Positions 1 to 52,728 of a stretch of DNA of 52,728 nucleotides are shown here, piece after piece (position 1 is the first letter of the stretch; each line of letters opens with the position of its first letter). The stretch comes from Segetibacter sp. 3557_3. GTDB taxonomy: Bacteria > Bacteroidota > Bacteroidia > Chitinophagales > Chitinophagaceae. Below the pieces are notes generated by a model, which was given only the letters and a program-made list of their open reading frames with translations, was not told the origin of the DNA and did not search any database. Made by a program: the position numbers and the translations under genes. The stretch spans positions 1-52,728 of the forward strand of contig NZ_SMSK01000027.1 of assembly GCF_004354985.1 (NCBI RefSeq), given 5' to 3'.

Positions 1-278
1 TGCTTTTTAACTTATCAACTTAGCACTAAAATGCTTAATATATAGAGGCGAAAACAACCAAAATATCATTTTCCTTTCAGTGGTGCAGCGTAATCTCATC
101 ATTGAAGAGTGCGACGCCCTTCCGACTGGCGCAGCCGGGCGGGCAACGATGCTTAATTAGAAACCCTGCAGTTAGGCCCAAAAAAATGTTCTTTAACGAC
201 ATTCAATGCCCAATCCGAATTCACTAATCCATTATCCGCCAAGCATACCTCAATAAACTATATCTCAATCACCCAATA
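1..278. other. Intergenic region downstream of folE
   Basis: No credible gene is visible. The stretch holds one copy of the dispersed repeat described separately (104-186) and AT-rich sequence on both sides. No obvious terminator hairpin follows folE. The neighbour to the left lies outside the window. Confidence 0.6.
104..186 (+). repeat. Dispersed intergenic repeat, copy 1 (split copy)
   Basis: The left block (GAAGAGTGCGACGC, 104-117) is separated from AACGATG (145-151) by 27 extra bases (118-144). Removing them restores the contiguous GCGACGCAACGATG seen in other copies. After CAACGATG come about 25 nt and then CCCAAAAAAA (177-186). Six further copies lie in this window. Confidence 0.65.
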
Positions 279-875
279 TCAACTAAGTTTAGCCCCAACC
301 AGTTTCAAAAATTCATTCCTGGTGGGATATTTCTCAAACTCCCCTGAAAATGCAGAAGTAGTGGTTACTGAATTTTGCTTTTGCACACCACGCATCATCA
401 TGCAGAGGTGAGAAGCTTCTATAATCACCGCTACCCCAAGTGGGTCCAGTGTATCTTTAATGGCGTCGAGGATCTGGGTTGTCAGGCGCTCCTGCACCTG
501 TAAGCGACGGCTATACACATCTACCACCCTGGCGAGCTTGCTTAACCCGGTGATCCACCCATTGGGAATGTAAGCAACATGCGCCTTACCATAAAACGGC
601 AACATATGGTGCTCACACATGCTGTAGAGTTCGATGTCTTTTACAATGATCATCTCACTGACATCTTCATGAAACTTTGCAGAATTCAGGATGGCTCTTG
701 CATCTGCCTGGTACCCCTGGGTTAAAAATTGCATTGCCTTGGCTATACGCTCGGGTGTTTTTGCAAGACCTTCCCGTTCGGGGTCTTCGCCAAGCAAAGC
801 GATACTGCTTTTGTAATTTTCCGCAAGTTGTAAGGTAATGTCCTGGTCGTACTCCTCAATTTTTCTATATGCCAT
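279..875 (-). CDS. folE: GTP cyclohydrolase I
   Basis: Converts GTP to 7,8-dihydroneopterin triphosphate, the entry step for folate and other pterins, in the cytoplasm. The 198-aa length fits the family. The zinc site is readable: Cys87 and His90 in [10 protein letters not shown] and Cys158 in SHLCMMMRG. The substrate and oligomer region [12 protein letters not shown] (120-131) is also present. It is the last gene of a leftward set behind two PTPS-like genes, with a 32-nt gap. That order suggests dihydroneopterin triphosphate is passed to the PTPS-like enzymes as well as to folate synthesis. The start is an ATG and nothing is missing. Confidence 0.97.
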
Positions 876-907
876 TGTAATCCTGTTGATCGTTGTTTAT
901 AGTAGCA

Positions 908-1321
908 TTAAAGTACCGGGTATTCCACAAAATTCCGTTCTGTTTCATACAACCTGATTTGTAAATCAAGTTTAGAATCTACTTGCTCCCGCAGAATATC
1001 GTAGATCGCGATAGCAATATTTTCTGCTGACGGATTTACTGTTTTGAATTCCACGGTATCGAGGTTTAGGTTTTTGTGATCGAAACGACTAAGCACGCTT
1101 GTTTCTATAATATCGCTTAGCAGTTTCAGATCGATAACATAACCCGTTTCAGGATCAGGCTCACCGGTTACTTTCACAATCAGTTCGTAGTTGTGACCAT
1201 GATAACTTGGGTTATTACACTTACCAAACACACGTTCATTTTGTTGAGCATCCCAGTTGGGATTATTTAGCCGGTGCGCAGCGTTGAAGTGTTCCTTTCG
1301 ATAAACCGATACCCTTTTCAT
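908..1321 (-). CDS. 6-pyruvoyl-tetrahydropterin synthase/QueD family protein (paralogue A)
   Basis: A 137-aa zinc enzyme of the PTPS/QueD superfamily, expected to act on dihydroneopterin triphosphate. Zinc ligands are His16 (FNAAHRL), His41 and His43 (HGHNY). Catalytic residues are Cys35, Asp81/His82 (FDHKNLN) and Glu126 (LYETERN). The Cys-to-HGH spacing (C-x5-HGH) is like animal PTPS rather than the shorter C-x3-HGH of typical QueD. The family therefore suggests 6-pyruvoyl-tetrahydropterin formation, but a 6-carboxy-tetrahydropterin (queuosine-type) product cannot be excluded. It lies 40 nt downstream of a paralogue and 32 nt upstream of folE. Confidence 0.88.
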   Translation of the reverse strand: MKRVSVYRKEHFNAAHRLNNPNWDAQQNERVFGKCNNPSYHGHNYELIVKVTGEPDPETGYVIDLKLLSDIIETSVLSRFDHKNLNLDTVEFKTVNPSAENIAIAIYDILREQVDSKLDLQIRLYETERNFVEYPVL

Positions 1322-1361
1322 AGCAATACTTTAAACGATGATAGTTTGATATTGTTCGGTG

Positions 1362-1769
1362 CTACCCAAAATACTCAACATAAATGCGCTGTGTTTCATA
1401 AAGTTTTACGCAATGTAGCTGAACATTGGCCGGTAGATGAGGCTGTAATTGCTGCCAGATTGCGACCGCAAGATTTTCTGTGCTGCACATTTTACCGGTT
1501 AAAAATGGCACATCAACATTCAGGTTTTTATGATCCAGTTTGTTAACAACATGTTCCTTAATAAGTCTGCTGAGCTTTTTTGCATCGAATAAAAAACCAG
1601 TATCCGGATCTATTTCACCTTTGATGGTGATGTACAGGTCAAAATTGTGGCCATGCCAGTTTTCATTGGCACATACACCAAAAACTTCGTCATTTTTTTC
1701 ACGACTCCAGGCAGGATTATAAAGTTTGTGCGCTGCATTAAAATGCTCTAGTCGCGTCAGGTAAACCAT
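1362..1769 (-). CDS. 6-pyruvoyl-tetrahydropterin synthase family protein (paralogue B)
   Basis: Second PTPS-like enzyme, 135 aa from ATG 1769. In this numbering the zinc ligands are His14, His39 and His41, with Cys33, Asp79/His80 (LDHKNLN) and Glu125 (LYETQR). The stretch LNVDVPFL and the following STENLAVAIW strongly resemble animal PTPS. A TTG 12 nt upstream (1781) is in frame, but a TAnnTTTG box at 1790-1797 would place transcription start almost on that TTG, so the ATG is preferred. First gene of the leftward pterin operon. It and its neighbour have diverged well outside the active site, suggesting separate roles. Confidence 0.88.
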   Translation of the reverse strand: MVYLTRLEHFNAAHKLYNPAWSREKNDEVFGVCANENWHGHNFDLYITIKGEIDPDTGFLFDAKKLSRLIKEHVVNKLDHKNLNVDVPFLTGKMCSTENLAVAIWQQLQPHLPANVQLHCVKLYETQRIYVEYFG

Positions 1770-1789
1770 TCGTCTATTCAAAATTTCCG

Positions 1790-1797
1790 CAAAGGTA
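1790..1797 (-). promoter_or_regulatory. Putative -7 box (TACCTTTG) of the pterin operon
   Basis: On the minus strand TACCTTTG matches the Bacteroidota -7 consensus TAnnTTTG exactly and lies 21 nt before ATG 1769. The same distance class (21-23 nt) is seen for efp and yidC. No clear TTG -33 element stands at 19-20 nt upstream. Confidence 0.55.
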
Positions 1798-1937
1798 GCA
1801 TTTGAAACGTTAAGGCCCGAAACCCTGAAGTGGCATCAGGCGACCCCTGAAACACCGCCATCAGCGAGAGAATTATAAATGATTGGTGTTTAAAGCTTCG
1901 TGTTTGTGGCGACTAATATAACTACGACTTTTGCCAC

Positions 1938-2618
1938 ATGAGAATCTTCGTGACCGCGGCAACAGCAATGGAGTTAAACACGATCAGTCAACATTTCAAG
2001 AATGCACTGGTAAACGATGTTGCAGACACTACTTGCTTCCAGGCTACCGGTATTGGCATGTTGGCTTCCTGCTTTAGCTTAACCAAACTTATCATTGAAC
2101 AATCCCCTGACCTGGTTATCCAGGTTGGCATTGCCGGTGCCTTCAAACCAGAGACCCCTATTGGTAGTGTTGTTGTTGTTGAACAGGATTGCCCCGGTGA
2201 TATCGGTGTTTATGAGAACGGCTCTTTTAATGATCTTTTTCAAATGGGACTAGACTCAGGAGACACCTTCCCGTTTACTGGCCGCATACTAAGAAATCCG
2301 TGGCTGCCGAAACTTGAGTTGCGGGGCTTAAGCAAGGTTAATGGTGTAACCATAAACGAGATCAGCACATCGCCTGAAAGAATAAATTACCTTTCCGCCA
2401 GGTACAACCCCGCTGTTGAAAGTATGGAGGGCGCAGCTTTACACTATACTTGTCTTCAAACAAATACCCCTTTCCTGCAGTTTAGAAGTGTGAGTAACCT
2501 GGTGGGGGAACGCAATAAAAAGCACTGGAATATCCCCCTTGCGTTACGCAATCTCGCAGAACAAGTTATTCTCTTCCTGGAACAGCTGGATCAAACTAAT
2601 TTAAAAACACTGTCATGA
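1938..2618 (+). CDS. mqnB: Futalosine hydrolase
   Basis: Cleaves futalosine (releasing hypoxanthine) in the futalosine route to menaquinone. The 226-aa protein has the nucleoside-phosphorylase/hydrolase fold, with QVGIAGAF (about 122-129), a purine-binding segment and the nucleoside-binding ESMEGAALHY (about 160-169). Its last four bases ATGA overlap the start of mqnD, so the two are translationally coupled and the pathway assignment is mutual. The start ATG lies five bases after GACTTTTG, a one-mismatch -7 box, so the transcript could be nearly leaderless. Confidence 0.93.
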   Translation: MRIFVTAATAMELNTISQHFKNALVNDVADTTCFQATGIGMLASCFSLTKLIIEQSPDLVIQVGIAGAFKPETPIGSVVVVEQDCPGDIGVYENGSFNDLFQMGLDSGDTFPFTGRILRNPWLPKLELRGLSKVNGVTINEISTSPERINYLSARYNPAVESMEGAALHYTCLQTNTPFLQFRSVSNLVGERNKKHWNIPLALRNLAEQVILFLEQLDQTNLKTLS

Positions 2619-3457
2619 AACTAACACTTGGGTTCAGCCCTTGTCCTAATGATACCTTCATCTTTGACGCACTGGTAAATAACGGGATCGATACAGGCGA
2701 CCTTGAGTTCGAAGTGTACATGGAGGATGTTCAAACGCTTAACGGGTGGGCACGTATTGGAAAATTGGACGTTTCCAAAATCAGCTATGGGGTATTGCCG
2801 CTCGTATTATCAAGCTACAGGGTCCTGAACAGTGGCGGCGCACTCGGGCAAGGAGTTGGACCACTGCTTATCGCCCGCTCGGAAATCCCCCGGTTAAATG
2901 ACCACATCAACGAACTTACCGTTGCTATACCCGGCGAAAATACGACTGCCCACATGCTGTTTTCAAGAGCGTTTCCGGCTGCAGCAAAGAAACGGTTTTT
3001 GGTTTTCAACGAAGTAGAAGATGCGGTGCTAAACGGTGATGTAGATGCAGGCGTAATCATACATGAAAACCGTTTTACCTACCATGAGAGAGGGTTGGTT
3101 AAACTCCTGGATCTTGGAGCGTTTTGGGAAACTGAAACAGGTTTACCCATTCCCCTGGGTGGGATTGTGATTAGAAAAGAACTGCCGGAGGCTATTCAGC
3201 AACGCGTCGACAGCCTCATTCAACTTAGTCTTGCAGGTTCTTTCCGCAATTACCCGGAACTCAGTGCGTTTATACAGCGCCATTCGCAGGAAATGAGCAC
3301 CGACGTAATGCGCAAGCACATCGACCTTTATGTAAATGATTTTTCGATGTCCCTGGGTGAAAAAGGAAAACTTGCCGTCATTAAAGTATTGGAAACCTTT
3401 CGACATCCTGTAGATATGAACATCTTTGTTCCCAACGGTATTGGCCAGCAGGGTTGA
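2615..3457 (+). CDS. mqnD: 1,4-dihydroxy-6-naphthoate synthase
   Basis: Converts cyclic de-hypoxanthinyl futalosine to 1,4-dihydroxy-6-naphthoate, a late dedicated step of the futalosine menaquinone pathway. The 280-aa protein has the family's periplasmic-binding-protein-like fold. The N-terminal LGFSPCPNDTFIFDAL is characteristic, followed by the SKISYGVLPL segment and GALGQGVGPLL (about 75-85). It overlaps mqnB by four bases. Other pathway genes (mqnA, mqnC, mqnE) are not in the window. Downstream is a convergent photolyase gene with a dispersed repeat between them. Confidence 0.95.
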   Translation: MKLTLGFSPCPNDTFIFDALVNNGIDTGDLEFEVYMEDVQTLNGWARIGKLDVSKISYGVLPLVLSSYRVLNSGGALGQGVGPLLIARSEIPRLNDHINELTVAIPGENTTAHMLFSRAFPAAAKKRFLVFNEVEDAVLNGDVDAGVIIHENRFTYHERGLVKLLDLGAFWETETGLPIPLGGIVIRKELPEAIQQRVDSLIQLSLAGSFRNYPELSAFIQRHSQEMSTDVMRKHIDLYVNDFSMSLGEKGKLAVIKVLETFRHPVDMNIFVPNGIGQQG

Positions 3458-3612
3458 TTTTTCTTTGCGCTATAGTTTCGCCTAATTGTAGCCTAACCTT
3501 AAGAATTATTTGAATGACCCTTGGTAGTTTCTAAAGTGGAATTACCTCGTGCCGTTTTGCAAGGCTTCATCCATTGAACGAATAGATTTGCATTGCCGGG
3601 CAACGGTATGCG

Positions 3613-3671
3613 GTACAAGTGAGTGACACAACGATGATGAGCAGAATTCCACCCGCCGGTCAACAAAAAAA
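3613..3671 (+). repeat. Dispersed intergenic repeat, copy 2
   Basis: Left block reads AAGTGAGTGACACAACGATG (3617-3636), and 3613-3636 is identical over 24 bases to the reverse complement of 26022-26045. A spacer containing GCCGGT follows, then CAACAAAAAAA. It lies between the convergent mqnD and photolyase genes. Confidence 0.75.
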
Positions 3672-3707
3672 CTTTTGATAACGGCACCTGGACAGCAGGC
3701 CAAAGCG

Positions 3708-5018
3708 CTATGGGTTTAAGGCTTTTGCATAAACCTCAAGTGCACGCTTTCGCGCAAATTCGTGTTGTACGATAGGCCTGGGATAGGTAAACTCTTCAAA
3801 CTCAGGCACCCATTTTCTTACATATTCCAGGGCTTTATCGAATTTTTGCGTTTGTAAAGAGGGATTGAACACCCTGAAATACGGCGCAGCATCGCAGCCA
3901 CATCCTGCGGCCCACTGCCAACCTCCGTTATTCGAAGCAAGATCGTAGTCAAGGAGTTTTGCGGCAAAATAAGCTTCGCCCCAACGCCAGTCGATAAGGA
4001 GGTGTTTCGTGAGGAATGAAGCTACTACCATGCGAACCCGGTTGTGCATAAACCCGGTTGCGTTGAGTTCGCGCATGCCCGCATCTACGATTGGATAACC
4101 AGTTTGTCCGTCGCACCATTTTTTAAACTCTTCCTCATTATTTCTCCATTGTATGTGTTCATACTGCGGCTTAAAGGCAGCTCCTTTACCGAGTTGCGGG
4201 AAATGGCACAGTATCATTTGGTAAAAGTCGCGCCAGATGAGTTCGCCAAGATAGGTATCGTTTATAGACCTGGCGACACGCGCTACTTTGCGAATACTCA
4301 CTGTTCCAAATCGAAAATGTACCCCGAGTCTTGATGTACCGGTATCATTGCCGGGAAAGTCCCGGGTGTCGTGATATTTTGAAATGATGTCGTCGCGGAG
4401 TTGTTTAGCCGGGAAGGACTTTGAAACTGCTTTAAAGCCCATCGACTCAAGTGTAGGAATAGGGTTCGGCGAAGTTTGATAATAATATTGCTGGTATTTC
4501 TTAACAGGGTAAGCGCTTAGGTAAAAATCGTTAAGCTTAGCTTTCCAGCGTTTGCTATAAGGCGTAAAAACGGTATATGGTGTACCATTGTCTTTCATTA
4601 CCTCATTGCACTCAAAGATTACCTGGTCTTTGTAGGTTTTAAAAGCAATCCCTTTTTCGGAGAGCTGCGTTTTTATCTCCTGGTCGCGTTCCAGCCCATA
4701 GGGCTCATAGTCTCGATTGGTAAATACCGCTTCCACCTCATACCTGCTCGTGATGGTTTCGAAAACCTCTTTTGGAAAACCGTAGTATACTTCCATTGAA
4801 CTGTTCAAGCCTTGCAGGTATTGTTGCATCTCCACGACAGCCGAGTGAATAAACTCTACCCTTCGATCAGTTTTGTCGTCCAATTTGTCGAGGATCGCAC
4901 GGTCGAATATGAAAACCGGTATAACCGGCAACTGGCTCTTTAAAGCATGGTACAATGCGGCATTATCTTCAAGCCTGAGATCGCGGCGGAACCACATTAT
5001 ATTAACGTGCGCTTTCAA
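3708..5018 (-). CDS. phrB: Deoxyribodipyrimidine photolyase (cryptochrome/photolyase family)
   Basis: Light-dependent repair of cyclobutane pyrimidine dimers is the likely role. The 436-aa protein has an N-terminal alpha/beta antenna domain starting WFRRDLRLEDN and a C-terminal FAD domain. The FAD domain shows TSRLGVHFRFGTVS, WRDFYQMIL, HNRVRM and the NNGGWQWAAGCGCDAAPYFRVFNP region. The DNA-binding surface residues look like a class I CPD photolyase; a cryptochrome or 6-4 function is less likely. The start is a TTG (5018), because an in-frame stop lies just upstream and the next ATG (4997) would remove most of the first beta strand. Confidence 0.93.
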   Translation of the reverse strand: MKAHVNIMWFRRDLRLEDNAALYHALKSQLPVIPVFIFDRAILDKLDDKTDRRVEFIHSAVVEMQQYLQGLNSSMEVYYGFPKEVFETITSRYEVEAVFTNRDYEPYGLERDQEIKTQLSEKGIAFKTYKDQVIFECNEVMKDNGTPYTVFTPYSKRWKAKLNDFYLSAYPVKKYQQYYYQTSPNPIPTLESMGFKAVSKSFPAKQLRDDIISKYHDTRDFPGNDTGTSRLGVHFRFGTVSIRKVARVARSINDTYLGELIWRDFYQMILCHFPQLGKGAAFKPQYEHIQWRNNEEEFKKWCDGQTGYPIVDAGMRELNATGFMHNRVRMVVASFLTKHLLIDWRWGEAYFAAKLLDYDLASNNGGWQWAAGCGCDAAPYFRVFNPSLQTQKFDKALEYVRKWVPEFEEFTYPRPIVQHEFARKRALEVYAKALNP

Positions 5019-5057
5019 ATTCGATTTTTAGTTTAAACACGGTTGCACAAAAAATGT

Positions 5058-5903
5058 TCAGGCGGAAAAGAGTGGCTTGATAAACCGGGAATAGATCGTG
5101 GATGTAACAGCCCGTTCATATTTTGTTCCGGCAGCCTCGGCGACCCACCTGATACCTGAAATTGCATTTGTAACAAAGACCTCTGAAGCCCTTTGCAGAT
5201 CTTCGGGGGTAATTGACTTTTCCTCGTACGCAATGTTCTCAGCCCGGAACTTTTCAAGCAGGTATTTACGCATTACCCCGCTTATGGGACCATCGCTGAT
5301 TGGAGGAGTTAGCCAAACCCCATTGATCAGCACAAACACATTTGCTATGGTTGCATCGGCTATGTTGCCGTATGGGTTCAACAACAGGCAGTCGTTAAAC
5401 CGCTGCTCTTTTGCGTACAGGGCAGCCATCACATAAGGTAAGAAGTTGTTGGACTTAAGCATCGAAAATTGATCCGCCACTTTCATGGCTTCCCGGTAAA
5501 TTCCCAGGACTAACCCATTTTCGTTTAAACGGGGGATTGCTGCATCTAATGTCCAGGTTTGAATGAGGTAGTTCGCCCTAAGATTTGGAGCATCGTACAG
5601 GCCACCATCTCCCCGGTAAACGGTTAAGCGTACCCGGGCTAATTTTTGCCTGTTTTTTTCTGCCAGGGCAGATACCTGTTCACACAGCGCCGCGTGACTC
5701 ATGCTTTTAGGCACGTCGAACCTGAGCCTTGAAAGAGAAGAAAACAACCGGTCGAAGTGTAATTCTTCCAGCATGATTTTGCCGCCTTTCACCCGCATGG
5801 TTTCGAAGCAACCATCTCCATAACGAAATGAACGGTTATCTATCGTGATGTTCACGTCGTTTGGTGACCTGAACACCCCATTACTTATTACGAAGTCAGC
5901 CAT
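5058..5903 (-). CDS. PLP-dependent aminotransferase class IV
   Basis: Fold-type IV PLP enzyme, 281 aa from ATG 5903; a TTG 12 nt upstream is also in frame. The catalytic Lys150 lies in MLKSNNFLPYV. The phosphate and carboxylate region is LNPYGNIADATIANVF, and an N-terminal RYGDGCFETMR is also seen. The family covers branched-chain aminotransferase, D-amino-acid transaminase and 4-amino-4-deoxychorismate lyase (PabC). The RYGDGCFET start and LKSNN context favour a PabC-like lyase, which would fit a folate role, but the substrate is not certain. It is 39 nt upstream of the photolyase on the same strand. Confidence 0.85.
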   Translation of the reverse strand: MADFVISNGVFRSPNDVNITIDNRSFRYGDGCFETMRVKGGKIMLEELHFDRLFSSLSRLRFDVPKSMSHAALCEQVSALAEKNRQKLARVRLTVYRGDGGLYDAPNLRANYLIQTWTLDAAIPRLNENGLVLGIYREAMKVADQFSMLKSNNFLPYVMAALYAKEQRFNDCLLLNPYGNIADATIANVFVLINGVWLTPPISDGPISGVMRKYLLEKFRAENIAYEEKSITPEDLQRASEVFVTNAISGIRWVAEAAGTKYERAVTSTIYSRFIKPLFSA

Positions 5904-5912
5904 AACCTGTAC

Positions 5913-5937
5913 CAATAAAAATCCCGGCAGTGCCGGG
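5913..5937 (-). terminator. Intrinsic terminator after the 5961-6629 regulator
   Basis: On the minus strand CCCGGC-ACT-GCCGGG (5923-5937) is followed by ATTTTTATT. It separates the response regulator from the aminotransferase gene. Confidence 0.75.
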
Positions 5938-5960
5938 AATGATTAATAGTTTTCTGCCAA

Positions 5961-6629
5961 CTACGCGTGCAATATTCCTTTTTTAACTGCGTACAGTATT
6001 AAACCTGCGGTACTTTTCGAGCCGGTTTTAACTTTCAAACGATCGCGGATTGCCTCGACAGTTCTGGGACTGATGTCGACGATTTCCGCTATCTCCCTGG
6101 TACTTTTTTCTTCGCACATTAGTTTTAGAACCAGTGTTTCCTTTTCGCTTAGTTCCGTTTCTTCCAGGTGAGGAACTTCATGTAACCTTCTCGAGCGTAG
6201 CCCGTTGAGCATAGCCTTGTTGGTATATTCATTAAAAAAGAATTCGTTGCTATATACTGAAAGTATGGCTTCGTGAATGGTTTCGCTATCGCTGTTTTTA
6301 ATTAGGTAACTGTTGGCCCCGATCTCCATAAGTTTACTGATCATGCTGATCTCATCATGCATGGTCAGCATGATTATCTTCACGTCGGGTAACAGCTTTT
6401 TTACTTCCGGCAGGGTTGCTATTCCATCCATTACCGGCATTTGGATGTCGAGCAGTATCACATCCGGGTGCAGGAACGTAAGCAGGCTAAGCAATTCCAT
6501 CCCATTCTCTGCTTCACCGAGGAATTCGATATCAGGATAATGGGCGAGCGAAGTTTTTACCCCGGTTCTGAACAATGCATGATCATCGGTAATCAGCACC
6601 TTAATCCGCCCGTTATGATGTGTTTGCAT
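5961..6629 (-). CDS. NarL/LuxR-type response regulator (RR-A)
   Basis: 222-aa two-domain transcription factor. The receiver domain (about 9-127) has acidic pair Asp15/Asp16, phospho-acceptor Asp61 (VILLDIQMP) and conserved Lys111 in YLIKNS. The C-terminal LuxR helix-turn-helix (about 158-215) contains LSEKETLVLKLM and STREIAEIVDISPRTVEAIRDRL. It ends with a terminator and is alone in its transcription unit. No kinase gene is adjacent on its strand; the only kinase nearby is at 8958-9791. It resembles RR-B and RR-C in the cluster along its whole length. Confidence 0.93.
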   Translation of the reverse strand: MQTHHNGRIKVLITDDHALFRTGVKTSLAHYPDIEFLGEAENGMELLSLLTFLHPDVILLDIQMPVMDGIATLPEVKKLLPDVKIIMLTMHDEISMISKLMEIGANSYLIKNSDSETIHEAILSVYSNEFFFNEYTNKAMLNGLRSRRLHEVPHLEETELSEKETLVLKLMCEEKSTREIAEIVDISPRTVEAIRDRLKVKTGSKSTAGLILYAVKKGILHA

Positions 6630-6787
6630 TAAATATGGATTATAGCCTAAAATTAAAACTTAGTGCGATAGCAGGGCAATAATTATTAACCGTAACCAGG
6701 GCTGGAGCCAATCGTCTTTAACTGAATGGCAGCGTTGGTTCCATACCGATGTCCGGCACCGTTGTACCAACTGCCTCACGCTTAATA

Positions 6788-7447
6788 CTACTGGAGCAAT
6801 TTGTTCCGCATTGCATACATGACCAATCCTGCAATGGTTTTGGCGCCAACTTTCAGCTTCATACTCTGGCGGATCGTCTCTACGGTACGAGGGCTCAGAA
6901 AAACATCTTCAGATATTTCTTCAGTTGTTTTGTCTTCACTGATGAGCTTGAGGATCTTGAGTTCCTTTTCATTGAACTTCACCGTATTAGGATAGAGTTT
7001 TCTAACGGTCCGATGATTTTGTAATTTGAGCAGAACTGCTGCATTAACCAGGTCGTTGAAGTAGAATTCATCACTCATGCAGGTGATGATGGCTTTATAA
7101 ATTTCGTCGGGATCAGCTGTTTTTGCCAGGTAGGCGTTTGCCCCAAGCTCCATCATCTTGGTAATAATCTCATTATCGTCGTACATACTCAGGACGATAA
7201 TTTTCAATTCCTCATAGTCTTTCCTGATAATCTGGATGGCATTGATTCCATCGATTTCCGGCATCCGGATATCGAGGATCAGTACGTCCGGTACTTTATC
7301 GCGTAATTTATTAAGTAAGTCTTTTCCGTCTTGTGCCTCCCACAAAATCTTTAAGCAATCACGATTCTTCAGGGACATCTTGATTCCATCTCTGAAGATC
7401 TTATGATCATCTGCCAAAGCCAGGTTTATTGGTTTGTCATCGGTCAT
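6788..7447 (-). CDS. NarL/LuxR-type response regulator (RR-B)
   Basis: 219-aa regulator starting at ATG 7447 (MTDDKPINLALADDH); a longer reading frame upstream has no family support. The receiver has Asp13/Asp14, phospho-acceptor Asp59 (LILDIRMP) and a Lys in YLAKTAD. The HTH carries FNEKELKILKLI and TEEISEDVFLSPRTVETIRQSM. The tail IAGLVMYAMRNKLL matches that of RR-A and RR-C. It faces leftward, divergent from the 7789-10469 genes. The shared 341-nt upstream region holds a 24-bp dyad (7619-7642) that could serve both directions. Confidence 0.92.
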   Translation of the reverse strand: MTDDKPINLALADDHKIFRDGIKMSLKNRDCLKILWEAQDGKDLLNKLRDKVPDVLILDIRMPEIDGINAIQIIRKDYEELKIIVLSMYDDNEIITKMMELGANAYLAKTADPDEIYKAIITCMSDEFYFNDLVNAAVLLKLQNHRTVRKLYPNTVKFNEKELKILKLISEDKTTEEISEDVFLSPRTVETIRQSMKLKVGAKTIAGLVMYAMRNKLLQ

Positions 7448-7788
7448 TCGAAAATGCTTCTGCGTTTTAGGCGGAAAATTACGGTCAAACTTCGCGGGGT
7501 ACAAAGTGCCCAGCAATTTTTCCAGCTTCTGCAATACAATCAAACTGATAGCGTTGACTTACACCCCGCCACGCAACCACCGTAAAATTACGTTTCAATA
7601 AAGGGTTTTTACTATATTTTGATGTTAGCATTATAACATCAATTTGCTGAAAGCTTTTACCAGCTTGATTTTCAACCAAAGTAAACATCTTTTACGGACA
7701 ATCACCTGTTGTGCATAAGATTGTTATTCGTCACTTTTGGTCACGAAGTTTCAAAATTCTATCATTAACCTCATTTAAACTCTTCATT
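7448..7788. other. Divergent intergenic region with operator-like dyad
   Basis: No supported gene. It is AT-rich toward the middle and holds the perfect dyad at 7619-7642 listed separately. GCGGGGT (7494-7500) and ACCCCGC (7563-7569) form a looser inverted pair. It should contain the promoters of RR-B and of the small Cys protein gene. Confidence 0.55.
7619..7642. promoter_or_regulatory. 24-bp inverted repeat, candidate operator
   Basis: TTGATGTTA-N6-TAACATCAA is a perfect 9+9 dyad in the divergent region between RR-B and the 7789 gene. Its size and symmetry fit a dimeric HTH regulator. One of the three local LuxR-type regulators is a reasonable but untested candidate. Confidence 0.5.
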
Positions 7789-8205
7789 ATGAACACAGAA
7801 CTCATTGTCGTAAAGGGCAAAGTAATTGAACAAGCAAAACACTTCACGGCTGAAATCGGGGAAGATATCGGTTACGAGGCGGGCGCAAAGATGATCAAAC
7901 GCTACTTCGATGAAAACAATGATGATGTTTTAGCATTTTTCATGGGTCGAAATATGATTGAGTCGATTCTTGCACAACCAGGTGTTGTTGGGATCAGGAT
8001 GTTTAACGGCATAAATGACATGGGCATAAAGCAGATCGTTTTGGTTGGTGTAGATAGCAAAGGCAACAACATACTTCATTACACCACTGTGAATCCTGCA
8101 GGCCAACTTGTAAAAAACAAAGGTATTGTTGCCGACCGCGCTAAAATGTGCCCTCCATATTGCGGGGATTCCGACACACCGTCTGACGATCCATCCTGGT
8201 ATTAG
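7789..8205 (+). CDS. Small protein of unknown function with CPPYCG tail
   Basis: 138 aa from ATG 7789 (MNTELIVVKGK); the frame is open further upstream but no family-like sequence is there. I do not recognise the family with certainty. No signal peptide or TM segment is seen. The body is an alpha/beta-like mix (GEDIGYEAGAKMIKRYF, GVVGIRMFNGIND, IKQIVLVGVDSKGNNIL). The C-terminus carries MCPPYCGDSDTPSDDPSWY, a C-P-P-Y-C pair that could bind metal or form a disulfide. It is first in the rightward cluster with a multi-TM protein, a kinase and a regulator, which suggests a signalling accessory role. Confidence 0.7.
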   Translation: MNTELIVVKGKVIEQAKHFTAEIGEDIGYEAGAKMIKRYFDENNDDVLAFFMGRNMIESILAQPGVVGIRMFNGINDMGIKQIVLVGVDSKGNNILHYTTVNPAGQLVKNKGIVADRAKMCPPYCGDSDTPSDDPSWY

Positions 8206-8255
8206 TATTTGGGAGTGCGTTCATTTTCAGTATAGCAGGATCAGATTTAACTGCC

Positions 8256-8263
8256 TATATTTG
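8256..8263 (+). promoter_or_regulatory. Putative -7 box (TATATTTG) before the multi-TM gene
   Basis: TATATTTG matches TAnnTTTG exactly, 18 nt before a CTG (8281) that is in frame with the membrane protein. No convincing -33 element is visible, so this is tentative. Confidence 0.35.
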
Positions 8264-8418
8264 GAATAAAACACTTTCCGCTGTACGATATCATCTCAAA
8301 TATTGCGGTTATAATCGAATTATTACCCGTAATTCTTTATCTGTTCTTTCGCAAAAGAATAAACGATAAATTATTACGGGTAATTATTTTATTAATCTTT
8401 ATTGGTTTCCTGGTTGAG

Positions 8419-8928
8419 ATGATCTCTATGTTCCAGACAAATCACGGCAAAAACCCGTCGATTGCTCAAAACTTGTTCACCTTAATTGAAACGGTGATTG
8501 TCAGCTACTTTTTCTACAAAACATTCTCCTGGCGGCCAGCCCGCCTACTGACAGCCATAGCAGCTGTGGCCTTTGCCTTATTTTGGCTATTTATGTTCAT
8601 CCCTGCGGGCACGACCGCAGCGCTGGTTGTATGTGTTACGATCGAGTCGATACTGATCATCTCACTATCCATATACTATATGTATGAACAGGTGTTACGG
8701 TCTGATATACTGATGGTTTATGTTCAGCCGAGATTTTGGGTGGTTATAGGCTTTCTTTTTTACGCCGCGGGCACATTTTTCCTTTTTCTGTTTGTTGACT
8801 CGCTCGACATTGCCGCCCAGAAAGAGTATCACGACATCATTAATTCCATTAGTCTCACCTTGAAATCCATCTGTCTGTCGGTTGCTATGTTAATGCGCAA
8901 CGATAACTATGTAATCAAAAAGCTTTAA
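8419..8928 (+). CDS. Multi-pass membrane protein upstream of histidine kinase (N-terminus probably longer)
   Basis: 169 aa from the first ATG at 8419, hydrophobic throughout with about five membrane segments and no recognised domain. The same frame is open back to 8251 and encodes two further clear membrane helices (about 8299-8343 and 8371-8424) with an FFRKR loop between them. It has no ATG, GTG or TTG there, only CTG and ATH codons. The true start is therefore probably non-canonical, for example CTG 8281 just after the TATATTTG box, giving about seven helices. It is 29 nt before the kinase gene and may act as its membrane sensor partner. Confidence 0.72.
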   Translation: MISMFQTNHGKNPSIAQNLFTLIETVIVSYFFYKTFSWRPARLLTAIAAVAFALFWLFMFIPAGTTAALVVCVTIESILIISLSIYYMYEQVLRSDILMVYVQPRFWVVIGFLFYAAGTFFLFLFVDSLDIAAQKEYHDIINSISLTLKSICLSVAMLMRNDNYVIKKL

Positions 8929-8957
8929 CTCTTACGACTGCGCCCCAGATATATCCT

Positions 8958-9791
8958 ATGCTTGTACTCAACATCTTACAAACCCCCTCCTTGCTTGCTT
9001 TTGGCACCTTTGCCATGCTGCTTTTAACGCTTTCCCTTATTCTCTTCATCATTTTTCATCAAAGAAGAGTAATCAGGTATCAGATCAGGATGCAGCAAAT
9101 GGAAGCCGAACAGCAACATATGTTTCTAAAAGCTTCAATTAAGTTGCAGGAAGAAGAACGGCAAAGAATTGCTGCCGACCTGCATGATGATGCAGGCCCC
9201 CTGCTTGCAACGGCGAGGTTATACCTTTCTGAGAACATGGTAAACCTCGATAAAACTGACCAGCTGCAATCAATTTCGAGCGCGAAGCAACTTATCGATG
9301 AATCGATACAACTCATCCGTAACATCTCCCATAGCTTGATGCCACCAACCTTGAAGAACTTTGGATTGGAAAGCGCACTAAATGATTTCTTTCAAAAGCT
9401 CAGCGGCTCGGGTTCTTTAAACGTGAGCTGCAGGTTCAGCAATTACTCTACCCGTTTAAATCCCGAAAAAGAACTGCTTATTTTTAGGGTGATACAGGAA
9501 TTGATCAACAATATTCTAAAGCATAGCCATTCAAGTTACATCAACCTCACCCAGGTAAACCAGGAGGGTAATATGCTGATTTCATTACAACATGATGGTG
9601 AGGGCCTTACTCATGAAGAATTTCTTAGCCGGAGCAATAGTCATGCGGGTCTTGGACTGAAGAACATCCAAAGCCGGTTAAAAGTGATCAATGGCAATAT
9701 CTTGTTTGAAACAGATACCCACCATTCATTCTACAGAACTACGCTCGACATTCCCAAAGACCTGGAGGACAAGCCATTTTCGGATAACTAA
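8958..9791 (+). CDS. Sensor histidine kinase, HisKA_3 (NarX/DesK-like)
   Basis: 277-aa kinase with one N-terminal TM segment (about 12-33) and no extracytoplasmic sensor domain. The dimerisation/H box is EEERQRIAADLHDDAG with phospho-acceptor His76. The N box is IQELINNILKHS (Asn184), and later motifs are DGEG (213-216) and GLGLKNIQSRL (231-241). The lack of a sensor region suggests input comes from the preceding multi-TM protein. A regulator (RR-C) follows after 27 nt and is the obvious partner. RR-A and RR-B nearby are possible additional targets. Confidence 0.93.
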   Translation: MLVLNILQTPSLLAFGTFAMLLLTLSLILFIIFHQRRVIRYQIRMQQMEAEQQHMFLKASIKLQEEERQRIAADLHDDAGPLLATARLYLSENMVNLDKTDQLQSISSAKQLIDESIQLIRNISHSLMPPTLKNFGLESALNDFFQKLSGSGSLNVSCRFSNYSTRLNPEKELLIFRVIQELINNILKHSHSSYINLTQVNQEGNMLISLQHDGEGLTHEEFLSRSNSHAGLGLKNIQSRLKVINGNILFETDTHHSFYRTTLDIPKDLEDKPFSDN

Positions 9792-9803
9792 TCCTAATGT
9801 TTT

Positions 9804-9811
9804 TACCTTTG
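9804..9811 (+). promoter_or_regulatory. Putative -7 box (TACCTTTG) directly before RR-C
   Basis: An exact TAnnTTTG match ends 7 nt before ATG 9819. Transcription from it would start at or next to the ATG, giving a leaderless mRNA. This suggests RR-C can be expressed apart from the kinase. No strong -33 TTG is visible. Confidence 0.5.
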
Positions 9812-9818
9812 AAAGTCT

Positions 9819-10469
9819 ATGGGAGAAATTAAAATCGCCATCGCTGATGACCACAAAATCTTCCGTAAAGGTGTTATATTATCACTTAGACATTACGCGA
9901 ATTTAAAGTTTGTATTAGAAGCTGATAATGGGCAGGATTTGTTAAACCACATCGAAGCCGCTCAACCCGATGTAGTGTTGATGGACCTGAGAATGCCGGT
10001 GAAAGATGGAATTGAAACTACTAAATACATCAGCAAACACTATCCAAACATTCTTGTGATTGTTCTTACCATGCATGAAGACGATCGATTTGTGTTGCAC
10101 CTGATGGAAAACGGTGCAAATGGCTACCTCCTTAAAAGCACAGAACCTGCCGAAATCAAAAAGGCAATCACTGATGTGGTGGCGAAAGGGTACTACCTGA
10201 ACAACTTTGTAAACCGCATCCTGCTGAAAAAGTCCCAGGCAAAATCCAGGTCGGTACCTTCGCTAACATCCCATCTCCAGGTAACGGACAAAGAAAAAGA
10301 AGTGCTCAGGTTTATTTGCATGGAATTTACCAGTGTTGAAATCGGGGAAAAGATGAACATCAGTTCCCGAACAGTAGAAAGTATTAAAGAACGGCTGATG
10401 GAACGTTATGGCCTGAAGAATACAGCGGGTCTTGTGTTTTTCGCTGTGAAAAATAACCTGATCGACTAA
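9819..10469 (+). CDS. NarL/LuxR-type response regulator (RR-C)
   Basis: 216 aa. The receiver has Asp10/Asp11, phospho-acceptor Asp56 (VVLMDLRMP) and a Lys in YLLKSTE. The LuxR HTH contains VTDKEKEVLRFICMEFTS and ISSRTVESIKERL, and the tail NTAGLVFFAVKNNLI matches RR-A and RR-B. It follows the kinase on the same strand and is the likely cognate regulator. It seems to have its own promoter box at 9804-9811. The DNA target is unknown. Confidence 0.93.
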   Translation: MGEIKIAIADDHKIFRKGVILSLRHYANLKFVLEADNGQDLLNHIEAAQPDVVLMDLRMPVKDGIETTKYISKHYPNILVIVLTMHEDDRFVLHLMENGANGYLLKSTEPAEIKKAITDVVAKGYYLNNFVNRILLKKSQAKSRSVPSLTSHLQVTDKEKEVLRFICMEFTSVEIGEKMNISSRTVESIKERLMERYGLKNTAGLVFFAVKNNLID

Positions 10470-10485
10470 TTCTGAACCGGCACCC

Positions 10486-11730
10486 TTGGAAGCAGCGCTA
10501 TTTATATTCTATGTTTTTGTCTGCTCAATTCTCCTGCTTTACCTGCCTTTTTTCAAATCGTCCGGTCTTAAGCGATGGATAATACCCATCTTCTTGCTTA
10601 AAGTAGGGGCGGGCTTTGCCTATGCGCGTTTTTACCTGCTACCAAAGAATTATCCCGGTGCTGATACATGGCGATTTTTCGATCAAAGCCTGGGGGAAAC
10701 CAAGCTGCTTCTTCGTAACCCGGTGTCGTTTTTTACGGACTTGTTTACCCACGGCTACGCACGTACCGGCAACATATTCGCAGGGGAAAATAGCTATTGG
10801 AATGATTTAAAAAGCAATTTCTTCGTTAAGATCCTTGCACTCCTGAACCTGCTTACATTTAATAGCTACTATGCAAACCTGGTATTGCTAAACCTGGTGT
10901 TTATGACAGGGCTTGTTGCACTGTTCAAAACGTTCAGCCGGATATACCCATCAAAAGAATTGCTGCTGGCGCTTGCAATCTTCTGTGTGCCTTCTACCCT
11001 GTTCTGGTGTAGCGGTGTGCACAAGGATGGCCTGGTTCTCTCTGCACTGGGCCTGGTGTTTTACTTCTTTTCTAAGCTACTTCAAACCGGCAGGCTAACT
11101 ATTCTGAACATCGTTGTTGCGCTGCTTTGTTGTATACTCATATTCTTTTTTCGAAACTATATGCTGTTTGCCCTGGTTCCGGCGATTGCATGTGGATGGC
11201 TTGCGAGGTGCCATGAAAAAAAAATGGTCACCTTTTTGGGAATTTACCTTGCTGGGATCGTGTTATTTTTCCTGCTCCCGCTAGTTTCCCCAGCCTTAAA
11301 CCTACCAGGTGTAATCGTAACAAAACAACAGGAGTTCTTGCAATTACAAGGATCGTCGTTTATTGAAACAACTCCACTGGAGCCTACAGCCCAAAGCTTT
11401 ATTAGTTTTCTTCCGGCGGCGATTAAGATGGCTTTCCTTCGACCTTTCAACATTGAAACGCTTTCATACCTGCCTACAGTTGTCGAACTTTACGCAATCA
11501 ACCTCCTTATGCTTCTGTGTGTACTGAGTTACAAGAGAGCACCCCTTTCCTCTTTTGCTTACAGTTGCCTCTTTTATGGTTTCAGCATACTGCTGATCTG
11601 CGGCTATACCATTCCTTTTGTTGGTGCAGTTGTGCGCTACCGGAGTATTGTATACCCTTTTATACTACCGGTAATTTTAATGATCGCGACCCGGCAACAT
11701 ACACATCCCTCAAAACATATTGAAAAATAA
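10486..11730 (+). CDS. Polytopic membrane protein, possibly GT-C-like
   Basis: 414 aa, mostly hydrophobic, with about ten predicted membrane segments. The first long loop carries NYPGADTWRFFDQS and YWNDLKSNFFVK. A later segment reads FWCSGVHKDGLVLS. Acidic or Trp-rich first loops of this kind are found in GT-C glycosyltransferases and polysaccharide polymerases, but no diagnostic motif proves it, so the function is open. The start is a TTG at 10486, 16 nt after RR-C; no ATG lies near the N-terminus. Co-transcription with the signalling cluster is likely. The reading frame is intact. Confidence 0.75.
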   Translation: MEAALFIFYVFVCSILLLYLPFFKSSGLKRWIIPIFLLKVGAGFAYARFYLLPKNYPGADTWRFFDQSLGETKLLLRNPVSFFTDLFTHGYARTGNIFAGENSYWNDLKSNFFVKILALLNLLTFNSYYANLVLLNLVFMTGLVALFKTFSRIYPSKELLLALAIFCVPSTLFWCSGVHKDGLVLSALGLVFYFFSKLLQTGRLTILNIVVALLCCILIFFFRNYMLFALVPAIACGWLARCHEKKMVTFLGIYLAGIVLFFLLPLVSPALNLPGVIVTKQQEFLQLQGSSFIETTPLEPTAQSFISFLPAAIKMAFLRPFNIETLSYLPTVVELYAINLLMLLCVLSYKRAPLSSFAYSCLFYGFSILLICGYTIPFVGAVVRYRSIVYPFILPVILMIATRQHTHPSKHIEK

Positions 11731-11873
11731 TATGTGTATTCAGATTTCTTTACAAAACCCCCGTTTGATTAAAATCTTTTTAATTTTTGAGTTTAGTTGC
11801 GCTTATTTCTTAATTAACTCGCCAGATTTAGTAAAAAAATACTTCTTTTGCCGTACACCAAACAATTTGATGT

Positions 11874-14066
11874 ATGTCTTTACGATTACAGGCGTTAAAA
11901 AACCTGACAAATTCAACTACTGAAGTTGCTGTGCCGTTTAGTCCTAAAATCACGGCTATTTTTGGAGAGAACGTTTTTACACTTAAAACTGCAAGAGAAT
12001 ATTTGAGTGACGAGGGATATAAAAGCCTTATTACAAGTATTAAAGGTGGTCGCAAAATTGATCGCACTGTAGCAAACCAGATTGCTAACGGCTTACGGGC
12101 ATGGGCAGAGAGTAAAGGTGTTACTCACTTCACCCACTGGTTTCAACCATTAACAGGAACTACAGCTGAAAAACACGATAGCTTTTTTACCATTAAAAGC
12201 GACGGAACATCAATAGAGGAGTTTGACGGCGCTGCACTAATCCAACAAGAGCCGGATGCTTCATCGTTTCCGAGCGGCGGTTTACGTGCAACTTTTGAAG
12301 CACGTGGTTATACTGCCTGGGACCCTTCTTCCCCGGCTTTCATAATGGAAATTGGTAACGGCAGAACCCTTTGTATACCAACAATCTTCGTTTCATACAC
12401 AGGCGAGAGCCTCGATTATAAGTCTCCACTGCTCAAAGCGCTGGTGGCGCTTGACAAAGCAGCGGTTGATGTGTGCAACTATTTTGATAAAAATATAACG
12501 AAGGTCACTCCAACACTAGGTTGGGAGCAGGAGTACTTCGTAATTGATGAAGCACTTGCAAATGCCCGGCCCGATCTCGTACTTGCCGATCGTACGGTAT
12601 ACGGTGCAGCTCCTGCAAAAGGCCAACAGCTTGAGGACCATTACTTCGGTTCAATCCCTGAAAGGGTTTATGCCTTCATGAGGGATTACGAAGCAGAAAG
12701 TTACAAACTTGGTATTCCTCTTCGCACCCGTCATAACGAAGTAGCTCCGTCTCAGTTTGAGTGTGCCCCTATTTTTGAAGAAGTTAACCTTGCCGTGGAT
12801 CATAACACCCTTTTAATGGATGTGATGAGCCGGGTGGCAAAGCGCCATAAGCTGAAGGTGCTTCTGCACGAAAAACCGTTTGCGGGCATTAATGGTAGCG
12901 GTAAACACAACAACTGGAGTATGGCTACCGACACCGGTGTTAACTTACTTGCTCCTGGTAAAACGCCAAAGACAAACCTGATGTTCCTGACCTTTTTTGT
13001 CAACACAATCAAGGCAGTACACGACTATTCTGATCTGTTAAGGGCTGCAATTGCAAGTGCGGGTAATGATTTCCGTCTTGGAGCGAACGAGGCACCTCCC
13101 GCAATTATCTCTGTGTTTATAGGTGAATACCTTTCTAAGGTACTTAGCGAAATCGAAGGTCGCGTTGGAGAGAAGTTCGACGAGCAGGATGAGGCTATCC
13201 TTAAGCTCGATCTTCACCGCAGTATTCCTGAACTGTTGCTTGATAACACCGATCGTAACCGTACTTCTCCCTTTGCATTTACCGGTAACAAATTCGAGTT
13301 CCGTGCAGTGGGCTCTGCGGCGAATTGTGCAAATGCAATGACGGCATTAAATACAATTATGGCCGAGACCCTCAGAAATTTCAAAAAAGAAGTTGACGAG
13401 TTGATCGATAAAGGCGAAAAGAAAGAAGTGGCTTTGATGCATGTCATTCAAAAAGCAATTGTTGAAAGCAAAGCTGTTTTGTTTGAAGGAGATGGCTACA
13501 GCGACGATTGGCAGAATGAAGCAGAAGGAAGACAGCTGCCAAACGTAAAAACAACACCACTGGCTTTGGATGCCATGATTACCGACAAGGCTAAAAACCT
13601 GTTTAAGAAAAATGGTGTGTATACCCATAGCGAATTGGAAGCCAGGCACGAGATAGAACTTGAGAAGTACATCAAAAAGGTTCAGATAGAGGCTCGTTTG
13701 ATGGGCGATCTTGCAACCAATCATATCCTGCCGGCCGCAATCAAGTACCAAAACACACTTATTACAAACGTGTTAGGGTTGAAGCAAATTGGTGTTGCTG
13801 AAGAAACCTTTAGTGCACAACGCGAGATGCTCGATAAAATAACAGAGCACATCAACACGATCAAAACTAATGTTTCCCTGATGGTAGAAGCTCGGAAGGT
13901 ATGCAACAACATGACCGACAGCCGTGAAAAAGCCATTGCCTATAACACAGAAGTAAAAGACAAGTTTTTTGATGAGATCCGTTATCACGTTGATAAACTG
14001 GAGCTTTTGGTAGACGACACGTTGTGGCCTTTACCGAAATATCGTGAACTACTGTTTTTAAGATAG
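11874..14066 (+). CDS. glnN: Glutamine synthetase type III
   Basis: ATP-dependent ligation of ammonium to glutamate in the cytoplasm. At 730 aa it has the size of the GSIII class, much longer than GSI (about 470 aa). The GSIII N-terminal region precedes the catalytic core. Core motifs are GWEQEYFVID (216-225), RHNEVAPSQFE and NGSGKHNNWS (340-349), followed by LGANEAPPAI. A long helical C-terminal extension typical of GSIII follows (about 560-730). It stands alone with its own terminator (14090-14118). An AT-rich upstream region with TTCTTTTG about 20 nt before the ATG may hold the promoter. No PII gene is adjacent. Confidence 0.97.
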   Translation: MSLRLQALKNLTNSTTEVAVPFSPKITAIFGENVFTLKTAREYLSDEGYKSLITSIKGGRKIDRTVANQIANGLRAWAESKGVTHFTHWFQPLTGTTAEKHDSFFTIKSDGTSIEEFDGAALIQQEPDASSFPSGGLRATFEARGYTAWDPSSPAFIMEIGNGRTLCIPTIFVSYTGESLDYKSPLLKALVALDKAAVDVCNYFDKNITKVTPTLGWEQEYFVIDEALANARPDLVLADRTVYGAAPAKGQQLEDHYFGSIPERVYAFMRDYEAESYKLGIPLRTRHNEVAPSQFECAPIFEEVNLAVDHNTLLMDVMSRVAKRHKLKVLLHEKPFAGINGSGKHNNWSMATDTGVNLLAPGKTPKTNLMFLTFFVNTIKAVHDYSDLLRAAIASAGNDFRLGANEAPPAIISVFIGEYLSKVLSEIEGRVGEKFDEQDEAILKLDLHRSIPELLLDNTDRNRTSPFAFTGNKFEFRAVGSAANCANAMTALNTIMAETLRNFKKEVDELIDKGEKKEVALMHVIQKAIVESKAVLFEGDGYSDDWQNEAEGRQLPNVKTTPLALDAMITDKAKNLFKKNGVYTHSELEARHEIELEKYIKKVQIEARLMGDLATNHILPAAIKYQNTLITNVLGLKQIGVAEETFSAQREMLDKITEHINTIKTNVSLMVEARKVCNNMTDSREKAIAYNTEVKDKFFDEIRYHVDKLELLVDDTLWPLPKYRELLFLR

Positions 14067-14089
14067 TCAGTATACGTGAAAAATACATC

Positions 14090-14118
14090 AGCCCTGCCGG
14101 TAACGGTGGGGCTTTTTT
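14090..14118 (+). terminator. Intrinsic terminator of glnN
   Basis: AGCCCTGCCG-GTAA-CGGTGGGGCT forms a 10-bp stem with two G-T pairs, followed by six T. It begins 24 nt after the glnN stop. Confidence 0.88.
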
Positions 14119-14425
14119 GTTCTTTTACCGGCAGCCAACATTTTAGCTTTGTGGCAATATCGATGATATGACCACCCCCGAAAGGAGAATTATGAACGTT
14201 TAGTTTGAAACCATCCGGACGAACTCAGGTCGATGGCAACCTTTTGATTGCTCAGACTCAACGGGGCATAAGGGTGTTGACATCTACCTAAGTAGGTGAG
14301 GTTGCATTAGAAATCGTATAAAGTCTGCTAAAATGTATACCGACTAAAAAAGCGGTGTATACCGACAATAACAGGTTTGTTCATCTATTAATCACTAATT
14401 TTCATCTTATTAAAAACAAAAGTGT
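14119..14425. other. Intergenic region between glnN and the Spy-like gene
   Basis: Apart from the direct repeat at 14334-14366 and the promoter of the next gene, it holds TAGCTTTG (14144-14151, an exact TAnnTTTG), an 11-codon open frame at about 14168-14203, and the small palindrome CTACCTAAGTAGG. A short transcript from the left box is possible, but no RNA family was recognised. Confidence 0.4.
14334..14366 (+). promoter_or_regulatory. Direct repeat TGTATACCGAC x2, candidate activator site
   Basis: Two identical 11-mers at 14334-14344 and 14356-14366 are offset by 22 bp, so both lie on the same helix face. They sit just upstream of TTTG (14376-14379) and TAATTTTC (14396-14403), a plausible -33/-7 pair for the gene at 14426. 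That position is typical of an activator site. Confidence 0.5.
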
Positions 14426-14800
14426 ATGAAAAAATTACTGGTACTGGTTCCGATGTTTCTGTTTATAGGAACCACTTCTGTTATTGCGCAACCACCGGCT
14501 GGTGGCAACGGACAATTCAGAGAACAACAAAAACAAAGATTAAAAGACTCTCTTGGGTTAACGGATGTTCAGATTGACACCGTCCTTGCGGTTCAACAGG
14601 AATTTATGCCGAAAATGAGGGAGTTGAGAGACATGAGTGAGGCAGATCGTCCGGCTAAGATGAAGGAGCTCAATGATCAAATGTCCAAAAGACTGGCAAT
14701 TGCATTAAAAGACGAAGCGCTTGCGAATAAGATCAGCGAATTCAATGCCCGTCGCCGTGCTCGCGGTGGCAATCGTTCTGGTGGCGGTGGTAACAACTAA
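14426..14800 (+). CDS. Small secreted Spy/CpxP-like protein
   Basis: 124 aa. A Sec signal peptide covers about residues 1-21 (KKLLVLVPMFLFIGTTSVIAQ). The mature part is charged and helical, with LGLTDVQIDTVLAVQQEF and two further helices, resembling the LTxxQ arrangement of Spy/CpxP periplasmic proteins. The C-terminus is an Arg/Gly-rich tail (RRRARGGNRSGGGGNN). A role in envelope stress or periplasmic chaperoning is inferred from resemblance only. A pair of direct repeats upstream suggests regulated expression, and a strong bidirectional hairpin follows the gene. Confidence 0.78.
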   Translation: MKKLLVLVPMFLFIGTTSVIAQPPAGGNGQFREQQKQRLKDSLGLTDVQIDTVLAVQQEFMPKMRELRDMSEADRPAKMKELNDQMSKRLAIALKDEALANKISEFNARRRARGGNRSGGGGNN

Positions 14801-14814
14801 CCCGTTCAATGCTT

Positions 14815-14850
14815 ATAACAGAGCCACCCGAGAGGTGGCTTTGTTATTTC
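14815..14850. terminator. Bidirectional terminator between Spy-like gene and accC
   Basis: ATAACAGAGCCACC-CGAGA-GGTGGCTTTGTTAT forms a 14-bp stem with one G-T pair, flanked by T-rich sequence on the plus strand. It lies between two convergent genes and can serve both. Confidence 0.85.
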
Positions 14851-14901
14851 TATCAGCATGTTGACGAATATCTTATTGAAAAGCTCAGTCGTATTTGAAA
14901 C

Positions 14902-16239
14902 CTATGCCATTTTAAAAGTTTCTAGGAACTTTGTTGTGAAGTTTCCGCTCCTGAAGTCCGCATTTTGCATTAGCTGCAGGTGAAAAGGTATTGTTGTTTT
15001 TATACCCTCTATCACGTACTCACTTAATGCACGGTTCATGGTGTTGATTGCCTCTTCCCTTGTTTGTGCCACTGCAATCAGCTTACCAATCATACTATCG
15101 TAATAAGGCGGAATAACATAACCAGCATATACATGGCTGTCGACGCGCACACCATGTCCTCCGGGTTGATGAAGAACGGTGATCTTACCGGGACTCGGAC
15201 GGAAATCATTGTATGGATCCTCCGCATTTATCCTGCATTCAATCGCATGCATTTGTGGTTCGTAATTTCTGCCGCTGATGGGCTCGCCCGCTGCAATCTT
15301 TATTTGCTCCTTAATCAGATCGAAATTTATTACCTCTTCCGTAACACAATGCTCAACCTGTATCCGGGTGTTCATTTCCATAAAGTAGAAGTTCCTATGC
15401 TTGTCTACCAGGAACTCTATTGTACCAACACTCTCATAATTTATTGCACTTGCCGCTTTAATTGCCGCCTCTCCCATTTTGTTCCTCAGTTCAGGCGTCA
15501 TAAAAGGAGACGGGGACTCCTCAACAAGCTTCTGGTGCCTTCTTTGAATTGAGCAATCCCGCTCGCTTAAGTGGGCAATTTTACCGTACCTGTCCCCGGC
15601 TATCTGGATTTCAATGTGTCGTGGTTCTTCAACATATTTCTCCATGTACACTCCATCGTTTTTAAACGATGCTGCGGCTTCCGCCCTCGCAGTAGTGTAA
15701 GCCTTTGCCATTTCGCTCTCTTCCCAGACTACGCGCATACCCTTACCCCCTCCACCTGCAGTTGCCTTTAAGATCACGGGGTAGCCAACTTCTTTTGCCA
15801 GTCCAATTGCTTCGTCCACACTTTCAAGCAATCCCTGGCCACCTGGCACTACCGGAACACCCGCTTTAATCATGGTTTCTTTAGCAGTAATCTTATCCCC
15901 CATTTTATTAATCATATCCGGTGTAGGGCCGATAAACTTAATCCCGTGATCAAGACATATCTGGGAAAATTTAGAATTCTCGGCCAGAAATCCATAACCC
16001 GGATGAATTGCATCAGCATTGGTGATCTCCGCTGCAGCCATTATATGTGGAATATTCAGGTAAGAGTCAGCACTCTGCGGTTTGCCTATACAAACTGCTT
16101 CATCCGCAAACTTTACGTGAATACTTTCCTTGTCTGCAGTCGAATAAACAGCCACCGTTTTGATGCCCATTTCACGGCATGTACGTATAACCCGGAGTGC
16201 AATTTCACCCCGGTTAGCAATCAGTATTTTTTTAAACAT
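14902..16239 (-). CDS. accC: Acetyl-CoA carboxylase, biotin carboxylase subunit
   Basis: ATP- and bicarbonate-dependent carboxylation of biotin on BCCP, the first half-reaction of acetyl-CoA carboxylase. 445 aa from ATG 16239; a TTG codon directly before it is ignored. It begins [19 protein letters not shown]-grasp motifs are readable: the Gly-rich loop [26 protein letters not shown], and [10 protein letters not shown] with the catalytic Arg. The C-terminal part includes ECRINAEDP. It follows accB on the same strand after 75 nt; that gap contains a long inverted repeat. Confidence 0.97.
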
Positions 16240-16246
16240 CAAGCTT

Positions 16247-16313
16247 AATTTGAAGAGTTAGGGGTTAAGTGTTACAAACGCCGGCTCATCAGGTGGCCGG
16301 GCTTCTTCAAATT
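16247..16313 (-). promoter_or_regulatory. Inverted repeat in the accB-accC gap
   Basis: AATTTGAAGA (16247-16256) and TCTTCAAATT (16304-16313) are perfect 10-bp complements enclosing 47 nt. The enclosed part itself contains a CCGG/CCGG pair. In the mRNA this would form an extended hairpin just before the accC start and could tune the accB:accC ratio or mark an RNA-processing site. There is no T-run, so it is not a standard terminator. Confidence 0.45.
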
Positions 16314-16314
16314 A

Positions 16315-16821
16315 TCAGGAGGGATCTACTAAAAACAAAGGTTGATCATACTCAACCGGACTTGCATCTTCAGCTAATACTTTTACAATCTTTCCGGAGA
16401 TCTCGCTTTCTATTTCGTTGAATAGTTTCATCGCTTCAATAATACACACCGGTTTACCGACGGTCACCTCATCTCCTATATTAACAAAAGCAGGTTTATC
16501 CGGTGACGGACTACGGTAAAAAGTTCCGATCATAGGACTTTTGATCGTTACCAGGTTATCAGCTTTACTCTCGACTGCAGCAGGCTTGGGTGTAGGTGCA
16601 ACCTGGGGAAGCGACATTGCCGGCTGGCTCGTCTGCTCCACCCCTGAATTAAATCCCTGTGAGTAAGAATAAGACTGTTGTTGAGGGAACGACTGGTTAG
16701 CTGATCCAACTTCGTCTTTTTGTTTAATGGTGATTTTAAAATCTTTTTCTTCGATCGTCAATTCACCAATATTGCTCTTGTTGATCACCTTTATTAATTC
16801 CTGGATCTGTTTAAAGTCCAT
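16315..16821 (-). CDS. accB: Acetyl-CoA carboxylase, biotin carboxyl carrier protein
   Basis: Carries the biotin that shuttles CO2 between AccC and the carboxyltransferase. 168 aa: an N-terminal helical segment (DFKQIQELIKVINKS), a Pro/Gln/Ser-rich flexible linker (about 42-85), and a C-terminal biotinyl domain with the thumb-containing start VTIKSPMIGTFYRSPSP. Biotinylated Lys132 lies in IIEAMKLFNEI. It starts the accB-accC pair. No exact -7 box was found upstream. Confidence 0.97.
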   Translation of the reverse strand: MDFKQIQELIKVINKSNIGELTIEEKDFKITIKQKDEVGSANQSFPQQQSYSYSQGFNSGVEQTSQPAMSLPQVAPTPKPAAVESKADNLVTIKSPMIGTFYRSPSPDKPAFVNIGDEVTVGKPVCIIEAMKLFNEIESEISGKIVKVLAEDASPVEYDQPLFLVDPS

Positions 16822-17028
16822 ACAGTCAGTTTAATTGTTTGAGATTGAAAATGCCGGGGGTTTGGGCCGAAATGGGGGGCAAAATAGCCATTTTTAATAA
16901 AAAAGGACAAAAAAACTGTAATGTATAAGACCGTGGCTAAAATCCGGGGATGCTCGATTTGTACGAGTAATTGTTAACAGCAAATATCCATACTAAGTTG
17001 CTACTACTTATTAGCACATCTACCCTGC

Positions 17029-17361
17029 TTAACCTTTCGAAACACCGGTACACACTTCTAGGGATTTCCTGCGGCAAAGGTCCCGGCTAACCTTAAACAG
17101 ATATGAGTAGACGCTCTTCTCATCTTTTGATCTTTCGATGCATGCTTTATAAGAATACACAAACGATTGATAGAGTACTTGGTCAGCTACTTTGCGATCT
17201 TTAGAACACTTTAGAATAAAAGCATAAACGACGGGAGAATACTTGTCGTAAAACAAACTATAAGCTTCCTCGTGTTTGAGTTCGAGGTCTGAAACGCAAT
17301 TGGGTGCGACAAGCTCATTGTGGAAAGACATGTAATAGGGGGAGTTGATTACGTATGACAT
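17029..17361 (-). CDS. Sigma-70 region 2-like protein lacking region 4
   Basis: 110 aa. Residues about 29-98 read like ECF sigma region 2: HEEAYSLFYDKYSPVVYAFIL, then RKVADQVLYQSFVYSYKACI, then SVYSYLFKVSRDLCRRKSL. These match the helices that bind the beta-prime coiled coil and the -10 element. The protein stops right after this domain and no region-4-like sequence is encoded downstream in any frame that I could see. It may be a degenerate sigma factor or a region-2-only regulator. It lies alone between accB and efp with more than 190 nt on each side, and the frame is clean. Confidence 0.7.
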   Translation of the reverse strand: MSYVINSPYYMSFHNELVAPNCVSDLELKHEEAYSLFYDKYSPVVYAFILKCSKDRKVADQVLYQSFVYSYKACIERSKDEKSVYSYLFKVSRDLCRRKSLEVCTGVSKG

Positions 17362-17525
17362 TGGTGCTGAGGTGATTATGCAAAATCTTAGCCATATTTA
17401 GAATTGCCTGGTTTTCCCCAACTGTCTAACTAACACCGTTTTATTCATCTTATTCCCAAACAATAAAGCAAGTACAACCTCAATAAGCCTTTCAGTAAAC
17501 AACTTTTTTGCTGAATTTGTTCCCA

Positions 17526-17552
17526 CAAAAAAAGCAGCCTTTCGACTGCTTT
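17526..17552 (-). terminator. Intrinsic terminator of efp
   Basis: On the minus strand AAAGCAG-N8-CTGCTTT is followed by a run of T. It begins 7 nt after the efp stop. Confidence 0.82.
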
Positions 17553-17558
17553 CTGTAA

Positions 17559-18131
17559 TTAAGAATTTTCTTTTACCCGTTCTACGTACTCACCGGATTT
17601 TGTATTTACCCGAATTAGTTCTCCTTCATTTACAAACAGCGGCACCATAACGGTTGCTCCAGTCTCAACAGTGGCAGGTTTAAGTGTTCGTGTTGCAGTA
17701 TCTCCTTTCATACCGGGCTCACTATAGGTCACGAGCATAACGATCTTATCAGGAAGCTCAACACTCATAGGCTGGTCAGTTTCGGTGTTGATCAATACGG
17801 AAACTTCCTGGCCGTCTTTGAGAAACTGTGGCGCATCCACCATGGTTTCAGCAAGGCTGATTTGTTCAAAAGTTTCATTGTCCATGAAATTATAACCACT
17901 TTCATCCTTGTATAAAAACTGGTAGGCTTTTTTTTCAACACGAACCGGGAAAACGGTGTCACCACTGTTCCATGTATGTTCGATTGACCGGTTATTATCC
18001 ACACCCTTAAGCTTAGCCCAGAACTTTGCAGCAGCACGGGCGGTCTTATTTTGCCCAAACTCAACGACAGTATACAAACTACCATCTAGTTTGAGGATCA
18101 TACCACGTCCTATATCAGCGGTTGTTGCCAT
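17559..18131 (-). CDS. efp: Elongation factor P with atypical tip loop
   Basis: Rescues ribosomes stalled at proline-rich stretches. At 190 aa it has the three beta-barrel domains: the N-terminal KOW-like domain (1-65), the central domain, and a C-terminal domain ending near EGELIRVNTKSGEYVERV. The tip loop of domain 1, usually PGKG(G/A/P) with a modified Lys, reads NKTARAAAKFW here. Arg is at residue 32, and the flanking Pro and Gly are replaced by Thr-Ala and Ala-Ala. Arg32 is the rhamnosylated position in EarP-type EF-P, but the context differs and no modification gene is adjacent. Promoter and terminator are clear, so it is a single-gene unit. Confidence 0.96.
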   Translation of the reverse strand: MATTADIGRGMILKLDGSLYTVVEFGQNKTARAAAKFWAKLKGVDNNRSIEHTWNSGDTVFPVRVEKKAYQFLYKDESGYNFMDNETFEQISLAETMVDAPQFLKDGQEVSVLINTETDQPMSVELPDKIVMLVTYSEPGMKGDTATRTLKPATVETGATVMVPLFVNEGELIRVNTKSGEYVERVKENS

Positions 18132-18153
18132 AACAATTATTCATTTTAGTGCG

Positions 18154-18183
18154 CAAAAGTAGGTATTGCATTTGAATTGCCAA
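18154..18183 (-). promoter_or_regulatory. Promoter of efp (TTG-N19-TACTTTTG)
   Basis: On the minus strand a -33 TTG (18183-18181), 19 nt, and -7 TACTTTTG (18161-18154) fit the Bacteroidota consensus. The ATG follows 22 nt after the box. The ompA promoter shares 26 of 31 bases with this one. Confidence 0.7.
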
Positions 18184-18290
18184 CAGTTACAGTTCCGAAC
18201 CGGTAAACGGCCGTAAGTCAAAAGGATAACGCATCAAAACCATTCAGCCTTGACGGTAGCTCAAAGAAACTCCCACCAAAATCAAGGCTC

Positions 18291-19709
18291 CTACTTTCTT
18301 GTTTTTTTGTAGCGCCCAACAAGTTCTACAACAGAGGTATTTTGTAGAATGGCGGGATTTAAAGCAATAAATTTTTTTAATTGTCGTGGCGATTGTGACA
18401 ATGCTTCTTCAAGTTGAAGCATAGCTTCTTTGTGCTTTTTAAGCGCAAATAGGGCTGCACTCATATAGAAATAAAATAGGGTTTTACCCTCTGTAGCTTT
18501 TAAGGCGGCAATACATTGCTCCCTTGCTTCGTCGTAAAAACCGGCTTTGTACAGGCATCTGATTAGTGCTTCCCAACCCGCTACACTCTTGGGCCGCGAG
18601 CGAACAACATTCCCAAAGTACTGGATTGCCTCCTTAAACTGGTTCAACTGCATCCGGCACTCGCCCATGGCAAGGTTGTACTCAGGCAATGTCCGGTGAA
18701 TACGCATCGCACTCTCCAGCTGTTTGATTGCACTATCCCATTGTTCCTCGTTAATATAGGTAAGCGCCATCTTGTAATACAACTTGCTATCTTCAGGATT
18801 CAGGTGTGAAGCTTTACGATAGTTAAAGCGAGCCTGCGCGAAATTTCCAATTTTGTGGTAACAATGTCCAATCGCTTCGTAAATCACATCTTCTGGCCGT
18901 GATAATTCAAGCACTTTCTCCAAAACCTCAATCGCTTCCTTAAACTTCCGCATACGCAGGTAAGCATCACCCATGTTCCGGTATGCATAGTCAAACTTCT
19001 CATCTATGGTTACGGCGTACAAGTAGGCATCAATTGCTTTTTCATACAATTTCAAGCCCTGGTAAGCGGCTCCAAGGTTAAACCAGGCAAGTTCATTGTA
19101 GGGAAACTCATCTATGATATTATGATGCAGCTGTATACTTTCCTCGTTTCTCCCGGTGAAATCGGTCCAGAAGCAAATCTTGTAGAGTGCTTCTTCATTG
19201 TTTGGCTCCTCTTCAAGAATGAGCTTCAGGCAGTCGAATACTTTATCGAACTCTTCATAGTCATCGTATACGTCGGCCAGTTCAAACAGCAATTCAATGC
19301 GCTCCTCCCCGTCGAATTGCAGGAGTGCTTCCTCAAGCAACTGAACTGCTTTCAATTGCTGATCCAACGCCAGGTAGGCGTCGGTTTTTAATATGAACAG
19401 ATTGATGTCGTTGCTGTCAAATAGTTCTGCCTTTTCCAGAATATCCAGGGCGTCGTTATATTTCCTGGCAGCCAACAGAAGGTCTGCCTTTTTAATCATA
19501 AGAACCGATGAAAATGGAAACTGTTCAATTCCGATATCTGCAGCTTCCATGGCTTTTGATAATTCATCTTTCTCGTCGAAGTAGTCGATGATCCTTTCAA
19601 ATGCATCTTCTTCCAGGAATGAATGATTTCTACCAACCTTTAAATTCTCATACTGTTGCAGCAATTCCCTCATCTCCTCACGGTCTTCTTGATATGAATT
19701 GTCTCTCAT
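18291..19709 (-). CDS. Tetratricopeptide repeat protein
   Basis: 472 aa made almost entirely of TPR helices, about ten to twelve repeats. Examples are AWFNLGAAYQGLKLYEKAIDAYLYAV, YAYRNMGDAYLRMRKFKEAIEVLEKV and KLYYKMALTYINEEQWDSAIKQLESA. There is no signal peptide or TM segment, so it is probably cytoplasmic and acts as a protein-interaction scaffold. The partner is unknown. It is divergent from the small secreted protein at 19846. An inverted pair AGCCTTGA/TCAAGGCT (18246-18289) lies just past its stop. Confidence 0.9.
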   Translation of the reverse strand: MRDNSYQEDREEMRELLQQYENLKVGRNHSFLEEDAFERIIDYFDEKDELSKAMEAADIGIEQFPFSSVLMIKKADLLLAARKYNDALDILEKAELFDSNDINLFILKTDAYLALDQQLKAVQLLEEALLQFDGEERIELLFELADVYDDYEEFDKVFDCLKLILEEEPNNEEALYKICFWTDFTGRNEESIQLHHNIIDEFPYNELAWFNLGAAYQGLKLYEKAIDAYLYAVTIDEKFDYAYRNMGDAYLRMRKFKEAIEVLEKVLELSRPEDVIYEAIGHCYHKIGNFAQARFNYRKASHLNPEDSKLYYKMALTYINEEQWDSAIKQLESAMRIHRTLPEYNLAMGECRMQLNQFKEAIQYFGNVVRSRPKSVAGWEALIRCLYKAGFYDEAREQCIAALKATEGKTLFYFYMSAALFALKKHKEAMLQLEEALSQSPRQLKKFIALNPAILQNTSVVELVGRYKKTRK

Positions 19710-19831
19710 TTGGTGGATTGTTTTTGAAAGGTAGGCTTCTAAAATAAAAAAATCTAAATTTCAAGTAACTTTTTTGCCTTGTTTACGTTATAATAATAGA
19801 ACAAAAACTTGTTAAAGAATATTTGTTAACT

Positions 19832-19839
19832 TAACTTTG
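19832..19839 (+). promoter_or_regulatory. -7 box (TAACTTTG) of a probably leaderless gene
   Basis: TAACTTTG matches TAnnTTTG exactly. A TTG at 19809-19811 stands 20 nt upstream as -33. ATG 19846 is only 7 nt after the box, so the transcript would begin at or next to the start codon. Confidence 0.6.
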
Positions 19840-19845
19840 TGGACG

Positions 19846-20205
19846 ATGATCAAAGGTATTTCCATAGCAAAACGTAAATTGATGATAGCACTGGTTTTTA
19901 TCTGTGCTACAGAGATTTCTATGGGCTCTTTTACCGGGTCTACAGATGAAAACTCAAGGAACAAGTATTCCTTAAAGAACTTCAACAAAAACTTCTACAA
20001 GAAAGCTTCCCCCTATTCTTTACATGCCGGTTTTGAGTATAAAGGCACCCAGATTATTTCTCAACAATCTACCCCTGAAGGCGTTACGCTTAACTCTGTG
20101 ATGCGTTTCGAAAAAGGTAACACCACTTACATTTATCCGTATAAACATAAAGTAAGTGTTCCTAAGTTTAAGGCTCCGGTTCCCCCTTCATTTACTACTC
20201 ATTAA
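19846..20205 (+). CDS. Small exported protein of unknown function
   Basis: 119 aa from ATG 19846. The N-terminus MIKGISIAKRKLMIALVFICATEISMGS is a positively charged, hydrophobic signal sequence or anchor. The mature part is short, basic and aromatic (FNKNFYKKASPYSLHAGFEYKGTQII), without recognised domains. It has a good promoter box directly upstream. Its stop shares the four bases TTAA with the stop of the convergent gene 20202-20831. I do not recognise the family. Confidence 0.65.
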   Translation: MIKGISIAKRKLMIALVFICATEISMGSFTGSTDENSRNKYSLKNFNKNFYKKASPYSLHAGFEYKGTQIISQQSTPEGVTLNSVMRFEKGNTTYIYPYKHKVSVPKFKAPVPPSFTTH

Positions 20206-20831
20206 AGTATCCGATACCCGCTTTGCGGAATATCAAACCTGGCACTCTGAACAGGAACAATTGATATTCTTGTTGCAGCGTATTTTATAGTTGATTTGCC
20301 GTTTTCAGCCTGCGTTTCATATTCCAGCGCAAAACCAGGAAGGTTTCTAAACTGGTATTCCCATTCTTTGTTCGACGGTACAATAGCAGTTGTATAATAT
20401 ATCGAATATGTTGACCCATCCTTTAGCTTTGCTTCTGCTTTCTTGCAGTCATAGCCCAAAATCGTTTTCGACTCTCCTGTTGGGCTAAATGTGATTTCGT
20501 CATACTTCTGGTTCTGCTGGTGAACCTTTTCCTTGCTTAGGTAGCTCATGTACTTCGCATTGCCCAACTCACGCAAAATTACGGTCGTATCAGATCTGCT
20601 GTCCTTAAACGTCGATTGCGAAAACGAGGGGCTTTGAATATCCACCCTGATTTTTGAACCCTTAATGTAAACCGTTTTGGTAGTTCCTTCCATCGATTTT
20701 ACCAGGTTCGGATCCGCCTTACTGTCGCTTACTGACAATTCGTAAACTACCGTGCACTCTGAAACAATTTTTTGCGCCCTAATACGGCCTGAACTTACCA
20801 CTAAACAAATCAGGAAAATCCAAGATTTCAT
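20202..20831 (-). CDS. Secreted GLPGLI/DUF4412-like protein
   Basis: 209 aa from ATG 20831 (MKSWIFLICLVVSSGRIRAQ), which gives a good Sec signal peptide of about 19 residues. The mature protein is mainly beta. It contains LGYDCKKAEAKLKDGSTYSIYYT and RNLPGFALEYE, reminiscent of the outer-envelope GLPGLI and DUF4412 families of Bacteroidota. The function is unknown. It is 73 nt downstream of yidC on the same strand and may be co-transcribed. Its stop codon overlaps that of the convergent upstream gene. Confidence 0.72.
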   Translation of the reverse strand: MKSWIFLICLVVSSGRIRAQKIVSECTVVYELSVSDSKADPNLVKSMEGTTKTVYIKGSKIRVDIQSPSFSQSTFKDSRSDTTVILRELGNAKYMSYLSKEKVHQQNQKYDEITFSPTGESKTILGYDCKKAEAKLKDGSTYSIYYTTAIVPSNKEWEYQFRNLPGFALEYETQAENGKSTIKYAATRISIVPVQSARFDIPQSGYRIL

Positions 20832-20904
20832 AGGAAATGATTTTGTTTGATCAATATCGCACGTGATAACCCTGCAGCTTAAGGGCAAACACGCACCAAC
20901 AACC

Positions 20905-22758
20905 CTACTTTTTTTCTGTCCTCTGCTTTAATTCCTGAACCTTCTTCTGCGACTCCAGCATCTGCTCATACCGCTCCTGCCATTTGCTCTTCGTTTTCGG
21001 CTTCTTGCGGGCATCATCCATTTTAGCAAGTATCTTATCGTGGTTAATTACGTAGTTCTGAATAATGTATTGCAGGAGTAAGGTAATGATATTTGATACC
21101 GTGTAATACCATGTTAACGCCGACGGCAGCTTGTTGAAGATAAACAGGAGCACAAACGGAAATATATAAGGCATGTACTTTAACACCGGATTATTTTGGT
21201 CCGGTGTCATGTTCATATTATATATCGAAATCAGGAAACTGGTTACAACTGCGGTAATCGTAAACAGGCTGATGTGATCACCAAAGCCCAACGGAATGGT
21301 AAACGGCAGTGTAGCAATCACGTCGTACGACGATAAGTCTTTGGCCCAAAGGAAACTCTGCCCCCGCAACGATATTTCCGAGTTAAAAAAGCTATATAGG
21401 GCAAAGAATATCGGAATCTGTAAAAGCGCCGGAATACAGCCACCCAGCGGATTAACGCCAGCTTCTCTGAAGAGCTTCATTTGCTCTACAGCAAATCCTT
21501 GTTGATCATCACCAAACTTCTTTTTAAGTACATCCAGTTCAGGCCGTAAAACCTTCATTTTTGCTCCGCTCAGGTAACTGCTGTAAGTAAGCGGGGAAGT
21601 AACTAACCTGATAAATATGGTGAGTAGCGCAATCACCCACCCGTAGTTTTGGATAAAGCTTGCGAAAAAGTCGAATACCGGAATAATAATATAGCGGTTG
21701 ATGTATTTTACAAAGGAGAAAACACCCGATCCAAGGTCGATGATGCTTTCCATTTGCATATCATACTTCTTTAATACATTAAATTCGTTTGGACCATAAT
21801 ACAGTTGAAAAGGGACGGTAGCAGTTGCACCAGCAGGAACCTGAACTTTCATATTTGCTGTTGCCTTCCCCACTACAAGGGAGGAGTCGGAAGGAACCGT
21901 TAATACAACTTCACCGGAAGTAAAGTTGTTTTTAGCAATTAATGCCGTATTAAAGAATTGTTGCTTAATGGAAAACCACTTAACAGGTCGATCGAAGTTT
22001 TTAGTTACCCCTTCAGCCGCCATTTCATAATCATAGCTATTATCTTCGAAGTAACAAAGGCGCGCCTGTTGCCTCTCGTATTTAATATCGCTTTGGTGCC
22101 TGCCGGCAAGTACCTGCCAGTTGAGGTTGATAGAGCTTTGGGATAACAACCGATCGGCACCATTCACCACAAGGTTCCAATCAATCATATAATCATTCTT
22201 GCGAATAACGTATTGATGGACAATGCTGTTTCCGTCAGCAGAGTTCACCGTAAATGAAACAACCTGGGTGCCGTCGGCGTTTTTGGTAACAGCAGAAGGC
22301 TTGAAGAACAAAGCGGAGGTGGGTGATGCCTGCGACGGAGAAGTATTGATATTGTAAGAAATATTATCAAACCCACTGCCGGCCATCACAACCAGGCCAC
22401 TATCGTAAGATTTATATTTCTTCAGCTCAACGCTCTTAGGCTGGCCTCCTTTGCTGGTGAAGGTTACCCGCATGACGTCGTTATCAATAGTCGCAAACTG
22501 CTCTGTGCCAATAGCCGCATCCTGAAAGGTTCCTGCAGCACTTAAGCGTTGTACGGAGTCACGTCTAACAGAATCCAAACGGGCCGCTATCGTGTCAACA
22601 GGCTTAATCCTTGTGGCTTCAACCTTTGCTATAGAGTCAGTAACTCTTTTTTGCTCTTTTAGATATGCCTGTTGTGATGTACTTGTATACCAGAAATAAC
22701 CCATCAATAAGATACCCATCAGCACAAAACCGATCACCGTGTTCTTGTCAGTATTCAT
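20905..22758 (-). CDS. yidC: Membrane protein insertase YidC
   Basis: Inserts and folds inner-membrane proteins with or without SecYEG. 617 aa from ATG 22758 (MNTDKNTVIGFVLMGILL), giving an N-terminal TM helix. A large periplasmic beta domain follows (about 70-350). The conserved five-TM core starts near WVIALLTIFIRLVTSPLTYSSYLSGAKM, includes REAGVNPLGGCIPALLQIPIFFALYSFF and ends in a basic tail (KKPKTKSKWQERYEQML). A longer frame upstream would pass through the promoter box at 22781-22788, so the ATG at 22758 is preferred. Confidence 0.97.
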   Translation of the reverse strand: MNTDKNTVIGFVLMGILLMGYFWYTSTSQQAYLKEQKRVTDSIAKVEATRIKPVDTIAARLDSVRRDSVQRLSAAGTFQDAAIGTEQFATIDNDVMRVTFTSKGGQPKSVELKKYKSYDSGLVVMAGSGFDNISYNINTSPSQASPTSALFFKPSAVTKNADGTQVVSFTVNSADGNSIVHQYVIRKNDYMIDWNLVVNGADRLLSQSSINLNWQVLAGRHQSDIKYERQQARLCYFEDNSYDYEMAAEGVTKNFDRPVKWFSIKQQFFNTALIAKNNFTSGEVVLTVPSDSSLVVGKATANMKVQVPAGATATVPFQLYYGPNEFNVLKKYDMQMESIIDLGSGVFSFVKYINRYIIIPVFDFFASFIQNYGWVIALLTIFIRLVTSPLTYSSYLSGAKMKVLRPELDVLKKKFGDDQQGFAVEQMKLFREAGVNPLGGCIPALLQIPIFFALYSFFNSEISLRGQSFLWAKDLSSYDVIATLPFTIPLGFGDHISLFTITAVVTSFLISIYNMNMTPDQNNPVLKYMPYIFPFVLLFIFNKLPSALTWYYTVSNIITLLLQYIIQNYVINHDKILAKMDDARKKPKTKSKWQERYEQMLESQKKVQELKQRTEKK

Positions 22759-22780
22759 AACCCGTTTTAAAATTAAGCCG

Positions 22781-22788
22781 CAAAGGTA
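22781..22788 (-). promoter_or_regulatory. -7 box (TACCTTTG) of yidC
   Basis: On the minus strand TACCTTTG matches TAnnTTTG exactly, 22 nt before ATG 22758. The spacing equals that of efp and supports the chosen yidC start. Confidence 0.55.
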
Positions 22789-23005
22789 CGGATTTGCCCA
22801 ATTGGTGTTGTTGGAAATGCCCTGATCTACAATGGCGGGTGTATCCATCACCCCACTGGTACCTAACACTGAATAAAGCGTTAAATTGGCTGGAAATACA
22901 TTAACGGAAACACCATACCAATTATAAATTGTTACTTTAGGTCGATTGATGTAAACAAAAACGTTCCTCCTTCAACCACCATCGTTTACACTTCAAATCC
23001 TCTAA

Positions 23006-24205
23006 ATGAGTGAAAAGCAGCTTTCGCTTTCTCAACGAGAAGCGTTTACCCCTTCGCGTTGGGACAAATTTCTTTGGTGGTTAAGTACAGCCGAAAAAGA
23101 ACTATTACAAAACTGCGTTGTAGATCGAAACCGCTACCGCATTATTGGCTCAACAGTATTCGCAACATGGTCGTTTGCAACACTCGCCTGGACCTATTTC
23201 TGGAGCACCATTTCAGAAAATTGGATGGTGTCGATTGTTCTTGGGCTATTTATGGGGTTTATCATTCTTACGATTGACAGGGCCCTGATTAAAGGAATTA
23301 ATAAGTTCAACAAAAATAAAGTTGCACCCCTCTTACTTAGAAGTGTTTTAGCGATTACACTGGGCACTTTCATGGCCCAACCTGCTGTTTTGTACATGTT
23401 TAATAGTGAAGTAAAACTTCAGGCATCGCTGGATAACGAAAAACGAAAGCGTGCCAAGCAACTTGAGTTAGACTCTCTATACACCCCGCGCAAGGCTGAA
23501 TTAAATGCCAATCGAACAAACCTTCAAACACAACTAACAACAAAAAACAATGAGGTCATTGCCGCACGGCTGGCTTTTACGCAGGAAATCGATGGCACCG
23601 GTGGAAGCGGAAAAGTAGGCATACACAACATAGCGCTTGCGAAGAAAGCCGAGTACGAAAAGTTACAGCAGGAATATAATCAACTTGAAAGCAGGATTAG
23701 TCCACTGATCAAGGCTAATGACAGTAGCCTTGCTATAATACAGGCTGAGGTAAACAAGGAAAATGCGGTTTTTAGCGGCCTCTTAAATAACGGCTTTCTT
23801 ACTAGGATAGAAGCCCTGAACAACTTAGTGAGCAAAAATACCGCGCTACAATCACGCTACTACCTGATTATCGTAATCCTTATGCTGGTTGAACTCATGC
23901 CGGTTCTGGCAAAAACGCTTCTTCCGGCAGGTACTTACGACGAAAAAGTCCGGTTAAGGGAAGAAATGGAAAAAGAGGTTGCGCAAAGCAGCCAGCTTAA
24001 CGAAAAAGAACTGAACCAGCTTTACAACCAACTTGCGAAAGAAAACGATGAAGCATTCCTACGGCACTTTTTCGAGCAAACAAAATCGCAGCGCCGCGAC
24101 AAGATGCAGAAGAAACTTGCAGAGTGGACAGCCGAGGAGTCGAAAACTTTTGACAACTTCTGGGAAAAAGTCAAGGAGGAAATGCTCACGAAACAGGAAA
24201 GCTAG
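23006..24205 (+). CDS. DUF4407 family membrane protein
   Basis: 399 aa. After a short cytoplasmic N-terminus (RWDKFLWWLSTAEKELL) come TM helices near 47-67, 75-90 and 109-130, with FIILTIDRALI between them. A long coiled-coil-rich soluble region follows (about 135-285, for example KAEYEKLQQEYNQLESRI). A last TM helix (YYLIIVILMLVELMPVLAKTLL) precedes a charged C-terminus. This is the DUF4407 architecture. The role is unknown; coiled coils suggest oligomerisation or a scaffold. A one-mismatch -7 box (TACTTTAG) lies about 70 nt upstream. Confidence 0.88.
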   Translation: MSEKQLSLSQREAFTPSRWDKFLWWLSTAEKELLQNCVVDRNRYRIIGSTVFATWSFATLAWTYFWSTISENWMVSIVLGLFMGFIILTIDRALIKGINKFNKNKVAPLLLRSVLAITLGTFMAQPAVLYMFNSEVKLQASLDNEKRKRAKQLELDSLYTPRKAELNANRTNLQTQLTTKNNEVIAARLAFTQEIDGTGGSGKVGIHNIALAKKAEYEKLQQEYNQLESRISPLIKANDSSLAIIQAEVNKENAVFSGLLNNGFLTRIEALNNLVSKNTALQSRYYLIIVILMLVELMPVLAKTLLPAGTYDEKVRLREEMEKEVAQSSQLNEKELNQLYNQLAKENDEAFLRHFFEQTKSQRRDKMQKKLAEWTAEESKTFDNFWEKVKEEMLTKQES

Positions 24206-24237
24206 TGCAGGTTTTGCTGATGTACTTACTACAGTTA

Positions 24238-24293
24238 AAGTGATTGCGACGCAACGATGTCTCCCCGGAGTTACCGGGGCTGGTATCCAAAAA
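24238..24293 (+). repeat. Dispersed intergenic repeat, copy 3 (with GC hairpin)
   Basis: AAGTGATTGCGACGCAACG leads into ATG (to 24259). The spacer holds a perfect hairpin CCCCGG-AGTTA-CCGGGG (24263-24279), then CTGGTAT and CCAAAAA. It lies between the convergent DUF4407 and pyrG genes, where the hairpin may help terminate. Confidence 0.75.
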
Positions 24294-24302
24294 CTTGTTC
24301 AG

Positions 24303-26340
<2,038 letters not shown>

Positions 26341-27132
26341 TTACTCGCCAATTTTTCTATAGCTCGCAACAATGCCTTTAATCAATGATGAGCTAAAGCC
26401 CATGTGTTCCATTTCGTTGAGTCCTGCAATTGTGCAGCCTTTTGGCGTAGTTACTTTATCAATTTCCTGTTCAGGATGGGTATGTCGTTGCAGCAAGAGT
26501 TCTGCGGCGCCCTTTACAGTCTGAGCCGCAATGAGCGACGCGGTATTTGCATCGAACCCGATTTCGATACCACCTTGTATGTTTGCCCTGATGTAGCGCA
26601 TGGCAAATGCAGTACCGCAGGCACCCAGGACCGTTGAGGCGTCCATCAGCTTTTCTTCTATTGTTACAGAACGACCCAATTGATCAAACATTTCCCTGAT
26701 ATAATTTACCAGTTCAACATTTGCATTTGAATGACAGATACAAGTCATGCTCTGCCGAATGGCAATGGCCGTATTGGGCATGGCCCTGAAAATCGGTATG
26801 GTTTCCGGTATAAGTTCCTGTATTTCGCTGATCAGAACCCCTGTAACAACCGAAACCAGGCAATGTTTTCCCTGAACAAATTCGCTACTTATGTTTGCAA
26901 CCACATCTTTAACCTGGAAAGGCTTAACTGCAAGTATAACCACATCGGCAAACCGCACGGCAGCGTTATTGTCGCTTGAAACAACTACCCCGCTATCCTG
27001 TAATGAACGAACAGTAGATACATTCCGTTTGGTAACCATTATATGCTCAGGTGCAGCAAAACCATTACTGATTAATCCCTCAGCGATGGCTGTTCCAAGG
27101 TTCCCCCCACCGATTATTGCTATTTTCTTCAT
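26341..27132 (-). CDS. proC: Pyrroline-5-carboxylate reductase
   Basis: NAD(P)H-dependent reduction of pyrroline-5-carboxylate to proline. 263 aa with an N-terminal Rossmann fold (AIIGGGNLGTAIAEGLI) and VVILAVKPFQV. The conserved FRAMPNTAI segment and the C-terminal dimerisation helices carrying EMEHMGF near the end are present. The start ATG follows 32 nt after the hldD stop, and both are leftward. Function is clear from motifs. Confidence 0.94.
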   Translation of the reverse strand: MKKIAIIGGGNLGTAIAEGLISNGFAAPEHIMVTKRNVSTVRSLQDSGVVVSSDNNAAVRFADVVILAVKPFQVKDVVANISSEFVQGKHCLVSVVTGVLISEIQELIPETIPIFRAMPNTAIAIRQSMTCICHSNANVELVNYIREMFDQLGRSVTIEEKLMDASTVLGACGTAFAMRYIRANIQGGIEIGFDANTASLIAAQTVKGAAELLLQRHTHPEQEIDKVTTPKGCTIAGLNEMEHMGFSSSLIKGIVASYRKIGE

Positions 27133-27164
27133 AATCCCTGATTTTATTGCACTGCCTGCTTAGG

Positions 27165-28307
27165 TCAGTATCCAAGATTCCCGGACAAATAGTTCCTGAC
27201 ATAATCATCCACCCCTTCTTCCAATTGGTAAAACGGGTCAGTATAACCCGCCTGCCTTAGCTTGTGCATATTTGCTTCCGTGAAATACTGGTATTTGTCG
27301 CGAATGTCTTCCGGCATGTCAACAAACTCGATATTAGCAGTCATATCAAGACCACTGAAAGTTGCATTAACAAGGTCGACAAAGCTTCGCGCCTGACCTG
27401 TTCCCAGGTTATATATTCCCGAAGTAAGGCGGGTGTCACTATGGGCCACTTCGCCACCACCATCGTTCAAAAGTACCCGGTCATCCTTCAATCTTGACTC
27501 TTCCAGTTCCAACTGCCTGGGGTCGGGAATGGCTAAATCCTCGGTGGTTTTGATCATCCAGTAAATGACCTTGGTGACGTCTTTTACGTATACAAAGTCC
27601 CTGAGTTGTTCACCATCAAGGTAGCTAGCTTTATGACTCCTAAATAACTTCACGGAGCCCGATGACCTGATCTGGTTATAGGAATGAAAAATCACACTCG
27701 CCATCCTGGCCTTGTGATACTCGTTCGGGCCGTAAACATTGAAGAATTTGAGTCCCGCCCAAAACGGTGGTTGTTTGTTTTGCTTTATTGCCCACTTGTC
27801 GAACTCATTTTTACTAACTCCGTATGGGTTTAAAGGCTGCAACCGCTCAATAATTTCGTGACTATCGTCATACCCCAGCTCTCCAGACCCATATGTCGCC
27901 GCCGAGGACGCATATACGAGGGGCACATTTTTTCTTGTGCAGTACTCCCACACATTTTGCGAGTAGTCAACGTTCAGTTCCTGGTGAACCGCATAGTCAA
28001 ACTCGGTCGTATCTGTACGGGCGCCGAGGTGAATGAAAAAATCTATTTTCGGGTCCTGGTCTTTTAACCAGTTGAATAGATTGTAGCGCTCAACAATCTG
28101 TATATATTTCTTTCCTTCCCAGTTTACCCGCTTTTCTTCAACGCCAAAATCATCAACAAGAACGAGGTTTTCATAACCTTGCTCATTCAAAAACTGCACA
28201 ACGCAACTCCCGATAAAACCTGCAGCACCCGTTATTACGAGCCAGCCGGTCCCCGAATACCCCGGAGTTTTCTCCGAAGCAGAAAATAATTTGTCGAGCA
28301 GGTTCAT
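27165..28307 (-). CDS. hldD: ADP-L-glycero-D-manno-heptose 6-epimerase
   Basis: Epimerises ADP-heptose for lipopolysaccharide core synthesis. It is a short-chain dehydrogenase-type fold with the NADP loop GAAGFIGS (27-34), SSAATYG (134-140) and the catalytic YGVSK (Tyr162, Lys166). KFFNVYGPNEYHKARMASV also follows the family. At 380 aa it is longer than the typical 310-335. The excess is about 20 residues before the Rossmann start and an acidic insertion of about 40 residues (257-296) that splits the C-terminal domain. Active-site motifs are intact. Confidence 0.92.
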   Translation of the reverse strand: MNLLDKLFSASEKTPGYSGTGWLVITGAAGFIGSCVVQFLNEQGYENLVLVDDFGVEEKRVNWEGKKYIQIVERYNLFNWLKDQDPKIDFFIHLGARTDTTEFDYAVHQELNVDYSQNVWEYCTRKNVPLVYASSAATYGSGELGYDDSHEIIERLQPLNPYGVSKNEFDKWAIKQNKQPPFWAGLKFFNVYGPNEYHKARMASVIFHSYNQIRSSGSVKLFRSHKASYLDGEQLRDFVYVKDVTKVIYWMIKTTEDLAIPDPRQLELEESRLKDDRVLLNDGGGEVAHSDTRLTSGIYNLGTGQARSFVDLVNATFSGLDMTANIEFVDMPEDIRDKYQYFTEANMHKLRQAGYTDPFYQLEEGVDDYVRNYLSGNLGY

Positions 28308-28450
28308 AAGCTTTTGTATTTACAGGTTACACGCCTCAGGCACACTTGTGCAGCCCCTAACTCACCCAGAGGTACATTTCCGGATCAGTAAAACATCCCG
28401 GGAGAGCCGACAATCAGGGGTCTAGCATTTCCGACTGGCGGTACATGCTA

Positions 28451-30664
28451 TTACATTCCTGTCATGTGCCTGGCGATTGCTGTATCGTATAACTCTTTCC
28501 ATTCGGAGATGTGTCCCCAATATTCACCTTCCATATCAATGTTGCCTTCGGTTACGATACCCAGGTATTCAAAGGCGATCCCACTGTTTTTCAACTCGGA
28601 AAGCAGCGCTTCCGCGTTTTTGATGGTGCAGGAAACAACAACCCGGCTTTGCGACTCGCCAAACCAGTATGCATCATTCCTAACGTCCTGGGCAGTTTGC
28701 TGCACATCGAAACCAAGCTCACGATTGAAGCCGCTCTCCATCAAGGAAGTGATCAGTCCGCCTTCACTTACATCATGAACACTTTGCAGCAATTTTGCTT
28801 TAATCAGCTTCTTAATAAGCTGCTGCAAGGCGAATTCTTCCTCAAGATCAAAGTAAGGAGCAGGCGAAAATTCTTCTCCCACTATTTTGTGCAGGTACTC
28901 GGACGAATTAAGGTCATTCCGGCTACGACCAAGGAGGTATAATACATCACCGCCCTGTTTGAAATCCATCGTCATCCTATCCTCAAGATCTTCGATCAAT
29001 CCAACCATACCGATGGTCGGGGTTGGGTAAACCGCACCATCGGGGTTTTGGTTATAGAAGCTAACGTTACCGCCGGTAACAGGTGTATCAAACTTTAAGC
29101 AGGCTTCGCCCATGCCCTTAATGGAATATACAAACTGGTAATAAACTTCCGGATCAAACGGATTTCCAAAGTTCAGGCAGTTGGTGATGCCCAGCGGTTC
29201 TCCCCCGCTACATACAATATTCCGCGCTGCCTCGGCAACGGCAATCATTGCCCCTTTATATGGATCCGCATAAACATACCGTCCGTTGCAATCTACCGTA
29301 ATCGCCAATGCTTTACCGGTACCCTTAGCAAGTACTACAGAAGCATCACTTGGGGCATTGGTACTTAGATTAGCGGCTCCAACCATGCTGTCGTATTGGG
29401 TATAGATCCAACGTTTGCTTGCAATATTTGGAACCTGGATGAGTTCACGGGCAAGTTGTTTAAGACTCTCCGGCTCGGGTATTGTGTCGTGATCGAAAGC
29501 CTGGATTTTTATAAAATAAGCGGGCTCGCGGTATTCGCGATCATTTTGGGGAGCTCCGCCTCCTAAGACCAGGCTATCCGCGTTTAACTCTGCCTCAAGC
29601 TGCCCGTTCATAAAAAATTCAAGTTTTCCCGTGTCTGTAACTTCACCAATCTGGCTGCATGGAAGGTCCCACTTTTCAAAAATGTCAAGTACAGCCTGCT
29701 CCTTACCTTTTTCAATTACTACCAGCATCCGCTCCTGGCTTTCGCTTAGCAAAAGTTCCCACGCTTTCATGTTTGTCTGCCGGGTGGGTACATTTTCCAG
29801 GCGGATGATCATTCCCACTTTTCCTTTCGCACTCATTTCACTTGTCGAGCAAATGATGCCCGCTGCTCCCATGTCTTGCATACCCACGACTGCTCCGGTA
29901 GTTATAATCTCCAGGCAGGCCTCTAACAACTTCTTTTCCTGAAAAGGGTCACCAACCTGCACCGCTGGCAATTCCTCTACGCTGTCTGCTGTAATATCTG
30001 CCGACGCGAATGAGGCGCCACCCATCCCGTCTTTGCCTGTTGCACTACCCACTATGAAAACGGGATTACCAACCCCTTCAGCAGTAGCACTTATGGTTTC
30101 ACCGTTGCGCACAATGCCAACACTCATGGCATTAACAAGCGGGTTGGTATGATAACGATCTTCAAAATAAGCTTCTCCACCAACAGTAGGAACACCAAAA
30201 CAATTGCCGTAATGTCCGATGCCATGAACAACACCTGCAACAAGGTGTTGGGTTTTGGCTTCGCTAAGATTACCAAAGCGCAAGCTATTTAGTGCCGCAA
30301 TTGGCCTGGCTCCCATGGTAAAAATATCACGATGAATACCACCGACTCCAGTAGCAGCACCCTGGAAGGGCTCAATTGCACTTGGGTGATTATGGCTTTC
30401 AATTTTGAAAACCACACCAAAGCCATCGCCAATGTCCATCAAACCCGCATTTTCCTCCCCAGCCTTTACCAACATCTTTTTTCCTTCACGTGGAAGGGTT
30501 TTCAACCACTTAATAGAATTTTTGTAGCTGCAGTGTTCACTCCACATTACACTGTATGCACATAGTTCTGTAAAGTTGGGGTTCCGGCCCATAATCTGCT
30601 TGATTTGTTCGTATTCATCAGCAGTGAGTCGAAGCTGCTGTGCGGTCTGTACATTTACTTCCAT
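28451..30664 (-). CDS. purL: Phosphoribosylformylglycinamidine synthase subunit PurL
   Basis: ATP-dependent amidation of FGAR to FGAM in purine synthesis. 737 aa, the small PurL form that works with separate PurS and PurQ (not in this window). Motifs include SEHCSYKNSIKWLK, the ATP-binding FKIESHNHPSAIEPFQGAATGVGG, GDPFQEKKLLEACLE and the second-half CLNFGNP and TGGNVSFYNQ. A one-mismatch -7 box (TAACTTCG, minus strand at 30679-30672) lies close to the ATG. The region further upstream has several hairpins. Confidence 0.97.
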   Translation of the reverse strand: MEVNVQTAQQLRLTADEYEQIKQIMGRNPNFTELCAYSVMWSEHCSYKNSIKWLKTLPREGKKMLVKAGEENAGLMDIGDGFGVVFKIESHNHPSAIEPFQGAATGVGGIHRDIFTMGARPIAALNSLRFGNLSEAKTQHLVAGVVHGIGHYGNCFGVPTVGGEAYFEDRYHTNPLVNAMSVGIVRNGETISATAEGVGNPVFIVGSATGKDGMGGASFASADITADSVEELPAVQVGDPFQEKKLLEACLEIITTGAVVGMQDMGAAGIICSTSEMSAKGKVGMIIRLENVPTRQTNMKAWELLLSESQERMLVVIEKGKEQAVLDIFEKWDLPCSQIGEVTDTGKLEFFMNGQLEAELNADSLVLGGGAPQNDREYREPAYFIKIQAFDHDTIPEPESLKQLARELIQVPNIASKRWIYTQYDSMVGAANLSTNAPSDASVVLAKGTGKALAITVDCNGRYVYADPYKGAMIAVAEAARNIVCSGGEPLGITNCLNFGNPFDPEVYYQFVYSIKGMGEACLKFDTPVTGGNVSFYNQNPDGAVYPTPTIGMVGLIEDLEDRMTMDFKQGGDVLYLLGRSRNDLNSSEYLHKIVGEEFSPAPYFDLEEEFALQQLIKKLIKAKLLQSVHDVSEGGLITSLMESGFNRELGFDVQQTAQDVRNDAYWFGESQSRVVVSCTIKNAEALLSELKNSGIAFEYLGIVTEGNIDMEGEYWGHISEWKELYDTAIARHMTGM

Positions 30665-30937
30665 AAGGCTGCGAAGTTAAGAAAGTGATCCAAGTACCCT
30701 ATTGAACTTTTGATAGATTGTGTGCAGTTTTTGTAAACACAAACCCCTGACGATTAATCAGGGGTTTAGATGGTATTCTTTCGATAAGGTCTGCCGGGGC
30801 CTTGTACCTACATCCCGTAGGTATTACTCAGGCATCAGCAACTGTGTTGATGTTCCGGAATTACTACCCGGTCTGCAGGAAATAACATGGTGCCGCAGCT
30901 GCCCCCACTTTTGTTGACCAAAGGGACTGCCACTTAA
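30665..30937. other. Structured intergenic region upstream of purL
   Basis: No gene is seen. A 10-bp perfect hairpin AAACCCCTGA-N7-TCAGGGGTTT occupies 30741-30767, and a 7-bp hairpin TACCTAC-ATCCC-GTAGGTA occupies 30805-30823. Neither is followed by a T-run on the minus strand. They could be terminators of the M56/amidase gene or leader elements of purL; no known purine riboswitch was recognised. Confidence 0.45.
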
Positions 30938-33145
30938 TCAGGAATGTCTGGCTGTATTTTTAAATGTAATTTGTTGAATCACCTGCACAGGAACACTTCT
31001 TCCATTTTGCATACCGGGTTTCCAGGTTCCGGAATTTTTTAGCAATCTTATTGCTTCTTCCTCCAGGCCAAAACCTTTATCGCTAACCTTCTTAAAATTA
31101 CTGAGCTTACCATCGGTATCTACAACAAATTGAATTGACACAGCTCCTTCGATATTGTTCTTTATCGCTTCTGCCGGATACTGAAGATTGCTTTCAACAT
31201 AATTTGCAAAAGCTATCATCCCCGCTTCATAATAAGGTGGGTTTTCAACACGGGTAAAAATTTTGTCAAATTGCTTTTCCTGCTCACCATTAACGCTGGT
31301 TTCGTTTTTCAGCTTTGTAGACACGATAATTACACCATTACGTGCTTTGGCGCCGTAAATGTCCAGTGCGGTCTTATCCTTAATTATATCAATTCGTTTT
31401 ATATCCTCAGGATTAATTTCATTCAGAGAAAAGACTTTCGGGTCCTTCTCCACCCCATCCAGGATAACCAGTGGTTGCTCTGACATAACAAAACCGTTAT
31501 TTTTAACGCGTATAATTGTGTCCCGCTTTTGAGCATCACGGGGTATGGTGTCTTTGTTACGTTCACGCTTATATGCAACTCTTACCTCTCCTGTTCCGGT
31601 TTCGTTTATACTATCATCGACATGTTCCCTTTCACCTGAAACCGTTCTTACTCCTTTCTCAATCATTGAGAAGTACGTCTCTATACTGTTCGCTATCAGC
31701 CCGGCATATCTTGCCGCCTGGTCTTGCATCATCTTCATATCTGACGGGTTGGTGATGTACCCACATTCCAGCAAGATCGATGGGCAAACTTCCTGGTTGT
31801 CGAGAACATAGATGCCCGTTTGTTTTTGGGTAAGCGGAGTTTTGCTTTGCAGAAGTGGCTGGAGGTGTTGTGACAACAATGATCCGAATAAACGGCTGGA
31901 AGTAGTATGCTTGTTGGACTTTTTAGCAAGCACAATTTCAGCCCCTGTTTTTTGATCCGTCTTGATCTTACCAGTTGTATTGGTTGCATTCGCATGTATC
32001 GAGATAAAGAGATTTGCACCTGAAGACGAAAGTAGTTGCACCCTTTCCTGGGGTGTAAGAAATTGATCCTGATTGCGGGTCAGCACAACCTGTATATTTT
32101 GATTTCTCAACTCCTCTGCAAGCATCCTGCTTATCGTTAGTACGATTTCTTTTTCTTTTACTTCATTTACACCCATGGCACCATTATCCTTACCTCCATG
32201 GCCGGGATCAAGAACGACGGTGTATTTCTGCATTAAAGGAGTCTGCCCGAGATTGTTTGTTTGCTGCTTCATTTTAAATGCAAACAAAAATAAGATTGCA
32301 CCTAAAACAGGTAGAATGGATAACCTTCTCAAATAAGAGAAACGCGGATTACGGGAATTGGTAAGCATAAGAAGACGGCGTTTGATGGGTGAATAGAAGA
32401 AGTTGTTGGTAATGGAAAAATTGTGGCTGGGGTAAGTGGCTTTCAGCAACATTGCTGAAAATGCAGTAGTGTCTCCGTCGGATATTGCCTTGTTGTCGGC
32501 AATAAATTCATGGATCATACGTAACTCGCGATTGATGATCCACAACATTGGGTTAAACCAGCCGACGACCAGGTTGAAATTCAGGAAAAGCCTGTCGTAG
32601 CTATGTTTTTCCCGTACATGAGCTAACTCGTGCCGAAGGATCTTAGCGCCTTCGGAGCTGTTGAGCGGAATATCCTCATGCCAGAAAACATAATTAAAAA
32701 CGGAAAAAGGCGCTTGCCTGTGTCGGCAAAAAACAACCATGATACCATTCATTTTAGTAGAATAATTTTGCCGCGAAAGCTGGTACAACCTAACGGAAGC
32801 TATCAGCAACCTTACCAACAGAAATACGGAAACAAGGAGTACGCAAGTGCCAAGAAGAAGCTCCCAGTTCCAAGCGTACCGATTTCCAACCGTTGATTGT
32901 TCTTCAACAAATCGATCTGTACTTGCGACTATGGAAAGTAGATTTACCACAGCCGGTTGCGCGTCGGCCGTTGTTAAAAAGTCGAACTTAAATAATGGAA
33001 TTAACCAGGATGCAAATACAGTCGATAAAAGGTAAAATCGATTGTATTGGTGAAATTGACGGTTGCGCAATGCCAGGAAATAGTAACTATAAAGAAGCGC
33101 ACTGCAAACCAACACTTTTGCGAAATAGTATACGACAGGCAGCAT
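30938..33145 (-). CDS. BlaR1-like M56 peptidase fused to amidase_3, plug-like and TonB C-terminal domains
   Basis: 735 aa, four modules. (1) Residues 1-290: BlaR1/MecR1-type membrane metalloprotease with TM helices near 4-26, 37-53, 95-118 and 273-290. Its zinc site is HELAH (172-176) with Glu213 in HEFIAD. (2) About 306-495: N-acetylmuramoyl-L-alanine amidase (amidase_3). His316 (LDPGHGGKD), Glu331, His384 (ISIHAN) and Glu460 (LLECGY) are all present. (3) About 553-612: TonB-receptor plug-like segment (PLVILDGV, IYGAKARNGVIIV). (4) About 643-729: TonB C-terminal domain (NLQYPAEA to VPVQVIQQITF). It is 6 nt downstream of a BlaI-type repressor. The amidase occupies the place of BlaR1's periplasmic sensor, suggesting peptidoglycan sensing or cleavage coupled to derepression. 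Confidence 0.92.
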   Translation of the reverse strand: MLPVVYYFAKVLVCSALLYSYYFLALRNRQFHQYNRFYLLSTVFASWLIPLFKFDFLTTADAQPAVVNLLSIVASTDRFVEEQSTVGNRYAWNWELLLGTCVLLVSVFLLVRLLIASVRLYQLSRQNYSTKMNGIMVVFCRHRQAPFSVFNYVFWHEDIPLNSSEGAKILRHELAHVREKHSYDRLFLNFNLVVGWFNPMLWIINRELRMIHEFIADNKAISDGDTTAFSAMLLKATYPSHNFSITNNFFYSPIKRRLLMLTNSRNPRFSYLRRLSILPVLGAILFLFAFKMKQQTNNLGQTPLMQKYTVVLDPGHGGKDNGAMGVNEVKEKEIVLTISRMLAEELRNQNIQVVLTRNQDQFLTPQERVQLLSSSGANLFISIHANATNTTGKIKTDQKTGAEIVLAKKSNKHTTSSRLFGSLLSQHLQPLLQSKTPLTQKQTGIYVLDNQEVCPSILLECGYITNPSDMKMMQDQAARYAGLIANSIETYFSMIEKGVRTVSGEREHVDDSINETGTGEVRVAYKRERNKDTIPRDAQKRDTIIRVKNNGFVMSEQPLVILDGVEKDPKVFSLNEINPEDIKRIDIIKDKTALDIYGAKARNGVIIVSTKLKNETSVNGEQEKQFDKIFTRVENPPYYEAGMIAFANYVESNLQYPAEAIKNNIEGAVSIQFVVDTDGKLSNFKKVSDKGFGLEEEAIRLLKNSGTWKPGMQNGRSVPVQVIQQITFKNTARHS

Positions 33146-33151
33146 AGAAAA

Positions 33152-33514
33152 TTATTTTTGAGCTTTTTTCAATTCTTTTAGGAGGAGTTCAAGGTCCTTT
33201 ACATCAAGACCTTTCTTTTCTACCATAAAAGAGACTACGTTGGTAAAAGAGCCTTCGAAATACCCTTCAACCAGGTTGTTGATGGAACTCCTGGAGTAAT
33301 CAGCTTTTTGAATTAACGCATGGTATTGATTATTGCGTCCAAAAGTTTCGGTACCCACGAAACCCTTCTCCCCCAAAATCTTTAGAATTGTTGCAACAGT
33401 ATTTGAATGCGGCTTTGGCTCCGACATTTCATCTATGATGTCTTTTAAAAAGCCCCGTTCAATTTTCCAGAGAGCTTTCATCACTTGCTCCTCGGCTTTT
33501 GTTAGTGGTTTCAT
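33152..33514 (-). CDS. BlaI/MecI-type transcriptional repressor
   Basis: 120 aa winged-helix repressor (LTKAEEQVMKALW, PKPHSNTVATILKILGEKGFV) with a C-terminal dimerisation helix region. In BlaI the partner protease cleaves in this dimer domain. The matching place here is SFTNVVSFMVEKK, with Ser95-Phe96 as the likely scissile area by position. It is translated immediately before the M56 fusion protein (6-nt gap). Two AACTA-N6-TAGTT dyads lie upstream, as expected for autoregulation. No beta-lactamase gene is adjacent, so the regulon is probably envelope-related. Confidence 0.93.
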   Translation of the reverse strand: MKPLTKAEEQVMKALWKIERGFLKDIIDEMSEPKPHSNTVATILKILGEKGFVGTETFGRNNQYHALIQKADYSRSSINNLVEGYFEGSFTNVVSFMVEKKGLDVKDLELLLKELKKAQK

Positions 33515-33539
33515 TTTTCCTTATTTGCCATAAAACTAT

Positions 33540-33575
33540 AACTAATAATTTAGTTTACAAACTATTTTTTTAGTT
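33540..33575. promoter_or_regulatory. Tandem BlaI-type operator dyads
   Basis: AACTA-N6-TAGTT occurs at 33540-33555 and again at 33560-33575, with centres 20 bp apart. The first is perfect over 16 bp (AACTAATAATTTAGTT). They lie 26-61 nt upstream of the repressor ATG. Shape and place match autoregulatory BlaI/MecI operators. Confidence 0.7.
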
Positions 33576-33891
33576 AAGTTAAAACATTGTGGCCCGCCGA
33601 GTAAAGGCTTTTCCTGGAGGTTGTCAACGAGTGCTGCTGCCCCGTTTCGTATAGTTATACATCATGCTCGGCAGGTGGCAGGTGTATACATGGAGTGAAT
33701 AAATGATAGAAAAGAACCCTGGGGCAGGACAACCGGCTAGAAGGAGAAGTTCATTTGAAGAATTAACAAAGCACAGTTCGCATGAGCTAAAGCAGAATTT
33801 GAATACCATTCATGCAGGAGTCGATAGATGGGCGACAGAGCTAAGGGGTGATGTGCATCAATCCTCGTAGCCTTTTATACCGAAGTAGAGG
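33576..33891. other. Intergenic region upstream of the blaI-like gene
   Basis: Nothing beyond the operator region can be supported. Short open frames here have no family resemblance. No terminator for scoB is visible near 33892. Confidence 0.5.
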
Positions 33892-34548
33892 CTAAACATT
33901 CATTTCCGGTACAAAAGCTGGCACAGTTAAACGACCAAGCGTTTTTGCCCGGATCTCTTCCACCGAAATGCCGGGAGCGCGTTCAAGTAATAGAAATCCT
34001 TCGGGTGTAACATCAATTACCGCCAATTCAGTAACTATTTTCTTCACACATCCTACTCCTGTCAGCGGAAGCGTGCAAGCTGGCAAGAGTTTGCTTTCAC
34101 CTTTAGGATTTGTGTGTTGCATGGCAACAATTATATTTTTTGCACTGGCAACAAGGTCCATTGCGCCACCCATACCTTTTACCATTTTCCCCGGTATCTT
34201 CCAGTTGGCTATATCACCGCTTTCACTTACTTCCATCGCACCAAGGACAGTAAGATCAACTTTGCCTGCCCTGATCATACCAAAGCTTTCAGCACTATCG
34301 AAAAATGCACCTCCTGGAATTACAGTAACTGTTTCTTTTCCTGCGTTAATCAGGTCTGCATCAATGTCACTTTCAGCCGGGTAAGGCCCCATGCCGAGAA
34401 TACCATTTTCGCTCTGGAATATCACCGTCATGCCCGATGGAATATAATTGCTTACAAGTGTCGGTATTCCAATACCAAGATTGACATACATGCCATCTCT
34501 CAGCTCCTGTGCAATTCTACGGGCGATACCAAATTTATCTAACGGCAT
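33892..34548 (-). CDS. scoB: 3-oxoacid CoA-transferase subunit B
   Basis: Beta subunit of a class I CoA-transferase moving CoA between succinyl-CoA (or acetyl-CoA) and acetoacetate or another 3-oxo acid. 218 aa with the signature [12 protein letters not shown], catalytic Glu47 in [12 protein letters not shown], and GGAMDLV. It follows the unknown gene 34551-35297 after only 2 nt and ends the eight-gene cluster. The partner subunit is scoA at 35311-36006. Whether it is a succinyl- or acetate-dependent enzyme cannot be told from sequence reading alone. Confidence 0.95.
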
Positions 34549-34550
34549 AG

Positions 34551-35297
34551 TTACTGGTTTAGTAATTCAAATATCTCAGGACGCTTCGACAGTGCCACAA
34601 ATTTTTTGTCGAGTGTAGATGCCATTGGCCGGTTGAGTTCCGCGATAAAGGCCAGATTTGTTTTAACCAGGGTTTTAATCTTGTTGACGCCTTCCTGATC
34701 AAGGCCACTTTGGATAAAGGCATTTTCATGACCATTGGCCTTATCCAATTCAAGATCATCGGCATCGTCAAGTAACAGTAGAGTGCTGATAAGTGCAAAC
34801 CAACACTTAAGTACGTAGAATTCAAGTTCGTCTTGAATTGGTAAAACTACCAGAGAGAATAAAAAGAGATCACCACGATGTAATGCTTTAAAGGGTAACG
34901 AAAGCGATTTGAACCGGTTGTTTGTCCCATCACGTACAAAGTCAACAATATCTGCTAAGAAGCCTTCATCTGTTGCTTTTTGACTTACAAAATCCGTAGC
35001 AAGAACAACTGCCTCCTGCGGTGATATCTCCCCGATTTCCTCGCGGGCACTTATGTGACCGATGTGTTCCATAGCCGCCACGTAGTCTTCAGAAAGCAGG
35101 TGTTCTCTAGGAATGCCCGATTTATAGAGGAGGTCAACGATTAGTGGAATAAACAGCCAGCCAATTTCTGGTCTCAGGTACATCAACTTATCTTTCCAAT
35201 AAAGATTGTTTGCTGGTGGTTGCCGGTCTGTGAAAAACTTTGCTATAGTATCATCAACACCATAGTTAATCGCGAGAAAGTTTGCACTTACAAACAT
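34551..35297 (-). CDS. Unknown helical protein between the CoA-transferase subunits
   Basis: 248 aa, predicted mostly alpha-helical and soluble, with one very hydrophobic helix ([13 protein letters not shown], 164-176). This runs into an acidic motif DDADDLELD (177-185). A DDxxD-like motif after a hydrophobic helix recalls isoprenoid synthase-fold enzymes, but no second metal motif is clear, so this is only a hint. The frame is tightly packed: 13 nt after scoA and 2 nt before scoB, indicating co-translation with the CoA-transferase. I do not recognise the family. Confidence 0.72.
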
Positions 35298-35310
35298 GTG
35301 ATTGGTGCTG

Positions 35311-36006
35311 TTAGATTAATTGAATTGTTCTTCTTTCTATTCGCTTTTCATAGGTGGTACCCTTGAAAATACGGTGCACATATATACCTGGCACATGAAT
35401 GCTATCCGGGTCCAGTTCTCCCGGTGCGACCAGGTGTTCTACCTCAGCTATAGTAACGCTGCCGGCTCTTGCCATCGAGCTTGAGAAATTTCGGGTTGTT
35501 TTTCTAAATACAAGATTGCCCATGCTGTCTCCTTTCCACGCTTTAACCAGCGCAAAGTCGGCGTGCAACGCAAGTTCCATAAGGTGCATTTTACCATTGA
35601 ATTCCCGAACTTCTTTTCCGGCAGCCACCTCCGTACCATAGCCAGCAGGTGTAAAGAAGGCAGGAATACCCATCCCGGCCATCTGGATTCTTGTAGCCAA
35701 TGTTCCCTGAGGAATCAGGTCGACCTCCAGCTCTCCACTAAGTAGTTGTCTTTCGAATTCGGCATTTTCTCCCACATAACTGCTCATCATCTTCTTAACC
35801 TGCCGAGTTTGAAGAAGTGAGCCTAATCCAAACCCATCAATACCGGCATTATTCGAAATGCAGGTCAATTCCTTCACTCCTTTTCGTTGTAGTGCAGCAA
35901 TGCTGTTTTCCGGAATACCGCAAAGTCCAAAACCGCCAACCATAAGGGTAGCCCCATTTTGGACATCATGGATTGCCTCATCTGCATTTTCGAAAACCTT
36001 ATTCAT
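35311..36006 (-). CDS. scoA: 3-oxoacid CoA-transferase subunit A
   Basis: Alpha subunit of the class I CoA-transferase. 231 aa from ATG 36006 (MNKVFENADEAIHDVQNG). It shows the CoA-binding GGFGLCGIPENSI, SNNAGIDGFGLG, LIPQGTLATRIQMAG and GIPAFFTPAGYGT, as in the family. An in-frame extension upstream is not family-like and overlaps the DUF4296 gene, so the ATG at 36006 is chosen. It lies 14 nt after that gene. The B subunit is separated from it by an unknown gene, whereas the pair is usually adjacent. Confidence 0.95.
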   Translation of the reverse strand: MNKVFENADEAIHDVQNGATLMVGGFGLCGIPENSIAALQRKGVKELTCISNNAGIDGFGLGSLLQTRQVKKMMSSYVGENAEFERQLLSGELEVDLIPQGTLATRIQMAGMGIPAFFTPAGYGTEVAAGKEVREFNGKMHLMELALHADFALVKAWKGDSMGNLVFRKTTRNFSSSMARAGSVTIAEVEHLVAPGELDPDSIHVPGIYVHRIFKGTTYEKRIERRTIQLI

Positions 36007-36020
36007 ATGGATCAGGTTTG

Positions 36021-36386
36021 TTATTGAATTGTCTTTGCAGGCCTGGTGCTGTCGGATGGACGATGTTGAGCAGCCCAATTTGCCAGAGAATCAAACATTA
36101 CTTTATGTTTATCCGGATGCTCCTGGTAATATTGGTAGCTTTTAAAAAACTCATCTCTGGAAATTTTGTGAACTAGGAATACATGTTCATACATCCTGAT
36201 GGTTTCTTGTTTACGGTTAAAGCTGGTATCCTTAAAAACGTAGCTGGTAACGTATTCATCGGCACGGAGCAGATCGAACACAATTTTCTTCATTTGATTG
36301 GGGGGAAGGACGTCGTCAGGAACAGAAGACTGCGAATTACACGAAGACAAAAAGAGGCTCGCAGCTACAAGCACAATACGGATCAT
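36021..36386 (-). CDS. DUF4296 family lipoprotein
   Basis: 121 aa. The N-terminus MIRIVLVAASLFLSSCNS is a lipoprotein signal with Cys16 as the lipidation site. The mature part is helical and charged (MKKIVFDLLRADEYV, IRMYEHVFLVHKISRDEFFKSYQYYQEHP), the pattern of DUF4296 proteins common in Bacteroidota. The function is unknown; it is probably periplasmic, facing the outer or inner membrane. Its start overlaps the stop of the DUF4835 gene by four bases (ATGA). Confidence 0.88.
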   Translation of the reverse strand: MIRIVLVAASLFLSSCNSQSSVPDDVLPPNQMKKIVFDLLRADEYVTSYVFKDTSFNRKQETIRMYEHVFLVHKISRDEFFKSYQYYQEHPDKHKVMFDSLANWAAQHRPSDSTRPAKTIQ

Positions 36387-37303
36387 TTTATCTCCTCTTT
36401 GTATTTAGCAGCATTCGCAACGTCAAGCTTCTGAAGAATGTCAATTGCTCTAACCTTCTCTTGTGGGGAGGCTTTTTTAAAGATCTTTATCAGTTCCTGG
36501 GATTTCCCCTGCATGAAAAACTGCACGATCATCGTGTTCGGATTTTCCTGGTTCATCGCCTGCAGTCGATTTATAGCCTCAAGGATTTGCGTTCTTGCAT
36601 TTTGTTCATTCTCATACATCTGATCAAGACCTGAGCGATAGTAAGTATATATAACGTCGTGAACTATGTTGTAACGCGAGTTCATCATGTTTTCGGTAAG
36701 CCAATACCGGTTTCGCCTGCCATCAAAAGCCTTCCAACCAGTGATTTCGCGGCTTTCAGGAGCGTTGTTGACAATGTTCTGGGCCCGTTGAAAAAAAGCG
36801 TCCCCACCTTTAGAAGCAAATGAGTCATAGTCGAGCCCCAGCATTACGTACACATAATACGCGATCGTAGCCGTAAGGTTGCTGGCAAGTGCATCACTCC
36901 CCTGTACCCGGCTTTCGTTGAATTCAACCGGCTGGTATTCGACGTATCTAAACGCAAGATCTGCATCCTGGAAGTTTATTAAAGCGGTTTGATAAGAGGA
37001 ATTATAAACCGGGCGTGCAGCTTGGATGGTTAAAGACGCGGTGTACACATTGCTTTCAACGACCTTATCGATGTTTAGCAAAAAACTACACTCGACTTTT
37101 TCCTGCGACTGGAAGGCGTCTGATGTCCATTTTCTGTTATTGATGAAGTTGGTCAATTGGGTTTGTAATGTCTGGAAGATTTTCTTATCAACCGACGTTC
37201 CTACCCGTGTCGAAACCACGGTAACCTTTGCCTGAACTTCCTGGCCTTTTACCCCCGCACACAAGGCAAGAAAAAGCGTGAGGAAAATGCTATTTTTTAT
37301 CAT
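36383..37303 (-). CDS. DUF4835/PorD-like secreted protein
   Basis: 306 aa from ATG 37303, which gives a Sec signal peptide (IKNSIFLTLFLALCAGVKGQ). The mature protein contains QEVQAKVTVVSTRVGTSVDKKIFQTLQ at its start, then GDAFFQRAQNIVNNAPESREITGWKAFDGRRNRYWL. This is the DUF4835 pattern, linked in recalled annotation to PorD of the type IX secretion system; that link is not proven here. The start lies inside the last 14 bases of coaBC and the stop overlaps the DUF4296 start, so the three are translationally coupled. Confidence 0.88.
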   Translation of the reverse strand: MIKNSIFLTLFLALCAGVKGQEVQAKVTVVSTRVGTSVDKKIFQTLQTQLTNFINNRKWTSDAFQSQEKVECSFLLNIDKVVESNVYTASLTIQAARPVYNSSYQTALINFQDADLAFRYVEYQPVEFNESRVQGSDALASNLTATIAYYVYVMLGLDYDSFASKGGDAFFQRAQNIVNNAPESREITGWKAFDGRRNRYWLTENMMNSRYNIVHDVIYTYYRSGLDQMYENEQNARTQILEAINRLQAMNQENPNTMIVQFFMQGKSQELIKIFKKASPQEKVRAIDILQKLDVANAAKYKEEIK

Positions 37304-38492
37304 GAAGCTTCTGTATGATGATGTCAACAATATCTTTTGCAACAGCAGACTTGGATTTAGATGGAAAAAGCCATTCATTACCCTGACGATCAAAAATAAT
37401 TACTTTGTTTGTGTCTTTCCCGAAACCCGCATCAGCGTCGCGGAGGGAATTTAAAACAATCAGGTCAGCATTCTTGTTCTTTAACTTTTCAATCGCGTGA
37501 ACCCTTTCATTTTCGGTTTCCAATGCAAAACCCGCGAGGAATTGATTTTCATTTTTGATTTCGCCAAAATGCTTTAAAATATCCTTTGTTTTGGTTAGCT
37601 CTAAAGAGATAGTGCCCGACTCTTTTTTAATCTTTTGAGTTTCCTGATTTAGGGGTCGATAGTCAGCAACAGCAGCAGCCATAACGATAATATCTGAGGT
37701 TGAAAAGATTGAAAGGCAGCTGTCAAACATTTCCGAAGCGGATACTACATTGGACACTTTAATGCCACGATACTTTGTGTGCTCCGATGTTGGTCCGCAA
37801 ACCACCTGCACGTTTGCGCCTGCAGCAAAGAATTGCTCAGCAAGGGCAAAACCCATTTTTCCACTCGAATGGTTACCAATAAATCTCACGGGATCAATAG
37901 CCTCATAGGTGGGGCCTGCAGAAATCAACACCGATTTACCAGCTAATTGAGACTCCCGGAAGTAAGTTTCTTCCAGGTAGGTTAGAATATCATCCGGCTC
38001 CGACATCCGGCCTTCTCCGTAGAGCCCGCTTGCAAGTTCGCCATTGTTCACCGGAATAACGGCGTTGCCAAAATCCAGGATGGTTGCCAAATTCCGTCTT
38101 GTACTCGGATGATGCCACATATCTTCATCCATGGCAGGAGCAACGACTACCGGGCACGTGGCAGATAAATAAATCGCAAGCAGCAAATTATCGCAGAAAC
38201 CTCCGGCCATCTTAGCCAGGGTATTGCAGCTAAGTGGAGCAATAAGCATTACGTCTGCCCACCGTCCGAGCATCACATGATTTGCCCACGTTTCGCCATC
38301 AGCAAGAACGCTGAGAACCTTATTTTTACTTAGTGTTGATAATGTCAGGACTGAAACGAAGTCTGCTGCGGCTGGAGTGATCACTACCCGAACTTCTGCA
38401 CCAGCTTTTACAAGTAATCGCACCAATAAAATGGCTTTGTAAGCGGCAATGCTGCCGGTCACGCCCAGTAAGATTTTTTTTCCACGGATCAT
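37290..38492 (-). CDS. coaBC: Bifunctional phosphopantothenoylcysteine decarboxylase/phosphopantothenate-cysteine ligase
   Basis: Two consecutive steps of coenzyme A synthesis. 400 aa. The N-terminal flavoprotein decarboxylase (CoaC) has GVTGSIAAYKAILLVRLL, catalytic-type His72 (WANHVMLGRWAD) and APAMDEDMW, where Asp replaces the more usual Asn. The C-terminal ligase (CoaB) has SAGPTYEAIDPVRFIGNHSSG (part), KMGFALAEQF and AAAVADYRP. It is separated from rpoZ by a terminator-like hairpin, so its level may be lower than that of the genes before it. Confidence 0.96.
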   Translation of the reverse strand: MIRGKKILLGVTGSIAAYKAILLVRLLVKAGAEVRVVITPAAADFVSVLTLSTLSKNKVLSVLADGETWANHVMLGRWADVMLIAPLSCNTLAKMAGGFCDNLLLAIYLSATCPVVVAPAMDEDMWHHPSTRRNLATILDFGNAVIPVNNGELASGLYGEGRMSEPDDILTYLEETYFRESQLAGKSVLISAGPTYEAIDPVRFIGNHSSGKMGFALAEQFFAAGANVQVVCGPTSEHTKYRGIKVSNVVSASEMFDSCLSIFSTSDIIVMAAAVADYRPLNQETQKIKKESGTISLELTKTKDILKHFGEIKNENQFLAGFALETENERVHAIEKLKNKNADLIVLNSLRDADAGFGKDTNKVIIFDRQGNEWLFPSKSKSAVAKDIVDIIIQKLHDKK

Positions 38493-38504
38493 CGTTCCTA
38501 AAAT

Positions 38505-38538
38505 AACAAAAAACGACAGTCCAAGAACTGCCGTTTTT
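38505..38538 (-). terminator. Intrinsic (possibly partial) terminator between rpoZ and coaBC
   Basis: On the minus strand AAAAACGGCAG-N8-CTGTCGTTTTTT forms a stem with one mismatch, followed by TTTTTTGTTATTTT. It lies inside an otherwise tight gene cluster, so it is likely an attenuating rather than absolute stop. Confidence 0.65.
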
Positions 38539-38558
38539 CAATCTGTTAAGAAAAAGCG

Positions 38559-38900
38559 TTAGCTAAAAAGATCTGAGTCATTCTTGCGATAGTATATCTT
38601 ATTATCCATAAACTCCTGGGTTGCCAGGATTGCAGGATTGGGCATTCTCTCGTAAGCTTTAGAAATCTCTATCTGTTCTTTGTTCTCATGTATTTCCTCA
38701 AGACTATCTGTATGACTTGCAAATTCTTCAAGTTTGTTATGAAGTTCTTCTTTGAGAGCGATGTTTATCTGGTTTGCGCGCTTTGCAACAATAGCGATAG
38801 ACTCATAGAGGTTACCGGTGAAATTTTTGATTTCAATAAGACTCTTTGTTTCTACAACACTACTTGTGTTTGCACTCATTTGCCTTCTTAACTTACTCAT
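38559..38900 (-). CDS. rpoZ: RNA polymerase subunit omega, Bacteroidota type
   Basis: 113 aa. Omega supports assembly of RNA polymerase through the beta-prime subunit. The family core is NLYESIAIVAKRANQINIALKEEL (about 30-53, listed here in parts), which matches the conserved omega helix with the RA(N)QI motif. A divergent C-terminal tail is typical for Bacteroidota. The start ATG overlaps the bamD stop by four bases. An internal ATG at codon 8 is possible. It is a small protein but clearly real by context and core motif. Confidence 0.88.
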   Translation of the reverse strand: MSKLRRQMSANTSSVVETKSLIEIKNFTGNLYESIAIVAKRANQINIALKEELHNKLEEFASHTDSLEEIHENKEQIEISKAYERMPNPAILATQEFMDNKIYYRKNDSDLFS

Positions 38901-39691
38901 GGTTTGGTGGATTTTATATTATTTAAGGACTGAGCTCTGTAGGTATTCACCGCTTTCACCAGCTTACTTTCCGGGAAACGATCTACAAAGTCAATACATT
39001 CAGCAACTACCTTATCATAGCGCTCTGCCTGCTTCGACTCTACGCTCATATTTGCATATTGATAGTAAGATTTTATCACCATCAACTTGTATTCATCAGC
39101 GCTCTTTGAGTCGAGAAAATTGTCAATCAACGAAGCAAATGCAATAGCGGCTGCCTTATAGTATCCTAAATTGTAATACAACTCAGCATTCTTGTACTCC
39201 TTTACTTCCAGTTTTGCCCTGGAAACATCAATGATATCTGTAGCCTCTTTGATCTTTGCAGATCCTGGATGTGTGTTAATAAACGCTTGCATTTGACCCA
39301 TCGCACGCATAGTGCTGGTCTGGTCTAAGTCGGGTTTTGGCGACTGCTTAAAGAAACAATAAGCCCGCATATAATCCCCTTCTTCTGCTTTGGCGCTATT
39401 CGGAAAGGTTTCAACAAACGTTTTAAACAGATTTTCGGCATTCATATAATCCCTCAGGTAGAATGCACAATAAGCATACTTAAAGTACAGGTCTTCAAAC
39501 CGGGCCGTACCCTTAAATATCGGAAAGAGTTCTTCGTAAATGACCTGGGCATTGTTATACTTTTTAGCAGCATAATAACTCTCAGCCATCTTGTATTTAT
39601 ACTCGTAATCAGTGCTCTTCATTACTTTGGCGAACTTGGAAGCACAAGAAGAGAGAACAACGACTAGAAAAATGATTAGGTACCTGTTCAT
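38897..39691 (-). CDS. bamD: Outer membrane assembly lipoprotein BamD
   Basis: 264 aa. Lipoprotein signal MNRYLIIFLVVVLSSCAS with Cys16 as the lipidation site. The rest is TPR-like helices (YKMAESYYAAKKYNNAQVIYEEL; YFKYAYCAFYLRDYMNAENLFK; TFVETFPNSAKAEEGDYMRAYCF), the pattern of BamD/YfiO. It works in the BAM complex that folds outer-membrane proteins. A -7 box (TAATTTTG) stands only 11 nt before the ATG. It is the first gene of the cluster down to scoB. Confidence 0.94.
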   Translation of the reverse strand: MNRYLIIFLVVVLSSCASKFAKVMKSTDYEYKYKMAESYYAAKKYNNAQVIYEELFPIFKGTARFEDLYFKYAYCAFYLRDYMNAENLFKTFVETFPNSAKAEEGDYMRAYCFFKQSPKPDLDQTSTMRAMGQMQAFINTHPGSAKIKEATDIIDVSRAKLEVKEYKNAELYYNLGYYKAAAIAFASLIDNFLDSKSADEYKLMVIKSYYQYANMSVESKQAERYDKVVAECIDFVDRFPESKLVKAVNTYRAQSLNNIKSTKP

Positions 39692-39701
39692 AAAGGGATC
39701 G

Positions 39702-39709
39702 CAAAATTA
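39702..39709 (-). promoter_or_regulatory. -7 box (TAATTTTG) of the bamD cluster
   Basis: An exact TAnnTTTG match on the minus strand lies 10 nt before the bamD ATG (39691), leaving only a few bases of leader. No clear -33 TTG at 19-20 nt. Confidence 0.5.
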
Positions 39710-39802
39710 GGCAATTAGCACCAAATTATAGCTGTAATCCCATAATCATTCAAAGTATGTAGTTAATTATATATTAAAGAGCCCTTTCGAGTAGGTCATA
39801 AC

Positions 39803-39833
39803 AAAAAGACCTCCCAATTTGGGAGGTCTTTTG
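39803..39833 (-). terminator. Intrinsic terminator of ompA
   Basis: AAAAGACCTCCC-AATTT-GGGAGGTCTTTT is a perfect 12-bp stem, with T-rich ends in both directions. It lies 19 nt after the ompA stop. Confidence 0.9.
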
Positions 39834-39851
39834 TTATTAAAGTTTTATCAA

Positions 39852-41489
39852 CTATCCTCTTTTCAAGTTCGGATGTGGAGCAGGAACAGTGTTTGGTCCT
39901 TCTTCGTTAGTACCAATCAGGTCAACTGTATTGTTGTCGCCTTCAGTACCATAAGAGAAGATAAATCTGTCTTCAGAAATACCTTGTCTTTCAACCAGGT
40001 ACCTGATTACTGCATTTACCCGATCCCAGCTCAGCTGCTGTGCACGCTTATCACTTGCACCGTAACCTGTAACCCGGATTTTACATGTAGGACTGCCTTT
40101 GATTTGAGCAGCTGCACCAGCTAAGATTGCCTGAGCATCCCTGCTAAGTGTAGCAGATCCTGAACGGAATTGGATGCTTGGTAAGCTACCTATTCCACAA
40201 TCACCCATTCCACCTTTCCAGTTTGCCATTGAGTCTCTCAACTCTTTACAGCAGCTTGGCTCTGGGCAAGTACCGACACCATCAGCATCAACAGGGAAAC
40301 ATTTCTGAGAAGTCAACAGTTCTTTGTCTTTAAAATCAGGTACACCATCACCATCGCTATCTCTTGATACACCACGAGCATCAACCGGAGCACCTTGAGG
40401 AGTATTTGGCTCCATATCGAACTGATCTGTGATACCGTCACCATCAGCATCAGGTAATACCGGCGTAGGTATCTTCATGTGCTGAGGAGCGTTAAGTTCG
40501 TTAAATATGAAGTTGTTTGGATTAACCCACCACAAAGGCTGTACAGATCTTGTCCTGCTACCCATGTTGATGTTTATCCTAAGACTTGTAAATGACAGAA
40601 GATCGTTTGATTTACCGGCTGCTTTAGCATCCAGGTTGTCATCGAACAAATAAGTGAACTTCTGCTCAAGACCAATGTTTACTTTATCGCTTAATTTCCT
40701 GGCAATACCGCCACCTACGTTAACGGCATGTCTAAGAAGTTGATTGCTTTTCCAACGGCTGAAGTTGTTTCTGCTTCCGTTAAGAACGCCACCATTGCTT
40801 TCGTATTCAGTATCAGAATTACCATCATTAAGAATGTCTTTATAGTAAGTACGGATATCTTTCCTTTTCGCTGGAATGTTATTGATTTGCTGTTGAGTAT
40901 ACAAGCCACCTTGTGCGTTTCTTGCATTTACGTCAACATCTGCCGCTACAAAACTGTAACCACCTAATACATACAGAGAAGTTTTTGGATTTCCCCTGTA
41001 GAAACTTGTGTTGTTCAGCTCGGCAATCGCGTCTAACGAGGCCATGTGAATCTTGGTGCGGTAATTAGCAATGTAATTTCCTCCACCATAAGCCCCAAAT
41101 GGATTTGGGAAGGTGTTACCTGGAATTAATGAAGCTGCGTTAGGCCTGTAATCCAACCCAAAATTGAAACCGCCCGTGTAAGCAGCTCTCAGAGAGAAGG
41201 TGTGTCCAAGCGACCTTCTAACTGATACGGTACCACCAAATCCCGGACGAGGTGATACATCACCGAGAATCATTGACAGACCGCCCCCGATACCTAGTTC
41301 CCATTGATCCCTTGGCTTAGCAGGGTACGGGTACTGGTTGTTCAGGAACTCACTGTGCTGAGGTAGCAGCTTTGTAGAAATTTTCGACGAATCCCTCCAA
41401 TCATATCCCGCATCACTCCGCTGCCCGAAAGCTGCAGAAGACACCAGGCTGATCAACCCTAAAATTAATTTGTACTTGTTGCTTGCCAT
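39852..41489 (-). CDS. OmpA family outer-membrane protein with calcium-binding repeats
   Basis: 545 aa. Signal peptide about 1-22 (YKLILGLISLVSSAAFGQ). An N-terminal beta-barrel region (about 45-310) precedes thrombospondin type 3-like acidic repeats DADGDGITD and DSDGDGVPD (about 340-385). A C-terminal OmpA domain follows (IQFRSGSATLSRDAQ, then RVTGYGAS, RAQQLSWDRVNAVIRYLV). The OmpA domain binds peptidoglycan, so the protein likely ties outer membrane to wall. A strong promoter and terminator fit an abundant protein. Confidence 0.93.
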   Translation of the reverse strand: MASNKYKLILGLISLVSSAAFGQRSDAGYDWRDSSKISTKLLPQHSEFLNNQYPYPAKPRDQWELGIGGGLSMILGDVSPRPGFGGTVSVRRSLGHTFSLRAAYTGGFNFGLDYRPNAASLIPGNTFPNPFGAYGGGNYIANYRTKIHMASLDAIAELNNTSFYRGNPKTSLYVLGGYSFVAADVDVNARNAQGGLYTQQQINNIPAKRKDIRTYYKDILNDGNSDTEYESNGGVLNGSRNNFSRWKSNQLLRHAVNVGGGIARKLSDKVNIGLEQKFTYLFDDNLDAKAAGKSNDLLSFTSLRININMGSRTRSVQPLWWVNPNNFIFNELNAPQHMKIPTPVLPDADGDGITDQFDMEPNTPQGAPVDARGVSRDSDGDGVPDFKDKELLTSQKCFPVDADGVGTCPEPSCCKELRDSMANWKGGMGDCGIGSLPSIQFRSGSATLSRDAQAILAGAAAQIKGSPTCKIRVTGYGASDKRAQQLSWDRVNAVIRYLVERQGISEDRFIFSYGTEGDNNTVDLIGTNEEGPNTVPAPHPNLKRG

Positions 41490-41553
41490 AGAAATTGTTA
41501 TATTTTTTGTATTAGTAAATCTTTGTGTTAAAGTTAGTTGTTAAGAGTCGCTG

Positions 41554-41584
41554 CAAAAGTAGGCATTGCACATGAAATACCAAA
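41554..41584 (-). promoter_or_regulatory. Promoter of ompA (TTTG-N19-TACTTTTG)
   Basis: On the minus strand TTTG (41584-41581), 19 nt and TACTTTTG (41561-41554) form a near-ideal Bacteroidota promoter. The ATG follows after 64 nt. The region matches the efp promoter at 26 of 31 positions. Confidence 0.72.
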
Positions 41585-41775
41585 TTTTTACAATCTAATT
41601 TGCTTTTTAACAAAACACAAGCTTAAAAAACTATTCCAGCGAGGTTAAATCTTTCAGCATATAAAAGCAAGCGTATAAGCCTGTTTTTGTGGTGTATTGT
41701 AGAATTAATTTCTCATTATATCATTAATCTTCCCTAAATAGAATTCAGTATTATATTGCGCCTAAGTTCTCCATA

Positions 41776-42738
41776 ATGCAATTAGCTCAATCGATTATCG
41801 CTGCTGAATTAGAACAGTTCGAAAAACATTTTAAATCAGCGGTAAAAAGCAATGTTTCCCTTCTTGATAAGATCATGCAGTACATCGTTAAGCGGAAAGG
41901 AAAACAACTGCGGCCGATGTTTGTATTGCTGTCGGCAAAACTAGGTGGGGAGATCAATGATAAAACTTACCGTGCAGCTTCCCTGGTAGAATTGTTACAC
42001 ACCGCCACCCTTGTACATGACGATGTTGTTGATGAGTCCCTCGAACGCCGGGGATTCTTTTCTATTAACGCTTTATGGAAGAATAAAATTGCGGTGCTGG
42101 TTGGTGATTATCTTCTTTCAAAAGGGCTATTGCTTTCCCTCGACAACCAGGACTTCAGAACATTACAAATCTTATCGACGGCCGTTAAACTGATGAGTGA
42201 AGGTGAATTGCTGCAAATCGAAAAGGCCAGGAACCTAAACCTCAAGGAAGATATTTACTTTGAAATCATCAGGAACAAAACCGCCTCGCTGGTAGCTTCT
42301 TCATGTGCAGCCGGGGCATCAACAACCTTTACAGACGATATCTCAATAGAAAAAATGCGGCTGTTTGGTGAAAAGGCCGGCATCGCTTTCCAGATCAAGG
42401 ATGACCTTTTTGACTACGGTTCGGCCGACATTGGTAAACCGACCGGAAATGATATTAAGGAGAAAAAACTTACGCTTCCTTTAATTTACACCCTTAATAA
42501 TGTAAATGCATCTTTAAAAAGGGAGATCATTTATATCATAAAAAATGAAAACACCGATAAAGAAAAGGTGAGGTATGTGATTGAGCAGGTAGAAAAAAAC
42601 GGCGGAATTTCGTATGCTGCAGAAAAAATGCTTTCTTACAGAGATGAGGCCCTGGCAGAACTATACCATTTTGCCCCTGGCCAGGTAAGGGATGGCCTGG
42701 AAGAATTGGTTAGGTATACAACAGACCGCAAGTACTAA
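41776..42738 (+). CDS. Polyprenyl diphosphate synthase
   Basis: 320 aa trans-prenyltransferase that chains isopentenyl diphosphate units, probably for the menaquinone side chain. First Asp-rich motif HDDVVDES (Asp82, 83, 86), second IKDDLFDYG (Asp209, 210, 213). KGKQLRPMFVLLSAKL (41-56) holds the diphosphate-binding residues, and SLVELLHTATLVHDD precedes the first motif. Length and sequence resemble octaprenyl/heptaprenyl synthases, but chain length cannot be read safely. It is 2 nt before recJ and so co-transcribed. This pathway links to mqnB-mqnD elsewhere in the window. Confidence 0.94.
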   Translation: MQLAQSIIAAELEQFEKHFKSAVKSNVSLLDKIMQYIVKRKGKQLRPMFVLLSAKLGGEINDKTYRAASLVELLHTATLVHDDVVDESLERRGFFSINALWKNKIAVLVGDYLLSKGLLLSLDNQDFRTLQILSTAVKLMSEGELLQIEKARNLNLKEDIYFEIIRNKTASLVASSCAAGASTTFTDDISIEKMRLFGEKAGIAFQIKDDLFDYGSADIGKPTGNDIKEKKLTLPLIYTLNNVNASLKREIIYIIKNENTDKEKVRYVIEQVEKNGGISYAAEKMLSYRDEALAELYHFAPGQVRDGLEELVRYTTDRKY

Positions 42739-42740
42739 AA

Positions 42741-44462
42741 ATGCAAAAACGATGGAAAATATTAGCTGCGGACCCTTCCTCCGTTAACGGACTGTATGGA
42801 TCGTTGAAGGTCCACCCCATCATTTGCAGGCTGCTTGTACAGCGTGGTTACGACACATTTGAGAAAGCAAAACAATTCTTCCGTCCGCAGCTGTCTGACC
42901 TGCATGATTCCTGGATGATGAAGGACATGGCAAAGGCCGTCGCAAGAATTGAACGGGCCATGCAATCGAACGAGCGAATCCTTGTTTTTGGTGATTATGA
43001 TGTAGATGGAACAACCGCTGTTGCAACGGTATACCAATTTATAAACTCGGTTTACCAGAATCTAGATTTTTACATCCCTCACCGTTACCGTGAAGGATAT
43101 GGGGTATCTAAACAGGGAATCGATTATGCTTATGCAACGGGTGTAACCCTGATTATCTCTCTGGACTGCGGCATAAAATCCGTTGATTTAATCCGGTATG
43201 CTAAAAGTCTCGACATCGACTTTATAGTTTGTGACCATCATATGCCTGATCCGGAGTTACCACCTGCGGTTGCCATACTAAACCCGAAACAACAGGATTG
43301 CTTGTATCCTTACAAAGAATTGTGTGGTTGCGGAGTGGGGTTTAAGCTAATAAGTGCACTCGCCCAAAAGATGGGCCTACCCGAGAACGCTTACCTGAAG
43401 TACCTAGACCTTGTTGCTACTGCAATTGCTGCCGACATTGTACCACTGACAGGCGAGAACAGGGTACTCGCCTATTATGGCTTAAAGATGGTAAATGAGG
43501 GTCCATGTGAAGGTATAAAAGCACTGATGGAACTGGCCGGTGTGCAAAAAGAAATGTTTCTTACCAATCTTGTTTTTGTGATTGCACCGCGTGTTAATGC
43601 CGCCGGGCGAATGGATGATGCCCGAAAAGCGGTTCTGCTGTTTATAGAAAAGGATTGTGAGAAGGCTAAAACATTCGCTGAAATGCTTCATCACGATAAT
43701 AAAGACCGCCGCGAAGCAGATAGTACGATTACTGAGGAAGCCCTGGCTTTTATAAAGACTGACCTTTTACGACAGGATAGAAAATCAACCGTAGTTTACC
43801 AGGAGCACTGGCACAAGGGAGTTGTAGGTATTGTTGCGTCACGACTTATCGAAACCTATCACCGACCAACTGTGGTGCTTACCCGGAGCGGTGAAGTTGC
43901 TGCAGGTAGCGCGCGGAGTGTGCCGGGTTTTAACTTGTACGAGGCAATACATGCTTGCCGTGAGCACCTGCTTGGATACGGCGGGCATTTCGCTGCTGCA
44001 GGTATGACGCTTTTGCCCGAAAATATTGAGGCATTTAGATCGAAGTTCGAAGAGGTGGTAAGTGCCACCATCGAGCCCGAATTATTGATCCCCCAGATTT
44101 TAATTGATACGGAAGTCCTTTTCTCAGATCTTAAGCCTTCGCTTTACAGGATTATTGCGCAGATGGAACCATTCGGACCCGAAAATATGCGCCCTGTTTT
44201 TATTGCGCGGCAGGTTTACGATACCGGATGGAGCAAGGTGGTAAAAGAACAACACATCAAATTTGTGCTTGTACAAAACAATGTCACTTTTACCGGTATC
44301 GGGTTTAACATGGTGGAAAAGTTTGCCATCCTCCTTGAAAAAAAGCCGATGGATATTGTTTTTACTTTAGAAGAGAATATCTGGAACGGCGAAACTCACC
44401 TGCAATTAAAGGTTTGCGATTTACGACTTTCGGAAACCTTACCAATGCCCTCTTTGAACTGA
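42741..44462 (+). CDS. recJ: Single-stranded-DNA-specific exonuclease RecJ
   Basis: 573 aa 5'-3' single-strand DNA exonuclease acting in recombination and repair. DHH-family motifs: FGDYDVDGTTAV (Asp85, 87, 89), SLDCGI, CDHHMPD (Asp165-His166-His167), then NAAGRMDDA. The DHHA1 domain carries GYGGHFAAAGM. A C-terminal OB-like domain (about 455-560) completes the usual RecJ. It follows the polyprenyl synthase after 2 nt. No terminator is obvious; a dispersed repeat follows. Confidence 0.96.
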   Translation: MQKRWKILAADPSSVNGLYGSLKVHPIICRLLVQRGYDTFEKAKQFFRPQLSDLHDSWMMKDMAKAVARIERAMQSNERILVFGDYDVDGTTAVATVYQFINSVYQNLDFYIPHRYREGYGVSKQGIDYAYATGVTLIISLDCGIKSVDLIRYAKSLDIDFIVCDHHMPDPELPPAVAILNPKQQDCLYPYKELCGCGVGFKLISALAQKMGLPENAYLKYLDLVATAIAADIVPLTGENRVLAYYGLKMVNEGPCEGIKALMELAGVQKEMFLTNLVFVIAPRVNAAGRMDDARKAVLLFIEKDCEKAKTFAEMLHHDNKDRREADSTITEEALAFIKTDLLRQDRKSTVVYQEHWHKGVVGIVASRLIETYHRPTVVLTRSGEVAAGSARSVPGFNLYEAIHACREHLLGYGGHFAAAGMTLLPENIEAFRSKFEEVVSATIEPELLIPQILIDTEVLFSDLKPSLYRIIAQMEPFGPENMRPVFIARQVYDTGWSKVVKEQHIKFVLVQNNVTFTGIGFNMVEKFAILLEKKPMDIVFTLEENIWNGETHLQLKVCDLRLSETLPMPSLN

Positions 44463-44494
44463 TCGCCGGATATGCAGATCAATGATTTGCCGAC

Positions 44495-44554
44495 GAAGTG
44501 ATTGCGACGCAACGATGATGCTATGAAAAACTGCTGCCGGTATCTAAAAAAAAA
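44495..44554 (+). repeat. Dispersed intergenic repeat, copy 4
   Basis: GAAGTGATTGCGACGCAACG leads to ATG (to 44517). 26 nt follow that end CTGCCGGTAT, then CT and nine A. It lies between the convergent recJ and htpG genes and shares the 22 bases AAGTGATTG...GATG with copy 3. Confidence 0.75.
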
Positions 44555-44566
44555 CATTCCTGCTCA

Positions 44567-44598
44567 AAATAACAAGGGCAGCAAATTGCCGCCCTTGT
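44567..44598 (-). terminator. Intrinsic terminator of htpG
   Basis: ACAAGGGC (44572-44579) pairs with GCCCTTGT (44591-44598), with an inner GCA/TGC extension across one mismatch. On the minus strand it is followed by TATTTTG, a weak T-run. Confidence 0.65.
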
Positions 44599-44618
44599 AC
44601 TATTATCATTATTAGCGA

Positions 44619-46538
44619 TTATGCCTGCACAGTTGCGGCAGTTGCCTTATCGCCTTCCATTAGTTCAACACTCCTGTTGATGAAGTTGGTCAGCTCACTT
44701 CCTTTAAGCAATCCTTGACCAAGTAAGGCAAGGTCTGCAAGATTCCTGATTTGTTTTTCCTGTACCTGCAGATCTGACTCTTTAAGAATACTCTGGTAAA
44801 TCTTATGGTTTCCGTTTACGGTAAGCGTAACCTCATCAGGCATATTGGCGTACCAGCTTGCCATACCTCCGCCCATTGCACCCATATCTTTCATCCGGCG
44901 CATGAACTCGGGGCGGGTAGCAACAACCGGAGGCGCACTGTCACTTAAGCCCTTTACTTCAACGGTAGCATGGAGGTCAGGAATATTAAAGCCAAATAAG
45001 GTTTTCAGCTTTTCTTCTTCCTCTTTGCCGAGAACGCTTTCCTGTGCCTCTCCTTTATCGATCAGGTGATCAACAATGTCAGCGTCTACACGGGTAAATT
45101 GCACCTTTTCCCACTTCATTTCCATGTTGTTGATGAATGCGGCATCTACCAGCGTTTCCATCTTCAATACCTTATAACCTTTTCCGCGAGCCGCCTGGAT
45201 GTAGGCGTCCTGCTGGATGGGATCAGTGGTGTACAGAATAACAAGTTTTTCTTCTTTATTCTTCTGCAGCGCATCGGCTTCTGTTCTGTATTCTTCAAGC
45301 GTATAAAACTTTTTGTCCTGGTCAGCAGCGGCACCAGCTTCTTCCATTACCAGGAACTTGTTCGCTTTCTCGAGGAACTTATCATCGGTCATTGCACCAT
45401 ACTTCACAAAAAGTCCCAGACTTTCCCACTTCCCCTCAAACGATTTCCGGTCTGTTTTAAAGATTTCCTCGAGCTTGTCAGCAACTTTTTTGGTGATGTG
45501 CGCATTTATCTTCTTGACATTTGGATCGCCCTGCAAGTAGCTTCTGCTAACATTCAACGGAATATCAGGGCTATCGATCACGCCATGTAGTAACATCAGG
45601 AACTCAGGAACAATGTCTTTTACCTCATCAGTTACAAAAACCTGGTTGCTGTAAAGCTGGATTTTATCCTTTTGGATCTCGTAGCTCTGCTTGATTTTTG
45701 GAAAGTAGAGAATACCGGTAAGATTAAATGGATAGTCAACGTTCAGGTGTATCCAAAAAAGCGGTGTTTCGCCATATGGATACAGTTCTTTATAAAAGTT
45801 CTGGTAATCTTCTGTAGTAAGTTCCGAAGGCTTCCTTGTCCAGGCCGGAGTTGTGTTGTTTATCGGTTTTACCTCTTCAGCAACTTCGTCGGCATTACCG
45901 TCTTTAGTTTCCTTTTCCTTACCTGCTTCGGTAAAGTAAATGGGTACTGGAAGAAAGCGGCAGAATTTGTTGAGGATTGCAGTGATCCGGTCAGCATCAA
46001 GAAACTCTTTGCTTTCCTCGTTTATGTGTAAAACGATCCTTGTGCCGCGGTCAGGCTTTTCGATGGTGTACAATTCATATTCCGGACTACCATCACAACC
46101 CCAGAAAGTTGCAGGTGCATCGGTAAAGCTTTTGGTATAAACCTCTACCTTATCACTTACCATAAAAGAGCTGTAGAAACCAAGACCGAATTTACCGATG
46201 ATGTTTTCTTCATTTTGCCCTTTATACTTCTTCACAAATTCTTCGGCACCGCTAAACGCCACCTGGTTGAGGTATTTATCTACCTCTTCCTGCGTCATTC
46301 CCACGCCCCGGTCGCTGATACTTAACGTTTTTTCAGCCACATTAAGTTCTACATCAATCCGCAGTTCACCAAGCTCACCTTTTGCTTCGCCAATCGACGA
46401 CAAAGTTTTAAGTTTCTGGGTAGCATCTACCGCATTGCTCACCAACTCGCGAACAAAAATCTCATGATCGGTGTAAAGGAACTTTTTAATAATCGGGAAG
46501 ATATTTTCCGTTTGAACACGGATATTTCCTTTGGCCAT
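44619..46538 (-). CDS. htpG: Chaperone protein HtpG (Hsp90)
   Basis: 639 aa ATP-dependent cytoplasmic chaperone. The N-terminal GHKL ATPase domain has ELVSNAVDAT with Asn35, ISDRGVGM with Asp76, and GKFGLGFYSSFMVSD as lid/G2. A charged linker (about 210-235, KEKETKDGNADEVAEEV) precedes the middle domain (TPLFWIHLNVDYPFNLTG, VDSPDIPLNVSRSYLQ-like VIDSPDIPLNVSRSYL). The C-terminal dimerisation domain follows. A dispersed repeat (copy 5) lies immediately upstream with its A-run 10-16 nt before the ATG. Confidence 0.97.
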   Translation of the reverse strand: MAKGNIRVQTENIFPIIKKFLYTDHEIFVRELVSNAVDATQKLKTLSSIGEAKGELGELRIDVELNVAEKTLSISDRGVGMTQEEVDKYLNQVAFSGAEEFVKKYKGQNEENIIGKFGLGFYSSFMVSDKVEVYTKSFTDAPATFWGCDGSPEYELYTIEKPDRGTRIVLHINEESKEFLDADRITAILNKFCRFLPVPIYFTEAGKEKETKDGNADEVAEEVKPINNTTPAWTRKPSELTTEDYQNFYKELYPYGETPLFWIHLNVDYPFNLTGILYFPKIKQSYEIQKDKIQLYSNQVFVTDEVKDIVPEFLMLLHGVIDSPDIPLNVSRSYLQGDPNVKKINAHITKKVADKLEEIFKTDRKSFEGKWESLGLFVKYGAMTDDKFLEKANKFLVMEEAGAAADQDKKFYTLEEYRTEADALQKNKEEKLVILYTTDPIQQDAYIQAARGKGYKVLKMETLVDAAFINNMEMKWEKVQFTRVDADIVDHLIDKGEAQESVLGKEEEEKLKTLFGFNIPDLHATVEVKGLSDSAPPVVATRPEFMRRMKDMGAMGGGMASWYANMPDEVTLTVNGNHKIYQSILKESDLQVQEKQIRNLADLALLGQGLLKGSELTNFINRSVELMEGDKATAATVQA

Positions 46539-46547
46539 ATGTTGTTA

Positions 46548-46602
46548 TTTTTTTGGTTCAGGCATTTGTATGAATATAGAACATCGTTGCGTCGCACGCT
46601 TC
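46548..46602 (-). repeat. Dispersed intergenic repeat, copy 5
   Basis: Minus strand: GAAGCGTGCGACGCAACGAT then G (46602-46582), exactly 25 nt, then CCAAAAAAA ending at 46548. The ATG of htpG follows 9 nt later, so this copy forms the htpG leader or promoter region. Confidence 0.75.
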
Positions 46603-46802
46603 GGCTGTTGTTAAGCACTCAGCATTACGAAGGAGCAAAACGTTTTCACAAAGCAGGTGCCACTAAAAGCTAAGCTGACAGACTGTCAACCGACTGAAAC
46701 ACGGTTCAAAAACGGTTGCGCCTGAAGTTCAGTACCTTTTCAGTCGCTGGCTGATTACCCAACTAGGATTTGCCGGCCCAAAATTCACGTCAAATAATAT
46801 AA

Positions 46803-49800
46803 ATGAGGGTTCTTACTTTAATTACGGTGTTCGTCCTGTTTGTTTCCTTTGGTTCACGATTGTTCGGCCAGGTGGTAGTTAACGAGGTTTATGGCGGCGG
46901 CGGCAATAGCGGCTCAGTTTATAAAAACGATTTTATTGAACTCTTCAATAATGGCAACATCTCGGTCGACTTAACAGGTTGGTCGGTTCAATATGCCAGC
47001 GCTACAGGAGCGGCATGGCAGCTTACTCCCCTATCGGGAAGCATTGCACCCAAGGGCTATTTCCTGGTTAAACAAGCGGCGGGAACCGGTGGCACTACCG
47101 ACCTACCCACACCAGATGCAACAGGAACAATAAACATGAGCGGAACCGCCGGTAAGGTAGCGCTGGTTTCAACAAACATATTGCTAACAGGGGTTTGTCC
47201 TCCAACATCCACCATTGTAGATTTAATTGGTTTTGGTAATACGGCAAATTGCTTCGAAGGATCTGCACCTGCACCCGCTCCCTCAAACACTTCTTCTGTT
47301 GAAAGAAATCCAGTGGGCTTTGACGATAATCAAAATGCTACTAATTTCATCGTTGCTGCTCCCTCTCCAACAGCTTCAGCACCCTTTACCGATAGTATCC
47401 CACCAGAGATAGCGAGTCTTTATCCTTCAAATAACGCAGGCAACAGCGCCGCGCGCTTTACGGCCACAATTACTTTTAACGAAAGCATTCAAAAGGGATC
47501 GGGCACCATCAAGGTTATTCGTCAAACCGATAATACCATTGTTCAGGAACTCAGCGTTACTACTGCCGCAGTAGCTATTTCAGGCAGAACAGCAAACTTT
47601 AGTGTAATTGGCCTGGATGCAAACACGCGGTATTTCGTGGAGGTAAGTCCTGGAGCATTTAAAGACTTATCTGGGAATGACTTTACGGGAGTTCAGGGCA
47701 CTGCAACCTGGCTATTCACTACAGGATCACTTCTTTATAACGCAAAGTTTAATTACTGCGCATCCGGCATCCAGGAAGGGTTTCAACAGTTTAATGTTTT
47801 GGGTGCACAAACGTGGGCTTGTACCACCTTCGGACGCGACAGCATGAACCTCCCATCAGGAAGCGCTCAAAACGGGATTCAAATCAATGGCTTTGAAGTG
47901 ACTAACGTTCCTAACGAGGATTGGCTTATTTCGCCCTCTTTTAATCTTGTCAATACGATATATCCATTGTTCTCGTTTTGGAGTCGTACCGCCTTCAACG
48001 GTCGTCCCCTGCAGCTGAAAGTGTCTACCGATTATAGTGGAAGCGGTAACCCGGCCCTGGCAACCTGGACCGACCTGAACGGGAGGTTTCCGGCCCAGGC
48101 CTCGGATATTTGGCTACAATCAATAGTAAACTTGTCGGCCTATAAGCAACCCGCTGTATATATTGCCTTTGTTTATACATCCGGTAGTGAAGATGGCGCC
48201 CGTTGGACCCTGGACGACATAACCATTGATAATTCTATGGTCCCTCCTGCTCCAAATCTCACCTTGAGTACAAAGGACCTACAATTCAATTATGTTGCTG
48301 CCGGAGGATCTGCGATAAAAAGTTTTCTGGTAACAGCAAATGATATCACCACCCCGCTTACATTGGCGGTCACGGGTGATTTTCAGCTTTCGCAAAACAA
48401 TGCCAACTTTTCCTCTGCTTTGACCATCGGTATTGCTAGTGCGAACAATACGGCAGTTCCGATTTACGTGAAGTTTTCACCCTCAGCAAACGACCGGGAT
48501 TTCACAGGCATATTGACCGTTACAACTTCGGGCACCAATGATACGATTAACCTAAAAGGCAGTTCAACTGATCCGGCAAAAACGCTGGAAGTTGTTAACT
48601 GGAATATTGAATGGTTTGGCAGTCCCACTTTCGGCCCCATAAACGACAGTTTACAGGAGCAAAACGTTAAGACCATTATGCTCAACATTGGCGCGGATTT
48701 ATTTGGCCTCACAGAGGTTGTGGATACTGCACGGCTTGGACGTGTTGTCAGAGCTATGCCGGGGTACACTTTTGTTGTTTCTGACTTTGGTTCCCACACA
48801 AATCCAACAGTTCCGGGGAATGGACCATTGAGCGATGCGCAAAAATTAGCTTTCGTTTACAAAACCGGTTTATTTAGCAATGTTACAACCGGGGCCTTGT
48901 TAAGCCAGGGTACAAACACGGCTGCCGATGCAGCAAGCGCGAATTATAACAACTGGTCAAGTGGCCGGTACCCGTACCTGATGAATGCAGATGTTAACTT
49001 AGGTGGTATCACCAAAAACATAAAGTTCATACTAATCCATGCTAAAGCGAATACTTCACCCACCATCACCTCTTATGCGCGCAGAAAGGACGGTGCCGAC
49101 TCTCTATACAAACAACTAAATACCTACTATATATCCGATAACATTATCCTGTTTGGTGATTTTAACGACGACCTGGATCAAACCATTACTGCGGGAATAA
49201 ATCCCCCTGTAACTTCTTACTATTCCATTGTTGCTGACTCTGCAAATTACCCGGCGCTTACGTTACCCTTAAGCAGGGCAAGAAAGAAATCCACAGCAGG
49301 TTTCAATGATATGATTGACCACGTTATCGTTTCAAATGAAATGAGATCTTTTTATATAAACAATTCGGCTAACGTACTCTCCGATGTATCAACGCTGGTG
49401 TCGGCTTATGCGAGCACCACGACAGATCACTTTCCTATTTTCACGCGGTACGCTTTTGATCAATCCGTCTTATCGCTTGGCTTGATAAGTTTTACGGCTT
49501 CGAAAAAGCTAACCGAAGTCGAGCTATCCTGGAAGACAAGTGTTGATGATAGTAATGAAGCATTTGTTATCCAAAGAAGTGCGGATGCTACCGCCTTCAA
49601 GGATATCGGTAAAGTCGTTGGCCGGAACGCACTGACTTCGCGGGAATATACTTTTACTGACAAGAACCCGTTATTCGGAACGAACTATTACAGACTCAGG
49701 CAAACTGGTCCCGAAGGGAAAGTGGAATACTCAAAAGTTCTCGTTGAAGTTTTCACGAGCTCTTTCAAGGCAACACTTGGACCAAACCCAACCACAGGAA

Positions 49801-50003
49801 TTCTAAGAATAGACCTTAACAACAATCGGCGGCAGTTAAATTTTCACGTTGCAGATATGTCGGGTAGAATCGTAGCCCGACAAACTATCCCCGGATTTCA
49901 GAAAACGGCAACACTAAACCTTAAACATCTGCAAAAGGGAAGCTATGTTGTTAAGCTATTCGGCGACGAAGGCAGTTTTAGAGAGATCCTACTGCTCCGC
50001 TAG
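46803..50003 (+). CDS. Secreted multidomain nuclease with lamin-tail and T9SS sorting domains
   Basis: 1066 aa. Signal peptide about 1-22 (VLTLITVFVLFVSFGSRLFG). Then in order: lamin-tail domain (about 23-180; VVVNEVYGGGG, NDFIELFNNG), SbsA-like Ig domain (199-308), choice-of-anchor-J-like domain (311-476), an Ig-like domain (485-590), endonuclease/exonuclease/phosphatase domain (595-885), FN3-like module (890-985) and a type IX secretion sorting tail (988-1066). The nuclease site shows NWNIEW, Glu638 (GLTEV), IHAKAN, GDFNDD and DHF. The family suggests extracellular DNA degradation, perhaps for phosphate. Upstream sequence holds an inverted repeat (46691-46699/46738-46746). Confidence 0.88.
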   Translation: MRVLTLITVFVLFVSFGSRLFGQVVVNEVYGGGGNSGSVYKNDFIELFNNGNISVDLTGWSVQYASATGAAWQLTPLSGSIAPKGYFLVKQAAGTGGTTDLPTPDATGTINMSGTAGKVALVSTNILLTGVCPPTSTIVDLIGFGNTANCFEGSAPAPAPSNTSSVERNPVGFDDNQNATNFIVAAPSPTASAPFTDSIPPEIASLYPSNNAGNSAARFTATITFNESIQKGSGTIKVIRQTDNTIVQELSVTTAAVAISGRTANFSVIGLDANTRYFVEVSPGAFKDLSGNDFTGVQGTATWLFTTGSLLYNAKFNYCASGIQEGFQQFNVLGAQTWACTTFGRDSMNLPSGSAQNGIQINGFEVTNVPNEDWLISPSFNLVNTIYPLFSFWSRTAFNGRPLQLKVSTDYSGSGNPALATWTDLNGRFPAQASDIWLQSIVNLSAYKQPAVYIAFVYTSGSEDGARWTLDDITIDNSMVPPAPNLTLSTKDLQFNYVAAGGSAIKSFLVTANDITTPLTLAVTGDFQLSQNNANFSSALTIGIASANNTAVPIYVKFSPSANDRDFTGILTVTTSGTNDTINLKGSSTDPAKTLEVVNWNIEWFGSPTFGPINDSLQEQNVKTIMLNIGADLFGLTEVVDTARLGRVVRAMPGYTFVVSDFGSHTNPTVPGNGPLSDAQKLAFVYKTGLFSNVTTGALLSQGTNTAADAASANYNNWSSGRYPYLMNADVNLGGITKNIKFILIHAKANTSPTITSYARRKDGADSLYKQLNTYYISDNIILFGDFNDDLDQTITAGINPPVTSYYSIVADSANYPALTLPLSRARKKSTAGFNDMIDHVIVSNEMRSFYINNSANVLSDVSTLVSAYASTTTDHFPIFTRYAFDQSVLSLGLISFTASKKLTEVELSWKTSVDDSNEAFVIQRSADATAFKDIGKVVGRNALTSREYTFTDKNPLFGTNYYRLRQTGPEGKVEYSKVLVEVFTSSFKATLGPNPTTGILRIDLNNNRRQLNFHVADMSGRIVARQTIPGFQKTATLNLKHLQKGSYVVKLFGDEGSFREILLLR

Positions 50004-50074
50004 GTTTAACACTTCTACTATGGCAATTTAAGTGGGAACTTGTAAGAGTTATGCCAATGTATGTGCTATTCCCT

Positions 50075-50082
50075 TACCTTTG
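50075..50082 (+). promoter_or_regulatory. -7 box (TACCTTTG) of the rpsF operon
   Basis: An exact TAnnTTTG match lies 38 nt upstream of the rpsF ATG (50121), leaving a leader of about 30 nt. No clear -33 TTG at 19-20 nt. Confidence 0.55.
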
Positions 50083-50120
50083 CACCCCAAATCTTTTTAA
50101 ATAATCAAAATCAGGGATTA

Positions 50121-50477
50121 ATGAACAATTATGAATTGATGGTGATTTTTACCCCGGTACTTTCTGAGGAAGACTTCAAAGCTTCCCAGAAAAAATTTTT
50201 AGACCTTATCACCGATAATGGTGGTGAAGTTGTGAGTACCAATCCATGGGGATTAAAATCACTTGCCTATCCCATCCAGAAGAAGACTACGGCCATCTAC
50301 TGGGTAGCGGAATTTAAAGGGCAACCCGACTTCAATGAAAAGCTGAAAATTCAGCTCCTGAGAGACGAACAGGTGCTTCGTCACATGATTACCAAGCTCG
50401 ATAAATACGCCGTCGAGTATAATCAACGTAAGAGAAGTGGCGTACCTACCGGAAACGAAAAAGCAGTGGAGGCATAA
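50121..50477 (+). CDS. rpsF: 30S ribosomal protein S6
   Basis: 118 aa from ATG 50121 (MNNYELMVIFTPVLSEED); the frame is open further back but would include the promoter box. The S6 fold signature YELMVIFTP and PIQKKTTAIYWVAEF are present. S6 binds S18 and 16S rRNA in the central platform. First gene of rpsF-rpsR-rplI; the usual ssb neighbour of many bacteria is absent, as in other Bacteroidota. Confidence 0.97.
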   Translation: MNNYELMVIFTPVLSEEDFKASQKKFLDLITDNGGEVVSTNPWGLKSLAYPIQKKTTAIYWVAEFKGQPDFNEKLKIQLLRDEQVLRHMITKLDKYAVEYNQRKRSGVPTGNEKAVEA

Positions 50478-50479
50478 TC

Positions 50480-50746
50480 ATGGCAAAAGCAAATGAGATT
50501 AAATACCTTACGGCGATAAAACAGGAGAAACGCGCAAAGAAGTTTTGCCGTTTCAAAAAGTACGGCATTAAGTACATAGATTACAAAGATGCCGAGTTCC
50601 TGAAGAAATTTCTGAACGAACAGGGAAAGCTATTTCCACGCAGGCTTACAGGTAATTCATTGAAGTTCCAGCGCAAAGTTTCCGAAGCGGTTAAGAAAGC
50701 CCGTCAAATGGGTTTATTACCTTATGTAACTGATCTTTTAAAGTAG
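50480..50746 (+). CDS. rpsR: 30S ribosomal protein S18
   Basis: 88 aa, the S6 partner on the small subunit. Core FCRFKKYGIKYIDYKDAEF-like stretch followed by LPRRLTGNSLKFQ-like FPRRLTGNSLKFQRKV, and a basic C-terminus (KKARQMGLLPYV), as in S18. Starts 2 nt after rpsF and ends 9 nt before rplI. Confidence 0.97.
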   Translation: MAKANEIKYLTAIKQEKRAKKFCRFKKYGIKYIDYKDAEFLKKFLNEQGKLFPRRLTGNSLKFQRKVSEAVKKARQMGLLPYVTDLLK

Positions 50747-50755
50747 GAGGACACC

Positions 50756-51202
50756 ATGCAAGTAATATTAGTACAAGACGTCGATAACCTGGGTGGTGCA
50801 AACGAGTTGGTAAACGTGAAAAACGGTTATGCTCGTAACTTCCTTATCCCTCAAAAGAAAGCTGTTGAAGCAAATTCATCTAACTTAAAGCAGATGGAAG
50901 AAAAGCAAAAGCAGCTTGCGAAAAAAGAGGCCAAGTTACTTTCTGAAATCAACAGCGTTATTGCTGTGTTGAAGGAAGGCCCCCTTCGCATTGGTGCAAA
51001 AACCGGTGTAAGTGGAAAGATTTTTGGAAGCGTTACCTCACTTCAAATCAGTCGTGCAATCCGTGATCAGAAAGGCTTTGAAATTGATCGTAAGCGAATT
51101 CACATTGTCGACGAAGTAAAAGAACTCGGCAACTATAAAGCAACCATCGACTTTGGTAATGGAAACACTACCGAGGTTGAGTTTGAAGTGGTTTCTGAAT
51201 AA
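50756..51202 (+). CDS. rplI: 50S ribosomal protein L9
   Basis: 148 aa. The N-terminal domain (MQVILVQDVDNLGGANELVNVK, YARNFLIPQKKAV) is the L9 signature. The long connecting helix (about 40-75, Lys/Glu/Gln-rich) and C-terminal domain complete the protein. It binds 23S rRNA. A clear Shine-Dalgarno AGGAGG sits 6 nt before the ATG, unlike most genes here. An intrinsic terminator follows. Confidence 0.97.
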   Translation: MQVILVQDVDNLGGANELVNVKNGYARNFLIPQKKAVEANSSNLKQMEEKQKQLAKKEAKLLSEINSVIAVLKEGPLRIGAKTGVSGKIFGSVTSLQISRAIRDQKGFEIDRKRIHIVDEVKELGNYKATIDFGNGNTTEVEFEVVSE

Positions 51203-51222
51203 GTTAGGTCAACAACAAGTTT

Positions 51223-51252
51223 AGTCCATCCAATTGGGTGGACTTTTTTTTT
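51223..51252 (+). terminator. Intrinsic terminator of rpsF-rpsR-rplI
   Basis: AGTCCATCC-AATT-GGGTGGACT gives a 9-bp stem with one G-T pair, followed by nine T. The T-run is shared with the A-run of repeat copy 6 on the other strand. Confidence 0.88.
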
Positions 51253-51297
51253 GGTACCAGCTGTATACTTCCGGGGCGACATCGTTGCTACGCTCAG
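51244..51297 (-). repeat. Dispersed intergenic repeat, copy 6
   Basis: Minus strand: CTGAGCGTAGCAACGATG (51297-51280), exactly 25 nt containing CCCCGG and CTGGTA, then CC and nine A. The spacer is close to that of copy 3. Confidence 0.72.
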
Positions 51298-51302
51298 TTT
51301 GA

Positions 51303-51589
51303 CATTTTGTTCTTTGTTCATCATAGCTTCTAATTGAGTATGGTGCTTACTTAAACAAAGCAAAAGGATGGTTTTGTTGAACAAAATGTGTTCATATTAA
51401 AAAGTTATTATAACGCTTATATTTTTTCCCATTAATATACTTTTTAAAGAAAATGTTTATCTTCGGTACTTCCTTAATGATCTTTACAGTTTCACAATAG
51501 TTCTCTGGACGTTTTATGTAAATGTTTCTCTGGTATATTGTTCACTGTGTTCATTATGGGTTTTTATTTTTTTCATTAATTTTTTCAAA
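51303..51589. other. Long AT-rich leader region of the RRM gene
   Basis: No gene. It contains the perfect palindrome TTTTGTT-G-AACAAAA (51372-51386), a near -7 box TATCTTCG (51458-51465) and T-rich stretches. If transcription starts near 51473 the mRNA leader would exceed 100 nt, as in cold-shock type genes; this is inference. Confidence 0.45.
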
Positions 51590-52000
51590 ATGAACATTTA
51601 CGTTGGAAACCTCAGTTGGACTATGACTGAGCAGGATTTAGCCGATCTTTTCACTCCATTCGGCGAGGTTATTTCTTCAAAAATCGTTACCGATAAATTC
51701 AACGGTAATCGTAGCAAAGGTTTTGGTTTCGTGGAAATGGCTGATGATGAAGCAGGTCGCTCAGCAATCAGTCAACTCAACGAAAGCGACATCATGGGTC
51801 GTAAGATCGTTGTAAACGAATCACAACCACGTCCGAAAGACGGAACAGGTGGTGGTGGTGGATTTAAGAAGAGAAGCTTCGGCGGCGAAAGCGGTGGTGG
51901 TTTCAACCGTGGTGGTAGCACTGGCGGTTCTGGTGGCTTCAATCGTAATCGTGGCGGCGGAAGCAGCAGCGGTAGCGGTGGTGGTTACAACAGATACTAA
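51590..52000 (+). CDS. RRM-type RNA-binding protein with glycine-rich tail
   Basis: 136 aa. One RNA recognition motif (1-80) with RNP2 IYVGNL and RNP1 KGFGFVEM, both with the aromatic residues that stack on RNA. The rest (about 86-136) is a Gly/Ser/Arg/Phe-rich low-complexity tail (GGGGGFKKRSFGGESGGGF, NRGGGSSSGS), like eukaryote-like glycine-rich RNA-binding proteins and cyanobacterial Rbp. It probably binds mRNA or acts in cold adaptation. A single-gene unit with long upstream region and clear terminator. Confidence 0.93.
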   Translation: MNIYVGNLSWTMTEQDLADLFTPFGEVISSKIVTDKFNGNRSKGFGFVEMADDEAGRSAISQLNESDIMGRKIVVNESQPRPKDGTGGGGGFKKRSFGGESGGGFNRGGSTGGSGGFNRNRGGGSSSGSGGGYNRY

Positions 52001-52021
52001 TTCCTGCATTGTAAAACTGTA

Positions 52022-52049
52022 AAGTCTGGCGTCTTGCCGGACTTTTTTT
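52022..52049 (+). terminator. Intrinsic terminator of the RRM gene
   Basis: AAGTCTGGC-GTCTT-GCCGGACTT with one T-G pair, followed by seven T. It begins 22 nt after the stop. Confidence 0.88.
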
Positions 52050-52571
52050 GTTTAGGGACTTCCTGATCGTCAGTTCCGATTGGAGTTGATGGTGCAGTCT
52101 GCCGAATTTCCTAACACTGCTAACCACGATTTGACCAGGATAATTCTAAGCACCGGCGAACGGTATAAGTAATTACCGGTATTGCGGCTTTTAATTTGAC
52201 ATTGGGTTGTGCTGGTCAGCAAAGTATAGTTTTTCGCCAGGTACAGGATTGTTTTAAATAGGCATATTGAAAAACAATCGCAGAATGAGGGGTTCATATG
52301 GAATATAAAGGGTGAGTTTTTATCGCACTTGTTGGCGGCCAAGCTTGGTAAGAGATACTGTGTTGTAGCACAATGGCTTCGTGCACCACTACGCTTTCTA
52401 CCACGCTCCACACCAGGCCATCAATCGGGCATTGTTAGCTCGTTATCAAGTTGCGTGATCCATAATGGCTCAAGTGTAGAGCTACAGAATAGAGCTGGTA
52501 AAAGTCCGTATTTAGGTAGTAGCTGAAAGCCTACAAGCTTTTATGGCGAGCATTTAGTTCAGGAGTTATGG
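52050..52571. other. Intergenic region between the RRM gene and the rRNA operon
   Basis: Open frames of 65-113 codons exist on both strands, but none resembles a known protein, none has a good start context, and they overlap each other. No tRNA or repeat copy was recognised. No clear function. Confidence 0.5.
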
Positions 52572-52608
52572 GCAATAAAAAACCCTCTCAGAAAAACTGA
52601 AAGGGTTT
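52572..52608 (-). terminator. Terminator of the rRNA operon
   Basis: On the minus strand AAACCCTTTCAG-TTTTT-CTGAGAGGGTTT (one T-G pair) is followed by TTTATT. It begins 7 nt after the 5S 3' end. Confidence 0.85.
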
Positions 52609-52615
52609 AAATAAA

Positions 52616-52728
52616 TATGGCAGTTACCTACTCTCCCGGTTGGTATACCAGTACCATCGGCCATGAGGGGCTTAACTTCTCTGTTCGGTATGGGAAGAGG
52701 TGAACACCCTCGGCAAAACCACCATAAG
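52616..52728 (-). rRNA. rrf: 5S ribosomal RNA (at the window edge)
   Basis: The minus strand reads TATGGTGGT then CGAGGGTGTTCACCTCTTCC, CCGAACAGAGAAGTTAAGCC and the GGGAGAGTAGGTAACTGCC end. These are the conserved loop B, loop C and helix regions of bacterial 5S rRNA. The first nine bases of the call (TATGGTGGT) pair with the last nine (ACTGCCATA), closing helix I. The 23S and 16S genes should lie beyond the right edge. One or two 5' bases may be outside the window. Confidence 0.93.

Follow-up and report, generated by a model that had tools for sequence, protein, structure and literature searches.

An M56 protease–amidase fusion beside a blaI-type repressor gene in Segetibacter sp. 3557_3, and a possible wall-sensing switch in the Chitinophagaceae

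The blaI–M56 locus and its fused protein

The window analyzed here, a stretch of 52,728 nucleotides from contig NZ_SMSK01000027.1 of the 6.75-Mb genome of Segetibacter sp. 3557_3, contains a gene for a BlaI-type repressor followed on the same strand by a gene whose product joins an M56 protease, an amidase, a Plug-like segment and a TonB C-terminal domain. The initial annotation of this DNA had given the coordinates of the second gene correctly and left its strand unstated: the gene is a single uninterrupted frame with an ATG start on the minus strand, and frame 1 of the plus strand over the same positions has no open frame, with stops throughout. Both the four-part chain and the preceding repressor gene that the annotation had proposed were borne out, the first by four Pfam domains above their cut-offs in one intact frame and the second by a Penicillinase_R match. 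The genes and protein features are as follows.

33152–33514, minus strand: BlaI/Penicillinase_R-type repressor, 120 aa (Penicillinase_R, 96 bits, Pfam), 6 bases upstream of the M56 gene
30938–33145, minus strand: M56 protease–Amidase_3–Plug–TonB_C protein, 735 aa (ORF translation, Pfam, residue check, structure model)
32363–32665, minus strand: Peptidase_M56 match, residues 161–261 (Pfam), with HELAH at 172–176, E213 and D217
32279–32317, minus strand: last predicted transmembrane helix, residues 277–289 (secondary structure of the model)
31679–32218, minus strand: Amidase_3 domain, residues 310–489, with zinc ligands H316, E331 and H384 and catalytic E460
31331–31483, minus strand: Plug-like segment, residues 555–605 (Pfam, 26.5 bits, cut-off 23.9; a weak, half-length match)
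30959–31189, minus strand: TonB C-terminal domain, residues 653–729 (Pfam, 59.6 bits, cut-off 24.6)

The Peptidase_M56 match (45.2 bits, cut-off 31) covers only the C-terminal third of the Pfam model and includes the motif H172-E173-x-x-H176, with E213 and D217 downstream. The domain search also confirmed the amidase, at 141.6 bits against a cut-off of 27, and E460 is the catalytic Glu of its ExG motif. HELAH, Glu213, His316, Glu331, His384 and Glu460 all lie at the positions first named and, with H316, E331, H384 and E460 all present, the amidase of this protein looks catalytic, as had been suggested. Residues 295–305, where a frameshift or assembly join had been considered, contain neither: the frame is continuous and relatives share the junction.

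An AlphaFold model built from a 62-row alignment (mean pLDDT 82.6, pTM 0.52) reproduced the amidase with high confidence, ten-residue pLDDT blocks across residues 311–490 averaging 91–98 with one exception at 68; the TonB C-terminal domain (94–97) and the Plug-like segment from residue 561 on (85–92) were also well modelled. Because pLDDT falls below 50 in the linkers at 292–300, 502–554 and 613–625 and pTM is 0.52, the model does not fix the relative arrangement of the domains. The top Foldseek match for the amidase was CwlV (TM-score on target 0.88), other matches being AmiC2, AmiA, CwlD-GerS, AmiB-EnvC and LytH-ActH, and the TonB C-terminal domain matched 6i97_D (E 6.6e-4). The best NCBIfam match of the amidase, CwlD, reached 98.9 bits, far below its cut-off of 221.55.

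The locus resembles BlaR1/BlaI and MecR1/MecI in its BlaI-type repressor gene and in encoding a polytopic M56 zinc protease that has the HExxH...E and D residues, and the protein resembles BlaR1 and MecR1 in that its last helix is followed by a C-terminal extramembrane domain. In BlaR1, the sensor is placed after the last helix and the zinc protease faces the cytoplasm (PMC9834060). From this topology and the positive charges at residues 26–37, the chain after helix 277–289 should be periplasmic. The domain found there is Amidase_3, whereas in BlaR1 and MecR1 it is a penicillin-binding domain; in agreement with the initial annotation, which had the amidase replacing the beta-lactam sensor, neither Pfam nor NCBIfam gave a match to a class D beta-lactamase-like penicillin-binding sensor domain anywhere in the 735-aa protein. 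The blaR1_generic family scored 30.9 bits against a cut-off of 400, confined to residues 161–260, and the Foldseek match to Staphylococcus aureus BlaR1 (E about 2e-4) was a loose whole-chain one, with an rmsd of 19–22 over 409–465 columns. Since the beta-lactam sensor is absent, we regard the protein as a variant of the BlaR1/BlaI kind and not as BlaR1 proper. It also differs in its predicted operator and regulon (see below) and in its optional Plug and TonB_C modules.

TonB proteins have a single N-terminal helix and a Pro-rich spanning region. Here the TonB_C domain is present, the N-terminal part is the M56 membrane region and the linker at 502–554 contains one Pro, indicating a TonB_C-bearing protein and not a TonB.

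Upstream of the operon and on the same strand, two CoA-transferase subunit genes (33892–34548 and 35311–36078) flank a 248-aa frame (34551–35297) without a Pfam or NCBIfam match. Elsewhere in the genome there is a second BlaI-type and M56 gene pair (L072:4529–6849), in which the M56 match is stronger and the amidase is absent.

Distribution and history of the fusion

The initial annotation had considered an inserted amidase unusual, and this proved wrong. A profile of the junction, searched against 394 Chitinophagaceae genomes at E 1e-40 or better, matched 141 genomes, a number that includes amidase-free M56 proteins, and we verified M56 and amidase in one frame in at least 118 of the 394, the Segetibacter sp. 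3557_3 genome included. This count is a lower bound, since most matched loci were examined and the rest, several of them at contig edges, were left uncounted. Three genomes (G016, G028 and G035) had already yielded verified single chains in a first set of 58 relatives. Carriers include Ferruginibacter, Parafilimonas, Ginsengibacter, Terrimonas, Lacibacter, Sediminibacterium and Taibaiella, with isolate genomes among them; Parafilimonas terrae and Ginsengibacter hankyongi (loci L121 and L112) are two culturable examples. The M56–amidase fusion is therefore real and recurrent, and recurrence in the family rules out that the insertion is a rarity or an artefact. Beyond the family, 298 genomes of the order (E 1e-50 or better) gave 24 matches, all in Chitinophagaceae, and 395 genomes of the class (E 1e-45 or better) gave four in Chitinophagaceae and two in another family, at thresholds that would miss weaker fusions. 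The two outside fusions (L339 and L340) follow a BlaI-like gene and have ACTA-N6-TAGT dyads.

Within the genus, the fusion was absent from nine other genomes, some of which are incomplete. One of them (G001, locus L067) encodes a separate amidase of 225 aa that begins with 26 residues resembling the last M56 helix; in another genome (G022, locus L066) a separate amidase with an N-terminal helix is encoded directly before a blaI–M56 pair. Other arrangements were seen as well: fused and amidase-free M56 genes lie close together in one locus at L270, L283, L122, L131 and L136, and at L276:5158–5805 a stand-alone amidase gene lies directly 3' of a fused gene, with Gln replacing its first zinc His.

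On a tree of 190 M56 domains (145 fused, 45 not), the fused/unfused label changes 21 times, at least 14 of which are forced; without two unfused rows cut at contig ends the numbers are 19 and at least 12. Such repeated changes suggest that the amidase domain has been lost or gained again and again, in the manner of an accessory. The M56 domain studied here groups with four amidase-free proteins, the nearest rows being from its own genus (97, starred), and its amidase is nearest, without starred support, to the stand-alone amidase of L067. Because the housekeeping amidases (four rows, three distinct) all fall on one side of the tree (99, starred), the stand-alone relatives look like split-off pieces. 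We read this pattern as pointing to a fusion that arose early, was lost repeatedly and in some cases split again; a history of repeated amidase gain is possible.

The tail beyond the amidase is also variable. Among 48 fusions scanned (the present gene and 47 of 54 named fusions), TonB_C was found in 22, Plug in 16 and M23 in 2, and 37 of the 118 fused proteins are no longer than 530 aa (in two of these the sequence stops at a contig or locus edge). The tail is more frequent in M56 proteins that lack the amidase (TonB_C in 24 and Plug in 17 of 30). The Plug and TonB_C tail is thus optional in the fusion family, and on these counts the earlier proposal of an outer-membrane contact through the TonB end is weak as regards an essential role. 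M23 proteases have HxxxD and HxH active motifs, and degenerate LytM domains of the EnvC kind activate amidases. Neither motif is present in the two M23/LytM domains, which follow the amidase in the same chain (residues 628–703 in L109 and 582–669 in L136); in this they are like the activators of the EnvC kind.

The putative operator and the predicted regulon

The blaI gene lies on the same strand no more than 155 bases upstream of the fused gene in 106 of 118 loci and at 1.7–1.9 kb in two; at the other ten, no BlaI-like frame was found in the DNA examined, which extends more than 3.5 kb upstream in seven and 250 bases or less in three. The consensus promoter of Bacteroidota is TTTG-N19-TAnnTTTG, with TAnnTTTG as the -7 element. 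Upstream of blaI in the window are the following features.

33540–33555, no strand assigned: operator dyad 1, AACTA-N6-TAGTT, the one nearest blaI; a predicted BlaI site
33560–33575, no strand assigned: operator dyad 2, at a 20-base spacing from the first
33531–33561, minus strand: near match to the Bacteroidota promoter consensus, TTTG-N19-TAGTTTTA, overlapping dyad 1; its -7 element is a one-base variant of TAnnTTTG

The dyad is a general property of these loci. AACTA-N6-TAGTT occurs upstream of blaI in 101 of 106 comparable regions, in two copies in 86 and three in 8, with a spacing that is most often 20 bases; in ten block-shuffled sets, any five-base dyad was found in at most five regions. 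An exact TAnnTTTG begins 16–18 bases after the start of a dyad in 63 of the 106 regions and is found anywhere in 16–26 of 106 shuffled ones. We infer that the repeat is the operator of BlaI.

To what extent the putative operator controls other genes can be judged from its distribution. The exact dyad is found at three places in the Segetibacter sp. 3557_3 genome, the two listed above and one inside a coding frame, and the exact tandem at this locus only, the next best site having two mismatches. As the sole other exact dyad is intragenic, the regulon predicted for this genome, counting exact sites, is the blaI–M56 operon. The dyad is also rarer here than a reversed control pattern (3 and 25 forward matches, respectively), as if avoided elsewhere. 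Across 98 genomes of the family, the tandem form is present in 42, with one to three per genome, against two matches in total for the control pattern. Of the 31 genomes in this set with a verified fusion, 20 have it immediately upstream of the fused locus (coordinates compared by eye). We read ten tandem-site regions, a part of all such sites, that lie away from a fused M56 match in nine other genomes. Five precede a blaI–M56 pair, one of which (in G076) ends at a contig edge and may belong to a fused gene that is also cut; one precedes a MacB/FtsX-type permease gene in the same cluster; and the remaining four precede TlpA-like, thioredoxin-like, M1 peptidase and DUF418 genes. Self-regulation therefore appears to be the rule but not an absolute one. 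The permease gene (L380:3042–5435, in G102), with the tandem dyads at its 5' side, lies between an FtsE-like gene and blaI. At L066 the operator lies between the separate amidase gene and blaI, so that this amidase is not obviously in the regulon.

M56–BlaI loci with this operator are also common without an amidase: among 26 uncut, unfused M56 rows, blaI is present at 24 and the dyad at 25, indicating that the switch works without the domain. An FtsE-like ATPase gene divergent from blaI, present at 45 of 118 fused loci (L063, L064 and L066, for example), was considered as a link to the amidase and rejected, since it is about as frequent at amidase-free loci (25/50 fused and 13/29 unfused rows for which over 1,200 upstream bases were available; 23/47 and 12/26 after cut frames were dropped); it belongs to the locus and not to the amidase. 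Two FtsE-like copies that were scanned scored 225.9 and 238.6, under the FtsE cut-off of 264.85. The FtsE-like gene and blaI often share a short intergenic region, and the operator might serve both. A motif in the first extracellular loop, considered as an amidase partner by comparison with EL1 and the BlaR1 sensor, was likewise rejected: 48 of 107 fused proteins have it, as do 18 of 36 unfused ones (p 0.70), counting only rows with a recognizable NRFYL landmark out of 145 and 45.

Possible roles of the amidase domain

To compare residue conservation, we used two overlapping, non-identical sets of 145 non-identical fused rows, selected by M56 or by amidase coverage after truncated rows were dropped, from a pool that includes the two fusions of another family. 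No substitution occurs at M56 residues H172, E173, H176, E213 or D217 in any of the 145 fused or 45 unfused domains, nor at the zinc ligands in any of the 145 fused amidase domains. The catalytic Glu is replaced in 18 of the 145 (by Q in seven, H in three, A and S in two each, and D, G, L and N in one each), L107 and L065 being examples, so that 127 keep the full catalytic set. On the amidase tree, a quick one with SH-aLRT support only, Glu loss requires 13 changes, at least nine of them forced by starred branches, and the losses are more clustered than shuffled labels (mean 17.2 changes). All 41 AmiC-like housekeeping amidases used as a control (30 loci in the same family, all recognized by the amidase profile and aligned with the protein from Segetibacter sp. 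3557_3) keep all four residues. The difference between 18/145 and 0/41 gives a Fisher p of 0.014, a test that ignores relatedness and, because the losses are clustered, overstates independence, with a control of only 41 proteins. Zinc ligands would also be lost under mere enzyme decay, and their retention thus argues against simple decay; zinc-dependent wall binding seems to be more constant than hydrolysis. This pattern fits the amidase as the sensor of a BlaR1-type switch, and with it the earlier suggestion of wall-ligand sensing. Retention of the full set in 127 of 145 indicates that hydrolysis is usually selected.

Our preferred reading, to which we give somewhat less than an even chance, is that the locus encodes a wall-sensing switch of the BlaR1/BlaI kind that is self-contained and regulates itself. 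We infer that the M56 protease cuts BlaI and that the amidase is the sensor. BlaI dimers, judging from the sequence, would occupy the tandem dyads that overlap the promoter, holding down expression of blaI and the M56–amidase gene. The M56 protein would be an inner-membrane protein whose zinc protease is on the cytoplasmic side and whose zinc amidase is in the periplasm, where the amidase fold would bind the stem peptides of uncrosslinked or damaged peptidoglycan through its zinc site. Occupancy of this site may be relayed through the last membrane helix to switch on the protease, which would cleave BlaI and induce the operon. Induction would yield mainly the M56–amidase protein itself, and hence more wall-binding amidase until no ligand is left. 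The domain probably also hydrolyses the wall in most members, including this one, and in several lineages it may only bind; Plug and TonB_C would be optional accessory modules. The main points in favor are the domain order and residues, the linkage to a repressor, the dyads, the invariant zinc sites, the Glu losses and the degenerate M23 tails in two of 48 fusions. Counted against it are the 127 catalytic domains, the amidase-free switches, the gain and loss of the domain, the ten loci with no BlaI-like frame in the DNA examined, the separate amidases of G022 and G001 and the clustering of the Glu losses. That the amidase fold acts across the Chitinophagaceae as a peptidoglycan receptor, a zinc-site sensor of stem peptides in an autoregulatory M56–BlaI loop that has become a pseudo-enzyme receptor in several lineages, is a broader proposal that we advance only tentatively.

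The closest rival takes the amidase as the effector and not the sensor, with M56 and BlaI setting the dose of a membrane-tethered enzyme in response to a signal sensed elsewhere (an M56 loop, membrane stress or a partner), such that domain linkage would only tie enzyme dose to the protease. Most of the fused amidases have a full catalytic set, as do the stand-alone domain relatives at L066, L067, L297 and L165, switches without an amidase exist, and the predicted regulon in Segetibacter sp. 3557_3 offers no output gene other than the operon. If the domain served hydrolysis alone, repeated Glu loss with the zinc ligands kept would be difficult to account for, and we consider this reading doubtful. 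Variation in the tail modules and repeated gain or loss of the amidase would also suit a domain that, like Plug and TonB_C, serves as an interchangeable periplasmic tether to the wall while the membrane part reads the signal; a mere anchor needs no intact zinc site, however, and all 145 domains retain the ligands (although the metal could serve to stabilize the fold), making a purely anchoring role unlikely. Alternatively, the amidase could make the inducer, releasing stem peptides that, once taken up and trimmed, inactivate BlaI. According to one study, gamma-D-Glu-meso-diaminopimelate inactivates Bacillus licheniformis BlaI, and gamma-D-Glu-diamino-acid dipeptides dissociate this BlaI and MecI from DNA in vitro, with an affinity for MecI in the millimolar range (PMC3305447). 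The product of an amidase contains such a dipeptide, yet the weak affinity and the 18 amidases without the catalytic Glu make inducer production rather improbable. A functionless product of chance fusion or of misassembly, to which the sole occurrence among ten genomes of the genus (some incomplete) might point, is scarcely credible for a chain carried by at least 118 of the 394 family genomes, isolates too, with residues, repressor and operator conserved.

M56–BlaI switches are best known as regulators of beta-lactam resistance and, to our knowledge, the sensing of wall damage in Bacteroidota is poorly known. In Chitinophagaceae, such a switch carries a wall enzyme together with a predicted operator, a caution against taking M56–BlaI genes as antibiotic-resistance genes by default, and through the fusion these bacteria may monitor the condition of their cell wall. 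Natural Glu loss with the zinc ligands kept is the very change that would separate sensing from cutting, which makes the sensor question directly testable. We recognized no description of an M56–Amidase_3 chain in the open-access literature searched, most subscription papers lying outside that search; the relevant passage of a review of M23 hydrolases lists M56 among the other catalytic domains chained with M23, names no Amidase_3–M56 chain and puts double-catalytic chains at less than 1% of its matches (PMC9662197).

Among amidases controlled by a partner, our data suggest likeness to three systems. Clostridium difficile CwlD-GerS shares the minimal Amidase_3 fold (structure 7rag, matched by Foldseek) and has a zinc site tied to a protein partner (PMC8496864); CwlD differs in being a separate, lipoprotein-activated enzyme with no protease in the chain. 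S. aureus LytH-ActH (structure match 7tj4) is similar in that amidase activity depends on a transmembrane protein (PMC8496864), but consists of two proteins where there is one chain here. In the E. coli FtsEX-EnvC-AmiA/B system, a membrane complex and a degenerate LytM domain control an amidase, comparable with the degenerate M23 tail in two of 48 fusions and with the FtsE-like gene divergent at 45 of 118 fused loci, a neighbour about as common where the amidase is absent. ActH has a rhomboid-type domain and not an M56 protease, and we know of no repressor involved in LytH-ActH. The fused amidase differs from AmiA/B in aligning best with CwlV, which has no autoinhibitory insert.
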